A DNA stretch of 64,000 nt from Rikenella microfusus (lineage in GTDB: Bacteria; Bacteroidota; Bacteroidia; Bacteroidales; Tenuifilaceae): contig DYKO01000011.1 in the NCBI GenBank assembly GCA_020722565.1, positions 1-64,000 of the forward strand, given 5' to 3'. The notes under the pieces are model-generated. The model was not told the origin of the DNA and made no database searches. It was given only the letters and a program-made list of their open reading frames with translations. Of this stretch, positions 1 through 64,000 are shown in pieces (position 1 is the stretch's first letter; each line of letters opens with the position of its first letter). The position numbers and the translations under genes are program-made.

Positions 1-20
1 AGTAGGTCGCCGCCCCACTT
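1..20 (+). rRNA. rrf: 3' end of a 5S rRNA gene (partial)
   Basis: The window opens with AGTAGGTCGCCGCC, which matches the conserved 3' end of Bacteroidota 5S rRNA (the ...GAGAGTAGGTCGCCGCC... segment). A strong intrinsic terminator follows immediately, as expected at the end of an rRNA operon. Only about 20 bases are inside the window, so the assignment rests on this short motif and its position. The rest of the operon would lie upstream of base 1. Confidence 0.6.
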
Positions 21-22
21 CC

Positions 23-53
23 GCCCCGGCTATTTAAGGCCGGGGCTTTTTTT
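23..53 (+). terminator. Intrinsic terminator after the 5S rRNA end
   Basis: A perfect 8-bp GC-rich stem, GCCCCGGC (23-30) with GCCGGGGC (39-46), has an 8-base loop and is followed by seven T. This is a classic rho-independent terminator and would end the rRNA operon entering from the left. Confidence 0.85.
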
Positions 54-932
54 ATGTATTATATTAAACTCATTATCATTTAAGTTTTCCAACCAATTAG
101 AAATATCCTTTATTGGGCTATATTGTTGTCCTATTTAAGTCCAAAATACTATCCGATAAAACTTAAAAAAGAACTTTGGTTTAAAATATTTGTCAGATAT
201 ACAAATAGCTACGTATTTACTACTGCTGTTGTTAACTAGTAAGCCCTCATCAAAATAAATTATACTGCACTTGCGGGTGCTCTTATCTTAGCCAGATACT
301 GTAGGTTTTTTCTAAAACCGTATTATATGGATATAGAAGAACAAATGGATTTTGAAAAAGATTACATAATTAAAGAACGCCCATGCTTTCTTTACGTTTT
401 TTTTGTACAACGATCATCAACAGGTTGGTAATTAGGGAGAAATCTGTATTTTGATTGCTCTTTCATTTGCGTCAGGGAAGTATTTCAGCGGGAAGTTCTG
501 ATTAGGTTAATTGAACAGCATCTCTATCTGCCTGTTCAATTTGTGGATGGTGCTCATCAAATCGGGTCTCATCTCGAACTCATTTTTCAGATTCTTGAAT
601 TATGTTATGGTCTATTTGTTAAATTTTTTTCCACCTTGCCTGCACTATATAAGTATTTGCTATTATACATGGCAACTATGCGTTTGTAGTAAAATAAAAG
701 CTACACATTAGAGCCTAGAAGATCAAAACGCCTACTGGCTCTTTAAATTTTTCCTCTGATAACAATCTTAAATAGTGATGGGGTTTGCTAAAGGAGGAAT
801 TTTTAGAAAAAATTATCGTTAGTTGAATAGGCTTTCGTGTTGTTCGATACCTTTGCGTATGCAACGTATGCAATTCCTTTTGGAACTTGTAGCATTAAGT
901 AATTAAGATGTTTAACCAATAATTCGTTTTCT
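54..932. other. Gene-poor AT-rich stretch downstream of the rRNA operon
   Basis: No convincing gene is seen. ORF 511-711 (+) is low-complexity and hydrophobic with no family resemblance. On the minus strand, roughly 600 down to 420, short protein-like segments (for example LKNEFEMRPDLMSTIHKLN and LKYFPDANERAIKI) are broken by stops, so a decayed gene fragment is possible, but I could not assign it to a family. A candidate promoter for the downstream proline dehydrogenase lies at 823-855. Confidence 0.4.
823..855 (+). promoter_or_regulatory. Candidate Bacteroidota promoter for proline dehydrogenase
   Basis: TTG at 823-825 and TACCTTTG at 848-855 fit the Bacteroidota sigma-70 form TTG-N19-23-TAnnTTTG (spacer 22). 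This predicts a leader of about 70 bases before the ATG at 933. Pattern match only. Confidence 0.4.
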
Positions 933-1844
933 ATGATTAATAAATTAATCGCATCAATGCTTCCCTATTTCCCGAAGAAGTTAATTTGGATTTTTTCGAA
1001 GCGTTACATTGCGGGTGAAACCGTAGCCGATGCCATAAGGGTATCAAAGGAGCTAAATGCACAGGGCATTAAGGTTACCATCGACATTCTGGGGGAGTTC
1101 ATTAAAGATCTTAAGGAGGCCGATCAAAACAAAAGGGAATACCTTGAACTCATCGACATTATTCAGAAAGAAAATATTGATGGAAACTACTCATTGAAGC
1201 CTTCTTCCTTTGGATTGCTAATTGATAGGGAGGTTTGCTATAGCTATGTCCGTGAAATTGTAGCAAAAGCTGCCTCGTATGGTAATTTTATTCGCATCGA
1301 CATGGAGGATTCACCTTGCACCGATATGGAAATAGAGCTATACAGAAGGTTGAAGGAAGAGTTTCCTAAAAATGTAGGATTGGTTTTTCAGGCATACCTA
1401 AAAAGGACATTAACCGATTTACAAAACCTTATGGATATTAATACCGAAGAGTTTCCTAATAATTATAGGTTATGTAAGGGAATTTATGTTGAGCCAGCCA
1501 TCATTGCATTCAAAAAGTATGAAGAGATAAACCAGCATTATTTAGAGGATCTCGATTTCCTACTTAAAAATGGTGTTTATGTAGGCATTGCTACACACGA
1601 TAAACCATTGATTGATGGCGCTTATCAGCTCATTCAAAAGTACAACGTACCCAAAAATAAGTATGAATTTCAAATGCTTTATGGTGTAACCCCAGAGCTG
1701 CGGAAATCAATTGTCGATAAAGGACATACCATGAGGGTTTATGTGCCTTATGGTAAGGAATGGTTTGGTTACTCCACACGCAGGTTGAAAGAGAACCCCA
1801 AAATGGCAAGCCATATTATAAAGGCCCTCTTTTTTAGGGGTTGA
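933..1844 (+). CDS. Proline dehydrogenase (monofunctional)
   Basis: FAD-dependent enzyme that oxidises L-proline to pyrroline-5-carboxylate, the first step of proline catabolism. The 303-residue protein is a single beta/alpha-barrel domain, the length expected of monofunctional ProDH rather than bifunctional PutA. Family motifs run in order: IRIDMED (about 120), FQAYL, RLCKGIY (about 177), ATHDK (about 223), FQMLYGV (about 248) and the C-terminal YSTRRLKENP that carries the proline-carboxylate-binding arginines. No P5C dehydrogenase lies next to it, so the second step must be encoded elsewhere. It is apparently transcribed alone, since the next gene begins 90 bases on. Family assignment is firm; physiological role is inferred. 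Confidence 0.92.
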   Translation: MINKLIASMLPYFPKKLIWIFSKRYIAGETVADAIRVSKELNAQGIKVTIDILGEFIKDLKEADQNKREYLELIDIIQKENIDGNYSLKPSSFGLLIDREVCYSYVREIVAKAASYGNFIRIDMEDSPCTDMEIELYRRLKEEFPKNVGLVFQAYLKRTLTDLQNLMDINTEEFPNNYRLCKGIYVEPAIIAFKKYEEINQHYLEDLDFLLKNGVYVGIATHDKPLIDGAYQLIQKYNVPKNKYEFQMLYGVTPELRKSIVDKGHTMRVYVPYGKEWFGYSTRRLKENPKMASHIIKALFFRG

Positions 1845-1934
1845 TCTAATAAATGATTTGAAAATCAGCAGGATATTTGCATTTCATGGGTAATTTTAGT
1901 ATATTTGATATAATTTACCAATAATAAGTAATCC

Positions 1935-2330
1935 ATGTTGCCAAATCAGGCTGATGCAAAGGTATTGAGTTCAAAACGAATGCTTGTGGTTGACGACGAT
2001 ACGGTTAGCCGCATTTTTCTTCGTGAACTCCTAACACCGCTTAAAGCAGAGCAGAGTTTTGTTAAGAATGGTTACGAGGTTCTCAAGTTCCTGGATCAAA
2101 ACCAAACGCCAGACTTAATACTCTTGGATGTAAAGTTACCGGATTACGACGGAATAGAGTTGGCTAAGCTGATCATGTCGAAATATCCGGGAGTAGTCAT
2201 AGTTGCAGAAACTGCATATTCAATTGAGGGTATAGAGAACCGCTGTGCAGAAAATGGAATAAGGGGATGTGTTTTCAAGCCCATTCAAAAGGATAGATTT
2301 ATTGATACTATTCTAAAAGCTGTTCAGTAA
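1935..2330 (+). CDS. Single-domain response regulator (CheY-like receiver)
   Basis: A 131-residue protein made of one receiver domain and no output domain. The acidic pocket D20-D22, phospho-acceptor D65 (LILLDVKLPDYDG), conserved Thr93 (AETAY) and Lys115 (FKPI) are all present, so it should be phosphorylatable. No kinase gene adjoins it; it sits alone between proline dehydrogenase and glyA. Its VVIVAETAY strand resembles VVIVAQTAY in the receiver of the sensor fusion at 12701-15076, which suggests relatedness. It could act as a phosphorelay intermediate or a diffusible partner of a kinase elsewhere. Domain call is firm; partner unknown. Confidence 0.88.
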   Translation: MLPNQADAKVLSSKRMLVVDDDTVSRIFLRELLTPLKAEQSFVKNGYEVLKFLDQNQTPDLILLDVKLPDYDGIELAKLIMSKYPGVVIVAETAYSIEGIENRCAENGIRGCVFKPIQKDRFIDTILKAVQ

Positions 2331-2343
2331 CACATTTGTATGG

Positions 2344-2374
2344 TTTACTAAATTGGTATTAAATCTTATTTTTG
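2344..2374 (+). promoter_or_regulatory. Candidate promoter of glyA
   Basis: TTTA (2344-2347), a 19-base spacer and TATTTTTG (2367-2374, a perfect TAnnTTTG -7 box) lie 23 bases before the glyA ATG. The predicted leader is short, about 15-20 bases, with no Shine-Dalgarno. Pattern match only. Confidence 0.45.
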
Positions 2375-2397
2375 CTGCATAATTAAAAACATTCCAA

Positions 2398-3678
2398 ATG
2401 AAACGCGATACCCAAATTTTTGAATTAATTGAGAAAGAGCGTCAGCGCCAGATGCATGGCATTGAGCTTATTGCCTCTGAAAATTTTGTTAGCCCACAGG
2501 TGCTTGAGGCCATGGGTTCAGTTTTAACCAACAAGTATGCTGAGGGTTATCCCGGGGCCCGATACTATGGAGGGTGCGAGGTGGTAGATCAATCGGAACA
2601 GTTGGCTATTGATAGGCTAAAACAACTTTTTGATGCAGAGTATGCCAATGTTCAACCCCATTCAGGCGCACAGGCTAATATGGCAATATTCATGGCCGTA
2701 ATGAAGCCAGGGGATACCTTCCTGGGCCTTGACCTATCGCATGGCGGGCACCTTTCGCACGGCTCTCCTGTTAACTTCTCAGGGATGTGGTACAAAGCCG
2801 TATCGTATGGAGTAAAGGAGGATACCGGAAGAGTTGACTACGATATGATGGAGCGCATGGCGCTGGAACATAAACCCAAACTTATTATTGGTGGTGCTTC
2901 GGCCTACTCTCGTGAGTGGGACTACAAACGCATGCGCGAAATAGCCGACAAAGTGGGTGCCCTCCTGATGATTGATATGGCTCATCCTGCTGGTTTAATT
3001 GCTGCTGGTTTGCTTAATAACCCCGTTAAATATGCCCATTTTGTTACCTCCACTACGCATAAAACCCTTCGGGGCCCTAGAGGAGGGATAATTCTCATGG
3101 GTAAAGATTTTCCAAATCCATGGGGGCTGACCACTCCAAAGGGTGAGGTTAAAATGATGTCGCAGATACTTAACTCCAGTGTCTTTCCAGGAGTACAGGG
3201 TGGTCCGCTTGAGCATGTTATTGCAGCAAAGGCTGTTGCCTTTGGCGAGGCTTTACAGCCCGAGTTTAAGGAGTATCAGTTACAGGTAAAAAAGAATGCA
3301 GCTGCCATGGCACAGGCCTTTATTGAAAAAGGCTATAAGGTGATTTCCGATGGAACCGATAATCACTCCATGCTAATCGACCTACGTACCAAGTTCCCCG
3401 AACTTACAGGGAAAAAAGCAGAAAACACCCTGGTGCTTGCCGATATTACCATTAATAAGAACATGGTTCCTTTTGATAGCCGTTCGCCCTTCCAAACTTC
3501 AGGAATTCGCGTTGGTACGCCAGCAATCACAACCCGTGGACTAAAGGAAAAGGATATGCTAGTCATCGTAGAGCTAATAGACCGTGTACTTTCAAATATC
3601 GATAATCAGGAGGTTATTAATCAGGTTAGGGCTGAAGTTAACAAGATGATGACGCAGTACCCACTATTTGTGTGGTAA
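2398..3678 (+). CDS. glyA: Serine hydroxymethyltransferase
   Basis: PLP enzyme interconverting serine plus tetrahydrofolate with glycine plus 5,10-methylene-THF, the main source of one-carbon units in the cytoplasm. The 426-residue length and whole-length motifs fit GlyA: ELIASENF near residue 23, [15 protein letters not shown] (about 45-59), [15 protein letters not shown] (about 193-200), and the PLP lysine K222 in [12 protein letters not shown]. The C-terminal [13 protein letters not shown] segment is present. ATG at 2398 gives the normal N-terminus. It has its own promoter-like element and an intrinsic terminator right after it, so it is probably monocistronic. Confidence 0.97.
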
Positions 3679-3702
3679 TATCTCTATATTAAAAAATAAT
3701 TA

Positions 3703-3733
3703 CCCCGACCTGTTTATCTGGTCGGGGTTTTTA
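3703..3733 (+). terminator. Intrinsic terminator after glyA
   Basis: CCCCGACC (3703-3710) pairs perfectly with GGTCGGGG (3720-3727) and is followed by a T-rich tract. It lies inside the ORF-track version of the next gene (3668-4234), which is one reason to place that gene's start downstream at 3758. Confidence 0.85.
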
Positions 3734-3757
3734 TTTAAATTGCATAAAAAATTAACT

Positions 3758-4234
3758 ATGGAAATGTTTTTCATTGAACTCAATGAGTTAAGTCATAAAA
3801 AGAGCCGCTTGATAAGGCTTTGGCTAGGTGGAGCTATCATCCTAATAGTTTTGCTCATACTATCAATTTTGTTTATTGAAAATGCATTTACACGTATGGA
3901 AATTTTGCTGCCCATTGTGGCTTACATTGCCGTATACATTTACTTTGCCTATAAGTCGTATTACTCTCAAATGTATATCAGTTCCGATGACTACGCTTTA
4001 GAGTATAAATTTGGTATGCTATCCAAACAGGTTAAAACAATAATTTGGGATACCATTACAAGGGTAAAATTTGGACCTACCTATGTGGCATTCTTTAAGA
4101 GAACCGGTAAAAAGAACACTATTTCCCTTGGATGGCTACCATATGCTAAACTTAAAGAGATAAAAGAAAAGATTTGTGAAGTGGCCAACGAAAAGGGTAT
4201 TCCCTGCGAGTGGGCCGAGTACAAACGTTTTTAA
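3758..4234 (+). CDS. Small two-helix membrane protein with a PH-like domain
   Basis: About 158 residues starting MEMFFIELNEL. I moved the start from 3668 to the ATG at 3758 because the longer version overlaps the glyA coding end and reads through its terminator hairpin. Two adjacent hydrophobic helices (about residues 22-43 and 48-66) are followed by a soluble region of beta strands with a pattern like bacterial PH domains (YISSDDYALEYKFG ... ISLGWLPY) and a charged C-terminal helix. The function is unknown; such proteins are usually membrane-anchored scaffolds or accessory factors. It ends 5 bases before the TSUP permease, so the two are likely co-transcribed. Confidence 0.6.
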   Translation: MEMFFIELNELSHKKSRLIRLWLGGAIILIVLLILSILFIENAFTRMEILLPIVAYIAVYIYFAYKSYYSQMYISSDDYALEYKFGMLSKQVKTIIWDTITRVKFGPTYVAFFKRTGKKNTISLGWLPYAKLKEIKEKICEVANEKGIPCEWAEYKRF

Positions 4235-4239
4235 TTCCC

Positions 4240-4989
4240 ATGGATTTTCTTATTTACCTATTGGTTATTCTGGTTGGGGTAGCAGCAGGTTTCATAAATA
4301 CTTTGGCAGGTAGTGGTTCGTTATTAACACTACCTGTGTTAATTTTTCTTGGCCTTCCGGCTAACATGGCCAATGGTACCAACCGAATTGGAATACTGAT
4401 GCAGAGCTTCGCTGCTGTTAGCGGATTTAAGCAGAAAAAGGTATTTGACTGGAACGAAGGTATCTGGTTAACCATTCCTGCGACAGTAGGAGCTCTTATA
4501 GGCTCCATTGTTGCGGTTGGTATTAATGAATTCATCATGAACCGGATCATTGGGGCCCTACTGGTTTTTATGCTTGTTTTAATGCTGATAAAGCCTGAAA
4601 AATGGCTGGTGCCAACGGGCACCGGTCATAGAGTGCGTTTAACCCCACTTCGATTTTTGATATTTCTGGGTATTGGTTTCTATGGTGGTTTTATTCAAGC
4701 GGGTGTGGGTTACTTTCTGCTGGCAGGACTGGTGCTGGGAGCAGGAATAGATTTGCTAAAGGCTAATGCACTAAAAGTGTTGATAACCCTGGGTTTTACC
4801 ATGATAGCACTAATTGTTTTTATGTTAAATGGGCAGGTTGATTATTTGTTGGGTATAACTGTGGGTATAGGAAATATGATAGGTGCCTGGATTGCCACGC
4901 ATGTGGCTGTTAAAAAAGGTGTAGGATTTATCAGGTGGTTTATTCTGGTGTGTGTGTTTGCCTTCTCAGTTAAGCTGCTATTCTTTTAG
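4240..4989 (+). CDS. TSUP (TauE/SafE) family membrane permease
   Basis: A 249-residue integral membrane protein of the TauE/SafE family, which exports or imports sulfite, sulfoacetate and other organosulfur anions in characterised members. It has about eight hydrophobic helices and the internal duplication typical of the family: FINTLAGSGSLLTLPVL near the N-terminus is echoed by GGFIQAGVGYFLLAGLVL near residue 145. ATG at 4240 is chosen over the ORF-track start at 4210, which would overlap the preceding gene. Substrate cannot be read from the sequence. Confidence 0.85.
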   Translation: MDFLIYLLVILVGVAAGFINTLAGSGSLLTLPVLIFLGLPANMANGTNRIGILMQSFAAVSGFKQKKVFDWNEGIWLTIPATVGALIGSIVAVGINEFIMNRIIGALLVFMLVLMLIKPEKWLVPTGTGHRVRLTPLRFLIFLGIGFYGGFIQAGVGYFLLAGLVLGAGIDLLKANALKVLITLGFTMIALIVFMLNGQVDYLLGITVGIGNMIGAWIATHVAVKKGVGFIRWFILVCVFAFSVKLLFF

Positions 4990-4995
4990 CACCTT

Positions 4996-5817
4996 TTACT
5001 GTAATCTAAAAATATAGGTGATGGTTCCAATTTGCGATGCTGGAGCATTTGGAGCCACATCGAATTTAGCATTGAGAGCGGCTTTTTCGGCTGCGCGAAG
5101 GAGTTGGGCATCAAGTGTAGTGGAACCCCTAACACCGGTCACAGCTTTGGTAACGTTGCCTCGGTTATCAACCGTAACCTCAACTACTACACGACCCTCC
5201 TTTTGAGATGGATATTCTGGCTTAGGTAAACTTAATGCTGTTCGGCCCTGCAAGTTGGCAATGATTCCTCTCTCGGCATCGCCTCCTCCCCCGGTTGAAC
5301 CGGTACGGTTGGGAGAATCAGGAGAACCCTCTAATCCTCCCTGGTTACCAGTTTTTTCTTTTACACCCTCACCGGTTTGTGCATTATCAGTTTTTTGCCC
5401 AGGGAAAAGGGCTTTCTTATTAATTGTGGGTTGCTCCTCTTTTGGGGGGTGGGTTTTTGCTTGATTTTGCTGTGTTGGTTGATTTGATGTTGTTTCGGTT
5501 TTGCTCTTGGCTTGTTCTTTTTTTGGGGTTTCACTTTTTGGTGTAGGAATAGTAGGCGCTTCCTCGTAGGTTTGTGTCATGGGCGATTCATCCTGTGGCT
5601 TGCTTGCCTGTTCCTTTTGGAGTGAAGCGTAATCCTCCTGAATCGTAGGTTCTTGAAGACCACTCCCGTCGTCGGAGTTGCCAAAGTTTATGAGGATACC
5701 TTTTTCGGCGGGCAGGGGAAGGGGAGTGCTGAATCCAAAGATAAAAAGTAGGAGTAGCAGCATACCATGAAAAAGTATGGTTCCGAGAATCCCTTTTATC
5801 CTGAATTCGGTTTGCAT
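4996..5817 (-). CDS. TonB-like energy transducer
   Basis: A 273-residue inner-membrane protein that should couple the proton motive force from ExbB/ExbD to outer-membrane receptors. It shows the TonB plan: one N-terminal transmembrane helix (about 9-29), a long Pro/Lys/Glu/Gln-rich periplasmic linker (about 50-170) with a glycine-rich stretch, and a TonB C-terminal domain (about 195-273) beginning near GRVVVEVTVDNRGNVTKA. It is the last gene of the exbB-exbD-tonB run, 8 bases after exbD, which supports the assignment. A TonB-dependent receptor C-terminus lies at the far end of this window, but these transducers usually serve many receptors. A TolA-like role cannot be excluded. Confidence 0.85.
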   Translation of the reverse strand: MQTEFRIKGILGTILFHGMLLLLLFIFGFSTPLPLPAEKGILINFGNSDDGSGLQEPTIQEDYASLQKEQASKPQDESPMTQTYEEAPTIPTPKSETPKKEQAKSKTETTSNQPTQQNQAKTHPPKEEQPTINKKALFPGQKTDNAQTGEGVKEKTGNQGGLEGSPDSPNRTGSTGGGGDAERGIIANLQGRTALSLPKPEYPSQKEGRVVVEVTVDNRGNVTKAVTGVRGSTTLDAQLLRAAEKAALNAKFDVAPNAPASQIGTITYIFRLQ

Positions 5818-5825
5818 AATAAATG

Positions 5826-6227
5826 TTATTTTTTAGGAAGGGGTTGAGTGGCCAGTATTAACTTGTACTTATTATCTTTGGCTATGTTCATAACCTTCAC
5901 AACTTCCTTCATAGGTACAGTACGGTCAACATGCAGTGCAATGGTGGGGTCATCCTGCCCCTTCATTTTTTGCTGCAAAAGGTACTCTAGCTGACTTAAT
6001 GTAACTGGAACGGTTTCCAGGTAAAAGTTACGGTCGGCAGTAATGGATACCGTAGTAATGGGTTTGGCCGAGACCTGGCTATTGCTTTGTGGAAGCAAAA
6101 GTTTTAATGCATTGGGATGAATAAGGGTGGAGGATATCATGAAAAATATCAACAGCAGGAACACGATGTCGGTCATCGACGCCATACTAAAACCCGATTC
6201 AACCTTAGTTCTACGTTTTATTGCCAT
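5826..6227 (-). CDS. exbD: ExbD/TolR family biopolymer transporter
   Basis: A 133-residue single-pass membrane protein, the plug/stator component of the ExbB-ExbD proton channel. A positively charged N-terminus (MAIKRRTKVE) precedes SMTDIVFLLLIFFM, the signature transmembrane helix carrying the conserved proton-handling Asp at residue 20. The periplasmic part (about 40-133) has the ExbD beta/alpha fold, including the DRTVPMKEVVKVM segment. It lies between exbB (12 bases upstream) and the tonB-like gene, giving a complete energy-transduction operon. Confidence 0.92.
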   Translation of the reverse strand: MAIKRRTKVESGFSMASMTDIVFLLLIFFMISSTLIHPNALKLLLPQSNSQVSAKPITTVSITADRNFYLETVPVTLSQLEYLLQQKMKGQDDPTIALHVDRTVPMKEVVKVMNIAKDNKYKLILATQPLPKK

Positions 6228-6239
6228 GTTTTGTATTAT

Positions 6240-6932
6240 TTACGAAACCGGTTCATAAAGTAAGTCCATAAATTCTGTGGTGTGTGCCTCAAGGCTATAC
6301 ACCACTTTTTCGATTCGGGCAACTAAAAAATTGTAACCAAAGTAAGCGAATATGCCTACAATTAAACCTGCAACAGTGGTAACCATGGCAGTGTAGATTC
6401 CATTTGAAAGTAGGCCAACGTCAATATTGTTACCAGCCATCGACATGTCGTAGAAAGCCCTTATCATTCCGATAACGGTACCCAGGAACCCAAGCATAGG
6501 GGCACCTCCGGCAATGGTAGCCAGGGCGGGTAAACTTTCTTCAAGTTTTGAAATTTCAAGATTCCCAACGTTTTCAATGGCCGCATTAACATCGGGAAGG
6601 GGGCGACCAATTCGTTGTATCCCTTTTTCAATCATTTTAGCAACGGGGGTATTTTGTGACCGGCATAGGGCCAATGCTGCATCTATTTTATCATCATGAA
6701 TGTACTCCCTGATGCGGTTCATAAAGTTGGAGTCAGTAATCGATGCCTTACGAATAGCAAAGTATCTTTCGAAAAATATGTAAACAGCTATTACAGATAG
6801 GATGAATATTGGAATCATTATCCATCCCCCTTTTAGGGCAAGCTCGAAAAAATTTAATGATATTTCGCCCCGTTCCTGGGCTGCTGCAACCGTTGATGTC
6901 TGAAGTAGTAACATAGATAACATTGTGCTCAT
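6240..6932 (-). CDS. exbB: ExbB/TolQ/MotA-type proton channel subunit
   Basis: A 230-residue inner-membrane protein with a short N-terminal periplasmic segment, a first helix near 35-53 (GGWIMIPIFILSVIAVYIFF), a cytoplasmic domain, and two further helices near 137-158 (GGAPMLGFLGTVIGMIRAF) and 178-200. The GxxPMLGFLGTVxGM motif is diagnostic for ExbB/TolQ. With ExbD it forms the proton-driven motor for TonB. It is the first gene of the exbB-exbD-tonB operon and lies 81 bases after tamB on the same strand. Confidence 0.93.
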   Translation of the reverse strand: MSTMLSMLLLQTSTVAAAQERGEISLNFFELALKGGWIMIPIFILSVIAVYIFFERYFAIRKASITDSNFMNRIREYIHDDKIDAALALCRSQNTPVAKMIEKGIQRIGRPLPDVNAAIENVGNLEISKLEESLPALATIAGGAPMLGFLGTVIGMIRAFYDMSMAGNNIDVGLLSNGIYTAMVTTVAGLIVGIFAYFGYNFLVARIEKVVYSLEAHTTEFMDLLYEPVS

Positions 6933-7013
6933 AGGATAGAAAATTTTTTGTCGAAATTAGTAAAAAAACGTCATGCAACTTTCATTATTGCCTTAAACAA
7001 AGATGTTGTCATG

Positions 7014-10000
7014 CTAATTTATTTTAAGATATCCATTATTTGGCAGGGGCGCGGAGTTTGTTGAGGGTTCATCATTTGTTTTATTTGCGTTGCTTTCTTT
7101 GGTCTTGTTGTTGCTTTTGTTTTGTCGTGAAGTAAAAAATGAATTGAAAAGTTCCCTAATCGAGTTGAAATCTTCACGGTACACAATACCAGCACCGGTG
7201 GTATAGTTGTTTTGTTGACTCGAGGGGAGTATTTCGTTGTTGTTGCGGGCAAAAGCTTTGCCCTTAAGTTTGCCGTTTTTGGTTAACTTAACATCAACCG
7301 TAAAGTCACCTACAAGTGTATTGCTGGTGTTTTTGTTATTCGGAACATCGAAATTTCCGTTTATCGATACTCTATCGTCAAGTATTTGGGTGGAAAAAGC
7401 CAGTTCCAATTGGTCGGAGCTGAGTTCGTTTTCAAGTCCCGGCCGGTAATTGATACCAATATCAAAGTTTTGGCTCCATTGTGATAGCCAGTTGCTAAGC
7501 TGGTTTGAGAGCAACTCGCTGGCAGTATTGTAGAGCCCTGTGGTTCCAAGGTTGCTATTAGATGTTTGTGTTTGTCCGCCTATCATTCCGGGATCGGAAA
7601 TAAAACTGTTAACCACAAGTAATCCAAGGAATTGAGTGTTAACTCTTTCCTCGGTGTTCAGTAAACCTTCAACACGAAGTTTAGTTTGCTGGTCGAGGTT
7701 GGGGAACTCAATTCCAAACCGGATGGAGGGCGACATCAACGTTTGAGTAAGGATTATTTTACAGTCAACTGGGGTGCGGGCGGTGTAGCTATCGTTGAGC
7801 AGTAGTTGTTTGAGTGTGGTTTTAACGCGGTAAACCGCGTTGATGTTCATGTTGGCATCAAGGGGTTCGCCGTTCCAGTCGATGTAGCTACCCTGTTCAA
7901 TTCGGAAGCGTTTGTTGATTACCCCTGAAAGCGTGAACAGGTAATCCCCCTTTTCAATGGTGTAGCGGCCAAACATTTTGAAAATGTTTTTTGAAGGGTT
8001 GATTTCCATTCGTAAATTGCCGCTGCCATTTGCCTTAATAATATCGCCTAACTTCTTGTCAATGATGATTTGGGCTTCGGCTTCTGGGGTAACCTCTAAA
8101 TCTAAAAGTATGTTGATATTTGTCGATGATTGTGGCGATACCTTCAAATCCTCTTCAATAATAATTATATCCGGCTCATTGCTAACAAAAGAGATGAAAT
8201 TGCTTTGCTCAACGGTGCTAGTGGTTGATAGCGGGAGGTAAATTGCCGTTCGGTTTTCGGTTTTGAGCCCGATTTTTAGATTCAGATTGTCAGTAGCTCC
8301 TTCAAAATCTACCATACCCGTTGCAAAAACGGTACCGTAAAACGATTCGTTATCGGTTTGCCGTGTATTCATACATAGGAAATTCTTCATGCTAAGCCTG
8401 AGCCCCAATTTGAAATTTTTAAAGTAGTTTGTTTCGATCGTGCCGTTTAGGTTTGAGGCTCTTTTGAATTTATCGGTTAGCTTGAAGTTGCTGAATACAA
8501 TGTTGCTATTGGTAATTTTTACCCTATCGTTTATGATGTAATGGGTTTTCAGAAAATCAATTGTTAGTCCGGCCTCATTAAAATTTATAAATCCGTTTAT
8601 TATGGGCTTTGAAGCAGTGCCGGTAGCTTGTAAATTTCCACTTATGTATCCATGAAGGTTCGAAACATTTCCCTCCAGTAAGGGGGCAATGAGGGATAAA
8701 TTCAACCTATTGATGCTTGAATTAATATCAATTTGATTTGACTCCGTGTAGTAATTTCCGGAAACCAGAAGGGCAAGGGAATCGGAGCGGTGGTTCCTCA
8801 GTGTGATGCTCATCCGTTTTTCGCTACTATACCAGATGTTCGACAATGAAATATTTCCAACGGTTTCGTTGTTAATAGAAAGGTTTTCAATTTTCATTTG
8901 GGTATTAAGGTTCAACTTGCCGGTGGCAGCAGTAATTTTAACGTTGCCATTGGTGGTGCCTTTTATACTGAATCCATGGTTTTGCAGATATAAATTCAGG
9001 TATGAAATGTCAAAATTTTTAAGATTAACTGACAGTGTATCGCTGTCGAGTTCAGAGGCCTTCCCGTATATATTAAGGTATTGATGTTTGCTATAAATAG
9101 AAAAGTTGGCTATTTTAATGGTTGCTGTATCGATGTTCACCTGTGAAGAGGCCATTTGCCATATGGAGTCGTTTACCACTAAAGATGATGGTGAAAAATT
9201 GAAAATTATGGGTCTATTGGGTTTTGAGTACTCATCGAAGTTGGCAGTAAGTTGTATGCTCCCACTGGTGGTTGGTTTAGTATTGTTATTCCAACTTATG
9301 TTGCAATTAACTCTATTGTTTAGTGTAAAGGCATTTACTTTTAGGTTTCTGATATAACCGCTGCCTAGTGCAATTTCAGGTGTAGATATAGTTGCAAATA
9401 TTGTACTGTCGCGTGTTTCGCCATCAACGCTTAAATCTTTAATGGTAGTGCTCCCCGAAACCAATTCCAGCAGCTTTAATTTAAAGGTTAGGGTTTCCCT
9501 ATCGGGGTCAAGTATTCCGAAGAGTGTGGAGTTTTCCGCTAGTTTAAGGCTAGGGGCGAGTACACTGGTAACCTTTTGTATCTTTTTAATTCGGAATTTG
9601 ATTAGGTAATCGTTGTAGGTGTCGTTGTTTATTTTTTTCTGATTGTTTTGATGTACCATTTCTACTCCCAGCGCAGGGATATGGTGGGCAAGGGTTTTTC
9701 TAAGGTAGTATGGAAATTTGGCAAAGCTGTAACGGCTCCGGATTTCCCCCTCAGCAATATCCGATTTTAGGCTGATTATTTTACTATCATTTTGGTTATC
9801 GGCATTAATGGTGAGATCGGAAATTTTAAATTCGCCCTGCTGATTTCGATAAACCATGTTAACCACTTTTATTTCGCCTTGGCTGTTGTCTAGGGTGCTC
9901 CCCTTGAATTTGGTGGTAAGAAGGAATGAGGCTACTGAAATTGAATCGGTAGTGTTTAGGTTGAGCTTTGCCAAGTCGATACGTGGTGAGTAAAGGGAGA

Positions 10001-11615
10001 AATCATATACGGGAATACTGTCTGAAAAGTCAACCTTTCCTAGGAAATCAAACCTACAGTTGGGGTCGTTTAGGTTAATTGTTCCTACGTAGGTGTTATT
10101 ACCAAGGTTGCCAGATATTTGGATGTTTTTGTACTGGTAACCCTTTAGTTCGAGTAACTGAATATTGGCATCAGTAAAAACTTTAATGTTATCGTTTCGG
10201 TCAATGGTTCCGTTTACACATCCCAACATCGAAAGTTTCCCCATAAAATCTTGTTCCAAAAGTTCACCTATCCTAAAGTTTTTAGTAGAGACTTTTCCCT
10301 TAAATTCACCCTTGATGTTTTTGCCGGGATTTACTGATAGGTCTATTTGTATTGAACCTTTTGATGTGCTTAATATTCCATAGGTTACAAAATCGTTGGT
10401 ATAGCCCGAGAATCTTCCCGAATAGGTTACCGTTTCTAACTTTTTCAGATCTTCGGACAATGTAAAGAGTGGTTTTGCAGTTGATTTGGAAAAACTATTC
10501 AGATCGTTTGGGGTGGTGGTGAGTTCCTTTATATCAATGCTCATTAATGTATTATCAATTGCAGGGAGTCCATCCAGTCTGGCATTTAAAATTAATTTGG
10601 TTTGCGAACCATAGCCAATTTCCAAATTTTTGGCTTTTATGCTTGAGAGATAGCCAGATATAGCACCATTAATCGAAATTCCAAGATTGTATTTTTGAAA
10701 CATGGGAACAATGTAGGCCAAAGTGGCAGTTTTAATGTATGTGCCTTCAAAATCGGCATCAATTCTCACTTCGTTTGAAAAGTTGCTAAAACTATTCCAG
10801 TTTACAAAGTTGAAGTAGAGCTTATTCATGGATAGGCTGCTTCCCTGGGCGCGAATGCGGAGGTTGTTGAAATGCAGTTGATCTGAGCATAATTTGATAT
10901 GGGATCTGAGGTTGCTCAATTCAAAACCGGAGTGGTCAAGCGCACTCAAAGTATTAATAGAAAATTGTACGGTATCGGAGCTAATAAAGATATTTCTTGC
11001 ATCAATATTAATATTGCTGAGGTAAAGATTTTGAAAATTAATATTTCCCGGGGTGAGCGAATTGGATCCAATATTCATCAATCTAAAACGGGAATCTTCT
11101 AACTCAAACTTTTCGATTTTTAGAATAAAGTTTGATGAGTCGGATGAGGGAATGGTATCGGATTGAAGCTTTTCAATAAGGGTGTTGAGGTTGGTTTGTC
11201 CGGTGGAATCAGCGATGAGGTAGAACTTGGCTTGCCCAATTTGAACTTTTCCTAAATGGTAAACCCCTTTGCTAGTGTTGATTTCCGAGAGTGAAGCTGT
11301 AATGCGCTTGGCAAAAAGCAGGGTGTCGTTACTTAAATCAACTAAATAAACGTTTTTTAGCAGAATGCTGTTGAATGGTCTGAAATCAATTTTTTGGATG
11401 CTTACGTATATCCCGGTTTTTTTATAAATAAAATCAGTGGTTTTATGAATAAGATAGGTTTGAACCTGGCTGCTTTGCACCAATAGCCAGGTGGCAGTGG
11501 GGATTGCCGTAAGGGTTATAAATCCCCAGATCAGTATTTTGAACAGATTTTTAATACCTTTGTTGATAATTTTAATTGGTGAATACTTATCAAATTTTGT
11601 TCCTAAAATAGGCAT
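7014..11615 (-). CDS. TamB-like translocation/assembly protein (DUF490)
   Basis: A 1533-residue protein with one N-terminal signal-anchor helix (about 28-46, LIWGFITLTAIPTATWLL) followed by a very long, beta-rich periplasmic region. The C-terminal part carries the TamB/DUF490 domain (GRYTIEKGDYLFTLSGVINKR near 1265 and the IDWNGEPLDANMNINAVYRV region). TamB-family proteins bridge the inner and outer membranes and are linked to outer-membrane protein assembly and phospholipid transfer. The extreme C-terminus is Asn/Lys-rich low complexity. Its start is 69 bases from the divergent tsaD ATG, so the two share one short regulatory region. No BamA-like TamA partner is next to it, as is common in Bacteroidota. 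Confidence 0.88.
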   Translation of the reverse strand: MPILGTKFDKYSPIKIINKGIKNLFKILIWGFITLTAIPTATWLLVQSSQVQTYLIHKTTDFIYKKTGIYVSIQKIDFRPFNSILLKNVYLVDLSNDTLLFAKRITASLSEINTSKGVYHLGKVQIGQAKFYLIADSTGQTNLNTLIEKLQSDTIPSSDSSNFILKIEKFELEDSRFRLMNIGSNSLTPGNINFQNLYLSNINIDARNIFISSDTVQFSINTLSALDHSGFELSNLRSHIKLCSDQLHFNNLRIRAQGSSLSMNKLYFNFVNWNSFSNFSNEVRIDADFEGTYIKTATLAYIVPMFQKYNLGISINGAISGYLSSIKAKNLEIGYGSQTKLILNARLDGLPAIDNTLMSIDIKELTTTPNDLNSFSKSTAKPLFTLSEDLKKLETVTYSGRFSGYTNDFVTYGILSTSKGSIQIDLSVNPGKNIKGEFKGKVSTKNFRIGELLEQDFMGKLSMLGCVNGTIDRNDNIKVFTDANIQLLELKGYQYKNIQISGNLGNNTYVGTINLNDPNCRFDFLGKVDFSDSIPVYDFSLYSPRIDLAKLNLNTTDSISVASFLLTTKFKGSTLDNSQGEIKVVNMVYRNQQGEFKISDLTINADNQNDSKIISLKSDIAEGEIRSRYSFAKFPYYLRKTLAHHIPALGVEMVHQNNQKKINNDTYNDYLIKFRIKKIQKVTSVLAPSLKLAENSTLFGILDPDRETLTFKLKLLELVSGSTTIKDLSVDGETRDSTIFATISTPEIALGSGYIRNLKVNAFTLNNRVNCNISWNNNTKPTTSGSIQLTANFDEYSKPNRPIIFNFSPSSLVVNDSIWQMASSQVNIDTATIKIANFSIYSKHQYLNIYGKASELDSDTLSVNLKNFDISYLNLYLQNHGFSIKGTTNGNVKITAATGKLNLNTQMKIENLSINNETVGNISLSNIWYSSEKRMSITLRNHRSDSLALLVSGNYYTESNQIDINSSINRLNLSLIAPLLEGNVSNLHGYISGNLQATGTASKPIINGFINFNEAGLTIDFLKTHYIINDRVKITNSNIVFSNFKLTDKFKRASNLNGTIETNYFKNFKLGLRLSMKNFLCMNTRQTDNESFYGTVFATGMVDFEGATDNLNLKIGLKTENRTAIYLPLSTTSTVEQSNFISFVSNEPDIIIIEEDLKVSPQSSTNINILLDLEVTPEAEAQIIIDKKLGDIIKANGSGNLRMEINPSKNIFKMFGRYTIEKGDYLFTLSGVINKRFRIEQGSYIDWNGEPLDANMNINAVYRVKTTLKQLLLNDSYTARTPVDCKIILTQTLMSPSIRFGIEFPNLDQQTKLRVEGLLNTEERVNTQFLGLLVVNSFISDPGMIGGQTQTSNSNLGTTGLYNTASELLSNQLSNWLSQWSQNFDIGINYRPGLENELSSDQLELAFSTQILDDRVSINGNFDVPNNKNTSNTLVGDFTVDVKLTKNGKLKGKAFARNNNEILPSSQQNNYTTGAGIVYREDFNSIRELFNSFFTSRQNKSNNKTKESNANKTNDEPSTNSAPLPNNGYLKIN

Positions 11616-11684
11616 TAGTATTAGGTTTTGAAATAGGTTGTCAAATCTTTTTAACTATTTTTTATATTTATTGAATTTTTGTTG

Positions 11685-12704
11685 ATGAGCATTACAATAC
11701 TTGGGATAGAATCGTCGTGCGACGACACATCTGCAGCCATAATCAGGGATCAGTATTTACTTTCAAATGTAATTAATAGCCAAGAGGTTCACAGGGAATA
11801 TGGGGGGGTGGTACCGGAACTTGCCTCCAGGGCTCATCAGGCTAATATAATACCGGTTGTTGATAGTGCGCTAAGAAAAGCAGGGATAACCATGAATCAG
11901 ATTGATGCCATTGCATACACCCGGGGGCCTGGACTTTTGGGTTCGTTGCTTGTTGGAGCCTCTTTTGCAAAGGGTGCAGCACTGGCATTAGGTATTCCCC
12001 TGGTATCGGTTAACCATTTGCAGGGGCATGTCCTTTCGCATTTTATTAAGGACGAATTAAATCTGAGCCAACCCATATTTCCATTTCTTTGCCTTTTGGT
12101 TTCCGGTGGCCATACCCAGCTGATTGTTGTTAAAAGCCCTCTTGAAATGGAAATTGTTGGTCAAACCATTGACGATGCAGCCGGTGAAGCATTCGATAAG
12201 TGCGCAAAAATTATGGGCCTGCCCTATCCCGGGGGCCCGGTAATAGATAAATTGGCAAAAGACGGGAACTCCAACTTTATTGCTTTTTCTAAACCAAATA
12301 TTCCTGACCTAAATTTCAGCTTTAGTGGTCTTAAGACATCGTTCCTGTATTCATTACGCGATAGAATGACAGAGGACTCATCGTTCCTCAATAATCATCT
12401 CCCCGATTTATGTGCTTCGCTTCAATCGACAATTATTGAAATACTGCTTTCAAAACTCAAGCTGGCAGTAAAAAGATACAATATAAAAGATGTGGCCATT
12501 GCTGGGGGGGTTTCCGCCAACTCGGGTTTACGCAGCGCACTTGAGCAACTTGGCGCTGAAAGAGGATGGCGGGTTTATCTGCCCCAGATTCGATATACTA
12601 CCGATAATGCTGCTATGATTGCCATTACAGGTTATTTTAGTTTTTTAGCCGGTAAAACCACACCCCTAGACGAGGCACCTCTTGCACGCTTACCATTGCC
12701 TTAA
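11685..12704 (+). CDS. tsaD: tRNA threonylcarbamoyladenosine synthase subunit
   Basis: Universal enzyme that transfers threonylcarbamoyl to A37 of ANN-decoding tRNAs, together with TsaB/TsaE. The 339-residue protein starts MSITILGIESSCDDTS; the ATG at 11685 is preferred over two upstream TTG codons. The metal-binding HxxxH (H111 and H115 in VNHLQGH), the ASHK-type nucleotide motifs (VSGGHTQL, GEAFDKCAKIMGLPYPGGP, FSFSGLKTS, AGGVSANSGLR) and the C-terminal YTTDNAAMIA are intact. Two G7 runs inside the gene read in frame. Its last bases overlap the convergent sensor kinase gene by 4. Confidence 0.97.
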   Translation: MSITILGIESSCDDTSAAIIRDQYLLSNVINSQEVHREYGGVVPELASRAHQANIIPVVDSALRKAGITMNQIDAIAYTRGPGLLGSLLVGASFAKGAALALGIPLVSVNHLQGHVLSHFIKDELNLSQPIFPFLCLLVSGGHTQLIVVKSPLEMEIVGQTIDDAAGEAFDKCAKIMGLPYPGGPVIDKLAKDGNSNFIAFSKPNIPDLNFSFSGLKTSFLYSLRDRMTEDSSFLNNHLPDLCASLQSTIIEILLSKLKLAVKRYNIKDVAIAGGVSANSGLRSALEQLGAERGWRVYLPQIRYTTDNAAMIAITGYFSFLAGKTTPLDEAPLARLPLP

Positions 12705-15076
12705 CCAGGGTATTCCTCTCTAAGTAGGTATTTACGTAGGATATTATAAAGGTCAACACGGCTGATAGGTTTGGTAATAAAATCGTTGCACCCTGCATTA
12801 ATGCTCGAGTTAACTTTTACTCCAGAACTGTATGCGGTTTGAGCAACAATTACCACTTTAGTACTTTTAGAGCGAATATTACGGGTAATTTCGATGCCAT
12901 CCATGTCAGCTAATCGTAAATCCATAAGGATTAAATCAAAATCGGGTTGTTCATTGAACACTTTGATGGCTTCTTCACCAGTTCTAGCATGGGTAATTGT
13001 GCAACCGGTTTCATCGAGGAGCTTGTTCAATAGGATGAAATTGGACTGGATATCCTCTACAATCAGAATTTTCTTGCCTGTTAGTTTCGGTGGTTCCTGA
13101 TGGATGTAAAAAGGTGAAGCCTTTTGCTTGGGCTTGCTTTTACTACTATTAATTGGGGTATAGGGTATCTCAATATTTACAGTGGTTCCCGTTCCCTCTG
13201 CGGTTTCAAGCCATATTTTCCCATTGAGCAGTTCTACGATCCTTTTCACCACCGGGAGTCCAAGGTGCAGGATACCAAAACCGTCGGATTGCTCGTCGAG
13301 TTCGCTTTTGTCAAATATTGTTTTCGCTTTTTCGCTATCAATACCAATGCCGCTATCCTGGATCCAGAAATGGAGATAGTTTACTTTTTCAGCTTTTTTT
13401 ATGCCAATTTCGATGTATCCCTTTGATGTATATTTGACTGCATTGTTGATGAGCCGCTGGAAAATGCTTTTGAACAGATTCCTGTCCGATAGGATATCAA
13501 AATCAATTTCATTCTCATCTATAAATGATTTAATGGCAATATGCTCCTTGTCAAAGAGTTTAATTTCGTTAAAAAGTATAACCTGAAGGGTATTCATTAG
13601 CTCAAAAAGGTTGATGCGCTGGTAAACCAATTGGAATTGGTTGGATTCGAGTTTCGATAGGTCAACCAGGTTGTCAATCTGATTTTGAAGCAACCTACAA
13701 CTTTTATTAATTTCTTTTGTAAATTGAAGTGCCTGTGTGGGTCTTATTTTCGGGTCGTTTAACAACTCGCTATACCCAATTATATTATTCAGTGGTGTTC
13801 TGATTTCAAATGATAAATTTGATAGGAGCGATTCCTTAAACGATTCCAGATCGTTGTTGCGCTGGATTAATTCCTCGATTTGGGAATTCAAATGGTGAAG
13901 CTCATTTTTTTGCCCATCAATTTGTTGTTTTAGCTCGTTGATAATAATTTGACGCTTGCTACCATTCCGTTTGTTAAACCAAAAGTGGAATAGGATAAGT
14001 CCTACTACAATTAGTGCCAAAAGGGAATAATACCAGCCGCTTGGTATGGGGGTATAAACAACTTTTTGAAGTTTATAAATGAAGTTATCCAGCGGTTTGG
14101 TTTTATTAATTAGGCCTGATTGTAGGAGGATTTCCATTATCTGCATCCATCGTCCGCGATTGGTATGGCCAATGTTTACAACATTGGGCAGAACAAAATC
14201 TTTCGTGCGCTGGGCTTCATAAATTAGATGGTCCAGAGTTTTGGTTGTCTTGTATTTTGATTGAATAATTTGCGCTACCTCTTCGGGGTTAGCTAATGCG
14301 TATTCCCAACCCTTAAGACTTGCATTAAGAAACGATTCTACTAATTTAGGATTTTTACGAACAAGTTCTTGTCGGGTGAATAGGCATTCGGCATAAAAAT
14401 CGATACCATACCTTTTGGGATTAATTATGGTGTACGGTATTCCGAATTTATCTAAAAAATAGGGTTCGTTGGTAAGGTAAATTTCTGAGGCATCGGTTTG
14501 GTGGTTTAGCAATTTGTTGAGCGATTGAGACGCCTCGATTACTTGGTACTGCGAGGGCTTTATACCTTCCAGCCCGAGCATGGCCAATATCTCAACAGAT
14601 CCGGAACTCTTGGTGTTTATTTCGATTGTTTTCCCTGCAATATCGCGAGGGCTTGTTATATTATTTTCTGATCTGGCAATTAGTGCGGAGGGACTGGTTT
14701 GAAAAATGGATGCAAGAACTACAACTGGTGCACCATTAATGTAATGAATAAGAATATTGGAATTGGAAATCCCAAAATCGGCTTTACCCGTTACTACTTC
14801 ATCAACCACTGATGTACCCGGTTGGTACTCTCTAACCTCTACATCTAAACCCTCATCGCTATAATAACCCTTTTCAATTGCTGCGTAGTATCCCGCAAAC
14901 TGGAACTGATGCTTCCTTTTGAGTTGAAGAACAACCTTTTTCCCTGGGCGCGCAGCTGCAGTGAATTGCAAAAAAGGAAACAATATGAAAGATGCAATAA
15001 GAATCAACCGTATGGCATAAATTAGTGGTTCATGTTTATGAATCAGCAATATTTGATTTTGCCTATTTTTCTTCAT
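12701..15076 (-). CDS. NMT1-type binding domain fused to hybrid histidine kinase
   Basis: A 791-residue sensor. A first membrane helix or signal anchor (about 21-41) is followed by an NMT1/THI5-like periplasmic binding domain (about 47-270, with QFAGYYAAIEKGYYSDEGLDV), a second helix (about 349-366), a coiled coil (375-415), a HisKA-like region, an HATPase domain (about 525-638; N-box LINNAVKYT, G1 DSGIGID, G2 GFGILHLGL) and a receiver (about 668-785; phospho-acceptor D719, K769). The H-box reads LSFEIRTPLNN: the phospho-accepting His is Phe423, although the flanking motif is preserved. The kinase should therefore not autophosphorylate in the usual way. NMT1 domains bind thiamine precursors or sulfonates in known relatives; the ligand here is unknown. 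It is transcribed toward tsaD. Confidence 0.85.
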   Translation of the reverse strand: MKKNRQNQILLIHKHEPLIYAIRLILIASFILFPFLQFTAAARPGKKVVLQLKRKHQFQFAGYYAAIEKGYYSDEGLDVEVREYQPGTSVVDEVVTGKADFGISNSNILIHYINGAPVVVLASIFQTSPSALIARSENNITSPRDIAGKTIEINTKSSGSVEILAMLGLEGIKPSQYQVIEASQSLNKLLNHQTDASEIYLTNEPYFLDKFGIPYTIINPKRYGIDFYAECLFTRQELVRKNPKLVESFLNASLKGWEYALANPEEVAQIIQSKYKTTKTLDHLIYEAQRTKDFVLPNVVNIGHTNRGRWMQIMEILLQSGLINKTKPLDNFIYKLQKVVYTPIPSGWYYSLLALIVVGLILFHFWFNKRNGSKRQIIINELKQQIDGQKNELHHLNSQIEELIQRNNDLESFKESLLSNLSFEIRTPLNNIIGYSELLNDPKIRPTQALQFTKEINKSCRLLQNQIDNLVDLSKLESNQFQLVYQRINLFELMNTLQVILFNEIKLFDKEHIAIKSFIDENEIDFDILSDRNLFKSIFQRLINNAVKYTSKGYIEIGIKKAEKVNYLHFWIQDSGIGIDSEKAKTIFDKSELDEQSDGFGILHLGLPVVKRIVELLNGKIWLETAEGTGTTVNIEIPYTPINSSKSKPKQKASPFYIHQEPPKLTGKKILIVEDIQSNFILLNKLLDETGCTITHARTGEEAIKVFNEQPDFDLILMDLRLADMDGIEITRNIRSKSTKVVIVAQTAYSSGVKVNSSINAGCNDFITKPISRVDLYNILRKYLLREEYPG

Positions 15077-15215
15077 ATTGAACCCTTCTGCTTACTTTTT
15101 GTTGATTGATAGCCTTTAGTTTCAGTGCACAAACTTTTACAATCTGGCAAATTATTATTTAAAGATAAAAAAAAATAATTTGCGCTGCAAGTCAAATTAT
15201 AAATTAGTTTTAAAG

Positions 15216-15986
15216 ATGAACAAAGATAGTTACATAATCATTCTTTCGCCTGCAAAAACTCTTAATGAATCGGTAAAATATCTTAATGTAAAACATTCAA
15301 TTCCACGGTTTACCGAAAAAACAAATCAATTGGTAGAGCTGCTTAAGCAGTATAGCCAACGCGATTTTGAGGCGCTACTTGGTGTTAGCCCCAAAATTGC
15401 AAAGCTCAATTTGGAACGGTACGCCCGTTGGCAGCCCATCCATAGTGATGCAAACAGCGCTTCTGCTATTCTGACGTACGCAGGGGATGTGTATGAGGGT
15501 TTAAATGTTGATGATTTTTCAATCGATGAGTTGCTATTTTCGGACCAAAAGATTTTTATTCTTTCGGCTCTATACGGTGTGCTTCGCTCGCTCGATTTAA
15601 TTCAGCTGTACCGGCTGGAAATGTCAACCCGGCTTCCAATTAACAACCGGAATTCCCTTTACGATTTTTGGGGCATCGACATTACCGATTTTCTATCGGC
15701 TCAAGTGGGAAATGGTTTTTTGGTAAACTTGGCCTCACAGGAGTACTCAAAAGCGGTTGACCATAAACTTTTTGGAAGCAGGTTTATTACAGTTGAATTC
15801 AGGGAATTAAGACCTGATGGCCTTAAAGTGGTTCCAATCCTTTCGAAACGGGCGCGGGGGCTTATGGCGCGTTTTGCTGTTAAAAATCGAATTGAGAATG
15901 TGGAGCAGCTCAAACTTTTCGATTACGAGGGCTACATTTTTAGCGAGCCCAATTCATCTGAAACGCATTGGGTTTTTATTAGGTGA
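15216..15986 (+). CDS. yaaA: YaaA family peroxide-stress protein
   Basis: A 256-residue member of the YaaA/DUF328 family; the E. coli protein limits intracellular free iron and DNA damage during peroxide stress. The N-terminal IIILSPAKTLN motif, the central FDADVYEGL-type segment (here TYAGDVYEGLN) and the C-terminal KRARGLMARF and SSETHWVFIR segments match the family across its whole length. The ATG at 15216 replaces the ORF-track TTG at 15180, giving the usual family N-terminus and length. It is a single gene, convergent with the rlmI operon and ending 4 bases from it. Confidence 0.92.
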   Translation: MNKDSYIIILSPAKTLNESVKYLNVKHSIPRFTEKTNQLVELLKQYSQRDFEALLGVSPKIAKLNLERYARWQPIHSDANSASAILTYAGDVYEGLNVDDFSIDELLFSDQKIFILSALYGVLRSLDLIQLYRLEMSTRLPINNRNSLYDFWGIDITDFLSAQVGNGFLVNLASQEYSKAVDHKLFGSRFITVEFRELRPDGLKVVPILSKRARGLMARFAVKNRIENVEQLKLFDYEGYIFSEPNSSETHWVFIR

Positions 15987-15990
15987 TGTA

Positions 15991-17178
15991 TTACAACACC
16001 TTTAGCACCAAACCTTTTAGATATTCCCCTTCGGGATGGTAAATGTTTACGGGATGGTCGGCGGGTTGGTTAAGCTGATGAATTATGCTTACACTTCTAC
16101 CGGAAATGGCACATGCCGAGAACACAGCATTACGAAAGTTTATTTTATCTACAACCTGCGAGCAGGAAAAGGTAAAGAGTAGCCCGCCGGGGTTAAGTTT
16201 TTTTAGAGCGGCAAGATTAAGGCGTTTGTATGCCTGTAAGGCATTTTTTAGCGCATCGTTGTGTTTGGCAAAGGCAGGAGGGTCGAGAACTATAATGTCG
16301 AAGTTGCGATTGCAGGTGCGTAGGTACTCAAACGTGTCCATTACGATACCCGTATGGTTTGACATCCCATTAAAATTCAGCTCTACATTTTGATTGGCTA
16401 GTTCAATGGCACTTGCAGAGCTATCTACGGTAACCACCTCTTTTGAATTGCCACGGAGTGCATATACCGAAAAACCACCAGTGTATCCAAAGGTATTAAG
16501 TACACTTTTCCCTGCAGAGTATTTCTCTAGCAAGTAACGATTTTCACGTTGGTCGATAAAAAAGCCGGTTTTTTGACCACTCTCCCACGATACCTTGAAG
16601 CGGTTACCATACTCCATGCATACTCCCGATTCATTAGCACTACCAACTATAAATTCATCTTTTGGTTGGTACTTGCCCCTTAGTGGAAGGGTTCCCGAAC
16701 TTTTATCGTAAATTGCATCAATAGTTCCATTTAAAGCATTAATAATGGCATTGGCAATGGTGTGCCGGGATCGATACATCCCCACTGAGTGACATTGCAT
16801 CACGGCAACGTTGTTGTAAATATCTACGATCAGGCCTGGAAGGTTATCACCCTCACCGTGTACTAGCCTAAAGGTATTGGTTTGTGGGTTTGGAAATAGA
16901 CCAAGGACCTTTCTCAGGTTGATTGCATTGATGATGCGTTTTAACCAAAAGGTATCGTCAATGGATTCGCGCTGAAAGCTAAGTATGCGAACGGCAATGG
17001 AGCCCCCTGCAAAATGACCAGTGGCAAGGAATTTGCCATTGGCATCGAAAACATCTACAACCTGGCCCTCTTCGGGTAGGGGGAGTACCTGTTTTATTGA
17101 ACCAGAGAAAATCCAGGGATGATAACGAAGGAGCGATTGTTCCTTCTCCGGTTTTAGTATAACCTTAGGATTTTCCAT
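15991..17178 (-). CDS. rlmI: RlmI-like 23S rRNA methyltransferase
   Basis: A 395-residue SAM-dependent RNA m5C methyltransferase. An N-terminal PUA domain (about 1-80; VILKPEKEQSLLRYHPWIFSGSI) is followed by an EEHEE-like linker domain and a Rossmann methyltransferase domain with VLNTFGYTGGFSVYA (SAM binding, about 220), VLDPPAFAK (about 292) and the catalytic-cysteine motif TFSCSQ (about 335). E. coli RlmI modifies C1962 of 23S rRNA, so the same target is likely but inferred. Its ATG overlaps the stop of the upstream exonuclease gene by one base (TAATG), showing tight translational coupling. Confidence 0.9.
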   Translation of the reverse strand: MENPKVILKPEKEQSLLRYHPWIFSGSIKQVLPLPEEGQVVDVFDANGKFLATGHFAGGSIAVRILSFQRESIDDTFWLKRIINAINLRKVLGLFPNPQTNTFRLVHGEGDNLPGLIVDIYNNVAVMQCHSVGMYRSRHTIANAIINALNGTIDAIYDKSSGTLPLRGKYQPKDEFIVGSANESGVCMEYGNRFKVSWESGQKTGFFIDQRENRYLLEKYSAGKSVLNTFGYTGGFSVYALRGNSKEVVTVDSSASAIELANQNVELNFNGMSNHTGIVMDTFEYLRTCNRNFDIIVLDPPAFAKHNDALKNALQAYKRLNLAALKKLNPGGLLFTFSCSQVVDKINFRNAVFSACAISGRSVSIIHQLNQPADHPVNIYHPEGEYLKGLVLKVL

Positions 17179-17771
17179 TAATTTTCAGGATTTGGTTGCG
17201 ATGATAGTAGCTTAATATAGATTTCGCGGCACACCCAGGCATCGGTTGATGCATAAATTAGCTGTGCTTCGGTTAACCTTTCGGCTTCCCAGTTACTTAG
17301 CTGCTGACTTTTCGATACGGTTGAACCCAAAACAATGGCCGAAAGTTTTTTTACACTCATTTCTGTAATGCCATAATTTGGCACCATTTGTTGCAGATCG
17401 ATAAATCCTTTTGAGTTAAACTTCCGCAATGCCTGCAGCCCTTTTAGGTCGTCACGAATGGCTACGCCCACTTTGACGATGTTTGGGTTTTCGAGCAAAC
17501 CCTTTAATACATTTGGTATCCCGGTTTTTTTTATCTGTATAAGCAGGGCTAGCTTGCTGTTAGCTAGCTGAAGCAATGATATGCCGTTTGTGATCCCCTT
17601 TTTAAAAGAGGGTCTCGACTCGGTATCAAAGCCAACAACGGTTTCTTTCACAAGTATGGGTAGCCAGTTGTTGAGTTCCGTTTCGGATTCAACAACAACA
17701 ATTTGACCCGAAAAATGGATTCGGGGTAAACTTTTCAGTGCTTCATTGTCGATGCTTGGCAAAAACTTCAT
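17178..17771 (-). CDS. DEDDy 3'-5' exonuclease domain protein (RNase D-like)
   Basis: A 197-residue single-domain 3'-5' exonuclease. Exo I is VVGFDTESRPS (D-x-E near residue 49), Exo II lies around GVAIRDDLKGL (about 101-111), and Exo III is YASTDAWV (Y-x3-D, near 174-178), so the DEDDy metal ligands are present. No HRDC domain follows, unlike full RNase D; it resembles the stand-alone domain found beside DUF5063 and an RlmI-type gene in many Bacteroidota. Substrate, RNA or DNA, cannot be told from the sequence. It directly abuts the DUF5063 gene and overlaps rlmI by one base. Confidence 0.88.
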   Translation of the reverse strand: MKFLPSIDNEALKSLPRIHFSGQIVVVESETELNNWLPILVKETVVGFDTESRPSFKKGITNGISLLQLANSKLALLIQIKKTGIPNVLKGLLENPNIVKVGVAIRDDLKGLQALRKFNSKGFIDLQQMVPNYGITEMSVKKLSAIVLGSTVSKSQQLSNWEAERLTEAQLIYASTDAWVCREIYIKLLSSQPNPEN

Positions 17772-18395
17772 TTAAGTTAGGTTGTTTTGCTCAAAGTCAT
17801 GCTGTCGGCGGGTAACGAACCAATTGGAGGTGTCGCGTTCAGACGACTCATTTTCGTCGGGGTGGACAATGTTTTCGAGATCAATGTTGTTATGAGCCAG
17901 AATGTGAAAGGCCCTGATAAGGTTTGCCAATCGGATTCCCCAAAAATCCCTAAAGTTTTCAGCACATTCCCATATTGCATCGTTCATCACGTTGATGTTA
18001 CCAACCTGATAACGCATTATGAGGTTCTTTAGGTCCTGGTAAACATCGGCCATGTACTCCGCAACACTGGCTGTATATAGTCCGGTAAGTTCATCAACCC
18101 TGGGGTCGTTTATTTCAATAAACTGATCGTGTTGCCCAAGCAGGTATTTTACCTTGTTCTCAATCGTTTGATAGTCGGTTTCCGAAACAAACTCCTCATT
18201 GCTTTCATCGTAAATTGGTTCAGCCTGAGGAAGTAGTGTGGCTTTGTAGTAAAGCAAAGGTAGCACCTTGTTACAAGCTGCAACAAATGATTTTGCCGTA
18301 TGCCTTTCGCATCCCTCTAAAAATATGCAAAATTCCTTTGAGACAGTAACAAATTCAACAACATTACGGTTGTAAACCAACTCTTTAATATCCAT
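17772..18395 (-). CDS. DUF5063 family protein
   Basis: A 207-residue soluble, mostly helical, acidic protein matching DUF5063, a Bacteroidota family with no assigned function. Recognisable segments are the N-terminal VVEFVTVSKEFCIFLE and the central ELTGLYTASVAEYMADVYQD and WGIRLANLIRAFH. There is no signal peptide or membrane helix. It is the first gene of a three-gene operon with the exonuclease and RlmI, with junctions of 0 and -1 bases, which hints at a role in RNA metabolism (inference only). Confidence 0.75.
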   Translation of the reverse strand: MDIKELVYNRNVVEFVTVSKEFCIFLEGCERHTAKSFVAACNKVLPLLYYKATLLPQAEPIYDESNEEFVSETDYQTIENKVKYLLGQHDQFIEINDPRVDELTGLYTASVAEYMADVYQDLKNLIMRYQVGNINVMNDAIWECAENFRDFWGIRLANLIRAFHILAHNNIDLENIVHPDENESSERDTSNWFVTRRQHDFEQNNLT

Positions 18396-18632
18396 ACCGG
18401 AAATATTAACCGTGCAAAGTTAACGTAAATAATTTGAAATTGGGTATAGGTGAAAGTATGTGTATAAAATTGGGTAAAATAAATTGATGATAAATTTTTT
18501 ATGGCAAGCGAATACTTTTAGTTAAACCTAATTTAATGTTGTGGCATATATTTGCTGCTGGTCCTCACTTGGTATATTGCTTTAATCATATATCTTTCAA
18601 TACTTTCAGAAGTGTTTTTGAACTGAGAAAGG

Positions 18633-18667
18633 GGAGCGCTACCACGCATAGCGAAGTGTAGCGCTCC
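18633..18667. repeat. 10-bp perfect inverted repeat (hairpin)
   Basis: GGAGCGCTAC (18633-18642) and GTAGCGCTCC (18658-18667) form a perfect 10-bp stem with a 15-base loop, only 10 bases past the stop of the minus-strand gene at 18678. It could end that transcript, but the T-run expected on the minus strand is weak, so it may instead be an mRNA-stabilising hairpin or a dispersed repeat unit. The 18396-18677 gap holds nothing else recognisable. Confidence 0.6.
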
Positions 18668-18677
18668 GGGTGTGGTT

Positions 18678-19300
18678 TTAGGGCATACCGTTTCTCATCC
18701 AAAGAACTTTTTTTGAAATGGGATCAAACATGATGCTTAAAAACTCATCTGTGAATTCACCTGATGAAACTTTTAATGAGAAATTTACTGTTCTTCCATT
18801 GATTACCGCATCCTTGTAATTGGGGAATGCGGTGGCCAGTGCGTCGATGGGTTTGCCCACCTCTAGGATGGCCCCCTTAACGCTTAACTTAAATCTGGGG
18901 CCATCAATATTAAAAAAATCTAAATCCCCATTGGGTGATATTATAAAGTAGGCACCCGGGTAAATCCATTTTTTCCCCCATATCTCGTCCATCTCATAGT
19001 AGTAGTCAGAAATGTTCTCGGGTTCCCCGAATATGGTTGAGAGCCCATTTATTCCTATTCCTTTTTCCAAAAATTATACTGTTTGCCGTTTGGTCCAATA
19101 ATTATAACATCGGAGTAAAAAATTTTAAGGGATTTGTCGGGCTCTGAAGCTCGAACAGTAGGGTTGGCCTTACTGTAGCGGTGCTGGTTTGTGTACGATA
19201 TGCTTGGACTGTAATTGTTATGGCCAAAACGTACCTGGGTAAAGGCAGCAGCCAAAACCAGGCTGAAAGCTGTTAAGTTGATGGTTTTAATCATACTCAT
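18678..19300 (-). pseudogene. Small exported protein, split by a frameshift at a T5 run
   Basis: Two ORFs (19055-19300, 81 aa, and 18678-19070, 130 aa) are best read as one gene of about 205 residues. The first has a signal peptide (MIKTINLTAFSLVLAAAFTQ) and ends ...GPNGKQYNFWKKE-stop. The second has only a TTG start inside the overlap and no signal of its own. Adding one T to the minus-strand T5 run at 19069-19073 gives a seamless join (QYNFLEKGIGINGLSTIFGE). The C-terminal part is rich in aromatic and Gly-Asp residues; no family is recognised. It starts 2 bases after the M23-lipoprotein gene, so they form one operon. Decay, slippage or sequencing error are all possible. Confidence 0.6.
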
Positions 19301-19302
19301 GG

Positions 19303-20776
19303 CTAAAATGTTTTAGGTTGTGGTTTTTGATTGTTGCAGGGCGAGTAAATTTCCTCGCCGGTTTTATAGTCGAAAGCAGAGGGCAGGTACCTGTCGGGGT
19401 TGCACAGGGAATACTCCGTATAGGTGCTGCCGTTTCTACTCTCCACCCATTTATTGGTAGCGCTATCGGAGTATCTCACCTGTAGGTGCACGTGTGGCTT
19501 AGTACCATCATCATTTGCATTACCTGTTTTTCCGCTAAGCCCCAGCATGGTGGAGTGGAATACCCTATCGCCCACCTTTACGTTGACCGTGTTCAGGTGG
19601 GCAAAGCGCACTCTTATCTTTTGCCCGTTAACACTGTACTCCACCCACACATAGTTGTCGTAGCTTATACCATCGTAATAGTTGGAGGGAAGGTTGCCAA
19701 CCAGCGGGCTAACCACCACCCCATTATCCCATGGGGAGTACACCGGTGTGTTGGGCTCTGCATAAAGGTCAAGTCCATCATGGAATTTGGTGACCAATTT
19801 ACCGTTATTATCACGTTGCGTTCTTCTCCAGCCGTAGGTTCCCCCCCCCGTACCCCACTATTCTGGGTGGGGCAAATCTGCATGGTTACCAAAGGGCTAC
19901 CCGTGCAGGGTAGGGTTGGTTTTGATGGGTTGCTGGGGATGTTTGGGTTGTAGCCGCTGCCTCCACCTCCGCCAGTAGGGTAATCGCCCGGATTGGGAGT
20001 AACACCACCGCTACTGTTGCCACTACCGTCGCCACCGCCTGTTCCATCACCCGAATCGGTAGATGAGCAATCAACCTCGGTGTACAGGTAGGTACACTCA
20101 GATGTAACGGTTGAGGCAGAACCCGGACATGAGTACCAGTCAGTGATATCGCAATCTTCCTGCTGGTACTTTTGCGAACCCCAATTTTCTCTCTCTTTTT
20201 CAGAAAGGAAGGTGAACTGGGGCCTGTCAAGGCAAAGTATCTGCCCATCATGGGTATAGCGATATCCACGCTGAAAGCTTAGCTGCCAATCGTAAATCTG
20301 TATGGTACCGCAAAAGGGTTTTTTGTTGGGGGATTCTTCATCGTTGTTTACAGCCGTTGGGGTTACGATAACAAACTCTGCCACCATTTTCCCGTTACCG
20401 TTGCGGTACATCATAAGGTACGAAAGTTGCTCAAGCGGTATAAGTTTTTCCCCTTTTTCTCCAGGTTTACTAAAAAAGTTTTCTGAAAAGGATAGCCGGA
20501 TAACCGCAGCATGGCCTAGGGAAATGTTTCTTAAATAGGCCAATGACCAATCGGGTTGCTTGTAAATTCCCGCTAAGGGATGTTCCTCTTTTGTTGCATT
20601 TGAGCTAGGGCTGGAACTTTTGCTCATCTGGTTAAATTCATCAATACATTCCTGAATAAAGGTTTGGGGTTCAAATTCATATTCAAACCTATCATTCTGG
20701 CATGAATGAATAAACACTAAAGTAAAAAAAATCACTAGTTTTAGTAGTGGGGGGGATAAAATCTCATATTTTTCAT
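19303..20776 (-). pseudogene. Lipoprotein with C-terminal M23 peptidase domain, frameshifted at two homopolymers
   Basis: ORFs 19665-20735 and 19303-19797 are parts of one gene. The N-terminal part is lipoprotein-like (LVIFFTLVFIHSC), followed by a region of unknown fold and a Gly/Ser/Pro-rich linker. The second ORF carries an M23 (lysostaphin-type) endopeptidase domain: KFHDGLDLYAEPNTPVYSP, GNANDDGTKPHVHLQVRY with the HxH metal ligands. Between them, at the minus-strand G9 run (19841-19849), one more G or two fewer restores ...NSGVRGG-TYGWRRTQRDNNGK.... Upstream, the C7 run (20749-20755) likewise breaks the frame between ATG 20776 (MKNMRFYPP) and LLKLVIFF; only a GTG at 20735 remains. The intact product would cleave peptidoglycan or similar peptides at the envelope. 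Confidence 0.7.
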
Positions 20777-20845
20777 AGTTTTAATGGTTTAATCACCTAA
20801 TCTTTCGATTTTTGGTGCTTAACTCGGCTACTTTTAATTTTTAAA

Positions 20846-20905
20846 GGCCTGTGGGATGTCGGTTTTCGCTTTCACATCCCCGACACCCAAACCGGGTGGT
20901 TGGCC
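20846..20905. other. Compact intergenic structure: two hairpins inside a GGCC stem
   Basis: GGGATGT/ACATCCC (20853-20859 with 20874-20880) and CACCC/GGGTG (20884-20888 with 20894-20898) are two neighbouring hairpins, enclosed by GGCC (20846-20849) and GGCC (20902-20905). It lies between the 3' end of the ClC gene and the 5' end of the broken M23 lipoprotein gene. On the plus strand a T8 run follows some 15 bases later. Candidate structured leader, terminator or element end; no known RNA family recognised. The remainder of 20777-21048 is AT-rich with nothing else evident. Confidence 0.4.
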
Positions 20906-21048
20906 CGTTCTATGCAGTTACTTTTTTTTAACCTTCAATAATGAGTAATATAAAAAATTGCAATGCTGCAAAACAGCTATTCAAATTTATATAAAATTTT
21001 ATTTAAATGTGTTTAATCCTTTATGAAAAAAAATAATAAAATGCTATG

Positions 21049-22827
21049 CTACTCCTTTGAAAACTCCACCAATAGTTTACGGTAAACAGAGAATATCTTG
21101 GATTTTGAGACAAAGCCAATGTATTGGTCGCCATCAACAACAGGGAGGTTCCAGGCATTGGAGTACTCAAACTTTTTCATCACGTTTTCCATGTGGTCGT
21201 TAATGTTGATGGTCTCAGGGGGAAGATTCATCAGATCTTGCACCTTAAGCTTATCGTATTGTGATGCATCAAACATTACCGGTCTGATATTATCGAGTGA
21301 AACCACCCCAACAAATTTGTAGTCTTCGGTAACAACCGGAAAAATATTTCTTCGCGATTGACTAACCTTTTTCACCAAGCTGCCAAGGGTTTCGGTTGTA
21401 AAAACTGGAATAAAGTCTGTTTCAATAACCTTTTCAACATTAAGCAGGGTTAGAACTGCTTTATCCTTGTGATGAGTAATGAGTTCGCCTCGCTGGGCTA
21501 ATCTTTTTGTATAAACCGAGTAGGGTTCAAAATACATAATGGTGAGGAAAGCAATGGTTGAAGTTATCATTAAAGGGATGAATAGTGTGTATCCACCGGT
21601 AATTTCAGCTATAAGGAATATGGCCATAAGTGGTGCATGCATAATACCGGCCATTGTTCCGGCCATTCCCACCAGCGCAAAGTTACTCTCCGATACATTT
21701 ATAAAGTTAGCCAGATTAATGAGTTTTGCCAAAAGGTATCCGGCAGCACCGCCAATGAATAGCGAAGGGGCAAAAATTCCACCTACGCCTCCGGCTCCTG
21801 TTGTTACCGCAGTGGCCACTGCTTTCAGAAAAATCAAAAGGAGTAGCGATGCTATTAGTAGCCAGTAATTATTCTGAAAATCGTACAAAGGGCTGTTGTA
21901 AAAAATATAGCTGCTTCTGCCATCGAGCAGGGCCTGGAGCACATCATAGCCCTCACCGAATAAGGGGGGAAATATAAAAATTAGGACACCCAAAACGATT
22001 GAGCCCAATAACCATTTTTTATAAGGACTAGTGGTTAGCTTGAATATCTTTTCAATTCCCATTACTGTTCGGATAAAGTAAAGCGAAACAAATCCGCAGA
22101 ACAAGCCCAGCATAATAAACCAGGGGATGTTGTGAAGAGCAAAGGGTCTAATCACCTCGTATGAAAAAACCACATTGCTGCCCATCAGAAGGTAGCTAAC
22201 CGATGATGCTGTTACGGCAGATATTAACAAAGGCACAATGGAAGAAGTGGTAAGGTCGAGCATTAAAACCTCTAGGGTAAATACTATTCCTGCCAGAGGG
22301 GCTTTGAATATCGAAGCGATTGCCCCAGCAGCGCCGCATCCAATTAGTAGGACTCGTGTTTTATAGTCCATTCTGAAAAATCTACCCACATTTGAACCTA
22401 TTGCCGATCCGGTATAAACAATTGGTGCTTCGGCACCAACAGAACCACCAAAGCCAATGGTTAGGGCGCTTCCCAGAATTGAGCTGAACATGTTGTGGGG
22501 TTTAATATTTCCTCCTAAGCGTGAAATGGAGTACAAAACCTTACTTACCCCATGGCTCAGGTCATCCTTAATGAGGTAACGGGTAAAAAGCAGGGTGATT
22601 AAAATTCCAAGTGCAGGCAAGCCAAAGTAGATCAAACTTGTTGAATTCATTGGTACTATGCCGCCTATGCTACTCCTCACCCAGTGAAGCGTGTTTTTTA
22701 GCGCTACACCCGCAACTCCGCTGAAAAGACCAATGGCAAAGCTGAGTATTAAGGTGATTCTTCGCTCATCTAATCGCCGAAAAATTATCCAGAATCGGGT
22801 AAGGGTAGATTTTACTTTTGACCGCAT
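21049..22827 (-). CDS. ClC-family chloride channel/transporter with CBS pair
   Basis: A 592-residue membrane protein: a ClC domain of many helices (about 20-425) followed by two CBS domains (about 460-585). The ClC signatures are GSVGAEAPIVYTG, which keeps the gating/proton glutamate position of GxEGP, and GGVGGIFAPSLFIGGAAG, matching the GxFxPxL motif. The first selectivity motif is DLSHGVSK rather than GSGIP. The start is set at ATG 22827 (MRSKVKSTLTRFW); the ORF track adds 32 residues from a TTG. CBS domains usually bind adenine nucleotides and gate transport. Channel versus H+/Cl- antiporter cannot be decided by eye. It is divergent from the M16 peptidase pair. Confidence 0.93.
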   Translation of the reverse strand: MRSKVKSTLTRFWIIFRRLDERRITLILSFAIGLFSGVAGVALKNTLHWVRSSIGGIVPMNSTSLIYFGLPALGILITLLFTRYLIKDDLSHGVSKVLYSISRLGGNIKPHNMFSSILGSALTIGFGGSVGAEAPIVYTGSAIGSNVGRFFRMDYKTRVLLIGCGAAGAIASIFKAPLAGIVFTLEVLMLDLTTSSIVPLLISAVTASSVSYLLMGSNVVFSYEVIRPFALHNIPWFIMLGLFCGFVSLYFIRTVMGIEKIFKLTTSPYKKWLLGSIVLGVLIFIFPPLFGEGYDVLQALLDGRSSYIFYNSPLYDFQNNYWLLIASLLLLIFLKAVATAVTTGAGGVGGIFAPSLFIGGAAGYLLAKLINLANFINVSESNFALVGMAGTMAGIMHAPLMAIFLIAEITGGYTLFIPLMITSTIAFLTIMYFEPYSVYTKRLAQRGELITHHKDKAVLTLLNVEKVIETDFIPVFTTETLGSLVKKVSQSRRNIFPVVTEDYKFVGVVSLDNIRPVMFDASQYDKLKVQDLMNLPPETININDHMENVMKKFEYSNAWNLPVVDGDQYIGFVSKSKIFSVYRKLLVEFSKE

Positions 22828-22956
22828 TATCAAGCACTTTTTGAAATATCGATAAATTAGAATGATGTTTGATTTGTTAACTTTAAATGAATATGCTTGT
22901 CCAAAAATGTATTTCTTCAACAAAAATAGCTATAATTGAACTATAATTTATGGAAC

Positions 22957-24195
22957 ATGATTGAATTTACAAAATATAGACTCGATAACGGTTTGATTCT
23001 TTTAGTGCACAGCGATTACAGTACGCCCATTGTAGCATTCAACATACTGTATCGGGTGGGATCCCGAAACGAGAACCCCGAAAGAACAGGATTTGCCCAT
23101 CTATTTGAACATTTAATGTTTGGTGGTTCAGCTAATATCCCGGTTTTTGATGAACCCCTTGAAAGAGTCGGGGGTGAGAACAACGCCTTTACTTCAAACG
23201 ATATAACCAATTACTATATTACTCTACCTGCTGAGAATGTAGAGTTAGCTTTTTGGCTTGAAAGCGACAGGATGCTTAGCCTTGCTTTTTCCCAAAAAAG
23301 TTTAGATATTCAAAAAAGTGTGGTGCTGGAGGAGTTCAACCAACGCTACCTAAACCAACCCTATGGCGATGTTTGGCTGCATCTTCGGCCATTAGCCTAT
23401 AGGGTTCATCCCTATCGTTGGCCCACCATTGGGCAATCGCCGGAGCACATTAAAATAGCTACTCTTGATGAGGTGGAACGCTTCTTTTTTAGTCATTACG
23501 CACCAAACAATGCTATCCTAACCATTGCAGGTCCCGTTGTGCCAGATAAAATGATGGAGCTGGCCCAAAAGTGGTTTGGCCCAATTGAAATGCGTCAGCT
23601 AACGGAGTCAATTATTTTGCCTGAGCCCCCGCAAACTGAACCCCGAAAACTAACCCTTGAACGTCCGGTCCCCTTTAATGCCATTTACAAGGCCTACCAT
23701 ATGTTCAACCGAATGCATTCCGATTATGCTGCTACCGATTTACTCTCGGATCTGCTATCCAATGGTCGCTCATCGAGGCTCTACCAGCACATGGTTAAGG
23801 ATAAAAAACTGTTTAGCAATGTAAATGCCTATATCACTGGAGATGTTGATGAGGGACTTTTTGTTGTAACCGGCCAGCTATACGATTCGGTATCGTTTGC
23901 CGAAGCAGAGGAGGCTCTTATTTCCGAACTTGAAGACCTAAAATTCAATAGCATTGATGGTTACGAACTCGATAAGGTTAAAAATAAATTCGAGTCCAAT
24001 TTTATGTTTGAACAGGAAAGCGTGTTGAATAATGCCATGAATTTGGCATATTACGAATTTACTGGCGATTCCAATCTCTTAAACATGGAGCTACAGCGAT
24101 ACGCTCAGGTATCGACCAGCGATATTAACAGAGTGGCAGCAAAAGTCTTAGCTGAGCAGAACTGTTCAACCCTTTACTATAAAGCTCAAAAGTAA
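22957..24195 (+). CDS. M16 family zinc metallopeptidase, catalytic subunit
   Basis: A 412-residue pitrilysin/MPP-type peptidase. The inverted zinc motif HxxEH is present as H48-L-F-E51-H52 (AHLFEHLMFGG), with the downstream glutamate ligand in VVLEEFNQR (about 125). The C-terminal M16 half has the usual GRSSRLYQHMVKDKKL segment. No signal peptide is seen at ATG 22957 (chosen over TTG 22936), so it may act in the cytoplasm. The next gene, 4 bases downstream, is a second M16 protein without the zinc motif, which matches the active/inactive heterodimer plan of two-gene M16B peptidases. Confidence 0.93.
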   Translation: MIEFTKYRLDNGLILLVHSDYSTPIVAFNILYRVGSRNENPERTGFAHLFEHLMFGGSANIPVFDEPLERVGGENNAFTSNDITNYYITLPAENVELAFWLESDRMLSLAFSQKSLDIQKSVVLEEFNQRYLNQPYGDVWLHLRPLAYRVHPYRWPTIGQSPEHIKIATLDEVERFFFSHYAPNNAILTIAGPVVPDKMMELAQKWFGPIEMRQLTESIILPEPPQTEPRKLTLERPVPFNAIYKAYHMFNRMHSDYAATDLLSDLLSNGRSSRLYQHMVKDKKLFSNVNAYITGDVDEGLFVVTGQLYDSVSFAEAEEALISELEDLKFNSIDGYELDKVKNKFESNFMFEQESVLNNAMNLAYYEFTGDSNLLNMELQRYAQVSTSDINRVAAKVLAEQNCSTLYYKAQK

Positions 24196-24199
24196 AAAA

Positions 24200-25507
24200 A
24201 TGAACATTTTTTTAGATAGAACTATCCCCCCTAAAAGGGAAATCATAAAGGAGATCAAGATTCCCTCAACGGATGTTTTTGATTTGGCCAATGGTTTTAA
24301 GGTGATTGTTATAAATGCAGGAACCCAGGATCTGGTTAAGGTGGATGTGCTTTTCGAGGCCGGCACAAGGTATCAGCCACAGGCTCTGGTGGCCAATGCT
24401 GCCATTTCAATGCTCACCGAGGGAACGGCCACCCGTACTTCAAAACAGATTGCAGAGGAACTTGACTATTTTGGTAGTTTTGTAGAGTCCTCATTTAGTC
24501 GTGATTTTGCTTCAGTAACACTTTACACAATTGGTAAGCACTATTACCGTGCTTCCGATATACTTTCCGATATATTGATTAACCCATCGTATCCCCAACA
24601 TGAGCTGGAAATATTTTGCCAAAAGGGAAAGCAAATGCTGGAGGTGGAGCTCGAGAAGGTATCAACTCTGGCCCGACAGGCATTCTTTAGCGCCCTATTT
24701 GGGGCAAACCACCCCTATGGCTCTTTTGCTCTTCCCTCCCATTACGATTTACTGACCCGAAATATGGTTGTAACATTTCACCGGCAATACCATACAGCCC
24801 AAAACGGTTTAATTGTTTTGGCGGGCTCTTTAGATGATAGGAAAACTCAATATCTCCTTGATGCTCTTGAATCCAATACTTTTTTGAAATTGGAGGATCA
24901 AGATATTCCTTTCCCCAAATACTCTACAACTAAGCAAAGAGTTTTTACGTATAAAAAAGATGCAATACAATCATCCATCAGAGTGGGGAAGGTTTTTCCT
25001 AAGCGCAACCATCCCGATATGACGGGATTAATAGTATTGAATACCCTGCTGGGTGGTTACTTTGGATCGCGTTTAATGCGAAATATTAGAGAGGATAAGG
25101 GTTATACCTATGGCATTTCGTCGTATATTATGCCCATGGTTGAACATTCGGTCTGGTTGGTTACAACCGATGTGGGGAATGGGTTTGTAGAACCTACAAT
25201 AACCGAATTTTTTACAGAGGTCGAAAGATTGCAACATGAACCCGTGGATTCCGATGAACTTGATTTGGTAAGGGGATATATGATCGGTCAAATTCTTAGA
25301 ACCTTCGATGGGCCTTTAGCCATTTCCGATGCAATGGCAAGTTTGTTTCAGTACAATAATCTCGATAAAGAATATATCAATAACCTTGTTAAAACTATTA
25401 ATTCAATTACCCCAGAGGAAATTATGACACTGGCAAATAGATATTTAGGATTGGATGATATGGTGGTAAGTGTTGCTGGTTCAAGCTGCCCCAAGGGTTT
25501 TAATTAG
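24200..25507 (+). CDS. M16 family peptidase-like protein, zinc-site-less partner
   Basis: A 435-residue M16-fold protein. At the position of HxxEH it reads ANAAISMLTEGTATR, so no zinc ligands are present and it should be catalytically inert. The second half keeps the substrate-binding arginine/tyrosine region (GGYFGSRLMRNIREDKGYTYG) typical of the non-catalytic subunit. It starts 4 bases after the catalytic gene, and the two are expected to form one heterodimeric peptidase degrading unfolded peptides. Initiates at ATG 24200. Confidence 0.9.
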   Translation: MNIFLDRTIPPKREIIKEIKIPSTDVFDLANGFKVIVINAGTQDLVKVDVLFEAGTRYQPQALVANAAISMLTEGTATRTSKQIAEELDYFGSFVESSFSRDFASVTLYTIGKHYYRASDILSDILINPSYPQHELEIFCQKGKQMLEVELEKVSTLARQAFFSALFGANHPYGSFALPSHYDLLTRNMVVTFHRQYHTAQNGLIVLAGSLDDRKTQYLLDALESNTFLKLEDQDIPFPKYSTTKQRVFTYKKDAIQSSIRVGKVFPKRNHPDMTGLIVLNTLLGGYFGSRLMRNIREDKGYTYGISSYIMPMVEHSVWLVTTDVGNGFVEPTITEFFTEVERLQHEPVDSDELDLVRGYMIGQILRTFDGPLAISDAMASLFQYNNLDKEYINNLVKTINSITPEEIMTLANRYLGLDDMVVSVAGSSCPKGFN

Positions 25508-25593
25508 GGATATGCCTACCCCTAAAATTGGGTTAGATTGAAAATTTTATTTGAATCACATTGGCGAAAAATTTTTGTAAATACAAACCGCAG

Positions 25594-27207
25594 ATGAGAA
25601 GAAAACTGGAACTGCTTGCAGCTGCACTTTTGGTGTATATACCATGCATTCTGGCTCAGGTTAATCCAAAGCCTAACCCACCTACTTTGGATTATTTAAC
25701 CAACAATCTACCCAATGGAGATGTAACAATTTACTGGACTCCACCAAAACACGAACCACAAATTGCTGATCCTCTAGGGTATATAATTTATGTTCCCCGA
25801 AACGACCAAAACCCAGGCGGTGGCGATGGATGGGAACCTATCGATACCGTTGATCAAAATACTTTTCAATATACCCATATAGGTGCAAATGGAAATGGGC
25901 AACAAGTGTTTTATGCGGTGGCTTCTCTTGGAACCAGTGAACCTAGCAAGCTAACATCGTATCATTCGCCGGTATGGCTTACCACCCAGTACGATAGCTG
26001 CAATGCAGAGCTCAAAATTTCGTGGCAGGGCTATGAGGGCTGGAATATAAACGACACAATGCCATACCAAAATATTCGTTACCAATTATTTATGGGGAAT
26101 AGTGCTAATACTAGTACTTTCGTTCAAATCTGCGATACAGGGGCTTTTGGTGGTAACAGGTACACCGTAAAAAATGTTCAGGAAAACCACGATTACTACT
26201 TTTACATCAAGGCAACACGAATGGATACCGGATTTGTAAGCTATTCAAACCTTTACCTTATACATACCAAAATGGCAATTCGACCCGAATATGCTTACAT
26301 CGATTCAATTGTTGCAAGCGATAATGGCAATAGAATATATTATACCATTGATCCAAATACCGAAATAACCAATTTCCAACTCTGGCGCTGGGAGCAACCC
26401 GATACCACCCAAAGTATTTTTAGTGCCATTTTGGTAGAGCAATTTACCGTTCCATCAAAAAGCATGTCAATTGATACAAATAATACATGGGCTGCGCGAA
26501 CCCGAAAGTTTTATTATAAGGTGGATGCATACAACGGCTGCAACCAGGCGGTTATGGTTTCCAACTTAGCCAATACAATAATTCCCAGATTGAATCCCAA
26601 GAATAGGAAAGTTGAAATTGAATGGAACGATTTATATATAGATGTAATTCGTAAGCCCAATAGGCAAAATGATAACATTGAATATTCAATTTACCGAAGG
26701 GGATTTACTGTGAATGATGATATTTCTGGTCAAGGGAATTTAGAACAAATCACCAGCGGATTAACTGACACAAAGTTTACTGATGATTTATCCGCTTTTG
26801 AAGGGCAATCGCCACTCTATATAATTATTTTTAAGTACTTTGTTGAAGCTTATGAATTAAACCCTGATGGCGATACTGTTGTATTGAGCCGTTCAAGGGA
26901 GATATCAACCGAAATTCTCCCCGGAGTAACCATGCCAAGCGCAATAGCTCCCAACGATAACCGTAGCGGAAACAATCACCAGCGAAATATCTTTAAGCCG
27001 GTTATCAGTTTTGATGCAAGTTTTACACTAACTATCTACGACCGATGGGGAGGTGTGGTTTACCATGGAAATGAGGGGTGGGACGGAAGAAATAGCCGTG
27101 GAGAGTTCGTAAAGGAAGGGACATACATTTATCGTTTGGTAATCAGTACATCCAATGCGGGCGATATTATCCAAAACGGTAGCATTTCAGTGGTTTACCC
27201 AAGGTAA
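25594..27207 (+). CDS. Secreted protein with T9SS C-terminal (CHU_C) sorting domain
   Basis: About 537 residues with a signal peptide (MRRKLELLAAALLVYIPCILAQ; ATG 25594 preferred over TTG 25561). The middle is built of fibronectin type III-like beta repeats (for example NGDVTIYWTPPKHEPQI and ENHDYYFYIKATRMDTG). The C-terminal 85 residues form the gliding-motility-associated CHU_C domain (FTLTIYDRWGGVVYHGNEGWDG ... EGTYIYRL), the type B signal for export and surface attachment by the type IX secretion system. Presumed cell-surface adhesin or structural protein. It implies that the organism has a T9SS, although no such gene lies in this window. Confidence 0.88.
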   Translation: MRRKLELLAAALLVYIPCILAQVNPKPNPPTLDYLTNNLPNGDVTIYWTPPKHEPQIADPLGYIIYVPRNDQNPGGGDGWEPIDTVDQNTFQYTHIGANGNGQQVFYAVASLGTSEPSKLTSYHSPVWLTTQYDSCNAELKISWQGYEGWNINDTMPYQNIRYQLFMGNSANTSTFVQICDTGAFGGNRYTVKNVQENHDYYFYIKATRMDTGFVSYSNLYLIHTKMAIRPEYAYIDSIVASDNGNRIYYTIDPNTEITNFQLWRWEQPDTTQSIFSAILVEQFTVPSKSMSIDTNNTWAARTRKFYYKVDAYNGCNQAVMVSNLANTIIPRLNPKNRKVEIEWNDLYIDVIRKPNRQNDNIEYSIYRRGFTVNDDISGQGNLEQITSGLTDTKFTDDLSAFEGQSPLYIIIFKYFVEAYELNPDGDTVVLSRSREISTEILPGVTMPSAIAPNDNRSGNNHQRNIFKPVISFDASFTLTIYDRWGGVVYHGNEGWDGRNSRGEFVKEGTYIYRLVISTSNAGDIIQNGSISVVYPR

Positions 27208-27230
27208 TAGCAATATAGATTTTTACTGTT

Positions 27231-29477
27231 ATGAGTTTTCAAACCGAAGAGGAGAAACAGGTAATTCAATCGCACTTCGACGATTTGCTACGAAGCTGCA
27301 CACGTTGCAATTCGCTCGAGGATCGAGATTTGATCATTAAAGCTTTTAACCTAGCCAATGAAGCCCATATGGGCGTCAGACGGAAATCGGGGGAGCCCTA
27401 CATCCTTCACCCAATTGCTGTTGCCAAAATTGTTACCAGCGAGATAGGACTCGGCGCTAAGGCAGTTGTCTGTGCCCTTTTGCACGATGTGGTTGAAGAT
27501 ACTGATTACACCATTGAGGATATCGAACGAATTTTTGGGAAAAAGATAGCCTCCATAATCGATGGACTAACCAAAATAACCGATGTTTTTGATGCCAATT
27601 CTACCATTCAGGCCGAAAATTTTAGAAAGATTTTGCTAACCCTGGCCGATGACATAAGGGTTATTCTCATAAAACTTGCCGATAGGCTCCATAACATGCG
27701 CACACTGGAATCGCTGCCAGCAACCAAGCAAATGAAAATTGCCAGTGAAACCATATACCTCTATGCCCCGCTTGCCCACAGACTTGGCCTATACGCTATA
27801 AAAACCGAGTTGGAAGATTTAAGCCTTAAGTATCGATACCCACAGGTTTATGAGGAAATTAAATCAAAAATAGTTGATAATGAAAAGCATAGGGTACAAC
27901 TTATAAATCATTTCTCCTTACCTATAATTCAAAAACTCGAGGAAAACAATATCGATTTTGAAATAAGTGGAAGAACAAAATCAGTTTACTCCATTTGGAA
28001 AAAGATGCAAACCAAAAACGTATCGTTTGAGGAGATCTACGATCTTTTGGCTGTGCGAATTGTTTTTAATCCATATCTTCATATTCCCGAGAAAACCCAG
28101 TGCTGGCATATCTACTCAATTATTACCGATATTTATAAGCCAAAACCCGATAGGCTACGCGATTGGGTAAGCACGCCTAAAGCCAATGGCTATGAGGCTT
28201 TACACTGTACCGTAATGGGACCCGATGGGAAATGGGTGGAGGTGCAGATTCGTTCCCGTAGAATGGACGACATAGCCGAAAGGGGATTTGCAGCCCACTG
28301 GAAGTACAAGGATATGGATGCCTCCAGCCAGGAGAACGAATTGGATAAGTGGATTAGGCGGGTACGGGATATGCTCGAAAACCCACAGGAGAATGCACTG
28401 GAGTTTTTGGATGAGTTTAAGCTAAATCTATTTACATCTGAAATAATTGTGTTTACCCCTAAGGGAGAAACCCGTAGCTTGCCTAAAGGCGCAACTGCAC
28501 TCGATTTTGCCTACGAAATTCATACCGAAGTGGGGAATATGGCCATTGGCGCCAAGGTTAACCATAAGCTGGTACCCCTAAGCCATGTGCTCAATACTGG
28601 CGATCAGATTGAGGTTATTACAGCCGCTTCACAGAAACCTACGTGGGAGCTGTTAAATTTTGCCACTACAGCAAAGGCCAAGGCGGCCATTAAAAATGCC
28701 CTAAAGGGGGAGGTGAAAAATCGTATTGAAAGGGGGCAAAAGATATTAGAGGACAAGCTCCAAGAACTTGGAATTCAACCTTCTGCAAGGGTGTTTAAAA
28801 AAATACTCCCTGCCTACGAGGTACTATCTAAGGATGAACTTTATGCAAAAATTGGAGCAGGCTTAATTAACCTCGAAAACCTTAAACGTATCCTCAAAAA
28901 GGATTCCCAAAGTAAGTGGATTAAGTACTGGAAGCTACAATTGGGAATGAAAACAAAACCTGAATCTGAATTCGAAGCATCCTCAAAACTCGATTTGCGC
29001 AAACCCATAATACTGGGTGAAGCTGATGACGATAAGCAACCCTATATTGTAGCCCAGTGTTGTAACCCCATTCCTGGCGATGAGGTTATTGGTTATGTTA
29101 CACCAGATGATGTTGTTGTGGTGCACAAGGCTACGTGTGCCGAGGCTGTAAGGATTATGGCGCAGCACGGCGACAAAATTGTTTCGGCCAAATGGACTAC
29201 CCAGAAGGCCCTGTCGTTTCTTGCCAGAATTGAAGTCAATGGCATGGATCGTATAGGTATAATTAATGAGCTCACTAGGGTGATTTCGGAGGAGCTGATG
29301 GTTAATATTCGAAAATTTTATATCGAAAGCCACGATGGTATTTTTGAGGGATACATCGATCTTTACGTTCACGATGTTGCTCATCTTAATAACCTAATCA
29401 TGAATATCATAAGGGTGAAGGGTATGGAAAATGTTAGGAGAATGGATAAATTTGACGACCGACAGGGCTTTTCTTAA
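27231..29477 (+). CDS. Bifunctional (p)ppGpp synthetase/hydrolase (RelA/SpoT)
   Basis: A 748-residue stringent-response enzyme with the full Rel domain order: HD hydrolase (about 40-190; LLHDVVEDTDYT intact), (p)ppGpp synthetase (about 240-360; DLLAVRIVFN, WVSTPKANGYEALHCTV), TGS (about 400-460; VFTPKGETRSLPKGATALDFAYEIH), helical/zinc-finger region (CCNPIPGDEVIGYV) and a C-terminal ACT domain (about 665-740). The intact HD motif indicates that it can both make and degrade (p)ppGpp, so it may be the principal Rel protein. It starts 23 bases after the T9SS cargo gene. Confidence 0.95.
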   Translation: MSFQTEEEKQVIQSHFDDLLRSCTRCNSLEDRDLIIKAFNLANEAHMGVRRKSGEPYILHPIAVAKIVTSEIGLGAKAVVCALLHDVVEDTDYTIEDIERIFGKKIASIIDGLTKITDVFDANSTIQAENFRKILLTLADDIRVILIKLADRLHNMRTLESLPATKQMKIASETIYLYAPLAHRLGLYAIKTELEDLSLKYRYPQVYEEIKSKIVDNEKHRVQLINHFSLPIIQKLEENNIDFEISGRTKSVYSIWKKMQTKNVSFEEIYDLLAVRIVFNPYLHIPEKTQCWHIYSIITDIYKPKPDRLRDWVSTPKANGYEALHCTVMGPDGKWVEVQIRSRRMDDIAERGFAAHWKYKDMDASSQENELDKWIRRVRDMLENPQENALEFLDEFKLNLFTSEIIVFTPKGETRSLPKGATALDFAYEIHTEVGNMAIGAKVNHKLVPLSHVLNTGDQIEVITAASQKPTWELLNFATTAKAKAAIKNALKGEVKNRIERGQKILEDKLQELGIQPSARVFKKILPAYEVLSKDELYAKIGAGLINLENLKRILKKDSQSKWIKYWKLQLGMKTKPESEFEASSKLDLRKPIILGEADDDKQPYIVAQCCNPIPGDEVIGYVTPDDVVVVHKATCAEAVRIMAQHGDKIVSAKWTTQKALSFLARIEVNGMDRIGIINELTRVISEELMVNIRKFYIESHDGIFEGYIDLYVHDVAHLNNLIMNIIRVKGMENVRRMDKFDDRQGFS

Positions 29478-29560
29478 TGGAGCTGCTTGCTTTGGCTTTA
29501 ATACCATTGCTGTTCATTACTAAAATTGTCAAAACATTTTAATCTTACGTGTGTTATATC

Positions 29561-29590
29561 TTTGATTTTGCTATTCTCGTTTTATATTTG
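29561..29590 (+). promoter_or_regulatory. Candidate promoter of the Fur-family gene
   Basis: TTTG (29561-29564), an 18-base spacer and TATATTTG (29583-29590) fit the Bacteroidota promoter consensus, 29 bases before ATG 29619. Pattern match only. Confidence 0.5.
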
Positions 29591-29618
29591 CTATTTAAAG
29601 TAAGTCTAAATTCATATT

Positions 29619-30092
29619 ATGATTTGCGCTGAGACTAAATCCACTGTAAGGAAAATACTTATTGATTATCTTGAACATAAAGGGCACAGAAAGACGCCTG
29701 AGCGTTTTGCCATACTGGATGAGATATACTCTCAGGATACCCACTTCGATATTGAGACATTGTACATCAATATGAAGAACAAAAACTATCAGGTAAGCCG
29801 TGCCACCCTATACAACACTATCGATTTGCTTCTTGAATGTGGATTGGTTATCAAACATCAATTTGGTAAAAACTCTTCTTTATACGAAAAGGCCTACGAG
29901 TGCAAGCAGCACGACCACCTGATTTGTACCCGATGCGGTAAAGTGATTGAGTTTTGCGATCCCCGCATTCAGGAAATTATCAACTCTGCTCAAAAGATTA
30001 GTTCATTTACCGTTTCACATCACTCGCTTTACCTTTATGGCATATGCAGTGATTGTAAGAAGGAGCTAGATAGTGTTGATGCCAATGAGTAG
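29619..30092 (+). CDS. Fur family transcriptional regulator
   Basis: A 157-residue metal- or peroxide-responsive regulator. The N-terminal winged helix (about 10-85; HRKTPERFAILDEIY, SRATLYNTIDLLLECGLV) is followed by the dimerisation/metal domain with HDHLICTRCGKVIEF and two CxxC zinc pairs (CTRC and CSDC) plus HHSLYLYGIC. Both structural zinc pairs and the histidine cluster are complete. Whether it is Fur, Zur or PerR cannot be settled from sequence by eye; the neighbours (rel and purA) do not help. It has its own promoter-like element. Confidence 0.92.
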   Translation: MICAETKSTVRKILIDYLEHKGHRKTPERFAILDEIYSQDTHFDIETLYINMKNKNYQVSRATLYNTIDLLLECGLVIKHQFGKNSSLYEKAYECKQHDHLICTRCGKVIEFCDPRIQEIINSAQKISSFTVSHHSLYLYGICSDCKKELDSVDANE

Positions 30093-30224
30093 CCTTTGTT
30101 AATATCTTTCTCTTCATCTTACTAAAAAAATCATTACCTTTAACTGCTTTTAAAAAGTGAATTTTTTTGAAATTCGAGTCAATTTCATGTGCAGCTTGCA
30201 TAAACTTCGATAATGTAAAAGGTG

Positions 30225-31493
30225 ATGGGTAAAGTTGATATTCTTTTAGGCCTTCAGTGGGGCGATGAGGGTAAAGGAAAAGTTGTGGATGTACTTACCC
30301 CAAATTATGATGTTATAGCTCGCTTTCAGGGAGGTCCAAATGCAGGTCATTCTCTGGAATTTAATAATATTAAGCATGTTCTGCATACTATACCCTCAGG
30401 TGTTTTTCATCCCGGATGTATTAATATTATTGGGAATGGTGTGGTAATTGATCCTATTATTTTGGCCAAGGAAATTCATTCCCTCGAGAAGTTAGGTGTT
30501 AATCTTAAGCTATCGCTTAAAATATCCAAGAAAGCCCATCTGATTCTTCCATCCCATCGTGAGCTCGATGCTGCATCAGAGGCTGCCAAGGGGAATAGCA
30601 AGATAGGTTCCACACTTAAGGGTATTGGCCCAACCTATATGGATAAAACCGGTAGGAATGGCTTACGGGTTGGCGATATCTTGTTGCCCAATTTTAGGGA
30701 GCGCTATAATTTTCTTAAAAACAAGCATAAGGAGATACTCAGGCTGTACAACTATGAAAGCAATATTGAACAGCATGAAACCGAATGGTTCGAGGGCATT
30801 GAATTGATGCGTGAGTATCAAATTATTGACTCGGAGTATGAAATCAATGAATACATAAATCAGGCCAAGCGAATTCTGGCCGAAGGGGCACAGGGGTCGC
30901 TACTCGATATCGATTTTGGGTCATATCCGTTTGTAACCTCTTCAAATACCATTTGTGCCGGTGCTTGTACCGGCTTGGGCATTGCCCCGCATAGGATAGG
31001 AGAGGTTTACGGTATCTTTAAGGCATACTGCACCCGAGTGGGTTCAGGGCCATTTCCCACTGAACTCGATAATCAGATTGGGGAAAAGATACGGCAGGTT
31101 GGGCATGAGTTTGGCGCCACAACCGGACGCCCCCGCCGATGCGGCTGGCTCGATTTGGTGGCCCTCAAGTATGCCATTATGCTTAACGGTGTAACGCAGT
31201 TAATTATGACCAAACCTGATGTGCTTGGTACCTTTGAAATTATCAAGGTGGCTGTTGCCTATAGAGTAAATGGTTACGAAACCTCTCGGCTTCCCTACGA
31301 CATTAATACACCCATCGAACCGGTTTACAAAGAATTTAAGGGTTGGATGCGCGACATTTCTGGTTTCAAGTCGGTTGACGACCTACCTGAGGAGCTAATT
31401 CGATACATTGAGTTCATTGAACAGGAAACGGGTGTTCCCGTTAAGATTATTTCTGTAGGACCGAATCGTGAGGATACGATTGTCAGGGATTAG
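30225..31493 (+). CDS. purA: Adenylosuccinate synthetase
   Basis: Catalyses GTP-dependent conversion of IMP and aspartate to adenylosuccinate, the first committed step to AMP. About 422 residues; ATG 30225 follows a GTG also open in the track. Motifs: LQWGDEGKGKVVD with the catalytic Asp, GGPNAGHS with the catalytic His, IGPTYMDKTGRNGLRVGD, the IMP-binding AEGAQGSLLDIDFGSYPFVTSS, and TTGRPRRCGWLDLVALK. It shares the IMP branch point with guaB, which is elsewhere in this window. It is followed within 4 bases by a convergent gene. Confidence 0.96.
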   Translation: MGKVDILLGLQWGDEGKGKVVDVLTPNYDVIARFQGGPNAGHSLEFNNIKHVLHTIPSGVFHPGCINIIGNGVVIDPIILAKEIHSLEKLGVNLKLSLKISKKAHLILPSHRELDAASEAAKGNSKIGSTLKGIGPTYMDKTGRNGLRVGDILLPNFRERYNFLKNKHKEILRLYNYESNIEQHETEWFEGIELMREYQIIDSEYEINEYINQAKRILAEGAQGSLLDIDFGSYPFVTSSNTICAGACTGLGIAPHRIGEVYGIFKAYCTRVGSGPFPTELDNQIGEKIRQVGHEFGATTGRPRRCGWLDLVALKYAIMLNGVTQLIMTKPDVLGTFEIIKVAVAYRVNGYETSRLPYDINTPIEPVYKEFKGWMRDISGFKSVDDLPEELIRYIEFIEQETGVPVKIISVGPNREDTIVRD

Positions 31494-31497
31494 GTAG

Positions 31498-32163
31498 TTA
31501 AAAAGCAATCTTAACCGAAGGGTTGTCAATGGGCTTGGCTTTCTGCCAGGCCTTTTTGCCATCGAACCCCGTTATATCCCATAACATTCCATTCGTATCG
31601 GAGGATTGATCGATAAGTCTTGCTGACGGCTCAATGTTGGATTGTGTTGCATTTAGCAACCCATTGTCGGCAAATAAACGTATTCCTGAGTAGTTAATAA
31701 TACTGTAATTTCCTGTAATAGCCGGCCAAAAATAGCTCCCCGAAGGTTTTATCAATACTACTCTAAATACCCATTCCACTGTTAAGGGGTACGATGCTGA
31801 TTTGGCTATGGTGGAATCGGAAAAATTTAAGCTAACTGAATGCTCTATCAGTATTTTGCTCAAATTTTGTTTTCTAAGCACATTACCCCGGCTATCGGTT
31901 ATTCTTATCCTATTGCTCAGCACTTTAACCTGTTCACTACTGGGTAGTTCAACAATAAGATTTGGTTGCTGGGTTGCCTGATAAACTTGAATGTTCAGGT
32001 TGACAGCTACCTCGGTTATTTGCTCATCAATTAGTTTTATTTCAGTAGCATATCTGTTAATTTCAATACTTTCTTCGGTTGCTTTTCTTTGCTGGCCTAA
32101 AACATGGTTGGGAAAAATAGTGTTGAGAAGCATGGATAGGAAACATGTTAAAACAAAGGACAT
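31498..32163 (-). CDS. Exported protein of unknown function
   Basis: About 221 residues with a signal peptide (MSFVLTCFLSMLLNTIFPNHVLGQ). The ORF track begins at 32268 inside the upstream MFS gene; I place the start at ATG 32163, which gives a proper signal sequence. That ATG lies within the 3' arm of the MFS gene's terminator hairpin. The mature part is probably beta-rich (NLNIQVYQATQQPNLIVELP; VLSNRIRITDSRGNVL) and ends with segments like YSIINYSGIRLFADNG. No domain recognised. It is likely periplasmic; a lipoprotein lipobox is not evident. Confidence 0.55.
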   Translation of the reverse strand: MSFVLTCFLSMLLNTIFPNHVLGQQRKATEESIEINRYATEIKLIDEQITEVAVNLNIQVYQATQQPNLIVELPSSEQVKVLSNRIRITDSRGNVLRKQNLSKILIEHSVSLNFSDSTIAKSASYPLTVEWVFRVVLIKPSGSYFWPAITGNYSIINYSGIRLFADNGLLNATQSNIEPSARLIDQSSDTNGMLWDITGFDGKKAWQKAKPIDNPSVKIAF

Positions 32164-32180
32164 CCGCAGTGCGGATGTCC
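32158..32180 (-). terminator. Intrinsic terminator of the MFS gene, overlapping the next start codon
   Basis: Read on the minus strand: GGACATCCGC, loop ACT, GCGGATGTCC, then TTTGTTTT. A perfect 10-bp stem and T-rich tail 17 bases after the MFS stop at 32198. The ATG of the next minus-strand gene (32163) is part of the second arm. Confidence 0.8.
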
Positions 32181-32197
32181 TTGAAATTGAGTGGGTA

Positions 32198-33595
32198 TTA
32201 CTTTTGAATATTTGGAAGTTCAAGACCATAACCTTTCTTTTTGTCTTCAGCCTTAAGTAGGAAGGCAAATATAAGGGCTAAAATACCGAGGGAGGTAAAT
32301 ATGAGCATAGGTAATGTATAGTTATAGGTATTAACGGTAACTCCCTCAACAACTTTTTGTCCGGTTACACAGTACTTATCAAGTACCCAGCCTATAAGGG
32401 CAGGAACACCCATCAATCCCCAGTTTTGTACCCAAAAGATTAGAGAATAAGCAGTACCCAGTTGGTTTTCAGGAATAATCTTAGGAACAGAGGGCCACAT
32501 GGCTGATGGGACTAAAGAGAAACCTATTCCTAGTATAACAATAAGGAAAATAGCAATTATCCAATGGTTGAGAAATGGGATGGAAAACAATCCATGAACA
32601 AAGATAAGTAGAATTGAGCCAATAATCATAATGGTAGCACCTTTACCCTTTCGATCGTAAATATTCCCAAAAAGAGGGGTTAGTAGTATGGTTCCAAAGG
32701 GGAGCATAGCTGGAATTGCCCCAGCTAATGAATCTGGAACGCCAAACTTATTAACCATTAAATCGGCTGCGTATTTTAAAAATGGAAATACGGCTGAATA
32801 GAATAAAACGCATAGAATAGCAATATACCACCATCCCTTGTTTGTGATGATTTTAAAGATATCAGTTACCTTAAATTCTTCTTCCTCATTTACTACATTG
32901 TTTTGTTTGTTAAATTCGGCTTGAGATGCATCCAGTTTTTTGTCCATAAATGTGTAAATGAAGAATGCGATTAGACCAATTACCAAAAGTATGAGGCAAA
33001 CAAGAATGGGTTTTGAAACATGGCCTAATGATTTAGCAATAGGTACAGATGTTGCAAGTGCCAAGGCAGTTCCCAAACGAGCTGTAGCCATTTCAAGCCC
33101 CATGGCAAGTGCAAGTTCCTTCCCCTTAAACCACTTAACAATTATCTTTGATACAGTAATCCCCGCAACTTCAACCCCTACGCCAAAAATAGCATAACCA
33201 AAAGCAGCCATAAATACCTGCGCCTTCATTGGGAATAACCATAAAATATTCCATGTTTGTCCATCTAGTGAATGAGTTGACACTGCCCAGAACTTTATGG
33301 CTGTACCAATAACCATAATTGTGGCTGCAGAAAGACCTGTGAAACGAATACCCATCTTATCGAGTATTATACCCCCGATAATGAGCATGAAAAGAAATAC
33401 ATTGAACCAACCGTAGGCGCTGGTAAAAAAGCCATATTCGGAACTGTCCCAACTTAATTGTTGCTCGAGTAGCCCCTTTAATGGAGCCATAATATCGGTC
33501 AAAAAGTAACCGGTGAGCATTGTAAATGCAACAACACCGAGGGCAGTCCACCTTGCCCAAGCGTGATCACGTAACGTCTGTCTAATTTTTTCCAT
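32198..33595 (-). CDS. MFS transporter
   Basis: A 465-residue major facilitator superfamily carrier with about twelve hydrophobic helices and a central cytoplasmic loop rich in charged residues (QNNVVNEEEEFKVTD, about 232-246). The N-terminal half shows YGFFTSAYGWFNVFLFMLIIGGIILDKMGIR, the inter-helix 2-3 MFS loop, and the second half has LFGNIYDRKGKGATIMIIG at the equivalent place. It resembles the nitrate/organic-anion or dipeptide (MFSD1-like) branches of Bacteroidota, but the substrate cannot be read. A strong terminator follows. Confidence 0.88.
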   Translation of the reverse strand: MEKIRQTLRDHAWARWTALGVVAFTMLTGYFLTDIMAPLKGLLEQQLSWDSSEYGFFTSAYGWFNVFLFMLIIGGIILDKMGIRFTGLSAATIMVIGTAIKFWAVSTHSLDGQTWNILWLFPMKAQVFMAAFGYAIFGVGVEVAGITVSKIIVKWFKGKELALAMGLEMATARLGTALALATSVPIAKSLGHVSKPILVCLILLVIGLIAFFIYTFMDKKLDASQAEFNKQNNVVNEEEEFKVTDIFKIITNKGWWYIAILCVLFYSAVFPFLKYAADLMVNKFGVPDSLAGAIPAMLPFGTILLTPLFGNIYDRKGKGATIMIIGSILLIFVHGLFSIPFLNHWIIAIFLIVILGIGFSLVPSAMWPSVPKIIPENQLGTAYSLIFWVQNWGLMGVPALIGWVLDKYCVTGQKVVEGVTVNTYNYTLPMLIFTSLGILALIFAFLLKAEDKKKGYGLELPNIQK

Positions 33596-33680
33596 TTGGT
33601 TATGTAGAATTAGGTTTGATTATTTTTTGCAGAGCAAATAAAATTAAAATCAATGAATAATTGCATAATTTTTATCAACA

Positions 33681-33706
33681 AAATAAAAACCGCCTCAACA
33701 GGCGGT
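33681..33706 (-). terminator. Intrinsic terminator of the SPOR lipoprotein gene
   Basis: ACCGCCT (33689-33695) and AGGCGGT (33700-33706) pair with a 4-base loop. On the minus strand the stem is followed by TTTTTATTT. It lies about 30 bases after the stop of the SPOR gene. Confidence 0.8.
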
Positions 33707-33736
33707 AGTTAAAGTATTCGAAAATATGCAATTTTT

Positions 33737-34189
33737 TTACTTGTTTTCGTAAATCCAAAGCTCTATTGGTTCGTTAACCCGCTCTGAGTTAATCCGATCA
33801 ATCTCGTTAAATGCTTTATTATAGCTGTCAAACTGACCAATTGAAACAAGTTTGAAACCATTGGGGGAATCCAAAATTTTTGTTTTATTGAACCCCATTC
33901 TATGAACCTCTTCTTCCCATGTTGTGGCATTTGAGGGGACCTTGAAACTGCCAATAATTACATGGAACTTATAGGTCGATTCGAATTCCTGTTGCTTGCG
34001 AAGCTCTTCCTGGCGTGCCCTCTCCTCGGCCAATCTTTTTTGTTCTTCTGCAAATGCTTTGGCTTTTGCAATGCTATCATCTTTTGCCTTTTGCAGGGCA
34101 ACTTGGTCAACCTTAGGTTTCTTCTTAAAGTACTTGCAACCTGTTCCAATAAATGCTGACAGTAAAACAAATATTAGTATTCTTTTCAT
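33737..34189 (-). CDS. SPOR-domain lipoprotein
   Basis: About 150 residues starting MKRILIFVLLSAFIGTGC, a lipoprotein signal with the acceptor cysteine at residue 18; the ATG at 34189 replaces the 20-residue-longer track start. A Lys/Glu/Arg-rich helical stalk (about 30-75) leads to a C-terminal SPOR domain (about 76-150; FHVIIGSFKVPSNATTWEEEV, KLVSIGQFDSYNKAFNEI). SPOR domains bind denuded septal peptidoglycan, so a cell-division or envelope role at the division site is likely. Single gene with its own terminator. Confidence 0.85.
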   Translation of the reverse strand: MKRILIFVLLSAFIGTGCKYFKKKPKVDQVALQKAKDDSIAKAKAFAEEQKRLAEERARQEELRKQQEFESTYKFHVIIGSFKVPSNATTWEEEVHRMGFNKTKILDSPNGFKLVSIGQFDSYNKAFNEIDRINSERVNEPIELWIYENK

Positions 34190-34306
34190 TGTAGTTCCGG
34201 TTTTGGGGTAATTTTTTTGCAATTTAAAAATTATTTTTTCAGAAACCAAAATTTATTTAAATAGTTGCTATTTTCATGTGGACGGTTTTAACGATTTAAA
34301 CATCTA

Positions 34307-35236
34307 CTAATCGCCAAGGAATGGGATTTGGCTATTAAAGTCGGGTCGGTAATGGAATTGGCTTTCGGGTTCCTGTATCCATCCCCTTAAACCCAAATCG
34401 TGCATCACATTAACCACTTGAACATATTCGTTTTCGTTAATATCCCTCTCTAGCTCTCTGGGTAGGCGAAGATTTTCGGGTGGGTAGTACTGCGACATTA
34501 ACGATACATGAAGGCGTGGGGATAGATTTTCGGCAATATATTTTAGTATTTTAATACTTTCATAAGAATGCCCTGGTAAAACTAGGTGCCTAACTATTAA
34601 ACCAAAGGCTATAGTCCCATCCTCGTTAAGTATTAGGCTCGATCCCTTCTGTCGGTACATCTCACGAATTGCTTTTGCCGCTACATCAAAATAATCGGCT
34701 ACACCAGAATATCTTTTAGAGGTTCCAGCACAGAAGTATTTAAAGTCGGGAAGATACACATCCACAACATTTTCCAGTAAGCGAAGCGTTTCAACGTTGT
34801 CGTAGCCATTCGAGTTGTAAACTATGGTGGGATGGTAACCTTTTTCTTTTACCCCTTCAATTATTTTAAGCATTTGGACAACCTGGTGACTGGGCGAAAC
34901 AAATCCAAGCATCGAAACCCCGGTGTCAAGAATCTTTGTAATATTTTCTACAATATTTTCGATATTGTTAAGCCATTTGTGGTTTGCTGTGTGATTTTTG
35001 CTAATTTGATGGTTCTGACAGTAAATGCATTGCAGATTGCAGTGTGCAAAAAATACATTGCAGATTCCTTTTTCCCCTGAGATAACCGGTTCTTCTCCTT
35101 TGTGTAAAAAGATGGAGGCAACTAGGGGCTCTACGCCAATCCTGCAAAATCCCAACCCATTATACCGATTTACTCCGCAATGGCGGGGGCAAATATTACA
35201 ATTTGTCAGGTCTAGTACATTATCCTGCATGAACAT
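34307..35236 (-). CDS. PflX-like radical SAM protein
   Basis: A 309-residue radical SAM enzyme of the COG1313 type (PflX, related to pyruvate formate-lyase activating enzymes). An N-terminal cysteine motif CNICPRHCGVNR with a later GFC (about 13-33) precedes the radical SAM 4Fe-4S motif CNLQCIYC (CxxxCxxC, about 67-74). Downstream are GFVSPSHQ, YNSNGYD and YLPDFKYF. The family's substrates are not established; activation of a glycyl-radical enzyme is a guess from homology, and no such enzyme adjoins it. A minus-strand TATATTTG -7 element is at 35251-35258. Starts ATG 35236; a second ATG lies two codons on. Confidence 0.85.
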   Translation of the reverse strand: MFMQDNVLDLTNCNICPRHCGVNRYNGLGFCRIGVEPLVASIFLHKGEEPVISGEKGICNVFFAHCNLQCIYCQNHQISKNHTANHKWLNNIENIVENITKILDTGVSMLGFVSPSHQVVQMLKIIEGVKEKGYHPTIVYNSNGYDNVETLRLLENVVDVYLPDFKYFCAGTSKRYSGVADYFDVAAKAIREMYRQKGSSLILNEDGTIAFGLIVRHLVLPGHSYESIKILKYIAENLSPRLHVSLMSQYYPPENLRLPRELERDINENEYVQVVNVMHDLGLRGWIQEPESQFHYRPDFNSQIPFLGD

Positions 35237-35334
35237 TTTTTTAGGTGTTGCAAATATAGATGCATAATGATGTGTTGAATAACATATTTTTATAGTTTTG
35301 CTAAACTATTTGGTGGAACAAAAACTCATGATAA

Positions 35335-37242
35335 ATGAAGACAATAATTGAGATGTTTGAGGAAAGCGTATCTAAGTTTTCCGAAAATCCCTATGTCTGG
35401 GAAAAAATTACCGATAGGTACGAACCCATGACTTATGCGCAGACCAAAAAAGAGGTGTATAGGATGGCCGCCGGTCTGCTAAGTTTAGGAGTTAAAAAGG
35501 ACGATAAAATAGCGCTCCTGAGCGAGGGTCGGAGAATGTGGGTGATTAGCGAGTTGGCAATTCTTTACACTGGGGCCGTAAATGTTCCCCTATCAATTAA
35601 ACTCGATGGAAACGACTTGTTGTTCCGACTTGTTCACTCTGAAACTTCAATGATTATAGTATCAGGGCAACAGGCTTCAAAGGTGGAAAAGTTGCGTGAG
35701 CTGCTGCCCAACGTAAAGCGAATTATTTACCTTGATAAACCGGAAAAACTATTGGATAATGATTTATCCGTAGAGGATGTTCTTGCTTTGGGAGATAAAT
35801 TTTTAAAGGAAAATCCCGGTAGGGTAGAGGAGGTGTCGCGGGGTATAAAACCCTCGGACTATGCCAACATAAGCTATACATCAGGTACAACTGCTGATCC
35901 CAAAGGGATAATTCTATCGCATCGTAACTACACGGCAAACGTAGAGCAGGCTCTCACCTTAATGGATATACCATCTTACTATAAAACCCTTTTGATTCTT
36001 CCATTGGATCACTGTTTTGCTCACGTGGCAGGCATATACTCGTTTATGGCAAAGGGGGCAAGCATTGCCACAGTTCAGGGTGGAAAAACACCCATGGATA
36101 CATTAAAAAACATCCCAATTAATATTAAAGAACTTAAACCTAATATTTTACTTAGCGTCCCAGCATTGGCAAAGAGTTTCAAGAAAAATATTGAAAACGG
36201 TATCAGAGCAAAAGGACCATTTACCGAAAAACTTTTTAATCACGCATTAAAAATTTCGTACAAGTATAACAAAGAGGGATGGAATAAAGGAACAGGTTTT
36301 ACCTTCATTTACAAACCCCTTGTTTGGCTTTACGATAAAATACTTTTTAGCAAGATTTGCGAAGTGTTTGGGGGTGAGTTGGATTTTTTCATTGGGGGTG
36401 GTGCGCTCCTTGATATTGAGCTACAACGGTTTTACTATGCCATAGGGATTCCCATGTTACAGGGTTACGGATTGTCCGAAGCTACGCCTATTATTAGTTC
36501 AAATTCTTTGAAGCGACATAAGTTGGGGTCCTCTGGTCACCTGGTGAAGTATCTTGACCTTAAAATATGCGACGAAAATGGCAATGAGCTACCCATAGGT
36601 GAAAAGGGTGAAATTGTGGTTCGTGGCGAAAATGTTATGGTGGGCTACTGGAAAAACGAAAAAGCTACCGCTGAAACTGTTCGCGACGGCTGGCTCTATA
36701 CAGGCGACATGGGGTATATGGACAAGGATGGCTTTTTATATGTTCTTGGTCGATTCAAGAGCCTCCTTATTTCAAGCGATGGGGAGAAGTATAGCCCAGA
36801 GGGTATAGAGGAAACCCTTATCCAGTATTCTAAATATATCGAAAATGTAGTGCTTCATAATAATCAAAAGCCTTATACCACAGCGTTAATTGTTCCCTCT
36901 AAAGAGGCATTAAAAAAGGCGGTAATTGGAAAAGGTCTTGACTACGAATCGGTTGACGCCGCTAAGGAGGCAGTGGCAATTATTTATAACGAGATTGCCC
37001 GATTTAAACCCGGCGGTGAGTTTGCCGACATGTTCCCTGAACGTTGGCTCCCTGCTACTTTTGCTCTACTTGATGAGCCGTTCACTGAACAAAATGGTTT
37101 GGTTAATAGTACTATGAAGGTGGTAAGAGGAAAAGTGGAGAAGATGTACTCCAATAGGCTTGAAAATCTGTACACTCCAACAGGTAAAAATATATTAAAC
37201 GATCAAAACCTAAGTGTTGCAAGTTCAATCCTTAAAAGTTAA
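35335..37242 (+). CDS. AMP-forming long-chain acyl-CoA synthetase
   Basis: A 635-residue adenylate-forming enzyme that activates fatty acids to acyl-CoA via acyl-AMP. Motifs in order: the phosphate-binding YTSGTTADPKGI (about 180), GYGLSEATP (about 381), YTGDMGYMDKDG (about 456), and GRFKSLLISSDGEKYSPEGIEE (about 467-488), where the A10-type lysine region is replaced by SSDGEKYSPE as usual in FadD/FAA-type enzymes. The length and the large insert before residue 370 fit long-chain (AMP-dependent) ligases. Divergent from the radical SAM gene and closed by a strong terminator. Confidence 0.92.
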   Translation: MKTIIEMFEESVSKFSENPYVWEKITDRYEPMTYAQTKKEVYRMAAGLLSLGVKKDDKIALLSEGRRMWVISELAILYTGAVNVPLSIKLDGNDLLFRLVHSETSMIIVSGQQASKVEKLRELLPNVKRIIYLDKPEKLLDNDLSVEDVLALGDKFLKENPGRVEEVSRGIKPSDYANISYTSGTTADPKGIILSHRNYTANVEQALTLMDIPSYYKTLLILPLDHCFAHVAGIYSFMAKGASIATVQGGKTPMDTLKNIPINIKELKPNILLSVPALAKSFKKNIENGIRAKGPFTEKLFNHALKISYKYNKEGWNKGTGFTFIYKPLVWLYDKILFSKICEVFGGELDFFIGGGALLDIELQRFYYAIGIPMLQGYGLSEATPIISSNSLKRHKLGSSGHLVKYLDLKICDENGNELPIGEKGEIVVRGENVMVGYWKNEKATAETVRDGWLYTGDMGYMDKDGFLYVLGRFKSLLISSDGEKYSPEGIEETLIQYSKYIENVVLHNNQKPYTTALIVPSKEALKKAVIGKGLDYESVDAAKEAVAIIYNEIARFKPGGEFADMFPERWLPATFALLDEPFTEQNGLVNSTMKVVRGKVEKMYSNRLENLYTPTGKNILNDQNLSVASSILKS

Positions 37243-37270
37243 TATGTGAACCAACCAATATTTATGAAAA

Positions 37271-37295
37271 GGAGAACGTTATGTTCTCCTTTTTT
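37271..37295 (+). terminator. Intrinsic terminator after acyl-CoA synthetase
   Basis: GGAGAAC (37271-37277) pairs with GTTCTCC (37283-37289), followed by six T. It lies about 30 bases after the stop at 37242. Confidence 0.85.
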
Positions 37296-37323
37296 GCTAA
37301 ATTTATTTGCAAAATAAAATGCT

Positions 37324-37779
37324 ATGGAACGATACCTACGATTGCTCCAAAAGGGGATTATTAATTTTACCCTTTTTATAATATCGCTATTGCTACTTTT
37401 GGCGCTGGTTGATGTATTTATAAGGTTGTACGATGGATTGTTTCATTTCCCATTTCGGCAGTTCATTGAGCAGCAGTACCAGGAACTAATTGGACTTTTT
37501 CTAATGATCCTTATAGGCGTTGAGCTACTTGAGGCTATAAAGGGCTTTTTGAGAGATGAAATACTTCATGTGGAACTGGTTGTTTTGGTTGCTATTATAG
37601 CTGTATCGCGCAAAGTTATTGTTTGGGGAATTACAAAGAGCTCGGCTTCGGAAATGTTGTCGTTGGCAGCAGTACTAATAGCATTAGCTGCAACCTATTG
37701 GGTTGTTAAGGTTTGCTACAAAAAGGGCAAAAAAAATAGTTCCAATTGCAATAAACCAAGTGATACAGAAAATAGCTAA
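37324..37779 (+). CDS. PsiE-family membrane protein
   Basis: A 151-residue protein with four hydrophobic helices and the features of the phosphate-starvation-inducible PsiE family: FTLFIISLLLLLALVDVFIRL, then IGVELLEAIKGFLRDEILHVELVVLVAIIAVSRKVI, where EAI..YLR(E)xxxHVE is the family core, and a final helix with a Lys-rich tail. Function is unknown even in E. coli. It is apparently alone, with about 90 bases to the next gene. Confidence 0.8.
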   Translation: MERYLRLLQKGIINFTLFIISLLLLLALVDVFIRLYDGLFHFPFRQFIEQQYQELIGLFLMILIGVELLEAIKGFLRDEILHVELVVLVAIIAVSRKVIVWGITKSSASEMLSLAAVLIALAATYWVVKVCYKKGKKNSSNCNKPSDTENS

Positions 37780-37868
37780 AACCCTTGTTAAATAAACCTT
37801 TTTTAACAGTAAAGAGCAGACAGAATTAGTGCACCAGGGTTACCTTAGCACTCAAGACAAAGGGAATA

Positions 37869-38678
37869 ATGAAAAGGGGTGTTTTAAAATTAGTGGCAAG
37901 CTACTTGGTGTTTCGTAAAGAATCATTACCTAAGGGAGGTCACGGAATACATTCGCCATTTGTATTCGATCTTTATACAAATATTATTGCAAGGGAAGAG
38001 CGCAATACGTTTTTTGAAGTAATTGAGGGCTACCGTAAGGAACTTTTAAAATGTGATATTGGCATAATTAGGAAGTCCATAGCTGAGAGCCTTAATGGTG
38101 GATTCCGAGGCGAACTGGTTAAGTTAAGCCGTTTGGCAAACTTAGTAGCGGTTCCCCCTCACCTGGGCAGATTACTGTTTAGGCTGGTTAACCATTTTAA
38201 TCCAGCCAATACAATTGAACTTGGCACCTCAGTTGGGATAAGTTCCCTATATTTGGCACTTGGGAATCCCAATGGTAAGCTCTACACTATTGAGGGCGAT
38301 GAAGCGGTTTATGGAATTGCTAGTAAGCGCTTTGAATTGTTTCATCTAAATAATGTTCATGCCATTTGTGGCACGTTTGAAACAGAACTGCCTAAACTGG
38401 TTAAGGAATTGGATTCTGTCGATTTTGTATTTATTGATGGCGATCATAACGGGAGTAAACTTTTGCAGTATTTTGACATCATACTACCGAAGCTTAACGA
38501 AAATTCGGTTGTTGTAATTGATGATATCCGATGGAGCGATGAAATGGAAGATGCATGGAGAGCAATAAGTACCAACAAAAGAGCTTCGGTTTCCATTGAT
38601 ATTTTCCGCTGCGGGGTGTTATTTTTTAGGGCTGGTATTGTTAAGCAAAATTTTATATTGAGATATGGTCCATACTAA
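37869..38678 (+). CDS. Class I SAM-dependent methyltransferase (O-methyltransferase-like)
   Basis: A 269-residue cytoplasmic protein with a Rossmann methyltransferase fold: motif I TIELGTSVGISSLYLALG (about 117-134), motif II KLYTIEGDEAVYGIA, and FVFIDGDHNGSKLLQYFDI (about 192-210), whose Asp-rich strand is typical of O-methyltransferase/Methyltransf_24 proteins. The N-terminal 100 residues include KGGHGIHSPFVFDLY, a conserved Bacteroidota motif for this family. Its substrate is unknown. It lies 21 bases before the ABC ATPase gene and may be co-transcribed with it. Confidence 0.82.
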   Translation: MKRGVLKLVASYLVFRKESLPKGGHGIHSPFVFDLYTNIIAREERNTFFEVIEGYRKELLKCDIGIIRKSIAESLNGGFRGELVKLSRLANLVAVPPHLGRLLFRLVNHFNPANTIELGTSVGISSLYLALGNPNGKLYTIEGDEAVYGIASKRFELFHLNNVHAICGTFETELPKLVKELDSVDFVFIDGDHNGSKLLQYFDIILPKLNENSVVVIDDIRWSDEMEDAWRAISTNKRASVSIDIFRCGVLFFRAGIVKQNFILRYGPY

Positions 38679-38699
38679 ATCTAATAATTTAAAACGGCA

Positions 38700-39431
38700 A
38701 TGAGTAAGTACGATTTAATAAGTATTCACAACATTAAAAAGTACTACTCGGTTGGTAGTGTTGTGGTTAAAGCATTAAAAGGAGTTGATTTATCAATTGC
38801 AAAAAATGAATATGTTGCCATTATGGGACCATCCGGTTCCGGTAAATCCACATTGATGAACATTTTGGGCTGCCTGGACACCCCCTCAAACGGTACCTAT
38901 ATACTCAACGGAACCGATGTGAGCAAGCTATCCGATGATCGATTGGCTGAAATAAGAAATAAAGAGATTGGCTTTGTTTTTCAGACATTTAACCTCTTGC
39001 CGCGTTACACCGCCCTCGATAATGTTATGCTACCCTTAATTTATGCTGGTATCCCCAAACACGAACGTATTGAAATGGCCAAAATGGCACTCAGTAATGT
39101 AGGTCTTGCCGATAGAATGAATCACAAGCCCAATGAGCTATCGGGTGGTCAGCGCCAACGTGTTGCTGTGGCAAGAGCCCTGGTGAATAACCCTTCCATT
39201 ATTCTAGCCGACGAACCTACTGGTAACCTCGATACTAAAACATCAATTGATATCATGAACCTTTTTGAGGATATATACGAACAAGGAAATACCATAATTT
39301 TGGTTACACACGAGGAGGACATTGCTCGACATGCCCGCCGTATTGTCAGGCTAAGGGATGGGTTAATTGAATCCGATGATGAAAATCCTAATCCTGTTTT
39401 ACACCAAAAGGTTATTCTGAATGAACAATAA
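38700..39431 (+). CDS. ABC transporter ATP-binding protein (LolD/MacB-like)
   Basis: A 243-residue ATPase of the LolD/MacB/FtsE subgroup. Walker [10 protein letters not shown] (about 43-51), Q-loop [20 protein letters not shown], signature [15 protein letters not shown] (about 143-157), Walker [13 protein letters not shown] and the H-loop TH are intact. Such ATPases drive MacB/LolCE-type FtsX-family permeases for lipoprotein release or peptide export. No permease gene adjoins; the neighbours are a methyltransferase and a cobalamin adenosyltransferase, so the partner must be encoded elsewhere. Confidence 0.92.
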
Positions 39432-39524
39432 ACTGGAGCTCCTGTTCCTTTAGTTAAACCTTTTTTTAATTGGATTGCAATCTAATAAACTTATATTAGC
39501 ATTGCATTTTAACTCATTATATAA

Positions 39525-40073
39525 ATGAAGATATATACTAAAACTGGCGATAAGGGAACAACCTCACTAATTGGAGGTGCCCGCGTACCAAAGTATCACC
39601 CAAGGATTGAAACCTACGGAACTGTTGATGAACTCATAGCTTTTACAGGTTTACTTCGTGATCAGCCCATCGATGGCCATACCAAAGAGGTGATAATTTT
39701 CATTCAGGACCGGTTGATGAATTGCGCCTCAATTTTGGCAGCCGATTGCACCAATTGCAAAATTCGAATCCCTAAAATTGAGGACGAAGATATTCGCCGT
39801 ATAGAATCGGAAATTGATGATATGGATGCCCAACTGGAACCCCTTACTTCTTTTCTTCTTCCCGGGGGGCACCAGGCTGTATCGGTTTGCCATGTTTGCC
39901 GAACGGTTTGCCGCAGGGCTGAGCGTTTAGCCACTCGGTTAGCCGAGGAAACCCCTTTACCGGAGAATCTCATAATCTTCCTAAATCGCCTCAGCGATTA
40001 CTTTTTCACCCTTTCACGAAAACTTGGCAAAGATTTTGGTGTGGAGCAAATATTATGGCGCCCTAACCTGTAA
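39525..40073 (+). CDS. Cob(I)alamin adenosyltransferase (PduO type)
   Basis: A 182-residue ATP:corrinoid adenosyltransferase that forms adenosylcobalamin. The N-terminal KIYTKTGDKGTTSLIGG ATP-binding motif, RIETYGTVDELIAF (about 30-43), the central FLLPGGHQAV and the C-terminal RRAERLATRLAEE and LNRLSDYFFTLSRKL helices match the PduO fold over its full length. Supplies coenzyme B12 for enzymes such as methylmalonyl-CoA mutase, not found in this window. Confidence 0.94.
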   Translation: MKIYTKTGDKGTTSLIGGARVPKYHPRIETYGTVDELIAFTGLLRDQPIDGHTKEVIIFIQDRLMNCASILAADCTNCKIRIPKIEDEDIRRIESEIDDMDAQLEPLTSFLLPGGHQAVSVCHVCRTVCRRAERLATRLAEETPLPENLIIFLNRLSDYFFTLSRKLGKDFGVEQILWRPNL

Positions 40074-40150
40074 TTTCAAAAAAGTTTTATATTTGCCTTA
40101 ATATCGGATTTTGTAGGTTATTGATATACAGAATTTTAAACTTTATAGCT

Positions 40151-40372
40151 ATGTACTGGACATTAGAACTGGCATCAAAATTAGAAGATGCACCCTGGCC
40201 AGCAACAAAGGATGAGTTAATTGATTACGCAATTCGTTCAGGTGCTCCTCTGGAGGTTATTGAAAACCTGCAGGAACTTGAAGATGAGAACGAAATTTAC
40301 GAAAGTATTGAAGATATCTGGCCTGATTATCCTACGAAAGAGGACTTCCTATTTAATGAAGATGAGTATTAA
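40151..40372 (+). CDS. DUF2795-type small acidic protein
   Basis: A 73-residue acidic protein: MYWTLELASKLEDAPWPATKDELIDYAIRSGAP... matches the DUF2795 family, whose members share the TKDELIDYAxxxGAPxEVIENL core. The start is moved from TTG 40121 to ATG 40151. A TATATTTG -7 box lies at 40088-40095. Function unknown; the length and the Glu/Asp-rich tail (EDIWPDYPTKEDFLFNEDEY) agree with the family. It ends at a terminator shared with the convergent OstA-like gene. Confidence 0.8.
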   Translation: MYWTLELASKLEDAPWPATKDELIDYAIRSGAPLEVIENLQELEDENEIYESIEDIWPDYPTKEDFLFNEDEY

Positions 40373-40404
40373 AACAAAAAAGGAGAGGTTACCTCTCCTT
40401 TTCG
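40373..40404. terminator. Bidirectional terminator between DUF2795 and the OstA-like gene
   Basis: AGGAGAGG (40381-40388), loop TTA, CCTCTCCT (40392-40399), flanked by A-rich sequence on the left (T-run TTTTTGTTTT on the minus strand) and TTTT on the right. The TTA loop is the complement of the TAA stop of the minus-strand gene, so the stop codon sits at the tip of the hairpin. Confidence 0.8.
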
Positions 40405-42011
40405 TATGATTTTAATATATTCTGCATTTCCCTTTTACGAAGAGCTTCGCCCTTTTCTTCGGGTTGTGCCCTGAAATTCATTGGAACAATGGCATACTTA
40501 TCCATCGGACGTTTGTCACCCAGCCATTTGAATCCTTTTAATGTAATATCTTCTTGCTCAGCTTTCTCAATAGGGTAGAGATTTGAAATGGGTTTTTCGC
40601 GGAAGGTTATCCTACTAACCTTGTTTCCCTTAACTAGTATTGAAATTTTAGCACTTTCGGATCTATTGGCCATAGTTAACAGGTTCCCATCCCTTATGAA
40701 GTAAATTGCTTGTCCATTGCCGTTTATGTCTATTTTGTTTACCTTACCATCGATGAAATGGGCAATGATATTTTTACCTTTTATTTGGTTGTAATAGCTA
40801 TTTTCTTCAAAGGAGGTAATAAATGCATTTCCATCAAAGTTCATGCGTTTTAACTTATTCTCGCTTGTGAGTATGCTGATTTTATCGGCTGTAATCTGAT
40901 TGCTCTCATTCCAAAGAATGGGATTAACATACATATCGATAACCGAATCTCTGGTGTTGTATATAAGTGAATCGCAAGTCCCCTGAACATCGGATCGGTA
41001 AAACATGACATTCCCCAAAGCCCTTAGGATTCTGTAGGTGGAATCGGTTGCGTTTTTTTTATTATCAGGATTTTTATTCGTAACTAACGTAAACCGGTTG
41101 GCTTTAAGAAACAGGCTGTCGTTGTTATTAATCTGCATTAAGTAGGGGTTATCGGTTACTTCGGCTTGTTCGGTGTCCTGCCAGAAGTTGGCCTTTTGTC
41201 CATAGATGTATGCCCTATTAACAGTATCAATCATAACAGCATTTCCAATAATTCGGGCATACTTTTTAGCTCGGTCGTAGAAAATATTGTCGCCAAAAAT
41301 TTTATTATTTTTGTTCAGAATGTATGCATTTTGTTGGAGGTTTGTCTGGTCAATTTTTTTGTTATACCATCCCTTTTCGCAGTAAGCAAAATTATCTTTA
41401 TTGAAAATATGGGTTGGCCCAAAGAAACTTGAAAGTTCATTTTGGGTGTTGTAGGTAAGGGAATCGGTGTAAATGGTAACATCGGGGTTGGTCATTACCA
41501 CTGAGCCAGCAAATGAAAACTGGTTGCTGTTACGGTTATAGTATCCGCGCTGGCTTGTGAGCTTAGAGTCGCTTGTGGTAATTACACCAGGGGATGTATA
41601 GTAGGCGCGGTTAGTTTTTGAGTTAAAGAAGAGGGTTTGGGTAACCAGTGTTGCATCTTCATCAACAAGGGTAACCTCCCTGCCCGTGATTTTCCCTGAT
41701 GAGGTTTTACCGTCAAAGTATAGGGTTTCTCCAGTTATTGTTGTTTTTCCCTGGTTAATCCTAACTTTCCCAAAAGCATTGAACCAGTTATCTTCGGGGT
41801 TATGGTAGGCACTATCGCAAACAATTCGAGTGTTTTCGTGTTGGAATCGAACATTACCAATGTAACGAATAATTTTTTGCCCGTTAAGGTTGAGGTTTTT
41901 CATACTTTGAGCACCCTCGAATCTTATACGGGTTTTTTGCTGAGGGAATCCCGTTACTCCTATTCCAGCTATAAGAGTAACAAGAAGAAAAATGCGGTAA
42001 GGGGTATTCAT
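40389..42011 (-). CDS. OstA/LptA-like periplasmic protein
   Basis: About 540 residues with a signal peptide (MNTPYRIFLLVTLIAGIGVTG; ATG 42011 preferred to the track start at 42086). The mature protein consists of repeated OstA/LptA beta-jellyroll units, e.g. IIRYIGNVRFQHENTRIVCDSA and GKVRINQGKTTITGETLYFDG, and further on YARIIGNAVMIDT. LptA-type domains form the periplasmic bridge that carries LPS to the outer membrane. It is longer than LptA and lacks an obvious LptD barrel, so a Bacteroidota-specific LPS transport or organic-solvent-tolerance-like role is inferred. It is last in a run with three isomerase genes, 22 bases after the SurA-like gene. Confidence 0.8.
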   Translation of the reverse strand: MNTPYRIFLLVTLIAGIGVTGFPQQKTRIRFEGAQSMKNLNLNGQKIIRYIGNVRFQHENTRIVCDSAYHNPEDNWFNAFGKVRINQGKTTITGETLYFDGKTSSGKITGREVTLVDEDATLVTQTLFFNSKTNRAYYTSPGVITTSDSKLTSQRGYYNRNSNQFSFAGSVVMTNPDVTIYTDSLTYNTQNELSSFFGPTHIFNKDNFAYCEKGWYNKKIDQTNLQQNAYILNKNNKIFGDNIFYDRAKKYARIIGNAVMIDTVNRAYIYGQKANFWQDTEQAEVTDNPYLMQINNNDSLFLKANRFTLVTNKNPDNKKNATDSTYRILRALGNVMFYRSDVQGTCDSLIYNTRDSVIDMYVNPILWNESNQITADKISILTSENKLKRMNFDGNAFITSFEENSYYNQIKGKNIIAHFIDGKVNKIDINGNGQAIYFIRDGNLLTMANRSESAKISILVKGNKVSRITFREKPISNLYPIEKAEQEDITLKGFKWLGDKRPMDKYAIVPMNFRAQPEEKGEALRKREMQNILKSYEKER

Positions 42012-42033
42012 CAATATAAAATATAAAACCTTC

Positions 42034-43383
42034 CTACTTAATCCATCCTTTGGTTTCAAATTCGCAGTTTCTAAAATCCTCATCAATCCTAATGAATACT
42101 GATTTTATTTTCTTTGCAAGCCATTCTCTTAGTATTTCGTTTTCCTTGTCAGCCTTAGCCATAGATTGGATCTTATCGTAATCATCCTTAAGGTTTGCCT
42201 TATGTGCTGGTACTATTCGTTTCACTTTGATAATTTTGAAAACAACGTTGGCGTGTTCATCGCGCGATTCAAAAGGAACGCTGAATTCACCGGGTTTAAG
42301 GTCCTTTATGGCATAAAAGTCGGAGGGTTGTAGGTGCTCTTTCTCAAAAAGCGATGTTCCCGTATAGGGATTAATCATTAACCCCTTGTTGAGGTTCGAT
42401 TTTTTATCTTCGGAAAACTTAAAGGTGGCATCATCAAAGGTTATGCTATCGGCTTTAATAAGTGTGGCAATGCTATCAAGTTTCTCAATGGCTTTTGCTA
42501 GTAGGTCAGATGAGAACTGGGGTTTAAGCAGGATGTGGCGAACATTAACCTGATCGTTACGCCGTTCAATCATCTGAATGATATGGAAACCGTACTCGGT
42601 TTCAACAACCTGGCTAATCTGCCCCTCCTTAAGGTTGAAAGCTGCATCGGCAAAGGCTTTTACCAGTTCTTCGCGCGAGCGGAAGCCCAATTCACCTCCT
42701 TTAATGGCCGAGGCCCTATCTTCTGAGTATAGCGCTGCAAGGGTTGAGAAACGCTCTCCGTTAAGAATTCTGTTTCTGATATTCAGCAACCTTTCCTTTG
42801 CCTCCAGTTTGGCTTTTTCAGCAGCAGGTGGAAATATCATTATTTGCTGTAGCTCGTACTGAAGCGGAATTTCTGGTAAGCTATCGGCAGGTATCTTCTT
42901 ATAATACGATTTAACCTCTGATGGCGTGATTTTAACCTTATCCACAATCTTTTGCCGCATCTGTTGGGTTAGCTGCTGATCCCTAATGATTTGGCGCAAA
43001 TCATCCTTTATTTCAAAAATTGGCTTCTTAAAGTAGTTTTCTAAGGCTTTTTCTGAACCAATTTGGTTGATGAAGTACTTTAGGCGGCGATCGAGTTCCA
43101 TTTCAACGGAACTTTCATTAGTAGTTAAGCTGTCGATCTTTGCCTGGGTAATCAGCAATTTTTGAATAAGCAGCTGCTCAAATAGCTGGCATCGGTTTAT
43201 ATTTTCATCAGGGCTTCCCTGCATCTTGATTCTAAGAAGTTCTTGTTCAACGTCGGAGAGCAGAACTCTTTCATTTCCTACCACTGCAATAACTTTATCA
43301 ATTACCTTTGCATCCTGTGGCTTAGCAGTGTAACCAATTGTAACAAAAATCGAAATAAAACTTAAAAATTGTAATGCTTTCAT
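42034..43383 (-). CDS. surA: SurA-like periplasmic chaperone/peptidyl-prolyl isomerase
   Basis: A 449-residue exported protein with signal peptide (MKALQFLSFISIFVTIGYTA). The N-terminal chaperone region (about 25-160; VIDKVIAVVGNERVLLSDVEQEL) matches SurA, followed by a parvulin domain (about 165-270; FSTLAALYSEDRASAIKGGELGF, YGFHIIQMIERR) and a second, more divergent one (about 275-390). SurA escorts unfolded outer-membrane proteins to the Bam complex. It lies between another isomerase lipoprotein gene and the OstA-like gene. The gene symbol is by similarity. Confidence 0.88.
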   Translation of the reverse strand: MKALQFLSFISIFVTIGYTAKPQDAKVIDKVIAVVGNERVLLSDVEQELLRIKMQGSPDENINRCQLFEQLLIQKLLITQAKIDSLTTNESSVEMELDRRLKYFINQIGSEKALENYFKKPIFEIKDDLRQIIRDQQLTQQMRQKIVDKVKITPSEVKSYYKKIPADSLPEIPLQYELQQIMIFPPAAEKAKLEAKERLLNIRNRILNGERFSTLAALYSEDRASAIKGGELGFRSREELVKAFADAAFNLKEGQISQVVETEYGFHIIQMIERRNDQVNVRHILLKPQFSSDLLAKAIEKLDSIATLIKADSITFDDATFKFSEDKKSNLNKGLMINPYTGTSLFEKEHLQPSDFYAIKDLKPGEFSVPFESRDEHANVVFKIIKVKRIVPAHKANLKDDYDKIQSMAKADKENEILREWLAKKIKSVFIRIDEDFRNCEFETKGWIK

Positions 43384-43460
43384 TTGCTCAAAATATTGAT
43401 AAACAAATTATTAGCTCTATTCTTTGGATTGATTTTGGTTAATTCAATAAACTAGATCGC

Positions 43461-44303
43461 CTATTTAAAAATTTCAAAACTTTTATCATCTCGTGCTTTA
43501 ATGTATATATTTCGTTCCAGTTGTTCTATAAGTTTTTGCTTCCTTGAGTTTAGAATGAACTGCCGGAGCTCGTTGGTGGTGTACTCTAAAGGAGCAATTT
43601 CTCCTTGTAGCTTTACCTCTTTTACCGAAACTAGATAGATGTAGCTACCATCCTCCATCTCAACGTAGCCGCGGGTAAAAACCTGTTCTATATTCTCAAC
43701 GGGGTAGGGTAGCTGGCGACTTATAACTGAAAAGGGAACCCATTGATCGTTAAAGAAATCGTAGTTGGTAGCTGCCTGGTAGGCTAGATTATCGAGTAGC
43801 TGAATATCTTCCTGACGTTTTGAACGGTAGATTTCCTTAATTTTGTTTGATTGTGGTGCTTCCTTTCGAAGTTTAATAAAAAGCGCTTTAACTATAGGCT
43901 CGGATAAAAGGAAATTTCCCTTATTGGCAAGGTAGTAATCCTTGATCTCTGATTCCTTAATTACGGTGTCAATTTTTTCATTGATATATGCTTGCTCAAA
44001 CTTGTGAATGAGTAGCGAAGCTCTATAGTCTTCGAGTTGTCGGGCAACATTTTTTTGTTTTTCGGTAAGGTTGTTTTCCGCTTGTTTGAGTAGCAGCTGG
44101 ATTTGAATCCATTTTTCAATATATGATTGAGTAATCAAAATGCTATCCTCTTTGCCGACATTTGTTAGAAAGATATTTTGAATATCCGACTGATACAGGT
44201 ATTTATCGTAAACCCTGGCAACAGGCCTGCTTTTCTCGGTTTGCTGGCACGACAACAGAAATGCCGGGAGTAAGTAGCAGAGTATTTTGAATTGTTTCAT
44301 CAT
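43461..44303 (-). CDS. Lipoprotein related to PpiC/SurA isomerases
   Basis: About 280 residues; start set to ATG 44303 (the track uses an upstream TTG). The lipoprotein signal MMKQFKILCYLLPAFLLSC puts the acylated cysteine near residue 19. The N-terminal part (VARVYDKYLYQSDIQNIF, IEKWIQIQLLLKQAENNL) looks like the SurA chaperone helices, and a PpiC-like domain core is poorly conserved, so it is probably a chaperone without isomerase activity. It lies between two parvulin genes, suggesting a shared task in outer-membrane protein folding (inference). Confidence 0.65.
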   Translation of the reverse strand: MMKQFKILCYLLPAFLLSCQQTEKSRPVARVYDKYLYQSDIQNIFLTNVGKEDSILITQSYIEKWIQIQLLLKQAENNLTEKQKNVARQLEDYRASLLIHKFEQAYINEKIDTVIKESEIKDYYLANKGNFLLSEPIVKALFIKLRKEAPQSNKIKEIYRSKRQEDIQLLDNLAYQAATNYDFFNDQWVPFSVISRQLPYPVENIEQVFTRGYVEMEDGSYIYLVSVKEVKLQGEIAPLEYTTNELRQFILNSRKQKLIEQLERNIYIKARDDKSFEIFK

Positions 44304-44400
44304 CGTAAAATTCAATTTTTTAAGGTGTGATTAAGCACTCGTGTTGATGATTTAATTTAAGTTATGTTTGAACTGTTCAAAACATAGGGGCATAATATGG

Positions 44401-46407
44401 TTATTGTGAAAGATTCTTAACCAGTTGTTCATAAACCTCTGAATTAACCGACACTGGGTATTTGGATTTAAGCTCATCAATCCACATCTTTTCGATGAGG
44501 TTCTGGTAATCGGTAACTACTTCGGCTCTGCATTCTTCAAGGTTTTTGGGTTGGTTGGCAGCAACCTTGTTTATTTGAATAATTTTGTAGGTGCCATCGG
44601 TAGGATGTTCGAACTTAACGTTTCGATCCCATTTATCGTAATTGGCAACAATGGAGTCGTTGGGAGATGTAATATTTTGACTATACGACAGAATATCTCC
44701 TTTTTTATTTATCTGAATGGCCAGGTCAAAAGGGGTAAGATAATTTTTGCTAAGCAGTTTTTTATGAACCTTTTTAGCAACGCTGGCGTCGGATGTTTGG
44801 TAAAGTGTGTAATGTACTCTTTGATTCCAAACATAATTATTTCTGTTCTGTTCAAAGTACTGGGCTAGGGCAACAGAATCCTGAACTTTGTTCCAAATCA
44901 TCTGGTTCGATATTTCAAACAAAAGCATCCCCTCGAGGTATTCCTTTGCCAATTGTTTGAACTCTAGATATTTTTCAGGAAGCAACGATTTTTCTGTTTC
45001 CAGAATGGTTTGGGTTATCCATTCTTTGAATATGTTATGGGCGAATATAGGAATGGGTTGTTGCCTTATGAGTTGCTGATTTTTAGCAATATATTCCAAA
45101 AAATCAGAAAGTTTGAAGTCTATTCCATTGAGAGTTATCAGTGAGGGGTTGGTTTTGAGTTCAGGAGTAGTCCATTTGTTTTTGTAGAGCGATGAATCCA
45201 AAAGGTTTATTACGGTTTTATCGAAATCGATGGGATTTTCCTTATACCTATAGCTAATTTTTAACTTATTAATGAATGATTCGCGCATCAGCATGCTTCG
45301 GCTATCTCGGCTTATAAGGTTTTTAATATCCGGAAGCATCTCTTCAAAGTTGCCGGGTAATTTACGGTCAATGAGCTTTACCACATGCCAGCCAAATGCG
45401 GTTTGAAAGGGTTGTGAAATTTCACCAATTTTGTCGAGCGAAAAGGCAACCTGTTCAAATTCGGGAATTATTTGACCCGAACGAATCCATGGTAGTTCAC
45501 CGCCATTGGGTGCAGAGCTGTTGTCCTGCGACTCGGCTTTGGCTACAGCGGCAAAGTCTTCGCCCTTTACCAGTCTGTTGTGAATAGCTACAATTTTTTG
45601 CCGGGCATCCTCAATTTGTTGGGGTGAAGCGTTGGGTTGAGTTTTTATCATGATATGGGCAATTTTGATTTGCCCTTTTGTTGGACGGCGATCATGAACC
45701 TTAATGATGTGGTAACCGAAACGTGTGCGTACCGGCATTGAAACCGAATCGATAGGGGTGCTATATGCAGTTGATTCAAATGGGTACACCATTTGAAAGG
45801 CAGAAAACCAGCCAAGGTAACCATTGTTGCGGTTTACCGATGGGTCGTTACTCATCTCCAGTGCAACTTTCCCAAATGGTTCTCCTTTGGTTATTCTTTT
45901 TCGAGCCTCAAGGGCCTTTTGATAGTACTTGATGGTATCGGAAGGGAGAGTATTGTCGGGAATGTTAATAAGTATATGGCTGGCGCTAACTTCCTCCTGC
46001 ATACGTTGATAGGCTTCACCCGTCAGCCTATTGAATGCTTCTTTATCTATTAGGTACGATTGGGCGAGTTGGTCAATGTAGCCGTTGTACTCGCTAATAA
46101 AACTGGGTAACGTATCGATGCCAGCATCACAGGCTGCTTGTACCTTTAACTTGAAATTTATAAAGAGGTTAAGGTATTCATCAAGCGTTTCTTTGCTGAT
46201 TTTTGTTCCCGTAGCACCGGTGTTTTTAAGGTAAAGGTTGGTGAATTCTTCGGTGGTTATGGGTTGGTTATTAACTGTAAGAAGGATAGAATTTTTATGG
46301 GGCTGAGCAAAAAGCGATATCGTAACAAATGCCCCAAAAATTTTGAGCCAATTACGTATTGCTACCATCATTGTTTTGCTTGTTTGAGTTTTATTCATAT
46401 TCAACAT
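44401..46407 (-). CDS. Periplasmic peptidyl-prolyl isomerase with two parvulin domains
   Basis: A 668-residue exported protein (signal around MVAIRNWLKIFGAFVTISLFAQ; several possible ATGs at the N-terminus, so the exact start is uncertain). A SurA-like N-terminal region is followed by two PpiC rotamase domains: the first near 135-245 (VSASHILINIPDN, YLGWFSAFQMVYPFE, RFGYHIIKVHDRRP) and the second near 248-350 (IKIAHIMIKTQP, NGGELPWIRSGQIIPEFE, AFGWHVVKLIDRK). The 300-residue C-terminal region has no recognised domain. It begins 8 bases after guaB and probably shares its transcript. Confidence 0.87.
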   Translation of the reverse strand: MLNMNKTQTSKTMMVAIRNWLKIFGAFVTISLFAQPHKNSILLTVNNQPITTEEFTNLYLKNTGATGTKISKETLDEYLNLFINFKLKVQAACDAGIDTLPSFISEYNGYIDQLAQSYLIDKEAFNRLTGEAYQRMQEEVSASHILINIPDNTLPSDTIKYYQKALEARKRITKGEPFGKVALEMSNDPSVNRNNGYLGWFSAFQMVYPFESTAYSTPIDSVSMPVRTRFGYHIIKVHDRRPTKGQIKIAHIMIKTQPNASPQQIEDARQKIVAIHNRLVKGEDFAAVAKAESQDNSSAPNGGELPWIRSGQIIPEFEQVAFSLDKIGEISQPFQTAFGWHVVKLIDRKLPGNFEEMLPDIKNLISRDSRSMLMRESFINKLKISYRYKENPIDFDKTVINLLDSSLYKNKWTTPELKTNPSLITLNGIDFKLSDFLEYIAKNQQLIRQQPIPIFAHNIFKEWITQTILETEKSLLPEKYLEFKQLAKEYLEGMLLFEISNQMIWNKVQDSVALAQYFEQNRNNYVWNQRVHYTLYQTSDASVAKKVHKKLLSKNYLTPFDLAIQINKKGDILSYSQNITSPNDSIVANYDKWDRNVKFEHPTDGTYKIIQINKVAANQPKNLEECRAEVVTDYQNLIEKMWIDELKSKYPVSVNSEVYEQLVKNLSQ

Positions 46408-46415
46408 GGATAAAT

Positions 46416-47930
<1,515 letters not shown>

Positions 47931-48097
47931 TTACAAAAAAAAGATATACCTGCAATTACCTCCTGGGCTTCTATGCATTTGGTCTGTTATTTTTTTGCAA
48001 AATTACTTGTCAACATGTATGGGTAATTAGAAAAAAATTGTAGCAGGTTGCATTCTTATTTTTAAAAAAATGTAAATTGTTGTTTGAAAAAAAATCG

Positions 48098-50146
48098 ATG
48101 GGACAGAGCTCTGATAACGGATATAGTTTGGATGAGTTAAGAAGCGAACTTGAAAAAATTAAAGCAGCCTACAACGATTTAAAAATCAAGTTCGAACAGG
48201 AGTTATTGTACTGGCAAAAAAACAGGGAAAAAGTTGTTGAAGTGGAACAGCGAGATGCAACTCTTTTAGCTGCTAACCCCGGGTTAATGTTTGTGTTTAG
48301 TAGAGATGGTGTTTTTCTTGACTACAGCGGGTGTCCCAACGAGATGTATATACCACCCGATATCTTTTTAGGGAAAAAAGTTGAACAGGTGCTTCCAAGG
48401 TCTGTTGCCAGTTTAACCCATGAAAAAATTAATCGGTTATTTGAAACCGGTCAGATGCAGGTTTACGACTACGAACTTGAAATAGGTGGGAAACTCATGT
48501 ACTTTGAAAGCCGGCTGGTAAGGTATGGCGAAAATAAGGCTTTGGCAGTTACCCGAAATATTACTTCGCGAAAGCAGGCAGAAATTAAGCTAAGAGAGAG
48601 TGAGGTTCGTTACCAGGAACTTTACAACCTCTTAAGGCTCATGGCAGATAATACCCCCGATATGATTTGGGCTAAGGATACACAAAATCGATACATCTTT
48701 GCCAATAGATCAATCTGTGAAAATCTTTTATCGGCAACCGATACTTCAGAACCTATTGGTAAGACAGATTTGTATTTTGCCCAACGCGAGCGCGATGCTC
48801 ATCCCGATAATCCCCTATGGCATACATTTTGTGAGTTGTGTATGGATTCCGATAAGCTTGTATTACAGGAACTTCGCCTCATGCAGATCGATGAATTCGG
48901 AAATGTAAAGGGAAAATTTCTTTATCTTGATGTACACAAGGCACCGCTTTATGATAGGGAGGGGAATCTTATTGGCGTAGTGGGTACTGCTCGCGACATA
49001 ACTGAAAAAAAGGCCATTGAAGAAAAACTCAAACTTTCCGAAGAAACCTATAAGGGTATTATCAATAGCATCTCCGAAGCTGTTTATATTCAAGATGAGC
49101 GTGGTGTGTTTCTTGACGTGAACGACACAGCTGTAAAACTGTACGGCTATCCGAGGGAATATTTCATTGGTAAAACTCCCGAATTTTTGTCTGCACCGGG
49201 ATACAACGATTTGAGCAAGGTTGCCGAATGCGTGATAAAAGCGTTTTATGGAGAACCCCAGGTGTTCGAGTTTTGGGGAATAAGAAGTAATGGTGAATTT
49301 TTCCCCAAGATTGTTAGTCTTACTCCAGGGATGTATTTTGGGGAAAAGTGTGTTATTGCCGTTGCCCGCGATATTACCCAGCAAAAAGAATGGGAGCAGG
49401 AGCTCCTCGACGCAAAGGTCAAAGCTGAGGAAAATGATAGGTTGAAAACATCCTTCCTATCAAACATGAGTCATGAAATCCGAACTCCGATTAATGGTAT
49501 CCTTGGTTTTGTTCAGCTCATGCGTGGACTGAATATTACTGCGGAACAACTTGAAAAGTATTTGGATATCATAGAAATTAGCGGCAATAGGCTTAACAAG
49601 TTGCTTAGTGGGTTAATCAACCTATCTAGTATTGAGTCTGGTCAGGTCGTAGTTCACGAACGGTTATCTAAATTAAATAGCATCATTGAATATGTTTATG
49701 ATTTCTTTTTACCTGCAGCCAATAAAAAGGGCATAAGTTTAGAAATCGAAAAAGCATTTGCTGAAAACCAAAACGAGGTGCTTACTGATCCCGATTTGCT
49801 ACAGGACGTGCTTGTTAACTTGGTAAGCAATGCTATTAAATATACCAGCAAAGGGTTTGTTCGAATTCGATGCGAATACGTAAATGGTCTCCATAAATTT
49901 GCTGTAAGCGACAGTGGAATTGGAATTCCTAAAGAGAAGCAGGAGAAAATTTTTGATCGGTTTTACAGAGCACATGATTATTTAACTGATCCCACCGAAG
50001 GGGCTGGTTTGGGGCTCTCTATAGCTAGGGGTTATGTAGAACGATTGGGCGGTAAATTGTGGGTGGAGAGTGAACCTGATAAGGGAACTGTATTTTACTT
50101 CACCATTCCTTTCAAATTGGAGAGCAAATCTAGAAGAACCTCATAA
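48098..50146 (+). CDS. PAS-domain sensor histidine kinase
   Basis: A 682-residue cytoplasmic sensor kinase with no transmembrane helix. An N-terminal coiled coil (about 10-50) is followed by three PAS domains (about 52-160, 172-305 and 315-430; each ends in a PAC-like RDIT/RNIT segment), a HisKA domain with an intact H-box (SNMSHEIRTPING, H459) and an HATPase domain (N-box LVSNAIKYT, DSGIGIP, GAGLGLSIARGYVERLGG). ATG 48098 is preferred to TTG 48077. No response-regulator gene follows intact; instead a decayed receiver lies at 50199-50569, so the original phosphorelay partner was probably lost. Confidence 0.92.
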   Translation: MGQSSDNGYSLDELRSELEKIKAAYNDLKIKFEQELLYWQKNREKVVEVEQRDATLLAANPGLMFVFSRDGVFLDYSGCPNEMYIPPDIFLGKKVEQVLPRSVASLTHEKINRLFETGQMQVYDYELEIGGKLMYFESRLVRYGENKALAVTRNITSRKQAEIKLRESEVRYQELYNLLRLMADNTPDMIWAKDTQNRYIFANRSICENLLSATDTSEPIGKTDLYFAQRERDAHPDNPLWHTFCELCMDSDKLVLQELRLMQIDEFGNVKGKFLYLDVHKAPLYDREGNLIGVVGTARDITEKKAIEEKLKLSEETYKGIINSISEAVYIQDERGVFLDVNDTAVKLYGYPREYFIGKTPEFLSAPGYNDLSKVAECVIKAFYGEPQVFEFWGIRSNGEFFPKIVSLTPGMYFGEKCVIAVARDITQQKEWEQELLDAKVKAEENDRLKTSFLSNMSHEIRTPINGILGFVQLMRGLNITAEQLEKYLDIIEISGNRLNKLLSGLINLSSIESGQVVVHERLSKLNSIIEYVYDFFLPAANKKGISLEIEKAFAENQNEVLTDPDLLQDVLVNLVSNAIKYTSKGFVRIRCEYVNGLHKFAVSDSGIGIPKEKQEKIFDRFYRAHDYLTDPTEGAGLGLSIARGYVERLGGKLWVESEPDKGTVFYFTIPFKLESKSRRTS

Positions 50147-50198
50147 TAGGTGAGGTGCATAAAACCCAATTTGAAAAGAGATTTAATATACTTAAAAT

Positions 50199-50569
50199 AT
50201 TTTAGATGATGAAGAATACTCGGTTTTAATGCTTCAGGGAGGATTACAGGATATTGCAAAGGAGATACTGGTGGTCCGAAATGGCTGAGGTGCAAAAGAA
50301 ATGATCAGAAAGATTCAAGGTATTGACTTGGTGCTTAGGGATATTAAATTACCCGATATCAATGGTTATGAAGCAACACGTATAATAAGGGAGTTGAGAT
50401 CGGATGTTTGAATTGTTGCTCAAGCTGCCAAACAATGCACTCGGATGAGGAAAGAGCAAGTGGGTCAGATTTTGATGCCTATAATACCAAACTAATTGAT
50501 TTGGTTAAAATAACTGAAATGATACACAAATTTTTAAGTGGTAATCAGTCCCTTATTCCCCATTGGTAG
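50199..50569 (+). pseudogene. Decayed response-regulator receiver domain
   Basis: In one frame, ILDDEEYSVLMLQGG...KEMIRKIQGIDLVLRDIKLPDINGYEATRIIRELRSDV reads as a receiver domain, but it is interrupted by TGA at 50286 and TGA at 50409, and has a frameshift near 50430. The remaining part, MHSDEERASGSDFDAYNTKLIDLVKITEMIHKFLSGN, continues in another frame to a stop at 50569. No complete start is present. The DD, phospho-Asp (LRDIKLPD) and Lys (NTKLID) positions can still be located. It lies 52 bases after the PAS kinase, so it was either the kinase's C-terminal receiver or its cognate regulator. Its end overlaps the convergent S9 peptidase gene. Confidence 0.8.
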
Positions 50570-52650
50570 AGCATGTAGGAGTAAATAAAAGCTTGTTCCT
50601 TGAGTTGCTTATACCTTCCCGATGAACCGCTATGCCCTGAGTCGATTTCAACCCAAAGGAGTATTTGACTTGGGGCTGTGTTGTTATTTCTCAGCTTCGC
50701 CACCCACTTAACGGGTTCGTGGTAAAGAACCTGACTGTCGTTATATCCGCCAATTACCAACATGTTGGGGTAGGGTTGCTTTTTAACCTGATCGTAGGGT
50801 GAGTACGATTTGATGTAAAAGTAGAAAACGGAATCATGGGGGTTGCCCCATTCATTGTATTCAACAGTAGTTAGGGATTGTGAAGAATCGAGCATTGATG
50901 TCAGAACATCAACAAATGGGACTTCGGCAACAACGGCTTTGAACAACTGGGGTTTTGCGTTTACTGCTGCGCCAACCAGTAGGCCTCCGGCGCTACTTCC
51001 ATATGCAATCAGTTTTGATGCTGAGGTGTAGCCATCATCAATGAGTTTTGTAGCACAGGATAAGTAGTCGGTAAAAGAATTGTGTTTGTTTAGCAGCCGT
51101 CCAGAATCGTACCAGTAACGACCCATTTCCTGGCCGCCCCTAACATGGGCAATGGCATACACTACACCCCTATCGAGCAGGCTAACCAGATTGGGATCAA
51201 AGGTTGGGTTGATAGAGTAGCCATAGGCTCCATAGCCATACAAAAGTAGTGGCGTATTGGGACTAAATTTAACACCTTTACGGTAAACCAGCGAAATGGG
51301 TATTTGAACGTTATCGGGAGCAACTGCCCATACGCGTTTCGACTCGTAATTTGTGGGGTTATATTCTCCCAGTACCTCATTTTGTTTAAGTATTCGCTTT
51401 TCATGCTTTGCCATATTGTACTCACATGTTGTGCCAGGAGTGGTGAGTGAGGTAAAGTAGTAGATGAATAAATTGGTGTTAAACTCTGGGTTAATAGAAG
51501 GGATGGCTGTGTAAATATCTTCGCCAAAATCAATGTGATGATCTTCTAATGTTTTAAGGTTGGTTATTCTAATTTTCATTAGAGCTTCGCTACGTTCAGT
51601 TACCACCAGAAAGTTACTGAACGCTTCCATGGTGAGTATAAGCATGTTGGGTTTTCCGACAATAAATGCTTCCCAGTTCTTTATTGAAGGGTTTGATATG
51701 GGGGCTCTGTAAACCATGAAGTTTGGTGCTTTGTAATTCGAAAGAAAATAAAAATAGTTACCGGAATGATCAACTGTGTATTCGATGCCCATTGAGCGAC
51801 TAGCAATTAGTCGAAACTTTTCCCGTGGGCGGTTGGCGTTCAGAAACCAGCATTCAGAACTAAGTCCATCTGAACTGTTGATAATGATATATTCGTGCGA
51901 TTTGGTTGTGAAGGCATGAACGCGATAAGTGGGATCTATCTCCTTGAAAACCAGTTCGTCATCGTTGGGTTGCAGGATGTCGTGACGATATATTGCCGAA
52001 GGTCTCAATGTACTATCCTTATACGAATAAAATACGTAACGGCTATCGTTAGTCCATGCAACCTCCCCTGTGGTATTCTCAATTTTGTGTTCTAAGAGTC
52101 TTCCAGAGGCTAAGTCTTTAAAGTAAATGGAAAATATTCGTCGTCCTGATGTGTCAACACCTAAAGCCATAATGTGGTTGTCGGGAGAAATATCGATACT
52201 GGCAACCTGGCAGTACTTGTGGCCAGTGGCCAATTCGTTTTCATCGAGTATAATTTCTTCAGGGGCTTTCATACTTCCCTTTCGCCTACAATTGATTGGG
52301 TATTCCTTTCCCTCCTCATACCTAACATAATAGTAATAACCATTCATGTAAATCGGAACGGTAATGTCTTCGCCTCGTTTTCGGGAGTGCATTTCAGCAA
52401 TAAGCTTATCCTGAAAGGGCTTGGTTTCCTCCATTACCGAGTAGGTATATGCGTTTTCAGCAAGTATATAATCAATTACTTCTTGAGAATCGCGTTGATG
52501 TAGCCAGTAGTAGGGGTCGATGCGGGTGTCACCAAACATCACAAATATTTTATTTTCCTGCTTGGCAACTGGGGGATGGGGAATATAGGAGCAGGCCTGT
52601 GCTATGGCAATTATAAAAATTGGTGCTAGGTGTTTGACACTTTTATTCAT
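50545..52650 (-). CDS. S9 prolyl oligopeptidase family (oligopeptidase B-like) lipoprotein
   Basis: About 701 residues: an N-terminal beta-propeller (about 40-420) and a C-terminal alpha/beta hydrolase domain (about 430-700). The nucleophile is in YGSSAGGLL; the Asp is in GGYNDSQV and the His in DSGHSGSSGR, giving the S9 triad. The overall pattern (VMFGDTRIDPYYWLHQRDSQEV near the N-terminus) is that of oligopeptidase B, which cleaves after basic residues in short peptides. ATG 52650 (MNKSVKHLAPIFIIAIAQAC) gives a lipoprotein-type signal, so it is probably periplasmic or membrane-anchored. Specificity is inferred. Confidence 0.9.
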   Translation of the reverse strand: MNKSVKHLAPIFIIAIAQACSYIPHPPVAKQENKIFVMFGDTRIDPYYWLHQRDSQEVIDYILAENAYTYSVMEETKPFQDKLIAEMHSRKRGEDITVPIYMNGYYYYVRYEEGKEYPINCRRKGSMKAPEEIILDENELATGHKYCQVASIDISPDNHIMALGVDTSGRRIFSIYFKDLASGRLLEHKIENTTGEVAWTNDSRYVFYSYKDSTLRPSAIYRHDILQPNDDELVFKEIDPTYRVHAFTTKSHEYIIINSSDGLSSECWFLNANRPREKFRLIASRSMGIEYTVDHSGNYFYFLSNYKAPNFMVYRAPISNPSIKNWEAFIVGKPNMLILTMEAFSNFLVVTERSEALMKIRITNLKTLEDHHIDFGEDIYTAIPSINPEFNTNLFIYYFTSLTTPGTTCEYNMAKHEKRILKQNEVLGEYNPTNYESKRVWAVAPDNVQIPISLVYRKGVKFSPNTPLLLYGYGAYGYSINPTFDPNLVSLLDRGVVYAIAHVRGGQEMGRYWYDSGRLLNKHNSFTDYLSCATKLIDDGYTSASKLIAYGSSAGGLLVGAAVNAKPQLFKAVVAEVPFVDVLTSMLDSSQSLTTVEYNEWGNPHDSVFYFYIKSYSPYDQVKKQPYPNMLVIGGYNDSQVLYHEPVKWVAKLRNNNTAPSQILLWVEIDSGHSGSSGRYKQLKEQAFIYSYMLYQWGIRD

Positions 52651-52820
52651 ATCAAATGGCACGTTTATTCAATCAAAGTTAAGACATACGTTTATTATTG
52701 CAAAATTGAGTTGCTGATTTCTAAATATTAGACCAAAGAATTTGAGCTATTTTAAAAGATATTTTGATTAAGCATCCTGTTATTCTGTTTGTTAATAAAA
52801 TAAAAATGATAGAGGTGACT

Positions 52821-53333
52821 ATGCGAAATCTAATCATAGTGTTTTTGAGCTTACTATTTGGTTTATCTTGCTCTTAACGCAAAACTTCAAGTAATGACCG
52901 TCATATTCCCATTTTAGATTTCAGCGCTATGGAATCCCTATTTTTAAGGGGCAACGATACTATTTATATCTACAACTTTTGGGCCACATGGTGTGCACCC
53001 TGTATTAAGGAATTTCCCATTTTTGAAAGGGCTGCAAAGTTTTATGCATCAAAGCCAGTTAAATTTCTTATGGTAAGTCTTGATTTCCCTGTGGGTATCG
53101 ATAACTCTTTAATTCTGTTTCTGGAAGCTCGAAATTCTGAACTTGATGTTGTTTTAGTGGATGACCCGGACCAAAATATTTGGATTAACAAGGTTAATCC
53201 CCAGTGGAGCGGAGCTCTTCCCGCTACGCTTATAAGGTGTGGCAAAAATACAATTTTTATTGAGGATCCTGTTGATTATGAGGAACATACGCAAAGTGTT
53301 AATAAAATGATTATTAACCCTAAAACTAAATAG
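52821..53333 (+). pseudogene. TlpA-like thioredoxin lipoprotein with an in-frame stop after the lipobox
   Basis: ATG 52821 begins MRNLIIVFLSLLFGLSCS, a lipoprotein signal with cysteine in place, then a TAA stop (52875-52877), then the same frame continues RKTSSNDRHIPILDFSAMESL... into a thioredoxin-fold domain with active site WATWCAPC. The ORF track lists only the part from ATG 52929 (134 aa). Either the gene is inactivated, or the protein now starts at 52929 and stays in the cytoplasm. The downstream redoxin gene begins 2 bases after it, so both likely belonged to one operon. Confidence 0.75.
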
Positions 53334-53335
53334 CA

Positions 53336-53935
53336 ATGAAAAAGATTACACTAGTTGTTACATTATTATTGTCGACCATGTTTGTTATGGCCCAGGGCTT
53401 GAAAGTTGGTGATGCTGCTCCCGATTTTCGCCTTAAGAATGTCGATGGCAAAATGGTATCTTTAGCCGATTACCCTAAAACTAAGGGATTTATTGTTATT
53501 TTTTCGTGCAATCACTGTCCCTATGTTAAGGCTTATGAGGGTAGGATTATAGAGCTACATAAAAAGTATGAGCCGCTGGGATTTCCAGTAATAGCTATTA
53601 ATTCAAACGACCCCGAAGTTGTTCCCGAAGATTCGTATGACAAGATGATTGAGCACGCTAAGGAGAAAAAATTTTCCTTCCCCTATTTATTTGACCAAGG
53701 ACAGAGAATTTTACCACAGTACGGCGCAGCCCGAACCCCGCATGTGTTTGTCCTGAGCAAGCAGGGAATGGAATATAGGGTAGAGTATATTGGCGCTATT
53801 GACGATAACTATAAGGATGCTTCTGCCGTAAAAGAAAAATATGTAGAAAATGCAGTTAATGCGCTGCTGGCTGGGAAAAAACCAACGGTAACTGAAACCA
53901 AAGCAGTTGGTTGCTCCATTAAGGTTAAAAAATAG
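53336..53935 (+). CDS. Exported thioredoxin-like redoxin
   Basis: A 199-residue exported redox protein: signal peptide MKKITLVVTLLLSTMFVMAQ followed by an AhpC/TSA-like domain (APDFRLKNVDGKMVSLADY, FIVIFSCNHCPYVKAYE). The CNHCPY motif is characteristic of the peroxiredoxin-like/thioredoxin family 1 group, which keeps two cysteines spaced like thioredoxin. The C-terminal AARTPHVFVLSKQG has the cis-Pro-type segment. It may be a periplasmic disulfide reductase or peroxidase. It directly follows the broken TlpA-like gene. Confidence 0.85.
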   Translation: MKKITLVVTLLLSTMFVMAQGLKVGDAAPDFRLKNVDGKMVSLADYPKTKGFIVIFSCNHCPYVKAYEGRIIELHKKYEPLGFPVIAINSNDPEVVPEDSYDKMIEHAKEKKFSFPYLFDQGQRILPQYGAARTPHVFVLSKQGMEYRVEYIGAIDDNYKDASAVKEKYVENAVNALLAGKKPTVTETKAVGCSIKVKK

Positions 53936-54031
53936 CTCTTTTGTTTTATATTTTTTTGAAGCGCTGGAAATACTAGTGCTTTTATTTTGTTAACTTATCG
54001 TGGTTTATTTAATTTTGTTTTTTTAATAGTG

Positions 54032-54706
54032 ATGTCCGATTTAAGCATTGTTCGAACCAATGATGGGAGTCCAACACTCTTTTCCAGTAGATTTGGAGCC
54101 TATTACCATTCACTTAATGGAGCTGTTACCGAATCGAATCATATCTTTATTGACGCAGGGTTAAGGTATGTGGCTGAAAGGACTAAAAGCATTTCGATTT
54201 TAGAGGTTGGATTTGGAACAGGTTTAAATGCTTTGCTAACTGCAATGGTAGCCAGAAATCTTAATATCGATTTTTATTACCATGGAATTGAGCTCTATCC
54301 TCCACCCAATGATTTGCTCTCAGAGTTGAATTTGAACGAAATTTTTAAGGATGACGAATCCGCTGATTTATGGAGTTTAATTGCCAATTCAACCTGGAAT
54401 AACGAGATTCAATTGGCATCAAATTTTAGAATTCACAAAGAAATTGCAGATTTTACAGGATGGGTATCCCGCAAAAATTACTCTTTGGTATATTTTGATG
54501 CCTTTGCCCCTGATGACCAACCCGAGATGTGGAGCCAGGAACAACTTATGAAAATTAACAAGGCTTTGAACGCCAATGGCGTTTTGGTTACATATTCTGC
54601 CAAGGGAATGGTAAAATCAAACCTGCGGTTTGCAGGATTTAAAGTTGAACGATTATCGGGGCCGCCAGGTAAGCGACATATGATTAGAGCTATAAAATTA
54701 GCCTAA
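54032..54706 (+). CDS. mnmD: MnmD-type tRNA methyltransferase (MnmC2-like domain)
   Basis: A 224-residue stand-alone homologue of the MnmC methyltransferase domain, which adds the final methyl to 5-aminomethyl-2-thiouridine at tRNA position 34. ATG 54032 (MSDLSIVRTNDGSPTL) is preferred to the track start 15 codons upstream. Motifs: SRFGAYYHSLNGAVTESNHIF (about 20-40), SAM motif ILEVGFGTGLNAL, YFDAFAPDDQPEMWS (about 153-168) and LVTYSAKGMVKSNLRFAGFKVERLSGPPGKRHM. No FAD oxidase domain is attached. Confidence 0.88.
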   Translation: MSDLSIVRTNDGSPTLFSSRFGAYYHSLNGAVTESNHIFIDAGLRYVAERTKSISILEVGFGTGLNALLTAMVARNLNIDFYYHGIELYPPPNDLLSELNLNEIFKDDESADLWSLIANSTWNNEIQLASNFRIHKEIADFTGWVSRKNYSLVYFDAFAPDDQPEMWSQEQLMKINKALNANGVLVTYSAKGMVKSNLRFAGFKVERLSGPPGKRHMIRAIKLA

Positions 54707-54734
54707 GCAATTTTTGCAAAAAAAAGCTTTCACT

Positions 54735-54766
54735 TTTGTGCTGCATTAAAAAGTGTAGTATCTTCG
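54735..54766 (+). promoter_or_regulatory. Candidate promoter of the FKBP gene
   Basis: TTTG (54735-54738), a 20-base spacer and TATCTTCG (54759-54766; one mismatch to TAnnTTTG) lie 44 bases before ATG 54810. Pattern match only. Confidence 0.4.
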
Positions 54767-54809
54767 CATGAATAATTTTAGAAAGTAAACCCATAAAATT
54801 AATATCAAC

Positions 54810-55535
54810 ATGAAATTAAAATCTCTTTTAATTGCTGTACTTGTGCTACCCGTAGTGGTATCATGTCAGAATTCGAACAAAAAGGTAGGTAAGGTTATGC
54901 TTAAAACCGATGTTGATACTCTAAGCTATGCCCTTGGTGTTAACATTGCAGGTAGCTTTAACAATGCCAAACTCGATGATGTTAACTATAAGGCCATTGC
55001 CCGTGCCATTCAGGATGTTTTCAGCAAGGATTCTTCAAGGATTAAAATGAGTGACGAAGAAGCCATGAAATACATTCAGGATTATTTCAATCGTCGCGAA
55101 ATGAGAATTGCCAAGGAAAATCTTGAGGCAAGTAAAAAGTTCTTAGAAGAGAATAAAACCAAGGAGGGGGTAATTGTTGACTCAACTGGTCTTCAGTATA
55201 AGATAATTACCGAGGGTACTGGCCCTATGCCTACTACTGAGGATGTAGTAAAGGTTCACTACAAAGGGACCCTAATTGATGGTACCACATTCGATTCATC
55301 ATACGATAGGGGAGAACCCGCCCAATTTAAGTTGAATCAGGTTATTCCAGGTTGGACTATCGGGCTTCAGAAAATGAAGGTAGGCTCTAAGTTTATGCTC
55401 TACGTACCCAGCGAAATGGCATATGGTGAGCGCGTACGTCCCGGTGGACCTATTGGACCTAACCAAGCTCTTATCTTTGAAGTTGAACTTCTTGATATTG
55501 TTAAGGAGCAGCCTGCAAAAAATGATAAGAAGTAA
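54810..55535 (+). CDS. FKBP-type peptidyl-prolyl isomerase lipoprotein
   Basis: A 241-residue envelope folding factor. The signal MKLKSLLIAVLVLPVVVSC is lipoprotein-type. An FKBP N-terminal dimerisation domain (about 30-115; DTLSYALGVNIAGSF) precedes the FKBP_C isomerase domain (about 130-235; VKVHYKGTLIDGTTFDSS, VIPGWTIGLQKMKVGSK, AYGERVRPGGPIGPNQALIFEVELL). This is the FkpA/FklB/Mip architecture. Followed by a strong terminator. Confidence 0.93.
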   Translation: MKLKSLLIAVLVLPVVVSCQNSNKKVGKVMLKTDVDTLSYALGVNIAGSFNNAKLDDVNYKAIARAIQDVFSKDSSRIKMSDEEAMKYIQDYFNRREMRIAKENLEASKKFLEENKTKEGVIVDSTGLQYKIITEGTGPMPTTEDVVKVHYKGTLIDGTTFDSSYDRGEPAQFKLNQVIPGWTIGLQKMKVGSKFMLYVPSEMAYGERVRPGGPIGPNQALIFEVELLDIVKEQPAKNDKK

Positions 55536-55564
55536 TAATCAAATTATAAATTAAATTAAGCATA

Positions 55565-55594
55565 GCCGGATGGTATATTTCATCCGGCTTTTTT
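55565..55594 (+). terminator. Intrinsic terminator after the FKBP gene
   Basis: GCCGGATG (55565-55572) pairs with CATCCGGC (55581-55588), followed by six T. Perfect 8-bp stem, 30 bases past the stop. Confidence 0.9.
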
Positions 55595-55606
55595 CAGTAA
55601 AAGAAA

Positions 55607-55972
55607 ATGGATATACAAGGGAAATTAGCTCAAAAACTTACCCAGCAAACCGGTCAGGGTAAGAATGGAGCATGGGTAAAACAAGAGTTTATTCTGGAAA
55701 CTCAGGAGCAGTACCCCCGCAAAGTATGTATATCGCTTTGGGGCGATAAGGTTAAAGACCTGGAAAACTTTAGTATAGACGATGTCTTAAAAGTTTTTGT
55801 TAATATTGAGTCTCGCGAATTTAACGGACGCTGGTACACAGATGTGCGAGCATGGAAAATTGAGCGTGTTGGAAATAGTAACGACTCCCAGGATGTAACC
55901 GATTTGCCTCCTTTTAATGATGATTTTTTACCCCATAACGAACCAACCATTGCCGATGGCTTGCCATTTTAA
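55607..55972 (+). CDS. DUF3127 family protein
   Basis: A 121-residue protein of the DUF3127 family, an OB-fold-like small family common in Bacteroidota. Recognisable parts are the N-terminal GKLAQKLTQQTGQGKNGAWVKQEFILET, the core PRKVCISLWGDKV and RWYTDVRAWKIE, and an acidic C-terminal tail ending DGLPF, reminiscent of single-stranded-DNA-binding protein tails. Function is unknown; a nucleic-acid role is inferred from the OB-like pattern and the acidic tail. It begins just after the FKBP terminator, so it needs its own promoter or read-through. Confidence 0.85.
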   Translation: MDIQGKLAQKLTQQTGQGKNGAWVKQEFILETQEQYPRKVCISLWGDKVKDLENFSIDDVLKVFVNIESREFNGRWYTDVRAWKIERVGNSNDSQDVTDLPPFNDDFLPHNEPTIADGLPF

Positions 55973-56022
55973 TTTGGGTTAACTCAAAGTGATGCATTAA
56001 ATTACTCACCATTAAATAGCAA

Positions 56023-57300
56023 ATGTTAGACATGGAAGAACAGCTTTTGAGAAAATACATGTTTCTTGAAGATTTAGAAAGTTGGCTGCAAGGGCAGGGG
56101 CTTAATGAAACTTTTGCTCAGTTTTTTAAGGTGGCCATATCGCTAGGAGTAATTCTTATTTTTGCGATAGTTGCCAACTACATAGCCAAACGTGTTTTTC
56201 TTACAGCTATGGCCCGGGTGGTAAAGCACACTAAAACGGAATGGGATGATATTCTTGTTCAGAAAAAGTTTTTTCACCGTTTAGCCCATTTTGCCCCTGC
56301 TATTGTGATTTACCTAACACTTGGTATAGCGCTTTATGACTACTCACCAAAGGTTACTGTCTTTCTGCAGGCACTTACCAAGGTTTACATGATTTTTGTG
56401 GCCTTGAGTGTTTTCAATGCATTCTTGGATACTGTTAATGAAATTTATCAGGAGCTACCCTATGCCAAAAGTAGGCCTATTAAAGGTTACTTGCAAGTAT
56501 TAAAAATTATCATATACATTTTTGCAGGTATCTTAATTATTGGAGTAATTATCAACAAGAGCCCCGGTTCAATTCTGGTGGGGCTCGGTGCCTCAACGGC
56601 AGTTCTCATGTTGGTTTTCAAGGATGTTATCACCGGCTTGGTTGCCTCTATTCAACTTTCAGCAAATGAGATGCTTAAATTAGGCGATTGGATTGAGATG
56701 CCCGGGCGCAACCTCGATGGAACCGTTGTGGATATTACGCTCACCACAGTTAAGGTACAAAACTTTGATAATACAATTACCACCGTACCTCCCTTCGCTC
56801 TGGTAAATGAGAGTTTCAAGAACTGGCGGGGTATGGATGAATCGGCAGGTCGCAGGATCAAGAAATCAGTTATCATAGATTCTAAAACTGTTAAGTTATG
56901 CAATCGCAAGTTGGTACAAAAACTTAGCGGTTTAAATCTTATTTCTGAATTGGTAAAGTCAGTCGATATAAACGCACTCGATGATCAGGATCCCATTAAG
57001 TTGATGAATGCCGGTGCGCAAACAAATCTGAACCTTTTTCGTCATTACGTTCAGGAGTATCTGAACCAGCATCCGATGGTGAACAAAAGTCTAACCCTAG
57101 TGGTTAGGCTTAATCAGCCTCTAGAGTATGGAGTTCCCATGGAGATTTACTGCTTCCTCCATGAAAAATCGTTTGTCCCCTTTGAGATAATTCAATCGGA
57201 GATTTTAGGTCACATAATGGCTGCTCTGCCCGTATTTGAGCTAAAGGTTTTCCAACGCATGTCCAGCGATGATATAAGTGCAATTGCTAAAGGTCAGTAA
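56023..57300 (+). CDS. MscS-family mechanosensitive ion channel
   Basis: A 425-residue membrane protein. About four N-terminal helices (about 30-165) lead to the pore-lining helix, GASTAVLMLVFKDVITGLVASIQL (about 190-213), and the MscS beta domain with LKLGDWIEMPGRNLDGTVVDITLTTVKVQNFDNTITTVP, the family signature. The C-terminal domain (about 300-420) is long and mixed alpha/beta. It releases solutes under hypo-osmotic stress; the longer C-terminus resembles YbdG-type members. Start ATG 56023; an alternative ATG is three codons on. Confidence 0.93.
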   Translation: MLDMEEQLLRKYMFLEDLESWLQGQGLNETFAQFFKVAISLGVILIFAIVANYIAKRVFLTAMARVVKHTKTEWDDILVQKKFFHRLAHFAPAIVIYLTLGIALYDYSPKVTVFLQALTKVYMIFVALSVFNAFLDTVNEIYQELPYAKSRPIKGYLQVLKIIIYIFAGILIIGVIINKSPGSILVGLGASTAVLMLVFKDVITGLVASIQLSANEMLKLGDWIEMPGRNLDGTVVDITLTTVKVQNFDNTITTVPPFALVNESFKNWRGMDESAGRRIKKSVIIDSKTVKLCNRKLVQKLSGLNLISELVKSVDINALDDQDPIKLMNAGAQTNLNLFRHYVQEYLNQHPMVNKSLTLVVRLNQPLEYGVPMEIYCFLHEKSFVPFEIIQSEILGHIMAALPVFELKVFQRMSSDDISAIAKGQ

Positions 57301-57321
57301 ATTTTGAATGTTTCTTTTAAA

Positions 57322-57350
57322 AGCGGAACCCCATAGGGTTACGCTTTTTT
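57322..57350 (+). terminator. Intrinsic terminator after the MscS gene
   Basis: AGCG-AACCC (57322-57331) pairs with GGGTT-CGCT (57336-57345), with one mismatch in the stem, followed by six T. It lies 22 bases after the stop. Confidence 0.75.
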
Positions 57351-57521
57351 GTTTGATAGAGAATTGAAATTTAATACTGTCAAAAATTTAATTTAAAGGT
57401 TAAGAGTATTCCTTCCTGTTTCGATCAATAATAAAAATGCTTGTTGCTAATCAACTAAAGCAAAAAGATAATTGTTTTGAAATCGATTTATGGTTAAATT
57501 AGAGAGTTAAATTTTTTACAA

Positions 57522-57995
57522 ATGACCGAACACGAAAAGTTTATGGATGAGACCATTAATCTTGCCATAGCGGGGGTTTTGGCTGGCGATGGGGGTCCTT
57601 TTGGGGCCATTGTGGTAAAGGATGGGAAAATTGTGGGGAGGGGAAATAACCATGTAACCTCAACAAACGACCCCACAGCTCATGCCGAAGTTATGGCTAT
57701 TCGCGATGCCTGTAAAAATCTTAATACGTTTCAACTTAATGGTTGTGTGCTTTACACTTCATGCGAACCCTGTCCAATGTGCTTCGGGGCTATTTACTGG
57801 GCTCGCATCGACAAGGTTTACTACTCGGCAAACCGGCACATGGCTTCGTATCATGGTTTCGACGATAGCTTTATTTACGATGAGATAAATCTTTCGTTTG
57901 ATCGGCGCCGCATTCCCTTCATTCCCGTTAGCCCCGAAAAGGGCATTGTCCCCTTCCGCGAGTGGGATAATAAGGAAAATAAGATTAAATATTAG
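57522..57995 (+). CDS. Guanine deaminase (cytidine-deaminase fold)
   Basis: A 157-residue zinc nucleobase deaminase of the CDA superfamily. The zinc/catalytic motifs are PTAHAEVMAIR (H-A-E) and TSCEPCPMCFGAIYWARI (PCxxC). The GGPFGAIVVKDGKIVGRGNNHV N-terminal region and the C-terminal domain-swapped segment (SFIYDEINLSFDRRRIPF) match Bacillus GuaD-type guanine deaminases rather than TadA. It salvages guanine to xanthine. Next to a patatin gene with no evident link. Confidence 0.88.
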   Translation: MTEHEKFMDETINLAIAGVLAGDGGPFGAIVVKDGKIVGRGNNHVTSTNDPTAHAEVMAIRDACKNLNTFQLNGCVLYTSCEPCPMCFGAIYWARIDKVYYSANRHMASYHGFDDSFIYDEINLSFDRRRIPFIPVSPEKGIVPFREWDNKENKIKY

Positions 57996-58060
57996 TATCG
58001 TTTATAAATCTTATTTCGTTAGTTTTTGGGTCATTTTATTTTATTGGATACTCTGATATT

Positions 58061-58987
58061 ATGGCAAAGTCAAAAAATGTTGCCTTGGTGCTTGGAAGTG
58101 GTGGCGCACGTGGACTTGCACACATAGGGGTAATTGAGGAACTTACCCGACGGGGGTACAGTATCACTTCGATATCAGGCTCCTCTATGGGAGCCCTTGT
58201 TGGAGGGTTACTTGCTGCTAATAAACTCGAAGATTACAAAAAGTGGATCCTTACGCTCGATAAAATCGACATTTTTAATCTGATTGATTTTACCATATCA
58301 TCAAAAGGCCTAATTAAGGGGCATAAGGTTTTTGAAAAAATGCAGGAGCAGAATATGATTCCTGATATAAACATCAAGGATCTGCCAATTCCCTATACCG
58401 CCGTAGCTGTTGATATTATCAATAATCAACTTGTCGTTTTTAAATCCGGAAAGCTTCACGATGCCATACGGGCATCCATTTCCATTCCCAACGTTTTTAC
58501 ACCCATGCCATACAATGGCACATTGCTGGTTGATGGTGGGGTACTTTCGCCTTTACCCTTGGAGTATATTGAACGGAAAGATTCCGATTGGCTTGTGGCT
58601 ATTGATTTGAATGCCATTACCCCCTATGAACCTGTTGAGGTGCAGATTGACAGGGATAACAAAAACCGATGGCTAAATGATAATCAAAAACTTGCCCAAT
58701 TATCGAAGCAATGGGATAGAATTTTTGGCCAAAATACACATAATGAGAAAAAAAACGTCCCTAAATCATTAACTTCAAAAAGCATTGGGTATTTTGATTT
58801 GGCCATGCGTTCGGTTCAGCTAATGCAATCGCAGCTCACCCAGTATGCCCTTAGGGTTACTCCACCCGATGTGCTGATATCAATTTCAAAGAATTCAGCA
58901 ACGGTTTTTGAGTTTTATCGTGCCGCTGAACTTATAGAGTATGGCCGTAGGCAATGCGCTCGTGTTTTGGATGAAAAGGGGCTATAG
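58061..58987 (+). CDS. Patatin-like phospholipase
   Basis: A 308-residue cytoplasmic acyl hydrolase. The oxyanion hole VLGSGGARGLAHIGVIEEL (about 11-29), the nucleophile elbow ISGSSMGALVGG (GxSxG, Ser about 43) and the catalytic Asp in VDGGVLSPLP (about 166) are all present, matching RssA-like bacterial patatins. No signal peptide. Probably lipase/phospholipase acting on membrane lipids; substrate unknown. Its end overlaps the convergent rlmB-like gene by 6 bases. Confidence 0.92.
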   Translation: MAKSKNVALVLGSGGARGLAHIGVIEELTRRGYSITSISGSSMGALVGGLLAANKLEDYKKWILTLDKIDIFNLIDFTISSKGLIKGHKVFEKMQEQNMIPDINIKDLPIPYTAVAVDIINNQLVVFKSGKLHDAIRASISIPNVFTPMPYNGTLLVDGGVLSPLPLEYIERKDSDWLVAIDLNAITPYEPVEVQIDRDNKNRWLNDNQKLAQLSKQWDRIFGQNTHNEKKNVPKSLTSKSIGYFDLAMRSVQLMQSQLTQYALRVTPPDVLISISKNSATVFEFYRAAELIEYGRRQCARVLDEKGL

Positions 58988-59722
58988 GCTACGCTGCCTA
59001 ACGGCTTCGTATAGTACAATCCCTGTGGCAACCGATACATTTAACGATTCAATTTTTCCCATAAGTGGTATTCGAACCACTTCGTTCGACAGCCGTAGCA
59101 CTTCGGGATGAATTCCGGTATCCTCGGCGCCCACCACCAAGGCTAATGGACCAGTGTAGTCGGCTTCGTATATCAATTTTGAACCCTTTTCGCTGGTCGA
59201 AACTATTTTAAAACCTTTATCGCGTAATTGGTAGCACAACATTTTTAAGCTGCCCACACGGCAAATTGGTACGTTGTAAAGGGCACCTGTCGATGTTTTA
59301 ATGGCATCGCTGCCAATATTGGCTGAACCCTTAGCGGGGACAATAATAGCGTCAACTCCAGCACACTCTGCAGTGCGAACAATGGCACCAAAGTTTCGGA
59401 CATCGGTAACCCTATCAAGAACCAGTAAAAATGGGGTGGCTTTGCTTTCCAGCAATTTAGGAAGAAGTTCGTCAATGCTGCTTACATCAATGGGCGAGGT
59501 GAAGGCGATAACACCCTGATGGTTCTTATCGATATACTTTTTGAATGCCTCGTTGGGTTGATACTGAAAGGGGATGTTTTGATGTTTGAGCATGCCTAGC
59601 AGCTCTGATGCTAGATTGCCGGTTAGCCCCTGGCGAATTATTACCTTGCTGAACTTGGCTCCGGCTTTGATTGCCTCCAGTACGGCTCTGATTCCAAAAA
59701 TTACATTTTCGTTTTTCTCCAT
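58982..59722 (-). CDS. rlmB: TrmH/SpoU-family 23S rRNA 2'-O-methyltransferase
   Basis: A 246-residue SPOUT methyltransferase: an N-terminal L30e-like substrate-binding domain (about 5-80; NVIFGIRAVLEAIKAG) followed by the knotted SAM domain with LDRVTDVRNFGAIVRTAECAG (about 101-121), LALVVGAEDTGIHPEVL and IPLMGKIESLNVSVATGIVLYEAVRQ. This is the RlmB arrangement (Gm2251 of 23S rRNA); the target is inferred. It begins 5 bases after the ABC-F gene on the same strand. Confidence 0.92.
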   Translation of the reverse strand: MEKNENVIFGIRAVLEAIKAGAKFSKVIIRQGLTGNLASELLGMLKHQNIPFQYQPNEAFKKYIDKNHQGVIAFTSPIDVSSIDELLPKLLESKATPFLLVLDRVTDVRNFGAIVRTAECAGVDAIIVPAKGSANIGSDAIKTSTGALYNVPICRVGSLKMLCYQLRDKGFKIVSTSEKGSKLIYEADYTGPLALVVGAEDTGIHPEVLRLSNEVVRIPLMGKIESLNVSVATGIVLYEAVRQRSL

Positions 59723-59727
59723 TGCTG

Positions 59728-61689
59728 CTAGTTTAATGCATTTCGTTTTACCTTTAGTTCCTCAACCTGAGTTAGTGCCTGTTCCCATTGGTCAAACAAA
59801 ATGTTAAGTTTTGTTTTTAACGATTCGTAGTTCTGGAAGAAGTTTTTGTTGTTAAGGTCAATACCATGCAATGTGGGCTCGACCAACTTTTGGTCAATAT
59901 TCTTGATTTCTAGCTCGGTTTTGGTAATTTCAAGTTCAAGTTTTTGGGCCTGGCCTTCAGCCTTACGTATGAGTTTTTCAATTTCCTTTCGTTCCTCCCA
60001 AAACTTTTTCTGGTCCGATGCCACTCCATCGGCCTTAGATAATTTTTGTTCCGCTTGTTTAACCTCAAGTTCCTTCAGCGAATCCATTTTTTTGCGATGT
60101 AGGAAATCGTAAATTCCACCAATATGCTCCTTTACGCTGCCGTTGGTGAATTCATAAATCCTATCGACTAACCCATTCAGAAAATCGCGGTCGTGCGATA
60201 CCAGAATTAGCGTTCCGTTGAATGCTTTAAGTGCATTCTTGAGCACATCCTTTGAGCGCATGTCGAGGTGGTTGGTGGGCTCATCCAGAACCAAAAGGTT
60301 GTAGGGTTGCAGCATCAGTTTGGTTAGAGCCAAACGATTTCGCTCTCCTCCAGATAAAACGCTTACGCGCTTGTCTACATCTTCGCCTCTGAAAAGGAAT
60401 GCTCCTAGAATATCGCGCATACGTGTGCGGATATCACCTGTTGCAACCCTATCGATGGTTTCCAGAACCGTTAGGTTGCCATCGAGCAGTTCGTCCTGAT
60501 TTTGGGCAAAGTAGCCCACGGAAACGTTATGACCTATTTTTAAATGACCATCATAATCGAGTTCTCCAACAATAATTCGGCTCATGGTGGTTTTGCCCTC
60601 ACCATTCCGCCCTACAAAGGCCACTTTTTGTCCGCGCTCAATGGTAAATGTAACATCTGAAAATATCAACTTTTGACCAAAACTTTTGGCTACCTGCCGA
60701 GCCTCAACTACCACATCACCCGAGCGGGGCGCCTCGGGGAAGCGTATGTTCAACTTAGAAGTATCCTCTTCATCAACCTCAACCAGTTCCATACGTTCCA
60801 GCATCTTAATGCGCGATTGAACCTGAACGGCCTTTGTGGCTTTATATCGGAAACGTTCAATAAATTCTTGGGTATCCTCAATGAGTTTTTGTTGGTTTCG
60901 GTAGGCCGCAAGTTGCTGCTCGCGCCGCTCTTGCCTCAGCTCAACGTACTGGGAATAGGGAACACGGTAGTCGTAAATTTTTCCCAGCGAAATTTCGAGG
61001 GTGCGGTGGGTAACGTTATCCAAAAATGCACGGTCGTGCGAAATAAGGATTAACGAACCGTTATAAGCCTTAAGGTAATCCTCAAGCCATTGTATCGACT
61101 CAATATCCAAATGGTTGGTGGGCTCATCAAGGAGTAAAACCTGAGGGTTTTGCAGTAGTATTTTGGCAAGTTCAATGCGCATGCGCCACCCGCCACTAAA
61201 TTCCGATGTTTGTCGGTTAAAATCGGAGCGTTTAAAGCCCAGCCCAATGAGCGTTTGTTCCGCACGGGCATCGGCGGAGTCACCATCAACAATGGCGTAT
61301 CGGTCGTTCAGCTCAGCCAACTTATTTATAAGTTCAAGGTATTCCCTGCTCTCATAATCGGTGCGGCTGGCTATGAGCTTCGCTATTTTTTCGGTTTCGC
61401 GTTTAATGGCTATGATTTCGGTAAAGGCTAGGCGGGCTTCATCCAAAACACTTTGTCCCGATGCCAACTTCATATGCTGGGGCAGGTAGCCCAATTGCAC
61501 ATCGTTTGGTATTGCGATGGAACCCTGAGTGGCCTGCATTTCGCCTGCAATTAAACGTAACAGTGTGGTTTTTCCTGCTCCGTTCTTTCCAACAAGCCCA
61601 ACCCGTTCTCCACCCGTAAGCTGAAAACTTATGCCCTTAAAAAGTTCAAACCCACCAAAACTCAGATGAATATTGTTTACCGATATCAT
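59728..61689 (-). CDS. ABC-F family ATPase (Uup/EttA-like)
   Basis: A 653-residue soluble protein with two ABC ATPase domains and no membrane domain. First: Walker A GKNGAGKTT (about 35-43), signature FSGGWRMRIELAKIL, Walker B LLLDEPTNHLD. Second: GRNGEGKTT, LSGGERNRLALTKLML, LLVLDEPTNHLD. Between them lies the ABC-F linker (about 245-310), and a C-terminal coiled coil (about 545-650) resembles that of Uup. ABC-F proteins act on ribosomes, relieving stalls or giving antibiotic resistance; which applies here is unclear. Confidence 0.93.
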   Translation of the reverse strand: MISVNNIHLSFGGFELFKGISFQLTGGERVGLVGKNGAGKTTLLRLIAGEMQATQGSIAIPNDVQLGYLPQHMKLASGQSVLDEARLAFTEIIAIKRETEKIAKLIASRTDYESREYLELINKLAELNDRYAIVDGDSADARAEQTLIGLGFKRSDFNRQTSEFSGGWRMRIELAKILLQNPQVLLLDEPTNHLDIESIQWLEDYLKAYNGSLILISHDRAFLDNVTHRTLEISLGKIYDYRVPYSQYVELRQERREQQLAAYRNQQKLIEDTQEFIERFRYKATKAVQVQSRIKMLERMELVEVDEEDTSKLNIRFPEAPRSGDVVVEARQVAKSFGQKLIFSDVTFTIERGQKVAFVGRNGEGKTTMSRIIVGELDYDGHLKIGHNVSVGYFAQNQDELLDGNLTVLETIDRVATGDIRTRMRDILGAFLFRGEDVDKRVSVLSGGERNRLALTKLMLQPYNLLVLDEPTNHLDMRSKDVLKNALKAFNGTLILVSHDRDFLNGLVDRIYEFTNGSVKEHIGGIYDFLHRKKMDSLKELEVKQAEQKLSKADGVASDQKKFWEERKEIEKLIRKAEGQAQKLELEITKTELEIKNIDQKLVEPTLHGIDLNNKNFFQNYESLKTKLNILFDQWEQALTQVEELKVKRNALN

Positions 61690-62294
61690 GCATCAAAACA
61701 TAAAGCGTTGCAAAGTTAATATTTTGAATATAACAGACCAAGTTGCGCTGCTATCACATGTAATTGAATGATCTTAGGCTAATGTTTAGTAGAAATTTTT
61801 ATTTCAATCACTCGTTTTCGGGAAACAATAATTTTTATATCGTTCATAACTTAAACTTTCATAGTTTGCATATGTGGCTTTTATTTTTCACAAATGGCAA
61901 ACCAACAAAAAAAACGAGTATTGAGTAGAGTTTAAAAATGATAAAGTTTGTAAAGATTAAAGTATATTTTATTTATAACTATTAATTAAATCCAGATTAA
62001 GTATTAGGAATGTAATTAACTAATGCTTAGTTTGTTGGTTAACCAATGGGTATTTGGGTTAATCCCGAGAATTCATTGATTTAGTATGTCCTTAGGCAAA
62101 ATCGCATTAACTAATGCGTAATTTGGGTTTAACTAAAAAAAGCATAAGTTCTATTTATAATGTTTCTATTATTAGTAATTTAACTTTATATACTTTCATA
62201 TTTATGAAATTTTAAGACAGAACTTGCTGTATTATAAAAACAGTTAAATTTGCTTGATTTAAATTTTATCTAATCATATTAAACCGTAAGAGTT
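61690..62294. other. 605-base AT-rich intergenic region with palindromes and direct repeats
   Basis: No gene seen. It contains a perfect 12-bp palindrome TTGGTTAACCAA (62035-62046), the direct repeat ATTAACTAATGC at 62015-62026 and 62106-62117, and the inverted repeat GCATTA-AC-TAATGC at 62104-62117. These could be regulator-binding sites for the S8 protease gene, whose promoter-like element lies near 62224-62252. Confidence 0.45.
62224..62252 (+). promoter_or_regulatory. Candidate promoter of the S8 protease gene
   Basis: TTG (62224-62226), an 18-base spacer and TAAATTTG (62245-62252, a perfect TAnnTTTG) lie 43 bases before ATG 62295. Pattern match only. Confidence 0.5.
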
Positions 62295-63800
62295 ATGAAA
62301 CTTTTTAAATTCTTTATTTTTGCTTTTTTAATGATAGGAGTTTCCTGCACAAGGGATGATAATTCAGTTATAGAACCTCAGGAAAACAATACAAGTCTTG
62401 AGCCCTTATCTCCTAAGGAAATAAATGCCATTATCGACAGCCATTTAAAGAAAAAGGGCAGTTTTGAATGGAAAGATGTTGATGCTTTTGTGATTTGGAG
62501 CGCTCTTAAGCATGGAAATAATATCCTGACTGTTGGGTACTCCGATGTCCCATTTTCGGAAGATAAAAGTTCAGCTATTGCTGATGCTAAAAAGGATGTA
62601 TTAGACATTACATTGAGCATTGAAAATGATCAATGTAAAGAGGTCAAATCGTATGAAAAAATTGTCATATACGAACCCAAGGAGTTGAACTATGTTGATT
62701 TGGAGGTAACCAAAATCGAAACGGTAGAGGCACTTATGAGTTCGAAGAATGTTCGTTATTTAGAACCTTCAGGTTACAACTACTTTGCCCACGATAATAT
62801 GGTTAAAAGTACATTGGGTTGTGGCAAATCAGGGGATGCCATTAATCCTATAGATTATAGAGTTGTTGCACCCAATGCTCAGGTGTCGTGGACTTTCTAT
62901 AAGCATAATATTCCACAAGCATGGGCATACAGTACGGGTAGGAGAATAACGGTTGGGCTGATTGATACTGGTGTTTCGCCTTACCAGTCGTTGCTGGGCA
63001 GCAGTTTTAACCAGGGCTACTCATCGGGTAGGTTCATACAGAAGTACGGCACTTACGTGAACTCCATTTGGCCATGGGATACAAAAACCGATGGGCCCGA
63101 TGATCAATGCGGTCATGGCACGCTAATGGCTGCAACCATTGCAGGTCCTCGCAATAGCCTTAATATGCCCACAGGTGTAGCATACAACTGCAATCTGGTT
63201 GTATATAGGGCAACGGGCGATGTGGTTATTGATGGCTACCACGAAAAGAGGGGAGTGTCTCAGGCTCTTATCGAACTTGCAAACAGGGGTGATGTGCGCA
63301 TTATCTCTATGTCAATTGGGAATATCTTCACTGCAAGCAATGTTAGCGATGCTATAAAATATGCATACTCTAAGGGCAAGATGCTAATTGCTGCTGGTGG
63401 GACATCTACTACTTTCACAAACTGGGCTGGGGTGATTTTCCCTGCCAACATGGACGAAACCATTGCCGTTACAGGGATTACTGATGGACCCAACTATACC
63501 GAGTGCGCTATATGTCACAAGGGCAGTAAAATCGATTTTACTGTAGTTATGCAGCGAGCAAAAGATAGCGAAAGAAGTTCGGTTTGCCTGGGTTACTACA
63601 ATAATGACCGGTCGTATGTTGGGGGGTCATCGGTTTCAACTGCCACCACTGCGGGCATTGCTGCTCTGATTTGGGCTAAAAACCCAACATGGACCCGCCA
63701 GCAGGTTTTTGACAGAATGAAGCAATCGGCATCGTTTTATCCCAATCGACATCCCAATTTTGGCTGGGGCTCCATAAATGCCTTGACAGCAGTTCAGTAG
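62295..63800 (+). CDS. S8 (subtilisin-like) serine protease lipoprotein
   Basis: A 501-residue secreted protease. The signal MKLFKFFIFAFLMIGVSC places the acylated Cys at residue 18. A pro-region (about 20-165), in which VRYLEPSG near its end resembles the inhibitory propeptide end, precedes the catalytic domain: Asp224 (GLIDTGVSP), His274 (CGHGTLMAA) and Ser446 (GGSSVSTATTAG). The active-site motif departs from GTSMAxP by lacking the usual proline. It has its own promoter-like element and a terminator directly after it, so it is probably a single-gene unit. Confidence 0.9.
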   Translation: MKLFKFFIFAFLMIGVSCTRDDNSVIEPQENNTSLEPLSPKEINAIIDSHLKKKGSFEWKDVDAFVIWSALKHGNNILTVGYSDVPFSEDKSSAIADAKKDVLDITLSIENDQCKEVKSYEKIVIYEPKELNYVDLEVTKIETVEALMSSKNVRYLEPSGYNYFAHDNMVKSTLGCGKSGDAINPIDYRVVAPNAQVSWTFYKHNIPQAWAYSTGRRITVGLIDTGVSPYQSLLGSSFNQGYSSGRFIQKYGTYVNSIWPWDTKTDGPDDQCGHGTLMAATIAGPRNSLNMPTGVAYNCNLVVYRATGDVVIDGYHEKRGVSQALIELANRGDVRIISMSIGNIFTASNVSDAIKYAYSKGKMLIAAGGTSTTFTNWAGVIFPANMDETIAVTGITDGPNYTECAICHKGSKIDFTVVMQRAKDSERSSVCLGYYNNDRSYVGGSSVSTATTAGIAALIWAKNPTWTRQQVFDRMKQSASFYPNRHPNFGWGSINALTAVQ

Positions 63801-63812
63801 CAATTAAAAGCA

Positions 63813-63838
63813 AAAAGCCCCGTAAGGGGCTTTTACTT
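63813..63838. terminator. Bidirectional intrinsic terminator
   Basis: AAAAGCCCC (63813-63821) and GGGGCTTTT (63826-63834) form a symmetrical hairpin with a four-base loop, flanked by A-rich sequence upstream and T-rich downstream. It would end both the S8 protease transcript and the convergent receptor transcript. Confidence 0.85.
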
Positions 63839-63847
63839 TTCTCAATA

Positions 63848-64000
63848 CTATTTTACCAGATTTCCCAACTTAAACCCAAAGTAGATGGTTCGGGGTGATG
63901 TGGGGCCGTAAATATATTCGGGGTCGCGATTGATTCCTATATCGAAATCTTTTTGGTATGAGTTAAATAGATTCTTAATCCCACCAAAGAATTGCAGCGT
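63848..64000 (-). CDS. TonB-dependent receptor, C-terminal end (partial)
   Basis: Not in the ORF track because it is cut by the window edge. Read on the minus strand from 64000, the frame gives [20 protein letters not shown], then [20 protein letters not shown], then [10 protein letters not shown]-stop (stop at 63848-63850). [10 protein letters not shown] and YGPxxPRT..FG are the closing beta-strand motifs of a TonB-dependent outer-membrane receptor. Ligand unknown. It faces the S8 protease gene across a shared terminator. Confidence 0.85.

What the first reader, a model, noticed from the sequence alone, without database searches (positions are those of the whole stretch)
19835..19855. G9 run splits an M23 peptidase lipoprotein into two frames: slippage-prone switch or error
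Read on the minus strand, the sequence up to the G9 run encodes ...QNSGVRGG, and the M23 domain picks up in a different frame as TYGWRRTQRDNNGKLVTKFHDG. Changing the run by +1 or -2 fuses them perfectly. Long G runs are classic slipped-strand sites for phase-variable surface proteins. A G7 run occurs twice in tsaD without harm, so runs of that length are not generally misread here.
Basis: partly seen in the sequence, partly recalled or inferred. Interest (0 to 1): 0.6.

Follow-up and report, generated by a model that had tools for sequence, protein, structure and literature searches.

The report
Broken toxin-like cell-wall lipoprotein gene
A gene for a surface lipoprotein that ends in a cell-wall-cutting enzyme is broken at two short single-letter DNA runs, and its neighbour is broken too; it looks like a recently dying, optional bacterial competition gene, although a real on/off switch at a run of Cs near its start cannot be excluded.

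Summary
A G9 run (minus strand, 19841-19849) separates an N-terminal lipoprotein frame from an M23 peptidase frame; the second lies -1 to the first. A same-genus relative (G001) reads straight through the site, so the two halves were one gene. (1) The gene has a second break, at a C7 run just after the start codon (20749-20755); G001 has C9 there, in frame. (2) The next gene is also broken (about 19062-19073) but intact, twice, in G001. (3) G001's own M23 gene carries an in-frame TGA. (4) In five other same-genus genomes the flanking genes abut and the locus is absent. About 50 syntenic genes in the 64 kb are otherwise intact, and the other G/C runs of 9-10 in this genome are in frame, so systematic miscalling is unlikely. 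Substitutions show purifying selection until recently. Distant relatives share the N-domain with other C-terminal domains and a downstream secreted protein, which suggests a lipoprotein polymorphic toxin with an immunity gene. Best reading: a recently inactivated accessory toxin/immunity-like locus whose G run was one slippage-prone breaking point. Phase variation, if real, sits more plausibly at the 5' C tract. Reads would decide.

The parts
20791..20918 (-). Conserved 5' leader with four potential RNA helices (22 pairs), upstream of the lipoprotein gene
   Evidence: 88% mean column identity to G001 in this alignment, 22/22 pairs kept, 4 with changes on both sides; found only here and in G001; no Rfam match
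20741..20776 (-). Probable original start ATG (20776-20774); its frame now ends at TAA 20743-20741 (MKNMRFYPPHY*)
   Evidence: sequence; position matches the ATG of the G001 gene, MRIHRIFIPPPKRIKK...
20749..20755 (-). C7 run after the start codon, first frame break; C9 and in frame in G001
19850..20735 (-). N-terminal part: lipoprotein signal remnant (lipobox ..FIHSC, Cys at 20702-20700), conserved N-domain, Cys-rich stretch, Gly-rich linker
   Evidence: 51% identity to G001; N-domain relatives in G493 and G801
19841..19849 (-). G9 run, second frame break (the finding)
19303..19839 (-). M23 peptidase domain in the -1 frame; HxxxD (FHDGLD) and HxH (PHVHL) metal-binding motifs present
   Evidence: Pfam PF01551 4.9e-15; 70% identity to G001
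19055..19300 (-). First part of the downstream gene (signal-peptide-like start, candidate immunity protein), ends early at TAG
   Evidence: intact 200-aa homologues, two tandem copies, in G001
19062..19073 (-). T5GGA5: third frame break, inside the downstream gene
   Evidence: one search compared with the intact G001 copies
18678..19073 (-). Second part of the downstream gene, in the other frame
   Evidence: 55% identity to G001 residues 89-209

Best explanation
The G9 run is one of two frame breaks in a single accessory gene for an outer-surface lipoprotein with a C-terminal M23 peptidoglycan peptidase. The gene most likely belonged to a polymorphic-toxin-like pair with the secreted protein encoded just downstream as its immunity protein. 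In this genome the pair has recently been inactivated. Replication slippage at the C run after the start codon and at the G run before the M23 domain broke the toxin-like gene, and a small indel broke the downstream gene. The related species G001 still has the locus but with a stop codon in the M23 domain, and other species of the genus lack it. Shown: the breaks, the fused homologue, the synteny, the absent sites and past purifying selection. Inferred: the toxin/immunity role, slippage as the cause, and that the state is fixed.
For: Fused homologue at the same syntenic place. Three frame breaks within 2 kb and two adjacent genes of the window, while about 50 other syntenic genes are full length in both genomes. 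Independent in-frame TGA in the G001 M23 domain. In G002-G006 the CLC and DUF5063-like genes that flank the locus lie about 100-330 bases apart with nothing between them. The window and G001 are not sisters in a tree of flanking proteins, so several losses, or transfer, are implied. Lesions are recent: synonymous differences near saturation (pS 0.71-0.78) but pN only 0.33 (N part) and 0.19 (M23), both remaining frames are free of other stops, and the M23 metal ligands are kept. Toxin-like design: N-domain relatives in G493 and G801 carry different C-termini (weak C39-like and Lnb-like matches), each followed by a secreted protein of 180-200 aa. G001 has an 813-base tandem duplication of the M23 gene's 3' end plus the downstream gene.
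Against: Two of the three breaks lie at the longest G/C runs of the region, and the C run is shared with G001 at a different length, which is what a phase-variable locus would look like. All three breaks have the same direction, as homopolymer undercalling would give. No reads were available, so fixation is not shown. Toxicity and immunity are untested, and immunity rests on gene order and the duplication only.
Confidence: 0.56

Rival explanations
1. Phase-variable locus: slipped-strand mispairing at the C tract just after the start codon (and perhaps at the G9 run) turns the M23 lipoprotein on and off; the assembled genome shows an OFF allele.
For: A C tract at the same signal-peptide position in two species whose synonymous sites are near saturation, C9 in frame in G001 and C7 out of frame here. 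Three of the six G/C runs of 7 or more in 144 kb of the two genomes fall in this gene. Coding-region G/C tracts are typical of strong phase-variation candidates in meningococci (PMC5084427).
Against: A single flip would not restore the gene, since it has two breaks. The downstream gene is broken at a short non-tract site and G001 has a TGA, neither of which a switch explains. The G run is absent from G001. Of the other G/C tracts of 8 or more in this genome nearly all are in frame inside intact ORFs, many housekeeping-like, so there is no genome-wide contingency-locus pattern. CCC is already 34-41% of proline codons, so a short C run is not very unlikely.
Confidence: 0.27
2. Assembly or consensus error: homopolymers undercalled by one base; the genes are intact in the cell.
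For: All three window breaks are in the same direction and at homopolymers; the open frames and catalytic motifs are otherwise perfect.
Against: About 50 syntenic genes show no other break. A G10 and other G9 runs in the genome are in frame. Three errors confined to the one accessory locus, with an unrelated nonsense codon in the relative, would be a coincidence.
Confidence: 0.13
3. Programmed -1 ribosomal frameshifting or transcriptional slippage on the G run produces the fused protein from the sequence as it stands.
For: In the upstream frame the run can be read as G_GGG_GGG and the M23 frame is -1.
Against: G001 has no slippery run at the site and needs no shift. The same trick would also be needed at the C7 run and in the downstream gene. 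No recoding signal is conserved.
Confidence: 0.03

Closest known systems
SitA/SitI lipoprotein polymorphic toxins of myxobacteria (PMC5562445)
   Same: Toxin itself is a lipoprotein; shared N-terminal region with unrelated C-terminal domains; immunity gene immediately downstream; accessory distribution
   Different: No SitB-like gene or TraA-based exchange was found or tested; N-domain homology to SitA was not tested; the C-terminus is a peptidoglycan peptidase; toxicity unproven
Polymorphic toxin systems in general (Zhang et al. 2012, PMC3482391)
   Same: Conserved N-terminus, linker, swappable C-terminal enzyme, downstream small gene; Imm65 of Bacteroidetes likewise has a signal peptide and lipobox
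   Different: No known immunity family matched; no toxin family other than M23 was identified
Homopolymer (SSM) phase-variable surface genes, e.g. Neisseria (PMC5084427)
   Same: G/C tracts inside the coding region, one next to the start codon, length differing between relatives
   Different: No within-population variation known; several further lesions; only two genomes have the gene
M23 family peptidases (PF01551)
   Same: Domain match, HxxxD and HxH motifs
   Different: Fused to an accessory lipoprotein N-domain; unlike the two housekeeping-type M23 genes elsewhere in this genome

Membership tests
M23 peptidase | Pfam profile above the curated cut-off, with metal-binding HxxxD and HxH motifs | tested here: met
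   55.9 bits against cut-off 28.7; FHDGLD and PHVHL in the sequence
Pseudogene / decaying accessory gene | Intact homologue spans the break | tested here: met
   G001 reads through the site in one frame
Pseudogene / decaying accessory gene | More than one independent lesion, and loss in relatives | tested here: met
   C7, G9, downstream T5GGA5; TGA in G001; absent in G002-G006
Pseudogene / decaying accessory gene | Lesions fixed in the population | not testable with these tools
   needs reads or further isolates
SSM phase-variable locus | Slippage-prone tract within or next to the gene whose length decides the frame | tested here: met
   C7/C9 tract after the start codon and G9 tract
SSM phase-variable locus | Tract conserved, with length differing between relatives | tested here: inconclusive
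   met for the C tract (7 versus 9, two genomes only), not met for the G run (GGCGG in G001)
SSM phase-variable locus | Mixed tract lengths within a population | not testable with these tools
SSM phase-variable locus | Gene otherwise intact, so that one tract change restores it | tested here: not met
   two breaks in the gene, and the downstream gene is broken as well
Polymorphic toxin | Shared N-terminal region with different C-terminal domains | tested here: met
   G493 and G801 relatives (E 1e-12 and 7.6e-4) carry other C-termini
Polymorphic toxin | Cognate immunity gene downstream | tested here: inconclusive
   small secreted protein downstream in all four loci; no known immunity family matched
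Polymorphic toxin | Toxicity and neutralisation | not testable with these tools
   needs expression assays
Programmed -1 frameshift | Slippery site conserved in homologues | tested here: not met
   G001 has no run and no shift at the site

The most novel reading that the evidence does not exclude
A lipoprotein-type, M23-tipped interbacterial toxin of Bacteroidota whose expression is phase-variable through a C tract in its signal peptide and further controlled by a conserved structured 5' leader RNA of an undescribed family.
Probability: 0.13. Interest if true: 0.65.

Novelty: new member of a known kind. Interest (0 to 1): 0.3.

Why it matters
If it is decay, it is a snapshot of how an accessory competition gene dies: lesions at single-letter runs, the candidate immunity gene lost with it, independent breakage in a related species and absence in the rest of the genus. 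It also warns that a single homopolymer frameshift should not be called a switch before the rest of the gene is checked. If the C tract is a real switch, it would be a homopolymer-switched lipoprotein toxin in Bacteroidota; a literature search for homopolymeric phase variation of lipoproteins in that phylum returned no such case among the few papers held.

Tried and rejected
Gene search in genome contigs and viral contigs with this protein: no relatives. The N-domain profile over the family (27 genomes) and order (393 genomes) found only G001, plus weak signal-region hits in G238 whose protein carries no M23 domain. Rfam gave nothing above threshold in the leader; an exact-pattern scan for the leader in genome contigs was empty. 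tRNA/tmRNA: none. Structure predictions of the downstream protein and of the N-domain were too poor (mean pLDDT 57 and 49) to justify a fold search. PDB profile search: nothing meaningful. A mobile element with terminal repeats: no convincing inverted or direct repeats at the ends. The dN/dS figure for the downstream gene (18% identity) comes from a misregistered segment and is not used; the protein alignment is.

Full report
Observation. The minus strand carries G9 at 19841-19849, the only G/C run of 8 or more in the window. A second-order Markov model predicts about 4 G/C runs of 7 or more in the window (4 seen) and 0.28 of 9 or more (1 seen). The frame upstream of the run encodes a lipoprotein-like N-part; the frame after it, displaced by -1, encodes an M23 peptidase (PF01551, 4.9e-15) with the HxxxD and HxH motifs.

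One gene, not two. The same-genus genome G001 has a homologue in the same place (51% identity in the N-part, 70% in the M23 part) that reads through the site in one frame..SGIVGGTYGW.., with GGCGG where the window has the G run.

More lesions than reported. (a) The probable start codon, ATG at 20776, is followed by C7 (20749-20755) and its frame ends at TAA 20743-20741; the rest of the signal peptide and the lipobox (..FIHSC) lie in another frame. G001 has a C9 tract in the same position, in frame. The only start codon left in the window's N frame is a GTG (20735) that would give a signal peptide without a basic N-region. (b) The next gene, 200 aa and intact in two tandem copies in G001, is split in the window at T5GGA5 (19062-19073). 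(c) The G001 M23 gene has an in-frame TGA inside the M23 domain, with the frame open on both sides of it.

Not general sequence noise. The ORFs of the 64 kb window were compared with 80 kb of the syntenic G001 contig: about 50 genes are full length in both, and these two adjacent genes are the only broken ones. Across the 2.84 Mb genome 23 G/C tracts of 8 or more were examined; nearly all lie in frame in long ORFs, among them a G10 and several G9. One other broken case, a metallophosphoesterase on contig C32, has several frame changes and what looks like a nonsense codon, and so looks like a true pseudogene.

Accessory, and lost elsewhere. In G002-G006 the genes on either side (CLC channel and DUF5063-like; the second name is from my own recognition, not a tool hit) are separated by about 100-330 bases with no trace of the locus. 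A tree of the flanking proteins places the window's genome apart from G001, which groups with G003-G005. Either the locus is old and was lost repeatedly, or it moved between species into the same site. Synonymous differences between the two copies are near saturation while non-synonymous ones are limited (pS 0.78 and pN 0.33 in the N-part; 0.71 and 0.19 in M23), so both halves were under purifying selection for most of their history and the breaks are recent.

What it was. A profile of the N-domain finds relatives in other Bacteroidota (G493, E 1e-12; G801, 7.6e-4). They are lipoproteins with the same N-domain but different C-termini (weak matches to Peptidase_C39_2 and Lnb_N), each followed by a small secreted protein. 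G001 carries an 813-base tandem duplication made of the last part of the M23 gene plus the downstream gene. This is the anatomy of polymorphic toxins, and a lipoprotein toxin has precedent in SitA (PMC5562445). Bacteroidetes immunity proteins with a signal peptide and lipobox are known (Imm65, PMC3482391). The toxin/immunity role is inferred, not shown. If it is right, losing the immunity gene makes a return of the toxin harmful, which favours a permanently dead locus over a switch.

Switch or decay. The best argument for phase variation is the C tract after the start codon, kept in both species at different lengths and in different frames although synonymous sites are near saturation; three of the six G/C runs of 7 or more in 144 kb of the two genomes lie in this gene. 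Against it: two breaks in the gene, a break in the next gene at a non-tract site, the relative's nonsense codon, absence of the G run in the relative, and frequent use of CCC for proline (34-41%). The decisive datum, run lengths in reads, was not available. Weights: decay 0.56, phase variation 0.27, assembly error 0.13, programmed frameshift 0.03.

Leader. 20791-20918 is 88% identical to G001 by alignment column, more conserved than the protein it precedes. All 22 proposed pairs are kept, four with changes on both sides. With two sequences the support is modest (29 of 500 shuffles reach it). It is found in no other of 40 relatives and matches no Rfam family. It may be a regulatory RNA of the locus.

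Noticed in passing
window 20791-20918 (-); L050 7319-7447 (-): Leader upstream of the lipoprotein gene is 88% conserved between two species with saturated synonymous sites, with four helices and four double-sided pair changes; no Rfam match; only these two copies found.
   Followed up: partly
L053 around 5510 (G000 C32:85509): Metallophosphoesterase-like gene broken at a G8 run and at further places, with an apparent nonsense codon: a second probable pseudogene in this genome.
   Followed up: partly
L050 4324-5794 (G001 C14): 813-base tandem duplication of the M23 gene's 3' end plus the downstream gene, resembling orphan toxin-tip/immunity modules.
   Followed up: yes
L080 1945-4405 and L081 2081-4016: Lipoproteins with the same N-domain and other C-terminal domains, each with a secreted small protein downstream: an apparently undescribed lipoprotein polymorphic-toxin-like family in Bacteroidota.
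   Followed up: partly
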